Source: a virus. From it: a stretch of DNA of 21,907 bases. Below the pieces are notes generated by a model, which saw nothing but the letters and a program-made list of their open reading frames with translations, was not told the origin of the DNA and made no database searches. The DNA lies in the IMG/VR virus record IMGVR_UViG_3300020203_000380, positions 1 through 21,907 of that record, one strand, 5' to 3'. Of this stretch, positions 1-21,907 are shown in pieces. The position numbers were made by a program, and so were the translations under genes. Position 1 is the stretch's first letter, and the number at the start of each line of letters is the position of its first letter.

Positions 1-1
1 C

Positions 2-22
2 TCCAAGAAAAGGAAGAAGTGA
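2..22 (+). CDS. 3' end of an upstream gene (partial)
   Basis: The frame open from the left edge reads SKKRKK and stops at the TGA of 20-22. That TGA overlaps the ATG of the next gene (TGATG), a junction like others in this window, which suggests translational coupling. Only six residues are visible, so the product is unknown. The basic lysine-rich tail is the only property that can be described. Confidence 0.5.
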   Translation, partial: SKKRKK

Positions 23-783
23 TGAAGGTCCTCAAGAAGATCACGACCGTCGGCGGGTTGAAGGCGCTCGCCGCCGCCCCGACGTACCACGCCAAGGGAG
101 ACCGGTTCGAGGCCATCCCACACGCCCGCCTGATCTCCGCGTTGCGGGCCGCCATGCCCGCGACCCCGGCAATCGAGCTGGAAGCCGACCCCGCCAAGGG
201 GACGTTCGCGGCCGTCCTCGTCCCGCCGTCCGACGAAGCCTTCATGCCGACCCTGTTCGTCCTGTCCGCGCACACGGGCCGGCAGCCGGCCGACGTGTTG
301 TTCGGTCACACCTTCCGAGTCGGCAAGGACAAGTTGGTGTCTCTCGTGACTAGCCGGTCGCTCGTCACCCAGAAGCACACGAAAGATGCCGACCTGGAGG
401 CGTGGGCGACGGCGGCCGTAGAAGTCCTGGATGCCGGCAGTACCCCGGCCAAGGCGGCGGCGATGACCACCTGGTGGACGGCCCGCCGCAAGGTGAGACT
501 GACCGACTCTCAGACCGCCGACGCGCTGGTAGGACTGTCGGCCCGCCTCCCCTGCCGCCCGTCCAAGATCATGCCGCCCCTCGGCAACCGGTACGCCCCG
601 GCCGAAGTCGCCGCGATCCTCGCCGCCGGGGCGTCCGAAGTCGGTCCGACCGACGCAGCCCTGATTCGGGCGGTGTACGAGTACGTCGGCGGGTTGGGGT
701 CGCTGTACCACAAGGTCAATCGCCTGTCGGGACTGTTCCGGCGTCTCGGCTCGCGCACCCCGCCCGACGTGTACGCCGCCTGA
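22..783 (+). CDS. Hypothetical protein, 253 aa (weak DUF932-like resemblance)
   Basis: Function is not recognised. ATG at 22 is preferred over the GTG at 19 because it overlaps the upstream TGA and has AGGA at 11-14 seven bases away. The protein looks soluble, with no signal peptide or membrane segment. Its middle part (RSLVTQKHTKDADLEAW and the following helix) and its C-terminal aromatic YHKVNRLSGLF loosely resemble the phage/plasmid DUF932 family, but this is an impression and not a match to a catalytic motif. The gene ends just before a strong hairpin at 801-824, so it probably closes a transcription unit. Confidence 0.75.
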   Translation: MKVLKKITTVGGLKALAAAPTYHAKGDRFEAIPHARLISALRAAMPATPAIELEADPAKGTFAAVLVPPSDEAFMPTLFVLSAHTGRQPADVLFGHTFRVGKDKLVSLVTSRSLVTQKHTKDADLEAWATAAVEVLDAGSTPAKAAAMTTWWTARRKVRLTDSQTADALVGLSARLPCRPSKIMPPLGNRYAPAEVAAILAAGASEVGPTDAALIRAVYEYVGGLGSLYHKVNRLSGLFRRLGSRTPPDVYAA

Positions 784-800
784 GATCGTCGAAAGGACGG

Positions 801-824
801 CCCGCTAGGGCCATTCCTAGCGGG
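801..824 (+). terminator. Perfect 9-bp hairpin, possible terminator
   Basis: CCCGCTAGG (801-809) pairs perfectly with CCTAGCGGG (816-824) around the six-base loop GCCATT. It begins 17 bases after the stop codon of the preceding gene. The downstream bases (TATTCCCTT) are only weakly T-rich, so this is either an imperfect intrinsic terminator or an RNA processing/stability hairpin. Confidence 0.5.
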
Positions 825-860
825 TATTCCCTTACCCTAACCCCGAACGGAGCGAACGAC

Positions 861-1373
861 GTGGCCGTACCCGACTACACGACCGTACTTCCGTACATCA
901 ACCGGCAGGCCAGGGCATACGCCTACGCCTACCGACTCGACGAAGACGACCTGATCTCCCTGGGCGGACTGACCTTCATCGTGGCGTCCCGCGAGTGGGA
1001 CGCCACCAAGTCCCCGGACTTCACGAAGTGGTTCAAGGTGCAACTGCTGCGGGCCGTCCTGAACGTCGTGCGGAAGGAACTCCGCCGCCGCAAACTGGTG
1101 AAGATCGACTACGGGCACGACGTGGTCGAAGTCCAAGACCCGTCGGCCGGTGACCCCGACGTGAGTCCTGCCAGGGTGATCCCCCACCCGGAGGCCCGCC
1201 GGCTGGCGGCCGAAGCCCTGCGGTTGGGGAAGGCGTGGTACGTCAAGAACCCGTACCACGTCAGGGCCGAGTTGTACCGCCGCCTCAAGGCGAAGTCGAA
1301 GTGGAACTACCGCCGCTTCACGCGGGCGGCCGAACAGATTCACACCTACTTAACCGTCAGGAGGGCGTCATGA
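861..1373 (+). CDS. Sigma-70 region 2-like protein, 170 aa
   Basis: Residues about 5-75 resemble sigma-70 region 2, the part that binds RNA polymerase and the -10 element: aromatic helix YINRQARAYAYAY, the acidic DEDDLISLGGL turn, a WDATKSPDFTKWF stretch like the FDP.G..F.TY signature, then a basic helix ending NVVRKELRRR. No clear region 4 helix-turn-helix follows; the C-terminus is basic and helical. The same frame is open far upstream, but GTG 861 has GGAG at 849-852 and codon use becomes typical only from there. The stop overlaps the helicase start (ATGA). Possible roles are an alternative or partial sigma factor, or another nucleic-acid-binding regulator. Confidence 0.65.
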   Translation: MAVPDYTTVLPYINRQARAYAYAYRLDEDDLISLGGLTFIVASREWDATKSPDFTKWFKVQLLRAVLNVVRKELRRRKLVKIDYGHDVVEVQDPSAGDPDVSPARVIPHPEARRLAAEALRLGKAWYVKNPYHVRAELYRRLKAKSKWNYRRFTRAAEQIHTYLTVRRAS

Positions 1374-3808
1374 CGACCGGCCTACTCACCGTCCCGTACT
1401 TGTACCAGCAAAAGGGGGTGGCTAAGCTGCTGAGAATGCTCCGGCACGGCGGGGCGATCCTGGCGGACGAGATGGGACTGGGCAAAGCTCAACCGAACGA
1501 CACCAAGGTGATGACCCCCCACGGGTACCGCCTCTTGAAGAACCTACGGGTCGGCGACCTCGTTACCGGGAGTGACGGCCAGCCCACGACCGTCACCGGC
1601 GTATTCCCGCAAGGGAAGAAGGTGGTCTACCAAATCACGTTCCGGGACGGCAGTTCGACCCGCTGCTGCGACGACCACTTGTGGGCCGTCCAGACCCCGG
1701 CGCGCCGCTTCCTAGGCCAGCCGTGCCGCGTCCTTCCGCTCAAGGAGATCAAAAACGACCTGTTCGACGCCGCCGGGAATGCGAAGCACTTCGTCCCGAT
1801 GGTGAGTCCCGTCGCGTTCATCGACCAGGGGATGGGAGACCTGCCGCTGGACCCGTACCTGCTAGGCTACTTGTTGGCGAACGGGTGTCTGCGAGGGAGC
1901 GCGAAGGTGACGATCCCCGATCAGGAGACCGTCGAACGATTGACGCCCCTCCTTCCTCGCGGGTACGTCCTCAAGCGAGACTCGGAGTACGACTACCGGA
2001 TTACCCGAAAGGTCAGAAAGGGCAGGCCGAACAAGGTCATCACCGCCTTGAGGGAACTCGGCGCGTTCGGCAAGATGTCGTACCAGAAGAGAATCCCGAA
2101 AAGGTACCTGTTCTCGTCTACTGAGGTCCGACTGCGAGTCCTTCAAGGTCTGATGGACGGCGACGGGACGGCGGGGGCGAAGGACGGTCGCATAGAGTTC
2201 GATTCGTCGAGTCGGGGGCTGGTAAAGGACGTTCGGTTCATCGTGCAGAGCCTCGGCGGGACGGGGATCGTTTCCCTCCGACAGTCGCCGACGTACACCT
2301 ACAAAGGAGAGAAGCGGACGGGACTTCCTTCGTGGCGACTGGGCATCCGGATGCCGGCCGGTACGCCCGCATTCCTCCTGTCCCGGAAGGCGGACAGGCG
2401 GGGAACGGCCAAGTATCATCCCAGCCGTCCTATAGTGGCGGTAGAAGAGGTCGGCGTCGAGCCGTGTCGGTGTATCTCCGTGGCCGCCGCCGACAACCTG
2501 TACGTCACGGAGGACTTCATCGTGACGCACAACACGCTGAGCGCCATCGCCGTCTACGCCGAACTGCGGAAGTTACACCCCGGCCGCCCCCTCCTGGTCG
2601 TCTGCCCGGCGGGCCTCCGGCTGAACTGGCAGAACGAGTTCCGCATTCACCTGGGGATTCACGCCACCGTCTTGGAGGGCCGCAAGTGCGACGTGGACCT
2701 GCTCAGTGGAGAGGCGTTCATCCTCGGCTACGACACCGTCGGCAGTCCCGACGGGAAGCACTCCTGGGCCAGGGCCATCCGCCGCGTCCGGCCGTGTCTG
2801 GTCGTCCTCGACGAGTGCCACCTGCTCAAGAGCCGGGCGGCCAAGCGGACCAAGTTCGTCGTAAACCTGGCGAGGCGTATCCCGCACACGCTGGCCATGT
2901 CCGGCACCCCCCTGGTGAACCGCCCGGTCGAGTTGTGGCCGGTGATAAACCTGTGCCGCCCCGACCTGTATCCGAACTTCATGGAGTTCGCCCACCGCCA
3001 CTGCCGCCCGGAACGGAAGCCGTGGGGGTGGGAGTTCAAGGGGGCCGACCACATAGACGAACTGCACCACGACCTGACTATGAACATGATGGTCCGCCGG
3101 CTGAAAGCCGACGTGCTGAAAGACTTACCGGGTAAGCGGCGGCACGTCGTCCCCGTGGAGATCGTAGACCGGCCCCAGTACGAGGAGGCCCACCACAGCT
3201 TCATTCAGTGGATGAAGAAGAACTACCGGCACAAACTGCGGGGGGCGAAGAAGGCCGAGATCCTGGTGCAGATGGGGTACATGATCCGACTGGTGGGTCG
3301 CCTCAAACTGCCGGCCGTCGTCGAGTGGGCGGACGACTGGCTGACGCGGACGAAGAAGAAGCTCCTCCTGTTCGGCCGCCACACGAAGCCCCTGGAGTTC
3401 ATCCGGGACGAGTTCCGGCGGCACGGGGCCGTCCTCATCACCGGCTCCGTCCTCCCCCGCAAGAGGAAGGCGATTCAGGCCACCTTCCAGACGAATCCCC
3501 GGTGCCGACTGTTCGTCGGCAACATGGACGCAGCCGGAGCCGGCTGGAACGCCACGGCCGGGAAGGCGACCGCTTTCGCCGAGTACGACTGGCGGCCGGG
3601 CATCCACATGCAGTGCGAGGACCGCATTCACCGGATCGGCCAGACGGAAGGCACCGATCATTACTACCTGACCGCGATTGACACCATCGAAGACAAGCTG
3701 GTGGCCGTCTTGCGGGAGAAGCAACTGGTTCTAGACGCCACCCTGGACGGCGGCGACGTGCCCGACGCCCTGTCCGTGTTCGACGACTTCTTGGCCCGCA
3801 TCCTATAA
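1370..3808 (+). CDS. SNF2-family DNA helicase/translocase interrupted by an intein (812 aa precursor)
   Basis: The precursor is an SF2 ATPase of the compact SNF2/SMARCAL1-like type, about 463 aa once the intein is removed. Visible motifs: YQQKGVAKL (Q-motif-like), EMGLGK at 34-39 joined after splicing to T389 (Walker A), DECH at 481-484, SGTP at 511-514, GAGWNATAG near 723-731 and EDRIHRIGQ at 750-758. Such enzymes move on or anneal DNA at forks; here the likely role is phage replication or recombination. ATG 1370 overlaps the preceding stop and has GGAGGG just upstream; the longer open frame to 1235 is unsupported. The intein (residues 40-388) breaks the ATP-binding loop, so ATPase activity should require splicing. 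thyX follows 12 bases later. Confidence 0.92.
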   Translation: MTTGLLTVPYLYQQKGVAKLLRMLRHGGAILADEMGLGKAQPNDTKVMTPHGYRLLKNLRVGDLVTGSDGQPTTVTGVFPQGKKVVYQITFRDGSSTRCCDDHLWAVQTPARRFLGQPCRVLPLKEIKNDLFDAAGNAKHFVPMVSPVAFIDQGMGDLPLDPYLLGYLLANGCLRGSAKVTIPDQETVERLTPLLPRGYVLKRDSEYDYRITRKVRKGRPNKVITALRELGAFGKMSYQKRIPKRYLFSSTEVRLRVLQGLMDGDGTAGAKDGRIEFDSSSRGLVKDVRFIVQSLGGTGIVSLRQSPTYTYKGEKRTGLPSWRLGIRMPAGTPAFLLSRKADRRGTAKYHPSRPIVAVEEVGVEPCRCISVAAADNLYVTEDFIVTHNTLSAIAVYAELRKLHPGRPLLVVCPAGLRLNWQNEFRIHLGIHATVLEGRKCDVDLLSGEAFILGYDTVGSPDGKHSWARAIRRVRPCLVVLDECHLLKSRAAKRTKFVVNLARRIPHTLAMSGTPLVNRPVELWPVINLCRPDLYPNFMEFAHRHCRPERKPWGWEFKGADHIDELHHDLTMNMMVRRLKADVLKDLPGKRRHVVPVEIVDRPQYEEAHHSFIQWMKKNYRHKLRGAKKAEILVQMGYMIRLVGRLKLPAVVEWADDWLTRTKKKLLLFGRHTKPLEFIRDEFRRHGAVLITGSVLPRKRKAIQATFQTNPRCRLFVGNMDAAGAGWNATAGKATAFAEYDWRPGIHMQCEDRIHRIGQTEGTDHYYLTAIDTIEDKLVAVLREKQLVLDATLDGGDVPDALSVFDDFLARIL
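1487..2533 (+). mobile_element. Class 3-type intein with LAGLIDADG endonuclease domain (349 aa)
   Basis: The insert starts at AQPNDTKVMTPHG and ends EDFIVTHN, between K and T of the host Walker A motif, with Thr as +1 residue. The N-terminal residue is Ala, not Cys or Ser. Block B reads CCDDHLW (H64, W66), block F reads CRCISV (C329) and block G reads THN (T347, H348, N349). W66, C329 and T347 give the WCT triplet of class 3 inteins, which splice through the block F cysteine. Endonuclease motifs are LLGYLLANG (125-133) and LQGLMDGDG (219-227). Numbers are within the intein. The first motif has Asn where the catalytic Asp is usual, so cleavage activity is uncertain. A class 3 intein is known in the Deinococcus radiodurans Snf2 protein. 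Confidence 0.9.
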
Positions 3809-3820
3809 CCGGAGATTCCC

Positions 3821-4789
3821 GTGACTGACAACCTGCTGACCGACATGAGCGTGTACGTCTTGAACCGCCAAGTGATCGACGCGGTCGAACTGTCCCGCTT
3901 CCTGGAAGACCACGGCGTGTCGTGGGAGTCGGATTCGGACGTGGGGGCCGAAGTGTCCGCCGAAGTCGGGGGCCGCGTGTGCTACATGTCCTTCGCCAAA
4001 CCGCGGCCGGGGGGGAACGCGGCGTACCTGAAACACATCAAGGAAGTGGGCCACCTCTCGGTACTCGAACACGCCGTCTGGACGCTGGTTATCACCGGAG
4101 TCAGTCGGAGCCTGTCCCACGAACTGGTGCGACACCGACACATTTCTCCGTCTCAACTGAGTCAGAGGTACGTTGACGAGTCGCAGGTCAAGTTCGTCGT
4201 GCCGCCCGACTTCGAGGACGAAGTGGCGGCGGCCCGTCAGTACATGGATCGGACGAAGCTCGACGTGGAGACCGCCGCGGCGACGTACTTCGAGACGACC
4301 GAAGAACGCCCGTCGGAGCCGCCGCGAGAGCGCATCTACGCGGGCCTCCGGTGGCTCAGAAGCGTGTACCGCAGTCGAGAAGACTACAAGGTTCTGGCCG
4401 ACTATCAGATGATGAAGGTCGAGAGCGCGTTGGCGAAAAGGTACCGACTCGACCCGGAGTACAACTCCGACGACCCGGACCTGCGAACGTCGGACTTGGG
4501 ACTGCTGGCCGGGCAGAAGACCGAGAAGCGAAAGGTCGCCCGCCAGTCGGCCCGGAGCGTCCTGCCTAACGCCACCGAGACGAAGATTCAGGTGACGGTG
4601 AACGCGAGGGCCGCCCGCCACTTCATCGAACAGCGGGGAAGCCGCCACGCCGACCCGGAGATCCGTCGGCTGGCGTACCTGATCTGGGCGACGCTGGCGC
4701 TCGAAGCGCCCAACCTGTTCTCGGACTATCGGGATACGCTCCTGCCGGACGGCAGTTACGAACTCACCACGCCCTTCCCGAAGGTGTGA
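3821..4789 (+). CDS. thyX: FAD-dependent thymidylate synthase ThyX, 322 aa
   Basis: ThyX methylates dUMP to dTMP using methylene-tetrahydrofolate, FAD and NADPH. The hallmark RHRxxSxxxxSxRY is present as RHRHISPSQLSQRY near residue 105. The C-terminal signature ARSVLPNATETK, NARAARHF, then R and EIRRLA matches the substrate-binding end of the family. At 322 aa it is longer than the usual 200-270; the extra length is a charged segment between the two signatures (about residues 140-240). GTG 3821 is preferred because GGAG lies at 3811-3814; an in-frame ATG at 3845 is a weaker alternative. The gene follows the helicase closely, and a sigma-like gene starts 4 bases after its stop. Phages carry thyX to supply dTMP for replication. 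Confidence 0.95.
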   Translation: MTDNLLTDMSVYVLNRQVIDAVELSRFLEDHGVSWESDSDVGAEVSAEVGGRVCYMSFAKPRPGGNAAYLKHIKEVGHLSVLEHAVWTLVITGVSRSLSHELVRHRHISPSQLSQRYVDESQVKFVVPPDFEDEVAAARQYMDRTKLDVETAAATYFETTEERPSEPPRERIYAGLRWLRSVYRSREDYKVLADYQMMKVESALAKRYRLDPEYNSDDPDLRTSDLGLLAGQKTEKRKVARQSARSVLPNATETKIQVTVNARAARHFIEQRGSRHADPEIRRLAYLIWATLALEAPNLFSDYRDTLLPDGSYELTTPFPKV

Positions 4790-4793
4790 CACC

Positions 4794-5486
4794 ATGAACG
4801 GCGACCTCAAAATTGGCGACGTGGACGACTCGGTCGTCGGTCGCAAGTACGACGACGGGTCCGGGCGGCTGTCCGCCGACGGGAGGGCGTTCGTCCTGGC
4901 GTGGCTGGACACCCACGGGTCGGGCGTGGGTCTTCTCCGGGTCACGTGGCCGGTAGACTTCGGCAGGGCGAGGGCCGCCGGCCTGACCCCGACCGACTTG
5001 GAACAGTACGGGCGAGAGGCGACCGTACGCGCCGCTGTAACCTGGGAACCCTCCAAGGCCAAGTTCGTCACCCACCTGTCTTGGCGGCTGCGTCAAGTAG
5101 TCCAGACGGCGACGGACGAACGGTGGTACGTACCGCTGCGGACCAAGCTCCGCGTCCGGCCCTCAGTCTGGTCGTTCGACGCGCCGGATCACGAGTACGC
5201 CGCCCCGGAGGCGGCGAAAGCGCGGGAGGGGGATGAGGACCGGCACGACGAAGCGTCCGCGACCGTCTCGGCCCTCCGCGCCGCCGTACTCGCGTCGGCC
5301 GACGGCCGGCGGCGGTGGCAGGTATTATCCCTGCGGCACGGCCTGGGCGGAAGCCGACCGCCGCTCACCCTCGGTGACATAGCCGCCGAGGTGGGCGTCA
5401 GTTCGGAGCGCGTGCGGCAACTCCTGAAGGCGGCGCGTTCGGCGATACGCAAGGAGTTTCCCCACTTGATGGTAGTACCGACCTGA
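4794..5486 (+). CDS. Sigma-70-like RNA polymerase sigma factor, 230 aa
   Basis: This protein has both DNA-contact parts of a small sigma factor. Residues about 64-110 (LTPTDLEQYGREATVRAAVTW and the following FVTHLSWRLRQVVQ) fit region 2. Residues about 174-222 fit region 4, with the helix-turn-helix LTLGDIAAEVGVSSERVRQL and the basic helix KAARSAIRK. An acidic linker (about 135-155) separates them. The role would be to redirect host RNA polymerase to phage promoters, probably middle or late ones; the target sequence cannot be read from the gene. ATG 4794 starts 4 bases after thyX and lacks a strong ribosome site, suggesting coupling. It is distinct from the shorter region 2-like protein at 861. 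Confidence 0.82.
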   Translation: MNGDLKIGDVDDSVVGRKYDDGSGRLSADGRAFVLAWLDTHGSGVGLLRVTWPVDFGRARAAGLTPTDLEQYGREATVRAAVTWEPSKAKFVTHLSWRLRQVVQTATDERWYVPLRTKLRVRPSVWSFDAPDHEYAAPEAAKAREGDEDRHDEASATVSALRAAVLASADGRRRWQVLSLRHGLGGSRPPLTLGDIAAEVGVSSERVRQLLKAARSAIRKEFPHLMVVPT

Positions 5487-5516
5487 AACTACACGGCGGC
5501 GAACAAGGACACGACA

Positions 5517-5897
5517 ATGACAATGACCAAGATCGCCTCGAAATACAAGAAGCCGGAATGGTTCGGCGTCCGCTACGGCGTCGCCGGAGAGGACGCGCGA
5601 CGGTATCTGTGTCGCACTACGTCGGCCATCGTGAACAGCGTCCTGGTGCCGAACCACAGGGGCGGCGGACCCTTGCGCCTGTACGACTCCGAAGCCGAAG
5701 CCGTACACATCGCCATGAGGAGGCTGCTGGTCGTCCGCGACAATAAGGAGGCGGCGAAGCTCCGCAGGGACTCCGTCCGAGGTCAGTTGCCGCCCGAAGT
5801 CGAGAAGGACGCCTTCTACCACTGGTGGTTCTGCGCCTTTAAGAAACGACACCTACTAGACCGCAAACGACGGGTGATCTGTGTCCGACGACCTTGA
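5517..5897 (+). CDS. Hypothetical basic protein, 126 aa
   Basis: No family is recognised. The protein is basic, with no signal peptide or membrane helix. Its notable part is an aromatic, basic C-terminus (DAFYHWWFCAFKKRHLLDRK). AAGGA at 5505-5509 supports ATG 5517; a second ATG two codons later (5523) is possible. The 3' end overlaps the primase start by 17 bases in another frame, so the two are probably translated together and the protein may serve in replication. That role is inferred from position only. Confidence 0.72.
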   Translation: MTMTKIASKYKKPEWFGVRYGVAGEDARRYLCRTTSAIVNSVLVPNHRGGGPLRLYDSEAEAVHIAMRRLLVVRDNKEAAKLRRDSVRGQLPPEVEKDAFYHWWFCAFKKRHLLDRKRRVICVRRP

Positions 5898-6777
5898 ATC
5901 CCGCCTGTGCCGCCTCTTCGACGCCGCCGGAATAGAGTACCGGCGCGGCGGGGAGGACTCGCACGTCCGGCACGGCTGGCTGGGCATCAGGTGCCCGCTC
6001 TGCTCGTCGTCCGGATTTCACATGGGCATCAGCCTCCGGACTCTAGGAGGTCACTGCTGGAAGTGCGGCGGCCATTCGCTGAACGCGATTGCCCGCGCGC
6101 TGGGCAATATCGACGCGCGGGACATGCGGGCCATACGGGGCGATTCTGAGGGCGATACGGGCCTCACGGCGGCCGTATCGCCCGTCGTTCGCCGATACAC
6201 CCCGCCGGCCGACATCGGCCCGCTGACGGCATCCCACGACGCCTACCTGCGCGGCCGGAAGATCGACGTGGACGCCGACTGGTTCGACAAGTACCGGGTT
6301 CAGTCGGTGGGGATGGGCGGCGGCACATACAAGTACCGGGTATTCCTGCCGGTGATAGTCGGCGGGAAGGCCGTGTCTTTCACCACCCGGAGTACGCTCG
6401 CTCGCGGCCTCCGGTACCGGTCCGCCGAAGCCGAGATGGAGAGCGTGCCGCACAAACACCTGCTGTTCGGGGAGGACCTGGTCGGCTCGACGGTCGTCGC
6501 CCACGAGGGGCCGCTGGACGCCCTGCGGGTCGGCCCCGGAGCGGTGTGCGTGTTCGGCACGGCGTACAGCCGGCAGCAGGTCTGCCGGCTGGCCCGGTTC
6601 CCCAACCGATACATATGCTTCGATTCCGAGCCGGCCGCCCAGGTACGGGCCGAAAAGCTGGCCGACGACCTGAGTACACTGCCGGGCCAGACGTGGGTGG
6701 TTGCCCTCGATTCGGACGACGCCGGGAGCGCGACCGACAAAGAAATTCGCCGGTTGCGGCGGCTCATTTCCCGTTGA
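5881..6777 (+). CDS. DNA primase with zinc finger and Toprim domain, 298 aa
   Basis: The protein would make RNA primers for phage DNA synthesis. A four-cysteine zinc finger is visible as CPLC (C38, C41) and HCWKC (C59, C62), as in DnaG and T7 gp4 primases. The Toprim core follows: EGPLDALRV with E209, then a GTAYS turn, then FDSEPAAQ with D248 in place of the common DxD, and a late VVALDSDDAGS segment that fits the end of the fold. It is short and lacks any helicase domain; the helicase is the separate gene at 8568. GTG 5881 is the chosen start because it places the zinc finger at the usual distance from the N-terminus. It overlaps the preceding gene and is followed by a gene-free stretch. 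Confidence 0.88.
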   Translation: MSDDLESRLCRLFDAAGIEYRRGGEDSHVRHGWLGIRCPLCSSSGFHMGISLRTLGGHCWKCGGHSLNAIARALGNIDARDMRAIRGDSEGDTGLTAAVSPVVRRYTPPADIGPLTASHDAYLRGRKIDVDADWFDKYRVQSVGMGGGTYKYRVFLPVIVGGKAVSFTTRSTLARGLRYRSAEAEMESVPHKHLLFGEDLVGSTVVAHEGPLDALRVGPGAVCVFGTAYSRQQVCRLARFPNRYICFDSEPAAQVRAEKLADDLSTLPGQTWVVALDSDDAGSATDKEIRRLRRLISR

Positions 6778-7303
6778 TTTCTAGCATATGTGGACTATCC
6801 CGACAAATTTTTCAGAATACTCTAGACGGGCGGCCGGCAGTTCGTAAAACATTCCATCTGCGTTGTGTCCCTGGGTAACGGGGGACTAATGGGTCTTCAA
6901 TGACTGAATGTAGTCCTCGCAGTCCGTAACTGGCAAGAACGCTTATAGAATCCCGGATGTCTACTCCCGCGGGCGGGTAGGCTGGTACATCGGGCGCTGT
7001 GACTAAGCCATCACTGTCGAACAGCGTTAAAAAATCACCAGTGACCCCCGACCCTCCGTAACGTAAGATGTGACGACTCGGTTAAACCACCGAAGTCGCT
7101 TACGAAGCAAAGGTGAGTGGACGCCAGAAACCGAGATTTTTCTCTGGTTTTTGCGCTAAGCCCACCTTTCTCGACCGAAGATGTGTATTGAGAGTAAGAG
7201 TACAAAGCTCAGGGGCGCAAAGGTGCAGGTGAGACCGATATGAGAGAGATCCGGGTGACTCCCGGTTCTTCACTTCCGTAACCAAACCCAGAAGAGATCA
7301 CCA
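6778..7303. other. Lower-GC gene-free region with inverted and direct repeats (possible origin, leader or ncRNA)
   Basis: No convincing gene lies in this 526-base gap. One 60-base line I counted (7081-7140) is 48 percent GC, against about 75 percent in a line of the neighbouring gene (8041-8100). CGCTGT (6995-7000) pairs with ACAGCG (7021-7026). AAAGGTG (7109-7115) pairs with CACCTTT (7163-7169) and encloses an A/T-rich hairpin around 7128-7150. GCAAAGGTG occurs directly repeated at 7107-7115 and 7217-7225. A further hairpin sits at 7247-7269. TATAGAAT (6944-6951) resembles a -10 box, but no good -35 was found. The position between primase and helicase units would suit an origin or a promoter/leader. 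Confidence 0.6.
7247..7269 (+). terminator. GC hairpin before the zinc-ribbon gene
   Basis: CCGGG (7251-7255) pairs with CCCGG (7261-7265) around TGACT. The stem extends through one T-T mismatch with AGA (7247-7249) and TCT (7267-7269). The following bases TTCTTCAC are pyrimidine-rich, so it may act as a weak terminator or attenuator upstream of ATG 7304. Confidence 0.4.
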
Positions 7304-7549
7304 ATGGCATTCTTCCCTCCCGGCGTCGGCAAGGCCACCAAGACTATCGGCGTCGGCCGGAACCCGTTCAAGGCCCGGAACGCAGGCGGCAAGCCGATCT
7401 GCGCCGCCTGCGGCAGTAACCCCCGCTCCCCCGTCCGGCCCCTGTGCGGCAAGTGCATCCGGGACTGTCGGCCGATCCAGTGGGACCGGCTCGACTCGGT
7501 CACCAAGGTCGTCATCGAGAAGCTGGTGGACCTGCAAGGCGAATACTAG
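7304..7549 (+). CDS. Small zinc-ribbon protein, 81 aa
   Basis: The protein has two CxxC knuckles, CAAC and CGKC, separated by about 14 residues that include SNPRSPVRP, a layout typical of a single zinc ribbon. The N-terminus is glycine- and lysine-rich (FFPPGVGKATKTIGVGRNPFK) and could contact nucleic acid. No catalytic residues are evident. ATG 7304 has only a weak upstream purine run (AGAAGAG at 7291-7297). It is the first gene after the non-coding region and may be the first of the helicase unit. Phages often encode such small zinc proteins as regulators, but the target here is unknown. Confidence 0.75.
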   Translation: MAFFPPGVGKATKTIGVGRNPFKARNAGGKPICAACGSNPRSPVRPLCGKCIRDCRPIQWDRLDSVTKVVIEKLVDLQGEY

Positions 7550-7576
7550 GTGCCGGTCACGTCGAAGATCATTTCC

Positions 7577-7616
7577 CGAAAAGGCGGCGAACTGCCGCCC
7601 GTCGCGCTGACTCAAT
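7577..7616. repeat. Intergenic element, copy A
   Basis: This lies in the 107-base gap between the zinc-ribbon gene and the next gene. GGCGGC (7583-7588) pairs with GCCGCC (7594-7599) around GAACT, and GCGCTGACT follows at 7604-7612. The same order, an A-rich lead, a GGCGGC/GCCGCC hairpin and GCGCTGACT, occurs at 21163-21209, and part of it at 10264-10310. Confidence 0.5.
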
Positions 7617-7656
7617 ACACGGCGGCGGCTACCCCACATCAACCGAGAGAACCCCG

Positions 7657-8418
7657 ATGTCTTTCTTCGCCCCGACCTACCTCCCGCCGCAACTCGGCGT
7701 CGCCGAACCGGCCGACTACGACCACGCCGACTCCCTGCGGCGAGTGGTCGTCCGCACGCCCGGCCGCGTCCGCCGCTGGCGGCGGTCCCGGTGGGCCGAC
7801 GAGTTTCGCCTCCTGCGGTTAGAACTCCAGGCGGGCGGGGCGACCGCCCGCGACGCCGTCTCCTGCGTGTCCGCCGTCCTCCGCTGGTACGACTCCGCCG
7901 CCGGCATGTCGGGCGTCCCCGCCGTCTCCTGCGGCGAATCCTTCCGCCGCCACTACGACTGGCTCCGCCGCCTGTCGGCGACCGTCGTCCCGGCGGCATC
8001 CTACTCCGACCGGGACCGGGCCGTCGCCGCGTCCCTCCTCGCCCGCCTGCGGGGGCGGGACTGGGGGGTCGGCACCGGCAACCTGGAAACGTCCGTCAGA
8101 GAGTCCGTCCACCACCTGCACCTGGTCCTGGACGCCCTGTCCCCCCTCAAGACCGACGCCCGCCTCGGCGGGTTCGCCACCTGGGTGTGGCCGCGCCTGG
8201 CCGGCGAGACCTTTCTCATCAACTGGTACGAAGCCGCCTGGGGCCGCGTCCGCCGCTGGGACGGGTGGGCCGGCAGTTTCGCCGCCCTCACGTTTTCCGC
8301 CCGCGGAACGGCGTTTAAATCGACGCTAGACGGGTTCGGGTCCGAGTACGGGGACGCGCGGGCGGGGACGGCCGTACTCCTCGCCCTGGGGATCGACACC
8401 GTGGGAGGCGCAGTATGA
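7657..8418 (+). CDS. Hypothetical protein, 253 aa
   Basis: No family is recognised. ATG 7657 follows GAGAGA at 7645-7650; the same open frame extends upstream into the intergenic element and is not coding there. The protein is rich in Arg, Trp and Ala and looks helical and soluble. Its tryptophans are spaced through the chain (RWRRSRW near the N-terminus; FATWVWPRL and INWYEAAWGRVRRWDGW in the C-terminal half). No nucleotide-binding loop, metal-binding cluster or membrane segment is visible. The stop overlaps the start of a 44-residue ORF (ATGA) that leads to the helicase gene. A replication accessory role, such as helicase loading, is possible from position only. Confidence 0.75.
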   Translation: MSFFAPTYLPPQLGVAEPADYDHADSLRRVVVRTPGRVRRWRRSRWADEFRLLRLELQAGGATARDAVSCVSAVLRWYDSAAGMSGVPAVSCGESFRRHYDWLRRLSATVVPAASYSDRDRAVAASLLARLRGRDWGVGTGNLETSVRESVHHLHLVLDALSPLKTDARLGGFATWVWPRLAGETFLINWYEAAWGRVRRWDGWAGSFAALTFSARGTAFKSTLDGFGSEYGDARAGTAVLLALGIDTVGGAV

Positions 8419-8549
8419 GTGTCTACCATCACCCGGACTGGACGGCGGACGGCGTTTTTATTGAGTTTCGGGAACGCGAAACCGCCATCGACGCCCTGTC
8501 CGCCGCCGTCATCAAGGACGCCCACGCCCGCCCTACCCCCGCCGAATAA
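8415..8549 (+). CDS. Small hypothetical protein, 44 aa
   Basis: ATG 8415 overlaps the preceding stop (ATGA) and the frame runs to TAA at 8547-8549. The product begins MSVYHHPDWTADGVF and ends DAHARPTPAE; it is acidic and soluble in appearance. The third codon positions are GC-rich like those of its neighbours, and the ORF exactly fills most of the gap before the helicase start at 8568. This supports it as a real small gene. Function is unknown. Confidence 0.6.
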   Translation: MSVYHHPDWTADGVFIEFRERETAIDALSAAVIKDAHARPTPAE

Positions 8550-8567
8550 CACGCCGAGAGCATCCGA

Positions 8568-9971
8568 ATGACGGTCACCCCGCGAGACGGTACCGCCTTG
8601 AAGCTGGTCGTCACCGGCATGATCGTGAGCGATCAGGTGCTGGCGAAGCTGGCCGAAGTGTGGAAGAAAGACCTGTTCGGCCAGCGGTGGGCCGACCTGG
8701 TGGGAAGCTGGTGCGTAGACTACTTCCGGCACTACTCCGACGCCCCCCGCGCGCACGTCAAGGACCTGTTTCACATCTGGGCCGAAGACCAGGACGACGC
8801 CGAGACGGAGAGGATGGTGTGGACCTTCCTGGGAGGACTGTCGGACGAGTACGAGGCGGCGGCCATGAACCCGTCGCACGTCCTGGACGTGGCCGGGCGG
8901 GTGATTAACCGGTCGCGGCTCACCCGCATTCGCAACCGGATCGACGCCGCCCTGTCTGCCAACGACCTGGAGCGGGCCGAGGCGGCCGTGGTCGAGTCCC
9001 CCCGCGTGGAGGTCGGCGAGGGGGCCGTGGTGGACGTGTTCGCCAGCAAACGGCTGGTGAAGCAGGCCGTCCTGTCCCGGACGCAGGCCAAACCACTGAT
9101 CGCATTCCCCGGCGCGTTCGGGGCGTTCACGGAGATCCTGTTCGAGGCCGAGTCGTTCGTCGGCTTCGAGGCCCCGGAGAAGAGGGGCAAGTCGTTCTTC
9201 CTCCAAGAGATGGCGTGGCAGGCCGTCCTCCAGGGGCGGCGGGTGGCGTTCTTCTCGTGCGGCGACCTGTCGGAAGTGCAGATGATGCGGCGGCTGGTGA
9301 CGCGCGCCGTCGGTCGCCCCCTCAAGGCCACCAAGCCGACCGAGAAGGTCCGCATTCCGACATTCCTGGAGATGCGGGACGGCGGCCTGCCCGAAGTCAC
9401 CTGGGACTGCAAGGCGTACCCGGAAGACATCGACTGGCGGGCGGCGTGGGCCACCTTCCAGCAGATCACTAAAACCGACTTGCGGGGCGAGCAGGACAAG
9501 TTCCGCCTGTCCACGCACGGCACCGGGACTCTGTCGGTGATCGGCCTGCGGTCGGTCCTCAAGCGGTGGGCGGTGGCGGGCTGGCGGCCGGAGGTCGTCG
9601 TCGTGGACTACGCGGACATCATGGCCCCGCCGCCGGGCACGACGGACGTCCGGGAGGGGATCGACCGGACGTGGATCGAACTCCGGTCGCTGTCCATCGG
9701 GGAACACCTGCTAGTCTTGACGGCGAGCCAGACCAACGCCGCCTCGTACAGCGTGGAGTTGATCGGCAAGGGGAACTTCTCCGGGAGTAAGACGAAGAAC
9801 GCCCACGTCACCGCCATGCTCGGCATCAACCAGTCGCCGGGGGAGAAAGAGCGGGGCGTGTACCGACTCAACCTGCCGGCCGGACGCGACTCGGAGTTCG
9901 GCGAGAGTTCGACGGTCACGGTCGCCGGCTGCCTGTCGGTGGCCAACCCGATCATCCTGTCCAGTTTCTAG
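8568..9971 (+). CDS. DnaB-like replicative DNA helicase, 467 aa
   Basis: This is a RecA-fold ATPase that most likely unwinds DNA at the phage fork. The Walker A loop is APEKRGKS at 202-209, with Ala in the first Gly position, a form allowed by the AxxxxGKS consensus. VVVVDYADIM at 343-352 is the Walker B strand with D347 and matches the DnaB vviDYlqlm pattern. LTASQTN near 384-390 is the following sensor strand. The N-terminal 190 residues are helical and resemble DnaB N-domains in layout only. No zinc finger or primase domain is fused; the primase is at 5881. ATG 8568 begins 18 bases after the small ORF. Confidence 0.87.
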   Translation: MTVTPRDGTALKLVVTGMIVSDQVLAKLAEVWKKDLFGQRWADLVGSWCVDYFRHYSDAPRAHVKDLFHIWAEDQDDAETERMVWTFLGGLSDEYEAAAMNPSHVLDVAGRVINRSRLTRIRNRIDAALSANDLERAEAAVVESPRVEVGEGAVVDVFASKRLVKQAVLSRTQAKPLIAFPGAFGAFTEILFEAESFVGFEAPEKRGKSFFLQEMAWQAVLQGRRVAFFSCGDLSEVQMMRRLVTRAVGRPLKATKPTEKVRIPTFLEMRDGGLPEVTWDCKAYPEDIDWRAAWATFQQITKTDLRGEQDKFRLSTHGTGTLSVIGLRSVLKRWAVAGWRPEVVVVDYADIMAPPPGTTDVREGIDRTWIELRSLSIGEHLLVLTASQTNAASYSVELIGKGNFSGSKTKNAHVTAMLGINQSPGEKERGVYRLNLPAGRDSEFGESSTVTVAGCLSVANPIILSSF

Positions 9972-10000
9972 CGGTCGCCGCCCCCCAGGTGACCTAGACA

Positions 10001-10273
10001 ATTCTCGAAAACCCCCCGTCATCGGCCGCCGCCAAAGGGCCGGGCGTCGTCGTCACCATCATTTCCATCCTGACGACGCGGGCGTCCCGCAAGTCCCCCC
10101 TCACCCGGAAGCAACTGCACGAGTACCTGGTCGCCGCCATCCCCCAGAGGGATCCGGACAAGCTGCTGGCCACGGTGAAGGCTCAGCTTTGCGAATCCGG
10201 CCTGATCTCCCGTGGGGTGGACCTCCGGGGCAACGTGAAGGACGGGTTCTGGATCGCGGCGGCGAAAAAATAG
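10001..10273 (+). CDS. Start-less ORF related to the C-terminal domain of the next gene
   Basis: A frame open after the TAG at 9995-9997 ends with TAG at 10271-10273. It has strongly GC-rich third positions and reads GVVVTIISILTTRASRKSPL, then TVKAQLCESGLISRGVDL and finally GFWIAAAKK. This aligns along its length with the C-terminal domain at residues 209-288 of the next gene (GVIYQIVNYLSK, VNSQINGQL, GFWI), so the two look like paralogues, perhaps winged-helix in type. No in-frame ATG, GTG or TTG precedes the conserved part. AGGTGA at 9987-9992 lies eight bases before ATT 10001, a rare but known initiator. Alternatively this is a 5'-truncated duplicate. Confidence 0.45.
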   Translation: MLENPPSSAAAKGPGVVVTIISILTTRASRKSPLTRKQLHEYLVAAIPQRDPDKLLATVKAQLCESGLISRGVDLRGNVKDGFWIAAAKK

Positions 10274-10310
10274 AAAGAAAGCCGTCAAACTGACTGCCGG
10301 CGCGATGACT
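10264..10310. repeat. 47-base intergenic element, copy B
   Basis: This copy matches 21163-21209 at 41 of 47 positions without gaps. The first 18 bases, GAAAAAATAGAAAGAAAG, are identical and contain the stop codon of the preceding ORF in both copies. Shared CTGCCG and TGACT blocks follow. A GCCG/CGGC stem replaces the stronger hairpin of the other copy. About seven bases further is TAGAGT (10318-10323), comparable to TAGAAT downstream of copy C. Confidence 0.7.
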
Positions 10311-10331
10311 GTAGCTGTAGAGTGTTCAGTC

Positions 10332-10393
10332 CCCCTCCTCCGAAACTCGCGGGAGGGGCCGCGAAACCGCGGGTGGGGCATAACCCCACCCGC
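10332..10393 (+). promoter_or_regulatory. Two tandem hairpins in the leader of the repeat-protein gene
   Basis: CCCCTCC (10332-10338) pairs with GGAGGGG (10352-10358). A second, perfect 10-bp stem is formed by GCGGGTGGGG (10369-10378) and CCCCACCCGC (10384-10393) around CATAA. The second ends 18 bases before ATG 10412. Neither is followed by a T-run, so they more likely stabilise the leader RNA or control translation than terminate transcription. Confidence 0.5.
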
Positions 10394-10411
10394 CTCCTGG
10401 GAGATGGGATC

Positions 10412-11293
10412 ATGGCGAAGACGAAAACGACCTCCGGCCGCGAGCCGCTGGCGTTCGACCGGGCCACGGTCGTGTCGCTGTTCCGGAAGTCCGAGGTGTC
10501 GAAGACCGCCCACAAGGAAACCGACGACTGGCTGGCCCAGAAACTCGGCACCCTCGCCGATCACCTCGACGACGAAGACCTGGCCGACTTGGAAAAGAAG
10601 GACGAAGACCTTCACGAAGCGGCCGTGGCCGCGATGGAAGAGGTGGCGGCGGGCGGGTCGGTCGTGGTCGTGTCCGACACGGACACCGAAGACGACGCCG
10701 ACGATGCCGACACCGAAGCCGAAGCCGAAGCCGACGATGCCGACACCGAAGCCGAGGAGCCGGTGGTCCCGGCGAAGCCCGCCGCGAAGAAGACGGTCCC
10801 GGCGAAGCCCGCCGCTAAGACGCCGGTCAAGGCCCCCAAGAAGCCCGCTCCCCCGGTCGAGGACGACGAGGACGACGAAGACGACGAGGACGACGAGCCG
10901 GTGCCCGTCCCGGCGAAGGGCGGCAAGAAGCCGGTGCCCGTCCCGGCGAAGGGCGGCAAGAAGACGGTCCCGGTCAAGCCCGCCGCGAAGAAGCCGGCCA
11001 AGGAAGCCGCCGCCCCCAAGAAGCCGCGGAAGTCGGGGGTCATCTATCAGATCGTGAACTACCTGTCGAAGGCGTCCGCCGCTAAGCCGGTCACGAAGGC
11101 GACGATCATCGTCGCCCTGGGCAAGAAGTTCGGCGCGGAGCGGACCGTCGAGGGAATGACGGTGACGGTCAACTCTCAAATCAACGGTCAGTTGAAGGCC
11201 AACTGGGGCGTCCAGTTGGGCAAGAAGGAGATGAAGTCGGGCGAGCGGGGCTTCTGGATCGACGACCTGGGGAACTACACGCTCGAAGACTGA
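10412..11293 (+). CDS. Acidic and Lys/Ala/Pro-rich repeat protein with conserved C-terminal domain, 293 aa
   Basis: Function is not known. Residues 1-80 are helical and charged. Residues 88-117 are an acidic Asp/Glu/Ala/Thr tract. Residues 118-208 alternate basic repeats (VPAKPAAKKT twice; PVPVPAKGGKK twice) with the acidic block DDEDDEDDEDDE at 151-162. The basic repeats recall the tails of bacterial histone H1-like proteins. Residues 209-288 form a compact domain ending GERGFWIDDLGN, paralogous to the ORF at 10001-10273 and possibly a winged helix. ATG 10412 has GGGAG at 10399-10403. A DNA-binding or genome-organising role is a reasonable inference. The low-complexity part may be an evolving linker. 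Confidence 0.8.
   Translation: MAKTKTTSGREPLAFDRATVVSLFRKSEVSKTAHKETDDWLAQKLGTLADHLDDEDLADLEKKDEDLHEAAVAAMEEVAAGGSVVVVSDTDTEDDADDADTEAEAEADDADTEAEEPVVPAKPAAKKTVPAKPAAKTPVKAPKKPAPPVEDDEDDEDDEDDEPVPVPAKGGKKPVPVPAKGGKKTVPVKPAAKKPAKEAAAPKKPRKSGVIYQIVNYLSKASAAKPVTKATIIVALGKKFGAERTVEGMTVTVNSQINGQLKANWGVQLGKKEMKSGERGFWIDDLGNYTLED
10766..10825 (+). repeat. Tandem 30-base repeat within the repeat-protein gene
   Basis: Two adjacent copies of a 30-base unit start at 10766 and 10796, each beginning GTCCCGGCGAAGCCCGCCGC and encoding VPAKPAAKKT or VPAKPAAKTP. The copies differ at only a few bases. They keep the reading frame and probably arose by slippage or unequal exchange. Confidence 0.85.
10898..10963 (+). 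repeat. Tandem 33-base repeat within the repeat-protein gene
   Basis: Two adjacent copies of a 33-base unit start at 10898 and 10931, each beginning CCGGTGCCCGTCCCGGCGAA and encoding PVPVPAKGGKK. The two copies read as identical. Such recent duplication suggests that the length of this linker varies among relatives. Confidence 0.85.
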
Positions 11294-11317
11294 CGCACGA
11301 CGCGACCTCGACTACCC

Positions 11318-11348
11318 GCCGCCCGCCGGACCTTTCCCGGCGGGCGGC
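11318..11348 (+). terminator. Perfect 12-bp hairpin before queD
   Basis: GCCGCCCGCCGG (11318-11329) pairs perfectly with CCGGCGGGCGGC (11337-11348) around ACCTTTC. It starts 25 bases after the stop of the repeat-protein gene and ends 34 bases before queD. There is no T-run, so it is a strong RNA hairpin that may end or punctuate transcription ahead of the 7-deazaguanine genes. Confidence 0.6.
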
Positions 11349-11382
11349 TGCCGTTCACGCCCCACTCCCCCACGGAAAACCT

Positions 11383-11814
11383 ATGGTTAGCAGCCACGCG
11401 ATCACCCGCCGGTTGGAGTTCGACGCCGGCCACCGGGTCTACGGGCACGAAGGGAAGTGCAATCACTTACACGGTCACCGGTACGTCGCCGAGATCACCG
11501 TTCAGTCGCGGACGCTCGACGGCATCGGCCGCGTGGTGGACTTCGGGGTCGTGAAGAAAAAGGTCGGCACCTGGATCGACCGCGAGTGGGATCACAACGT
11601 ACTGCTCAACGTCGGCGATCCGCTGATGCAGGACCGGGAATTCTGGGCCAAGAACGGCCGCTTCCCGTTCGTCCTTGCGGAGAACCCGACGGCCGAAGTC
11701 ATGGCGGCGTACCTGTTCGGAGTGGCACAAAGCCTCCTTCCCGAACTGATCGTGTCGAAGGTGCGCATCTACGAGACGCCGAACTGCTGGGCCGATTACC
11801 CCACCAACTCCTAA
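11383..11814 (+). CDS. queD: 6-carboxytetrahydropterin synthase QueD, 143 aa
   Basis: QueD converts 7,8-dihydroneopterin triphosphate, made by FolE, to 6-carboxy-5,6,7,8-tetrahydropterin, the second step towards preQ0. Zinc ligands are visible as H17 in FDAGHRV and H30 and H32 in CNHLHGHRY, with C26 the catalytic cysteine. Also present are D70-H71 in WDHN, the PTAE motif (102-105) and E131 in IYETP. The 143-aa length fits the family. The related eukaryotic pyruvoyl-tetrahydropterin synthases share the fold, but the adjacent queE and queC make QueD the natural assignment. ATG 11383 has only a weak GGA upstream. queE follows after 12 bases. Confidence 0.95.
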   Translation: MVSSHAITRRLEFDAGHRVYGHEGKCNHLHGHRYVAEITVQSRTLDGIGRVVDFGVVKKKVGTWIDREWDHNVLLNVGDPLMQDREFWAKNGRFPFVLAENPTAEVMAAYLFGVAQSLLPELIVSKVRIYETPNCWADYPTNS

Positions 11815-11826
11815 CAGGAGGCTGTC

Positions 11827-12609
11827 GTGACGACTCCCTTAGTGGTGCTGAACGAACAACCCGTCAGTCCCGTCGTCCCCCTGACCGACCCGCCGACCCT
11901 CTCCGTGGTCGGCTCTCCCTGGCTGACCATCCAGGGAGAAGGGCCGCTCGCCGGCACCCGCGCCGTGTTCGTGCGACTGGCCGGATGTACACTTAGGTGC
12001 TTGACCTGCGACACCGACTATACGACGGACGCCAGAGACGTGGCGGTCGAATCCCTGGCCGCCACGGTTAACCTGCTCATGATCGGGGCCGACAGGTGGG
12101 GCGACGTTGCCGGCGGCGACCGCTGGAAAATCCTGGCCAACCGCTCGGTCGTCGTCATCACGGGCGGCGAGCCGATGCGACAGGAAGCCCTGGTGCCGTT
12201 CGTCCGCCACCTCACCCTCGACTACGGTCTGGCCGTGCAGATCGAGACGAACGGCACCCTGGGGCTGGAAGACCTGCCGTGGCTGAGCGACAAGTTGTCG
12301 GTCGTCGTGTCGCCGAAGGCGTCGTACATCCACCCGCTCATCCGGGAGTACGCGACGGCGTACAAGTTCGTGGTCACCGCCGACAAGATCGACATGGCTC
12401 GCGGTCTGCCCACGGTCGTACTGGGGCGGCCGGTGAAGTTCACGTTCGACATGCTGGGAGACACCAGTCGTCGGCAGATTTACGTCCAGCCCGAAGACGC
12501 GCAGGACGACGAGCAGAACGCCAAGAACCTGAAAGCGGCCCTGTGGGTGGTCGAGACGTTCGGCCACCGCTTGTCGGTGCAGACGCACAAAATGATCGGT
12601 GTCCCCTGA
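11827..12609 (+). CDS. queE: 7-carboxy-7-deazaguanine synthase QueE, 260 aa (radical SAM)
   Basis: QueE is a radical SAM enzyme that contracts the pterin ring to give 7-carboxy-7-deazaguanine. The iron-sulfur motif CxxxCxxC is present as C54, C58 and C61 in GCTLRCLTCDTDY. The substrate loop IQGEGPLAGTRAVFVRLAG precedes it, GGEP (113-116) binds SAM, an IETNG strand follows, and the C-terminus LSVQTHKMIGVP is characteristic of the family. GTG 11827 has a full AGGAGG at 11816-11821, the clearest ribosome site in the window. The first 25 residues are a proline- and valine-rich extension not needed by the fold. A strong hairpin follows the gene. Confidence 0.95.
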   Translation: MTTPLVVLNEQPVSPVVPLTDPPTLSVVGSPWLTIQGEGPLAGTRAVFVRLAGCTLRCLTCDTDYTTDARDVAVESLAATVNLLMIGADRWGDVAGGDRWKILANRSVVVITGGEPMRQEALVPFVRHLTLDYGLAVQIETNGTLGLEDLPWLSDKLSVVVSPKASYIHPLIREYATAYKFVVTADKIDMARGLPTVVLGRPVKFTFDMLGDTSRRQIYVQPEDAQDDEQNAKNLKAALWVVETFGHRLSVQTHKMIGVP

Positions 12610-12623
12610 GAATTCAGTAAAAC

Positions 12624-12667
12624 TGACGCCGCCCGCGACGACTTTAAGTTCGTCGCGGGCGGCGTCA
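12624..12667. terminator. Very strong 18-bp hairpin between queE and queC
   Basis: The stem GACGCCGCCCGCGACGA (12625-12641) pairs perfectly with TCGTCGCGGGCGGCGTC (12650-12666), with one more T-A pair outside it. An A-run (GTAAAAC) lies before and CATTT after, so it could work as an intrinsic terminator in both directions. It is unexpected inside a biosynthetic operon and implies attenuation, partial read-through or a new promoter for queC. The 5' arm and loop resemble the intergenic element at 21163-21220. Confidence 0.75.
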
Positions 12668-12700
12668 TTTCCGTCCGCCCTAACCCACCGAGGACGACCA

Positions 12701-13423
12701 ATGTCGAAGGTCAGAGCGGTCATAGCCCTGAGCGGCGGTCTCGATTCGACCGTGGCCCTGGCCATGACCATGGAAACCCAGAAACTCAAGCCGGACGAGA
12801 TGATCGCCGTCACCTTCTACTACGGCTCCAAGCACGGCGTGTGGGAGACCAGGGCGGCCGAGAAGGTGCGCCAGTTCTACGGCATCCCGGCGGTGACGAA
12901 TCACCTCAAGATAGACCTGTCGGCGTCGCTGGCGGCGGCGGCTAAGGTGTCGTCCCTGGGGGCGACGAACCCGGCCGCGATCCCGGAGGGCCACTACAAC
13001 GACGAGACCATGAGGAGTACGGTCGTCCCCGGCCGCAACCTGATGTTCCTGTCGGTCTTGTCGTCGGTGGCCGAAGCGTCACTGGGCGGGATGCGGCAGG
13101 AAGGCACTGTGATGGTCGTCCTCGGCGTTCACCAGGGAGACCATCACATCTACCCGGACTGCCGGCCGGAGTTCGTCCGCGCGGCCGGCGAAGCCGTGTG
13201 CGAATCGACGGATTATTCCGTCGGCCTGTACACCCCCCTGTTGAACATGGACAAGGCGGACATCGTGCGGGCGGGCATCGCCTTGAAGGTGCCCTTCCAG
13301 CATACTCGCACCTGCTACAAGAATCAGGAACGGTCGTGCGGCAAGTGCGGCTCCTGCGTCGAGCGGCTGGAAGCCTTCGCCGCCAACGGCGTCACCGATC
13401 CCATCCTGTACGAGGTGCAGTAA
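12701..13423 (+). CDS. queC: 7-cyano-7-deazaguanine synthase QueC, 240 aa
   Basis: QueC uses ATP and ammonia to convert 7-carboxy-7-deazaguanine to preQ0. The ATP PP-loop is SGGLDST at 11-17. Four zinc cysteines close the protein: C205, C213, C216 and C219 in CYKNQERSCGKCGSC. PGRNLMFLSVLSSVAEASLG (110-129) and GVHQGDHHIYPDCRPEF are standard family segments. Length matches the usual 220-240. ATG 12701 has GAGGA at 12690-12694; the frame stays open further upstream across the hairpin, which is not coding. folE starts at the base after the stop, so the two are co-translated. No glutamine amidotransferase domain is fused, which argues against a Gat-QueC type. Confidence 0.96.
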   Translation: MSKVRAVIALSGGLDSTVALAMTMETQKLKPDEMIAVTFYYGSKHGVWETRAAEKVRQFYGIPAVTNHLKIDLSASLAAAAKVSSLGATNPAAIPEGHYNDETMRSTVVPGRNLMFLSVLSSVAEASLGGMRQEGTVMVVLGVHQGDHHIYPDCRPEFVRAAGEAVCESTDYSVGLYTPLLNMDKADIVRAGIALKVPFQHTRTCYKNQERSCGKCGSCVERLEAFAANGVTDPILYEVQ

Positions 13424-14002
13424 ATGACCAGCGGTAACCTCGTAGCTGGCATCGAAGAGTTCATGCGATACCGCATTCCCGACTTCGACGACCGGAAGGA
13501 CTTGAAGGCTACGCCGGAGCGCGTGTACGAAGCCCTCCTACAGATGACTTCGGGGCACGACGACCGCGAGTGGGATGTCGAGCAACTACTCCGACTGTTC
13601 CCGATCCAGTGCGACGAGATGGTTCTCGTCCGCGGCATCCAGTTCGCCAGTCTGTGCGAACACCATCTGATGCCGTTCTTCGGCGAAGCCCACGTTGCCT
13701 ACCTGCCCGACCCGGCGCGTGGTGTGGTGGGACTGAGCAAGCTGTCCCGTCTGGTCAGCGTGTACGCCAAACGGCTTCAAGTCCAGGAGAGACTGACCGT
13801 AAACATCACCGGGGCACTCGACCGGTACGTCACGACCAGAGGATCGGCGTGCGTCATCCGGGCCACGCACGGGTGCATGTCTTGTCGAGGAGTGAACCAG
13901 CCGATGGCCGACACCATCACGTCGTCGCTAACCGGTCATTTCCGGGTTTCGGAAGTGCGTGCCGAACTGCTGTCGCTGATCGGTGATCTTCGGCACGCCT
14001 GA
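13424..14002 (+). CDS. folE: GTP cyclohydrolase I FolE, 192 aa
   Basis: FolE converts GTP to 7,8-dihydroneopterin triphosphate, the entry step for both folate and 7-deazaguanine synthesis; the adjacent que genes point to the latter. The signature SLCEHHLMPF gives zinc ligands C78 and H81, with C151 in HGCMSC as the third. GLSKLSRLVSVYAKRLQVQE (103-122) and RGVNQP are further hallmarks. At 192 aa it is a little shorter than E. coli FolE, mainly at the N-terminus. The start abuts the queC stop with no spacer. Carrying its own FolE would let the phage bypass host control of GTP entry into the pathway. Confidence 0.96.
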   Translation: MTSGNLVAGIEEFMRYRIPDFDDRKDLKATPERVYEALLQMTSGHDDREWDVEQLLRLFPIQCDEMVLVRGIQFASLCEHHLMPFFGEAHVAYLPDPARGVVGLSKLSRLVSVYAKRLQVQERLTVNITGALDRYVTTRGSACVIRATHGCMSCRGVNQPMADTITSSLTGHFRVSEVRAELLSLIGDLRHA

Positions 14003-14019
14003 TAGCCGTTCTTTCGGGC

Positions 14020-14066
14020 GCGGGAAAGGGCGTCTCACGGCCGATTTAAGACACGATCTTTCCCGC
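14020..14066 (+). promoter_or_regulatory. Long-range hairpin after folE
   Basis: GCGGGAAAG (14020-14028) pairs perfectly with CTTTCCCGC (14058-14066). A short inner GTCT/AGAC stem is possible in the loop, and the outer arms extend past one mismatch. It lies in the 110-base gap between folE and the next gene and is followed by A/C-rich sequence, not a T-run. It may separate the preQ0 genes from the dpdA unit. I could not recognise a known preQ1 riboswitch fold in it. Confidence 0.4.
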
Positions 14067-14112
14067 CCCACTAAAACCCAAAACGGCCGCAAAAGCCGAA
14101 GGATAGGCCGCT

Positions 14113-14523
14113 GTGCCTCTGAGAATCGTACCCGCAGGGGGCGAATCCCGTTCCCCCCGCCCGTCGGCCCCCGTCGCCGCCCTCCCGGTGATTCAATTCG
14201 AGGTCAAGGGCCGGTCGGCCCTGTTCGGCGGTTCCCTCCGAAAGTGTCGGGTGTCCGGCGAAGTCGTGCCGGCGGGCGAAGTGGCGACGACGTACCTGCT
14301 CCGCCTGTCGGAGCGGGTCGCCTCCTTGCTGGAGTCGTGGGCCGACGAAGAGATTACCCTGGAGGCCGCCGCCCAGCAGGTTCTAGTGTCGATTCAGAGT
14401 GCGATGGAGTACCACGAGGCGACCGTGTGCGTCCGCCTCAAAGTGTCTGACGCCGTCTACCTGTCGGCGGTCATCGACAGTACCGATTTCTTCGCCGGAG
14501 GGGGACAATGTCCGGCCGCCTGA
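14113..14523 (+). CDS. Hypothetical protein between folE and dpdA, 136 aa
   Basis: No family is recognised. GTG 14113 has AAGGA at 14098-14102. After a proline- and serine-rich N-terminus of about 25 residues, the chain reads as a compact mixed alpha/beta domain: strands around VIQFEVKGRSALFGG and KCRVSGEVV, a long helix around TTYLLRLSERVASLLESW, and later strands ATVCVRLKVSDAVYLSAVI. No catalytic or metal-binding cluster is clear. It does not show the QueF signature. The 3' end overlaps dpdA by 16 bases, which implies coupled translation and a possible role with the transglycosylase. That role is inferred from position only. Confidence 0.72.
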   Translation: MPLRIVPAGGESRSPRPSAPVAALPVIQFEVKGRSALFGGSLRKCRVSGEVVPAGEVATTYLLRLSERVASLLESWADEEITLEAAAQQVLVSIQSAMEYHEATVCVRLKVSDAVYLSAVIDSTDFFAGGGQCPAA

Positions 14524-15533
14524 TGATGCTCGATTCGGGGGCGTACACGGTCATGTCGGCCAACAAGGTGATCGACATTCACGATTACATCCGGTTTTGC
14601 CGGGAACACCCGGACTGCTCGTACTACGTCAACCTCGACGTGATTCCGACCTCGTCGTCCCCGACGGTCATCGAGGCGGCGTCGAACGCCTCCTGGGACA
14701 ACTACTTGCAAATGATCCAGGAACTGCCGCGAGACAAGGTGCTGCCCGTGTACCACTACGGGGCGTCGCTGAGCCACCTGCGGAAAATCCTGGCGTTCGG
14801 CTGCCCCTACGTCGGCCTGGGCGGCAGCGCCCACAAGTCCACCGGCTTGCGGACGAAGTGGCTGAGGACTCTGAGAAAGGAGGTGTTCGACGGGGCCGGC
14901 AGGCCGGTCGTTATGACGCACGGGTTCGCCGTGACGAGTTACGACCTGATGAAGGTGTGGGAGTGGCACTCGGTCGATTCGGCCAGTTGGAAGGACTTCG
15001 CCAACTACGGGGCGATCTACCTGCCCATCGAGCGGGCGGGCAGGTTCGACTACGACACCAAGCCGATGGTCGTGTTCACCACGCCGCAATCGACGAAGCG
15101 CGACCGGCAACAGCACTACGACACCCTCAGCCCGCTACTCCAGGAGCGGATGGGCAGGTGGTTGGCCAGTTGCGGGGTGTGCATGGGGACCAGCCAATAC
15201 ATACCCGTTCCCGCCGGCCAGAAGTACAAGCTGGACGTTCCCGCCGGGGAAATCTGGCAGACGAAGGGAACCCTGGTTCTACGCCCGGCACCGCCCGAAG
15301 GTAAAGGAGTGACGAACAGTTTCGAGATGCGGGCCAAGGTGAACTCGAAGTTCGTAGCCCGGTCTAACGCCGTCTTGCCGGTGAAGCACATCTATTTTGC
15401 GGGCCAAACCATGCCCTACCCGCTTGAGTTTCAGATTAAGAGACGCTTACTTTCTTACTACTACACGAATGAGTCGCCGTCCAATGTCCGATACCTAGAA
15501 GAACACCTACGAAGAATCCGGGAGGGCATCTGA
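14508..15533 (+). CDS. dpdA: DpdA-like DNA 7-deazaguanine transglycosylase, 341 aa
   Basis: The protein belongs to the tRNA-guanine transglycosylase superfamily and resembles phage DpdA, which exchanges guanine in DNA for a 7-deazaguanine. Visible family segments: MLDSGAYTVMS with D9 (like DSGGF of tRNA enzymes), YYVNLDVIP with D44, the barrel strand VYHYGASLSHL, YVGLGGSAHKS around 101-111, MTHGFAVTSYDLM, and HSVDSASW with D157. The C-terminal half holds SCGVCMGTSQY and a basic helical tail. Which aspartates are catalytic is inferred by analogy. ATG 14508 has GGAGGGGG just upstream; ATG 14523 (TGATG) is an alternative. Co-location with queD, queE, queC and folE supports DNA over tRNA as substrate. 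Confidence 0.87.
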   Translation: MSGRLMMLDSGAYTVMSANKVIDIHDYIRFCREHPDCSYYVNLDVIPTSSSPTVIEAASNASWDNYLQMIQELPRDKVLPVYHYGASLSHLRKILAFGCPYVGLGGSAHKSTGLRTKWLRTLRKEVFDGAGRPVVMTHGFAVTSYDLMKVWEWHSVDSASWKDFANYGAIYLPIERAGRFDYDTKPMVVFTTPQSTKRDRQQHYDTLSPLLQERMGRWLASCGVCMGTSQYIPVPAGQKYKLDVPAGEIWQTKGTLVLRPAPPEGKGVTNSFEMRAKVNSKFVARSNAVLPVKHIYFAGQTMPYPLEFQIKRRLLSYYYTNESPSNVRYLEEHLRRIREGI

Positions 15534-15534
15534 C

Positions 15535-16060
15535 GTGGTACTTACTAAAGAGAGGTGGCGGTGGGTGGTGGGATACGCGGACTACGCCGTGAGTTCTCGC
15601 GGGCGGGTTCTGTCTTTCCGCCGTAAGGTACCTCTTCTTCTTACGGCGTGCCCCACATTCAAAGGCTACCTGGGACTCCGGCTGTTCTCGTACTACGGCA
15701 AAGGTCGGTGGTTCTCGGTTCATCGGCTGGTCGCTCTCGCCTTCGTGCCCAACCCGGACGATCTGCCGGAAGTGAATCACAAGGACGGCGACAAGGCGAA
15801 CAACGTGGCGGCGAACTTGGAGTGGGTTACTCACGGATAACGCACTACACGCTTCCCGCACCGGACTGTTACGTCCGGTGCGGGGGGTTCTCCACCATAA
15901 CGCCAAGCTGAACGAAGTGAAGGTGGCTAAAATCCGGAGGCTGTACGCGACCGGGAGGTACACGCAGGCCGTTCTCGGAGAGAAGTTCGGAGTCGATCAG
16001 ACCATCATCAGCGACATCGTCCGTTACAAAATCTGGAAAGACATAAAGGAGGGCGTGTGA
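15535..16060 (+). pseudogene. HNH homing-type endonuclease broken by a frameshift
   Basis: The first part (15535-15840) has a NUMOD4 start (WRWVVGYADYAVSSRGRVLS), then HRLVALAFVPNP, VNHKDGDKANN and NLEWVTH, the classic HNH endonuclease core, but then stops at TAA. From 15836 the +1 frame continues the family sequence as DNALHASRTGLLRPVRGVLH and HHNAKLNEVKVAKIRRLYAT, with a C-terminal DNA-binding helix-turn-helix (YTQAVLGEKFGVDQTIISDI) and TGA at 16058-16060. A loss of two bases, or gain of one, near 15835 explains this. The HNH core itself is complete, so the short product may still cut DNA. GTG 15535 starts two bases after dpdA; the end overlaps the clamp gene (GTGA). Confidence 0.8.
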
Positions 16061-17100
16061 AGATCAAACGATCCGTGTTGATAGCTCAGTTGGAAGCGGT
16101 GCGGGCCGGTCTGTCGCCCAAGGACATCGTAGACCAGGCGAGTTGCTTCGCCTTCGCCGACGGGAAGGTGATGACCTTCAACGACGAGGTGGCCTGCTGG
16201 GGGCCGTCGGCGTTCACGCCGGAGTCGGGCATCGCCGTCCCGTCCGGCCCGCTGCTCACCCTCCTGCCCAAGCTGCTGGACGAGGACCTCGACTTGTCGT
16301 CGAGCGGCACGTCCCTGGTCATCAAGGGGAAGAACAAGCGGACGACAATCCGCGTCGAAGCCGAGGTGAGACTGCCGATCAACACCGTCGCGCCACCGGC
16401 CGATGCCGACTACTTCCCCATCCCCGACGGGTTCGCCGACGGACTGGCCCTGGTGGAGAAGTGCGCCGGGGCGGACGAAGCCGACTTCAAGTACACCTGC
16501 ATTCACATCACGCCCAAGTGGATGGAGGCGTGCGACAACAATCAGGTGAGCCGCTACCGGCTAAAGATTCCCGGCCTCAAGCGGAACCTGCTCATCCGGA
16601 AGGAGGCCGTCAAGGCCGTCCTGGCGGTCGAACTGCGGCGGATGGCCGTCGCCGGAAGCTGGCTGTTCTTCGAGGGCGGCCAGGGCATGGTGATCGCCTG
16701 CCGAAAGCACGACGAGGAGTACGTCGATCTGACTTCGGTGCTGGAAGACGAGGAGGGGCGAGTGGACGCCGAGTTGCCTAAAGGTCTGGGAGAGTCGGCG
16801 GAGAACGCCGGCGTGTTCTCCGCCGACAACGCCGACGACGACAAGGTGCTGGTGTGCCTCGCCAACGGGCAGGCCCGGATCACCGGCGAAGGGGCGATGG
16901 GGAACCACGTCGAGGTGAAGCGGGTGAAGTACGACGGCCCGCCGATCACCTTCCACATCCCGCCCAAACTCCTCCAGACGATCACGACGAATCACCCGGA
17001 GTGTTCCCTGAACCAGCGGTCGCTGAAAGTCGTCGTCGGGCGGCTGACGTACCTGGTCAGCCTCACCGTCGTCCCGCCCAAAACTACCGAAGCGGAGTAG
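16057..17100 (+). CDS. DNA polymerase sliding clamp (DnaN/beta-like), 347 aa
   Basis: The protein has the length and layout of bacterial beta clamps, ring-shaped processivity factors loaded on DNA. Supporting segments are the N-terminal MKIKRSVLIAQLEAV, the strand pattern IRVEAEVRLPIN near residue 110, the central LIRKEAVKAVLAVELRRM and the C-terminal ITFHIPPKLLQTI and LTYLVSLTVVPP, which fit the third clamp domain. Sequence likeness is low, so the call leans on architecture and context: a clamp loader lies at 20243 and the polymerase genes follow directly. GTG 16057 overlaps the end of the HNH frame. The next gene begins three bases after its stop. A PCNA-type clamp is less likely given the length. 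Confidence 0.75.
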   Translation: MKIKRSVLIAQLEAVRAGLSPKDIVDQASCFAFADGKVMTFNDEVACWGPSAFTPESGIAVPSGPLLTLLPKLLDEDLDLSSSGTSLVIKGKNKRTTIRVEAEVRLPINTVAPPADADYFPIPDGFADGLALVEKCAGADEADFKYTCIHITPKWMEACDNNQVSRYRLKIPGLKRNLLIRKEAVKAVLAVELRRMAVAGSWLFFEGGQGMVIACRKHDEEYVDLTSVLEDEEGRVDAELPKGLGESAENAGVFSADNADDDKVLVCLANGQARITGEGAMGNHVEVKRVKYDGPPITFHIPPKLLQTITTNHPECSLNQRSLKVVVGRLTYLVSLTVVPPKTTEAE

Positions 17101-17103
17101 CCC

Positions 17104-18369
17104 GTGTCTTTCTTCCCCCACGGAGTAGCCGCCAGTGACCGACAGAAGACGCCGGACAAGTTCGTCGGAGTGGCCCCCCGGTGCGGGGACTGCGGGTACT
17201 ACAAAACGTGCAACTCGCCGAAGATGAAACCGGCCGGCAGCGGGGACGTACTGGTCATCGGCGACTTCCCCGACACCCACTCCGACTTAGTCGGCAAGTC
17301 GATTTCCGGGGCGGCGGCGGCGCTGCTGTCCCGGACGTTGTCGCGGGTCGGGCGGTCAACGGCCGACGTGGTGATAATGAACGCCCTGTCGTGCCGCCCG
17401 GACACGACGGGCGGCGAGAAGTCAACGGGCGTGGCCGTCCGGCACTGCCGCCCCCTGGTGCGTCAGGCCATCGACAAGTACAAGCCGAAGGTCATCATCC
17501 CGATGGGCGACCTGGCTATTCAGTCGGTCATCGCCCCGTTCCGGCCGCCGGGGGACCGCATGGCGGCCAGCAGGTGGAGCGGCTACCAGATTCCCCTGCC
17601 GCCGCTGGGGGCGTGGGTGTGTCCGACCGTCGATCCCAAAGGGGCGGCCCTGGCCGCCGACGGGGACGGGTCACTCGGCGGAAGGAGGACGGCAGTCCCG
17701 TCCATCCTGTTCGACGGGCACGTCCGGGCGGCCGTCGGCAAGGTGGACGACGACGTGACGGTGACCGATCCGGCTAAAGGTGTGTCCCTGGTGGGAGAAG
17801 TCAGAGCCGTCCGGTGGCTCGACGCGGTCGTCGAGAGGGGTGGAATCGTCGCCTTCGACTTCGAGACGACCGGACTCAAGCCGGACCTCGCCGCCCAGCG
17901 GATCGTGTGCTGTTCGGTGTGCTACAACGGGAACAACACTATCGCGTTCATGTGGACGCCGGTCGTTCAGGCGGCGATGATAAGACTCCTGCGAAGTGAT
18001 ACGGTGGGTAAGGTCGCGTCGAACATGATGTTCGAGACTCGCTGGTGCATGGCCAAGCTGCGGACGCGGGTCAACCGGTGGGTGTGGGACACGATGCAGG
18101 TGGCCCACGTCCTCGACGCGCGGGGCGACGACCCGGCGGACGGGATCACCTCGATCAAATTCCAGGCGTTCGCCCTGTTCGGGGTAGAGCCGTGGAACGG
18201 CGGCGTCGATAAGTACCTGGGGGCGGCGGGAGCGAACGCCCTGAACCGGGTTCACGAGATCGACCAGCGGACGCTACTCACCTACTGCGCCATAGACTCC
18301 CGCATGGAGTACCTTGTCGCCCGCCGCCAGTCTAAGATGGTCGGCGTCAACTTGGAGGACTGGAGATGA
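17104..18369 (+). CDS. UDG-like / 3'-5' exonuclease fusion (N-terminal half of a split DNA polymerase), 421 aa
   Basis: Residues about 20-185 resemble family 4 uracil-DNA glycosylases: cysteines C27, C30, C36, C97 and C115 could hold an iron-sulfur cluster, NALSCRPD matches the N.l.CRP motif, and KPKVIIPMGDLAIQSV fits the fold. The usual catalytic GEAPG loop is altered to GDFPDTHS, so glycosylase activity is doubtful. Residues about 235-410 form a DnaQ/PolA-type proofreading exonuclease: FDFETTGL (D252, E254), VASNMMFE (307-311), WDTMQVAHVLD (D329) and YCAID (Y394, D398). The stop overlaps the polymerase start (ATGA). Phage SPO1 polymerase is recalled as having a UDG-like domain joined to exonuclease and polymerase; here the chain is divided. 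Confidence 0.85.
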   Translation: MSFFPHGVAASDRQKTPDKFVGVAPRCGDCGYYKTCNSPKMKPAGSGDVLVIGDFPDTHSDLVGKSISGAAAALLSRTLSRVGRSTADVVIMNALSCRPDTTGGEKSTGVAVRHCRPLVRQAIDKYKPKVIIPMGDLAIQSVIAPFRPPGDRMAASRWSGYQIPLPPLGAWVCPTVDPKGAALAADGDGSLGGRRTAVPSILFDGHVRAAVGKVDDDVTVTDPAKGVSLVGEVRAVRWLDAVVERGGIVAFDFETTGLKPDLAAQRIVCCSVCYNGNNTIAFMWTPVVQAAMIRLLRSDTVGKVASNMMFETRWCMAKLRTRVNRWVWDTMQVAHVLDARGDDPADGITSIKFQAFALFGVEPWNGGVDKYLGAAGANALNRVHEIDQRTLLTYCAIDSRMEYLVARRQSKMVGVNLEDWR

Positions 18370-19811
18370 CTGCGGGCCGACTTCATCCGGCCACGGCCGA
18401 CGCCCTCCGGCTGTGGCACGACGGGTGCGAAGAACTGGCAGTGGTTCAGCACAACGGCATCCGGATAGACGTAGACTACTTGGAAGCCAAGCGGGTCGAA
18501 CTGCGGGCCGACGAAGCCGTCCGCGTCGGTCGCCTGAAAGAGTCGGACGTGTGGCGGGCGTGGCGCAAGCGGTTCGCGCAGAAGGCCCTCATCACGTCCG
18601 AACAGCAGTTGAGTGAGGTTCTGTTCTCCATGATGAAGATCGCCCCGCCGCCGGGCACCCGCCGGAACAAGAACGGCAAGCTGGCCGTGAGCGAAGAGAT
18701 CCTCGACAAGATCGACCACCCGTTCGTCCGCGACCTGATGACCCTCCGGAAGATCAGGAAGCTCTGCTCCACCTACATCGACGGCTGGCTGGCCGAACAG
18801 GTGGGGGGCTACCTGCACCCGTTCTTCAACCTTCACAAGGCGGCGTCTTTCCGGAGTTCGAGCGAGGCTCCCAACTTCCAGAACGTCCCCGTCCGACACC
18901 CGGTCAACGGGCCGCTCGTCCGGCGGGCGTTCATCCCGCGCGGTCCCGACCGGCGGATCGTCGAGATCGACTTCGCCGGGGCCGAGGTGCGTGTCGCCGG
19001 GTGCTGCACCGGCGACCCCGCCCTGATGAACTACTTAATCGGTAACGGGGACATGCACCGGGACGTGGCGAAAGACCTGTTCTTGCTAGACGACTCCCAG
19101 GTGGACAAGAAGTCAACGCGGGACTGGGCCAAGAACCGGTTCGTCTTCCCCCAGTTCTACGGGAGCGTATGGTTTCAGTGCGCGCCGAACTTGTGGGACG
19201 CCGTGGTCGCGTCGTCCGCCGAAGTCCCCGGCACGGGCTTGTCGGTGATGGCTCACCTGAAATCGAAGGGGGTGAAGGGACTGGGCAGTTGCGACCCCAA
19301 AGACCCGCCCCAGGAGGGGACGTTCGCCGCCCTGGTGTTGAAGGCCGAACGGGTCATGTGGGACAAGCGGTTCAAGGTGTTCACCAAGTGGAAGCGGGAC
19401 TTGTGGGATTCGTACCAGCGAACGGGGTACATTCACATGGCCACCGGGTTCACGTCGGCCAGCGTGCCGATGCGGAGAAATCAGGTACTCAACTTCCCGG
19501 TGCAAGGCCCGGCCTTTCACTGCCTCCTGTGGTGCCTCGTCCGGGTTCAGCGGGAACTCCGGAAGTACAAGATGAAGGGGAGGGTGATCGGCCAGGTCCA
19601 CGACTCGATTCTGGGCGACGTGCCCGACCGGGAGATTCAAAACTTCCTGGAGATTTCTTACCGGGTGATGACGAAGGACATCATGGCGGCGTGGGCGTGG
19701 CTCACGGTCCCCCTGGAGGCCGAAGCCGAGGTGTCCCCCGTCGGCGGGGCGTGGGCGGACAAGGCCCAGTGGCTTCCGAAGAACGGCGTCTGGAGTCCCG
19801 TCATCAAATGA
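18366..19811 (+). CDS. Family A DNA polymerase (polymerase domain only), 481 aa
   Basis: This is the replicative DNA polymerase core. Motif A is VEIDFAGAEVRVAGCCTGDP with the catalytic Asp and conserved Glu; motif B is RDWAKNRFVFPQFYGS; motif C is QVHDSILGD. SEAPNFQNVPVR matches the family NLQN.P.R segment. In motif B the YG pair is one residue further from the Lys than in E. coli or T7 enzymes, a form I associate with some phage polymerases. There is no exonuclease domain; it is supplied by the gene that overlaps it upstream (ATGA). The two products probably associate. The SLOG-like gene begins 10 bases after the stop. Confidence 0.94.
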   Translation: MTAGRLHPATADALRLWHDGCEELAVVQHNGIRIDVDYLEAKRVELRADEAVRVGRLKESDVWRAWRKRFAQKALITSEQQLSEVLFSMMKIAPPPGTRRNKNGKLAVSEEILDKIDHPFVRDLMTLRKIRKLCSTYIDGWLAEQVGGYLHPFFNLHKAASFRSSSEAPNFQNVPVRHPVNGPLVRRAFIPRGPDRRIVEIDFAGAEVRVAGCCTGDPALMNYLIGNGDMHRDVAKDLFLLDDSQVDKKSTRDWAKNRFVFPQFYGSVWFQCAPNLWDAVVASSAEVPGTGLSVMAHLKSKGVKGLGSCDPKDPPQEGTFAALVLKAERVMWDKRFKVFTKWKRDLWDSYQRTGYIHMATGFTSASVPMRRNQVLNFPVQGPAFHCLLWCLVRVQRELRKYKMKGRVIGQVHDSILGDVPDREIQNFLEISYRVMTKDIMAAWAWLTVPLEAEAEVSPVGGAWADKAQWLPKNGVWSPVIK

Positions 19812-19821
19812 GAATCCTCCC

Positions 19822-20241
19822 ATGCCCAAGAGATTCCTGAACGGCGTGGTCAAGCCGAGGGCGTATCCGCTCGGTCTGATCGGGCCGGCGAACATGGACC
19901 CGACCGAACACAACAAGTTCGTGCGCGACGTTCTGGATAACGAAACGTGGTGGCTGTCGAACGTAGAAGTCCTGGTACTAGGGATCCGGAGTCGTCTGTC
20001 GTACTCGCTGTACGGCGGCATCGAAGAGGTCGCCAAGTGGTACGCCGGCCGCCACTGGTACGACGTGCGGGTGTTCCGGGAACTGGGTAAGAAGGACGCC
20101 TTCGATCCGGCGCTCGCCGCCGCCGCCAAGGGGTTCGTGGTGTTCGACGACCGGTCGCCGCTGGTGACGGCTCACAAAAGTCTGGTCAGGGCTACGGGAA
20201 AGCCGGTCAGAGTGATTCGCATACCTTCCGAGGACGACTGA
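19822..20241 (+). CDS. SLOG-like (DUF2493-type) nucleotide-binding protein, 139 aa
   Basis: The fold suggested is a small Rossmann-like SLOG domain: strand YPLGLIGPANM, helix, strand VEVLVLG, a glycine turn and helix YGGIEEVAKWYA, strand YDVRVFREL, then AKGFVVFDDRSPLVTAHKSL and KPVRVIRI. The last two segments resemble the aD..iaFwdg.S.GT and pv.v. pattern of YspA/DUF2493 proteins. The exact ligand motifs are not all present, so the family call is tentative. SLOG proteins bind or cleave nucleotides or nucleotide-derived ligands. ATG 19822 lies between the polymerase and the clamp loader with almost no spacer. A role in nucleotide handling is inferred. Confidence 0.6.
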   Translation: MPKRFLNGVVKPRAYPLGLIGPANMDPTEHNKFVRDVLDNETWWLSNVEVLVLGIRSRLSYSLYGGIEEVAKWYAGRHWYDVRVFRELGKKDAFDPALAAAAKGFVVFDDRSPLVTAHKSLVRATGKPVRVIRIPSEDD

Positions 20242-20242
20242 C

Positions 20243-21172
20243 ATGCTCGACACCGAACTGTACAAGCTGATGAGGCCGACGAAACTGTCTCAGATGGTGG
20301 GTCAGCCGGAGGCCGTCAAAGTGCTGTCGTCCTTCGCCGCTAGCATCCCGCATACTGTTCTGTTCGTCGGCCCGTCCGGGTGCGGCAAAACGACGCTGGC
20401 GCGCATTGCGGCGGGGCTGACGGGGGCGCACGCCGAGGAAGTGAAAGAGATCAACTGCGCCGACAACCGGGGGATCGAACTGGCCAGGGAACTCCGGCGG
20501 TCGTGCGTCAATCATCCCCTCCAGGGGAAGAGTAAGGTGTACATCCTGGACGAGTGCGCCCACCTCACCCGCGATGCGATGACGGCCCTCCTAAAGCTCC
20601 TAGAAGACACGCCGAAGCACGTCTACTTCTTCCTGTGTACGACCGACCCGAACAAGCTGCTGCCCACGATAATCAGCCGGTGTACCGAGATCAAGCTCAA
20701 GAAGGTCGATGGCATGGACATTCGACTCCTGCTCGACCGGGCGGTGAAGAAGTACGGACTCGAAGTGGGCGACGACACCTACGCCGCCATCGTGAACGAG
20801 TCGGAGGGGTCGCCCCGGAAGGCGCTCGTCATGCTGAACCAGGTGATGAACATCGAAAACCCGGAAGAGCAGGCCGACGCGGTGGCCAAAGCGTCCTTCA
20901 AGGCCGAGGGGTTCGCGGTGGCGAAGGCCCTGATGAACCCCCGCTGTTCGTGGTCGGAAGTCGCCGCGCTGTTGAAGGCGGTCGCGGACGAGCCGGAGGC
21001 GGTCAGGTACATGGTGATGGGGTACGCCCGGTCGGTCTTGCTGGGGGGCGGGACGATGGCACCGAGGGCGGCCCTGATCATCGACCGGTTCGCCGCCAAC
21101 TTTTTCGACTCCAAGGCGGCCGGACTGGCTCTGGCGTGCTACGAGGTCGTCGTGCTTTCCGGGAAAAAATAG
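20243..21172 (+). CDS. Sliding clamp loader ATPase subunit, 309 aa
   Basis: An AAA+ ATPase of the DnaX/RFC small subunit type, which opens the clamp and places it on primed DNA. Walker A is GPSGCGKT at 43-50, Walker B is YILDECAH with D103-E104, LCTTDPNKL (131-139) is sensor 1, and SRC (145-147) carries the trans-acting arginine finger. The C-terminal 120 residues are helical, as in the clamp-loader collar. The N-terminal LYKLMRPTKLSQMVGQ is a typical start. No second loader subunit was found in the window. The stop at 21170-21172 lies inside the repeated 47-base intergenic element. Confidence 0.93.
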   Translation: MLDTELYKLMRPTKLSQMVGQPEAVKVLSSFAASIPHTVLFVGPSGCGKTTLARIAAGLTGAHAEEVKEINCADNRGIELARELRRSCVNHPLQGKSKVYILDECAHLTRDAMTALLKLLEDTPKHVYFFLCTTDPNKLLPTIISRCTEIKLKKVDGMDIRLLLDRAVKKYGLEVGDDTYAAIVNESEGSPRKALVMLNQVMNIENPEEQADAVAKASFKAEGFAVAKALMNPRCSWSEVAALLKAVADEPEAVRYMVMGYARSVLLGGGTMAPRAALIIDRFAANFFDSKAAGLALACYEVVVLSGKK

Positions 21173-21209
21173 AAAGAAAGGCGGCGAAGTGACTGCCGCC
21201 GCGCTGACT
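21163..21209. repeat. 47-base intergenic element, copy C
   Basis: This copy matches 10264-10310 at 41 of 47 positions and starts inside the last codons of the clamp-loader gene. GGCGGC (21180-21185) pairs with GCCGCC (21195-21200), followed by GCGCTGACT. Read on the minus strand, the hairpin is followed by TTTCTTTCTATTTTTT, which looks like an intrinsic terminator, although no minus-strand gene is present. Confidence 0.7.
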
Positions 21210-21221
21210 TAAATTCGTGTG

Positions 21222-21248
21222 GGCGGGGGGCGATCCCCGCCGTAGAAT
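21222..21248 (+). promoter_or_regulatory. Hairpin plus TAGAAT box before the UvsY-like gene
   Basis: GGCGGGG (21222-21228) pairs with CCCCGCC (21235-21241) around GGCGAT. TAGAAT (21243-21248) follows directly and resembles a -10 box; no matching -35 was found. The arrangement (47-base element, hairpin, TAGAAT-like box, gene) partly parallels the leader at 10264-10411. Confidence 0.4.
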
Positions 21249-21274
21249 AGCCGCTCCCGTCCGAGGACTAAGAC

Positions 21275-21769
21275 ATGAAAACCGACGCCGACGAGACAGA
21301 CCTGGACGCCAGTGTCGATCCCGTGCGGATCGACTCGACGAAGCTGGATGTCGAGTGGGTGGCCCAGCCGGAGACCTTCTACGAAGCCGCCACCGAGTTG
21401 GCCACGGCCCGCTACCGGGTGGCGCAGTCGAAGGCCCGCCTGGATGTCGTGGAGGCGACGGTCAGCCGCCGCATCCGGAAGTCGCCCGACAAGTACGACC
21501 TGGGGGCCAACCCCAGCATCCCGTCGGTTCAGGCCGCGATGATCGTGTCGAAGGAGTACGCCGAAGCCCTGGATCATCTGAACAAGGCGAAGTACCGCCA
21601 GGACATGATCCAAGCCCTGGTGGACGCCCTCGACCACAAGAAGAAAGCCCTGGAGTCGCTGGCCTACCTGCACGGCCAGAACTACTACTCCACGCCGAAA
21701 CTGCGGGACGCCGCCCCCGCCGCCCCTGAGCCGACGCGGTCCAAGGAGCGTAAGAGACGACCGGAGTGA
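21275..21769 (+). CDS. UvsY-like recombination mediator protein, 164 aa
   Basis: The central part is a long charged helical region built like phage UvsY-type recombination mediators: KLDVEWVAQPETFYEAATEL, then SKARLDVVEATVSRRIRKSP, a PDKYDLG turn, and a second helix KYRQDMIQALVDALDHKKKA ending ALESLAYLHGQNYYSTPK. The YxLG turn and the LHGQ.Y end are what I recognise. In T4, UvsY loads the UvsX recombinase on single-stranded DNA coated with Gp32; a RecA-like partner is not visible in this window. The last 25 residues are a basic proline-rich tail. ATG 21275 has GAGGA at 21262-21266. Confidence 0.75.
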   Translation: MKTDADETDLDASVDPVRIDSTKLDVEWVAQPETFYEAATELATARYRVAQSKARLDVVEATVSRRIRKSPDKYDLGANPSIPSVQAAMIVSKEYAEALDHLNKAKYRQDMIQALVDALDHKKKALESLAYLHGQNYYSTPKLRDAAPAAPEPTRSKERKRRPE

Positions 21770-21773
21770 CCCC

Positions 21774-21907
21774 GTGCCGATCCGGATTCGAGGCCCGCCG
21801 GCCCGCCGCCAACTTGTCGAGCGGCTGTCGGAGGGAAGCCCCCTGCCACGAACGAACCCCATACCGAGGTCTCACATGAACGTACACTACTGCGGGCCGG
21901 CGGGCCT
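21774..21907 (+). CDS. 5' part of a gene running off the right edge
   Basis: The frame is open from GTG 21774 to the end of the window. GTG 21774 has GGAG at 21763-21766; an in-frame ATG at 21876 has GAGG at 21865-21868 and is an equally good start. From the first start the product begins MPIRIRGPPARRQLVERLSE and is basic; from the second only MNVHYCGPAG is visible. Too little is present to name it. Confidence 0.5.
   Translation, partial: MPIRIRGPPARRQLVERLSEGSPLPRTNPIPRSHMNVHYCGPAG

Follow-up and report, generated by a model that had tools for sequence, protein, structure and literature searches.

Replacement of guanine in DNA by preQ0 is a known route by which phages become resistant to restriction enzymes. 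The locus described here, which lies in an uncultivated phage, raises the question of whether its genes serve this kind of DNA modification and which base they would place in the phage genome. The sequence that we analysed, hereafter the window, is the whole IMG/VR record IMGVR_UViG_3300020203_000380, a linear fragment of 21,907 bases whose main genes all lie on the plus strand.

The window encodes each step from GTP to preQ0

The original prediction identified five genes, queD, queE, queC, folE and dpdA, and regarded the first four as a complete GTP-to-preQ0 set. All five were recovered at the predicted positions as intact frames on the same strand with matches to the expected families far beyond chance, and the matches of the four pathway proteins to curated families and to PDB sequences confirm that FolE, QueD, QueE and QueC are each present. 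QueD, a 6-carboxy-tetrahydropterin synthase of 143 amino acids (11383..11814, + strand), matches PF01242 (1.5e-32) and phrog_2389 (1.6e-33) as well as PTPS/QueD structures that include 2oba and 4ntm, and its score of 82.5 bits against the NCBIfam QueD model TIGR03367 falls slightly below the cut-off of 89.25. QueE, a radical SAM 7-carboxy-7-deazaguanine synthase of 260 amino acids (11827..12609, +; phrog_2076, 1.7e-42), carries the CxxxCxxC radical SAM motif as GCTLRCLTC, and its PDB matches 6nhl, 4njg and 5tgs are every one a 7-carboxy-7-deazaguanine synthase. QueC, the 7-cyano-7-deazaguanine synthase (12701..13423, +; PF06508, 3.6e-49), features the SGGLDST loop and a C..C..C..C zinc motif and matches the QueC structures 2pg3 and 3bl5. 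FolE, a GTP cyclohydrolase I of 192 amino acids (13424..14002, +), matches PF01227 (3.8e-54), NF006825 above its cut-off and 15 PDB sequences.

The queC frame is open from GTG 12599, and its start is most likely ATG 12701 (MSKVRAVIALSGGLDST), where the conserved protein begins and which gives a product of 240 amino acids. Upstream of this ATG, the queE-queC interval contains a strong 18-pair hairpin (12621..12670), which is formed by a 21-nt inverted repeat with 95% complementarity and an 8-nt loop. The hairpin gave a terminator-scan match on the minus strand, where it is terminator-like, and it is possibly a processing or attenuation element; total matches in that scan were not above those in shuffled sequence. 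Within the module, we found no sigma-70 promoters and terminators no commoner than in shuffles, and an Rfam scan, which covers preQ1 and other riboswitches, returned nothing at the gathering threshold.

The assembly is confirmed by two further contigs of almost identical sequence, IMGVR 3300020057_000453 and 3300020219_000258. The dpdA gene has zero base differences in both sister contigs, queD and folE have zero in 3300020057_000453, and no frame damage to dpdA was seen across the three contigs. The sister contigs reach 5.8 kb further right, where they carry RecA-like, 5'-3' exonuclease, PD-DExK and N6/N4 methyltransferase genes. The last of these (L007:12452-13579; PF01555, 3.6e-41) could give this phage another type of DNA modification. 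Near-identical contigs also differ in a lysine/proline-rich protein, which has 323 amino acids in the window (10322-11293) and 354 in its counterpart (L099:2983-4047), apparently from a change in repeat number. In the SNF2-type helicase at 1370-3808, a Hint/LAGLIDADG intein with Ala as its first residue, possibly of class 3, interrupts the sequence after the Walker A lysine. A search for the host through genome contigs yielded no more than three MAG contigs with distant DpdAs and supports no host call.

The transglycosylase is a divergent DpdA

The fifth gene (14508..15533, +) encodes a DNA guanine transglycosylase of the DpdA rather than the DpdA2 type (phrog_887, 1.3e-37). The phage family that it matches is annotated as 'queuine tRNA-ribosyltransferase' and is DpdA. 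A tblastn search with the window DpdA returned 188 phage records, including CAjan, 9g and mycobacteriophages. Identity to the DpdAs of isolates is only 25-38%, over about 60% of the window protein, and the nearest of these, from Edwardsiella phage vB_EpM_ZHS, shares 38% over residues 6-223. Across 63 aligned DpdA homologues, the residues D9-SGA, D44, H83, H138 and D157-S do not vary, and the window DpdA keeps them all. H138 aligns with H196 of phage 9g, a histidine that DpdA has and DpdA2 lacks (PMC6884629).

A single-sequence AF2 prediction was useless (pLDDT 37), and the model used was one built with the 63-sequence alignment, which has a pLDDT of 92.8 and a pTM of 0.90. Among viral folds, it best matches phage proteins annotated as 'queuine tRNA-ribosyltransferases', which are phage DpdAs. 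Compared with the PDB, the model matches TIM barrels weakly, with none below E 0.001; the match to mouse TGT (7b2i) has a probability of 0.98 and an rmsd of 3.8 Å over 170 columns, with an E of only 0.063. A PDB search with the DpdA sequence gave no relevant match. The phrog_887 match, the invariant residues and the resemblance of the model to phage DpdAs bear out the predicted DpdA-like transglycosylase. The original prediction also held that a missing TGT barrel or active site would speak against it; this was not the case, because the model is confident, its fold matches include phage DpdAs and a TGT, and the invariant residues are present, with the fold match to solved TGTs being modest. 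The model is consistent with a DpdA that adopts a TGT-like TIM barrel, in which D9 and D157 would be the catalytic aspartates.

The modification genes adjoin a replication module

On the 3' side of dpdA, the window carries, in order, an HNH gene, a sliding clamp gene that is a conserved neighbour of dpdA (16057..17100, +; phrog_947, 1.4e-20), a gene that combines a uracil-DNA-glycosylase (UDG) domain with the polymerase 3'-5' exonuclease region (17104..18369, +; PF03167, 1.7e-11; phrog_17), a separate gene for the family A DNA polymerase domain (18366..19811, +; PF00476, 2e-46) and a clamp loader gene. The polymerase is about 25% identical to those of isolates. The order que genes-folE-dpdA-clamp-polymerase is common to 9g, CAjan, S0112, VpKK5, Me-ZS1, RHEph04 and Yong-L2-223, and the order of the module is almost that of 9g and CAjan, which are phages with measured modifications. 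Directly after dpdA, at 15535-16060, part of an HNH/NUMOD4 gene and an HTH-like ORF distinct from it look like a split or decayed homing endonuclease.

This setting bears on whether the genes instead have a role in tRNA modification or in the metabolism of host or phage, through queuosine or folate supply. FolE, QueD, QueE and QueC also constitute the queuosine route, and some viruses carry single members of it (PMC6884629). However, the genes are located within a replication module, and the transglycosylase is DpdA and not a tRNA TGT, with no match to the tRNA TGT family PF01702 in the window and with phage DpdAs as its best relatives. Furthermore, the DpdA of 9g does not replace tgt (PMC6884629). 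We consider a role in metabolism or tRNA highly improbable, and the original reading of the locus as 7-deazaguanine DNA-modification genes is supported by genes, gene order and catalytic motifs that all fit.

Among known systems, the closest in kind are the Group 2 phage 7-deazaguanine systems of Escherichia phage CAjan and Mycobacterium phage Rosebush, which carry dPreQ0 (Hutinet et al. 2019). The window resembles CAjan in that the genes for the clamp and the family A polymerase follow directly. It differs from Group 2 in a gene order that begins with queD, in the lack of a YhhQ-type transporter within the window, in a DpdA that is ~60 residues shorter at its N-terminus with a long C-terminal region added, and in a polymerase that is divided between a UDG-exonuclease gene and a polymerase gene. 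With Edwardsiella phage vB_EpM_ZHS it shares the short DpdA N-terminus and the order queC-folE-dpdA-clamp-polymerase-clamp loader. In contrast, the ZHS DpdA has 266 amino acids and lacks the C-terminal region, the ZHS queE homologue lies ~10 kb off, and extra genes, including an annotated nucleoside 2-deoxyribosyltransferase, separate its dpdA from the clamp.

A C-terminal region defines an uncultivated DpdA lineage

Relative to isolate DpdAs, the window DpdA has an additional C-terminal insertion and extension at about residues 224-341 (~118 residues after residue 223). This region alone gave zero matches against 50,697 phage records. An alignment search of IMG/VR recovered a clade of phages with the same region (L100-L118), whose DpdAs are 32-45% identical to that of the window. 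The clade was seen only in uncultivated phages, and its C-terminal region is absent from the isolates searched. Its members keep the clamp, UDG-exonuclease, PolA and clamp loader genes in order beside dpdA, as in the window, and we therefore regard the clade as a coherent lineage. It represents a DpdA subclade defined by its C-terminal region, and the window would extend the known preQ0-type DNA modification to this distant lineage.

The added insertion and extension could mean that the system is present with a DpdA that is inactive or changed in role, and there is a DpdA-only phage, Orion, without modification (PMC6884629). We give this reading very little credence: every family-invariant residue is kept, about a dozen distinct phages of the clade hold DpdA next to folE/que genes, and the frames are undamaged in three contigs.

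Whereas DpdA is conserved in this clade, the pathway end has been swapped repeatedly, which points to modified bases that are open to chemical testing. Four members end with QueF (L103, L110, L113 and L118) and one with a QueC that bears an amidotransferase domain (Gat-QueC; L108). QueC without a further end gene occurs in the window, L114 and L117, and QueC is lacking in L100, L101/L102, L104, L106 and L109, all of which except L106 carry a glycosyltransferase. Where present, QueF occupies the folE-dpdA slot (8615-8995 in L103) and predicts dPreQ1. A CxxCxxCC-type gene lies between folE and queF in L103 and L113 (PF03692 for L103). L106 (9001-11050) and L107 carry two tandem dpdA genes without QueC or a glycosyltransferase. 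Methyltransferase-like and radical SAM/SPASM-like genes adjoin dpdA in L109 (7184-7813) and L112 (1944-3035 and 4068-4697), and are possible further tailoring steps. A contig binned as a Thermoplasmata archaeon (L181, QMSR01000001.1) has the same DpdA match as L118, at 34% over residues 1-283, which hints that the clade includes a virus of archaea or that a phage contig belonging to it was mis-binned.

Gene content predicts dPreQ0 as the product

By precedent, FolE, QueD, QueE and QueC together with DpdA give dPreQ0 (PMC6884629), and dPreQ0 is expected here because the window holds exactly this set without QueF or Gat-QueC. The original prediction had recognised no enzyme that takes preQ0 further and had allowed that the base could be preQ0 itself. 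For QueF and Gat-QueC the first point stands: searches of the window and of the two sister contigs with their additional 5.8 kb revealed neither, and the window QueC is unfused. The second agrees with the gene content, since QueF and Gat-QueC both occur at the dpdA locus in relatives, beside the same genes.

We consider it probable that this phage makes preQ0 from GTP and that its DpdA swaps guanine for it. FolE, QueD, QueE and QueC would act in sequence to convert GTP to preQ0, which would give the phage its own supply, and DpdA, as a TIM-barrel transglycosylase acting on DNA, would replace guanine in the phage genome with preQ0. The predicted product is 2'-deoxy-7-cyano-7-deazaguanosine (dPreQ0); virion DNA would carry this deazaguanine base, and the modified guanines would be expected to partly block host restriction enzymes. 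Counted against this explanation are the incompleteness of the record, the divergent DpdA with its extra C-terminal region and the presence of an unassigned gene, orf136, where relatives carry QueF. There is good support for counting the locus as a new, distantly related addition to the preQ0 DNA-modification systems of phages, a kind of system already known.

The orf136 gene (14113..14523, +) has coding-like codon composition, with a GC3 of 0.80, and its product has no Pfam or PHROG family match and homologues only in the sister contigs. Its position and visual inspection raised the idea of a diverged QueF, which was rejected: the hhalign score of 15.8 was below the 17.6 reached by the top-scoring of 50 shuffles, and the protein has neither the CPxTGQPD and ESKS motifs nor a match to PF14489. 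Any part that orf136 plays in the pathway is guessed from where it lies.

The pathway could pass preQ0, with the product of orf136 or of a gene beyond the fragment yielding dPreQ1, dG+, dADG or another derivative. Within the clade, the same slot or its vicinity holds QueF, the fused-amidotransferase QueC of L108 or the methyltransferase-like or radical SAM genes of L109 and L112, and in the window the slot is occupied by a protein without a family. In addition, the fragment is incomplete, at 21.9 kb or 27.7 kb with the extension, whereas relatives reach 60-80 kb; the record may cover less than half of the genome, and therefore a tailoring enzyme could sit elsewhere in the genome. However, no relation of orf136 to QueF or to any Pfam or PHROG family was detected, QueF is absent from all three records, and the endpoint gene of relatives sits within the module, which is fully covered in the window. 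We judge a derivative beyond preQ0 unlikely. A narrower proposal, that orf136 is an unrecognised tailoring enzyme which converts preQ0 or dPreQ0 to an undescribed base and that the DpdA C-terminal region is tuned to such swapped substrates, appears more doubtful still. We retain dPreQ0 as the predicted product.

Other phages pair QueC loss with a glycosyltransferase

The most interesting side finding concerns other phages and not the window. In the QueC-less members L100, L101/L102, L104 and L109, a glycosyltransferase-family gene lies upstream of queD (L100:5856-6923; L101:2313-3392; L104:5774-6862; L109:4419-5546), with a match to Glycos_transf_1 of 1.5e-10 for L101. Related genes stand near dpdA in another DpdA clade (L080:4951-5976; L082:3005-4162) and near queE in the isolates Xanthomonas X1, Acidovorax ACP17 and Pseudomonas phage PA5oct, with folE also nearby in X1 and ACP17. 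Across the sequence examined of all these phages, no QueC was found above the Pfam cut-off, and no QueC-bearing locus in the set compared has a glycosyltransferase of this type. The combination of glycosyltransferase and QueC loss recurs across unrelated DpdA clades. Without QueC the pathway stops at 7-carboxy-7-deazaguanine, so one guess that can be tested is that the carboxy-deazaguanine is glycosylated or linked in some other way; the gene content suggests that these sets may make glycosylated 7-carboxy-7-deazaguanine or a similar base.
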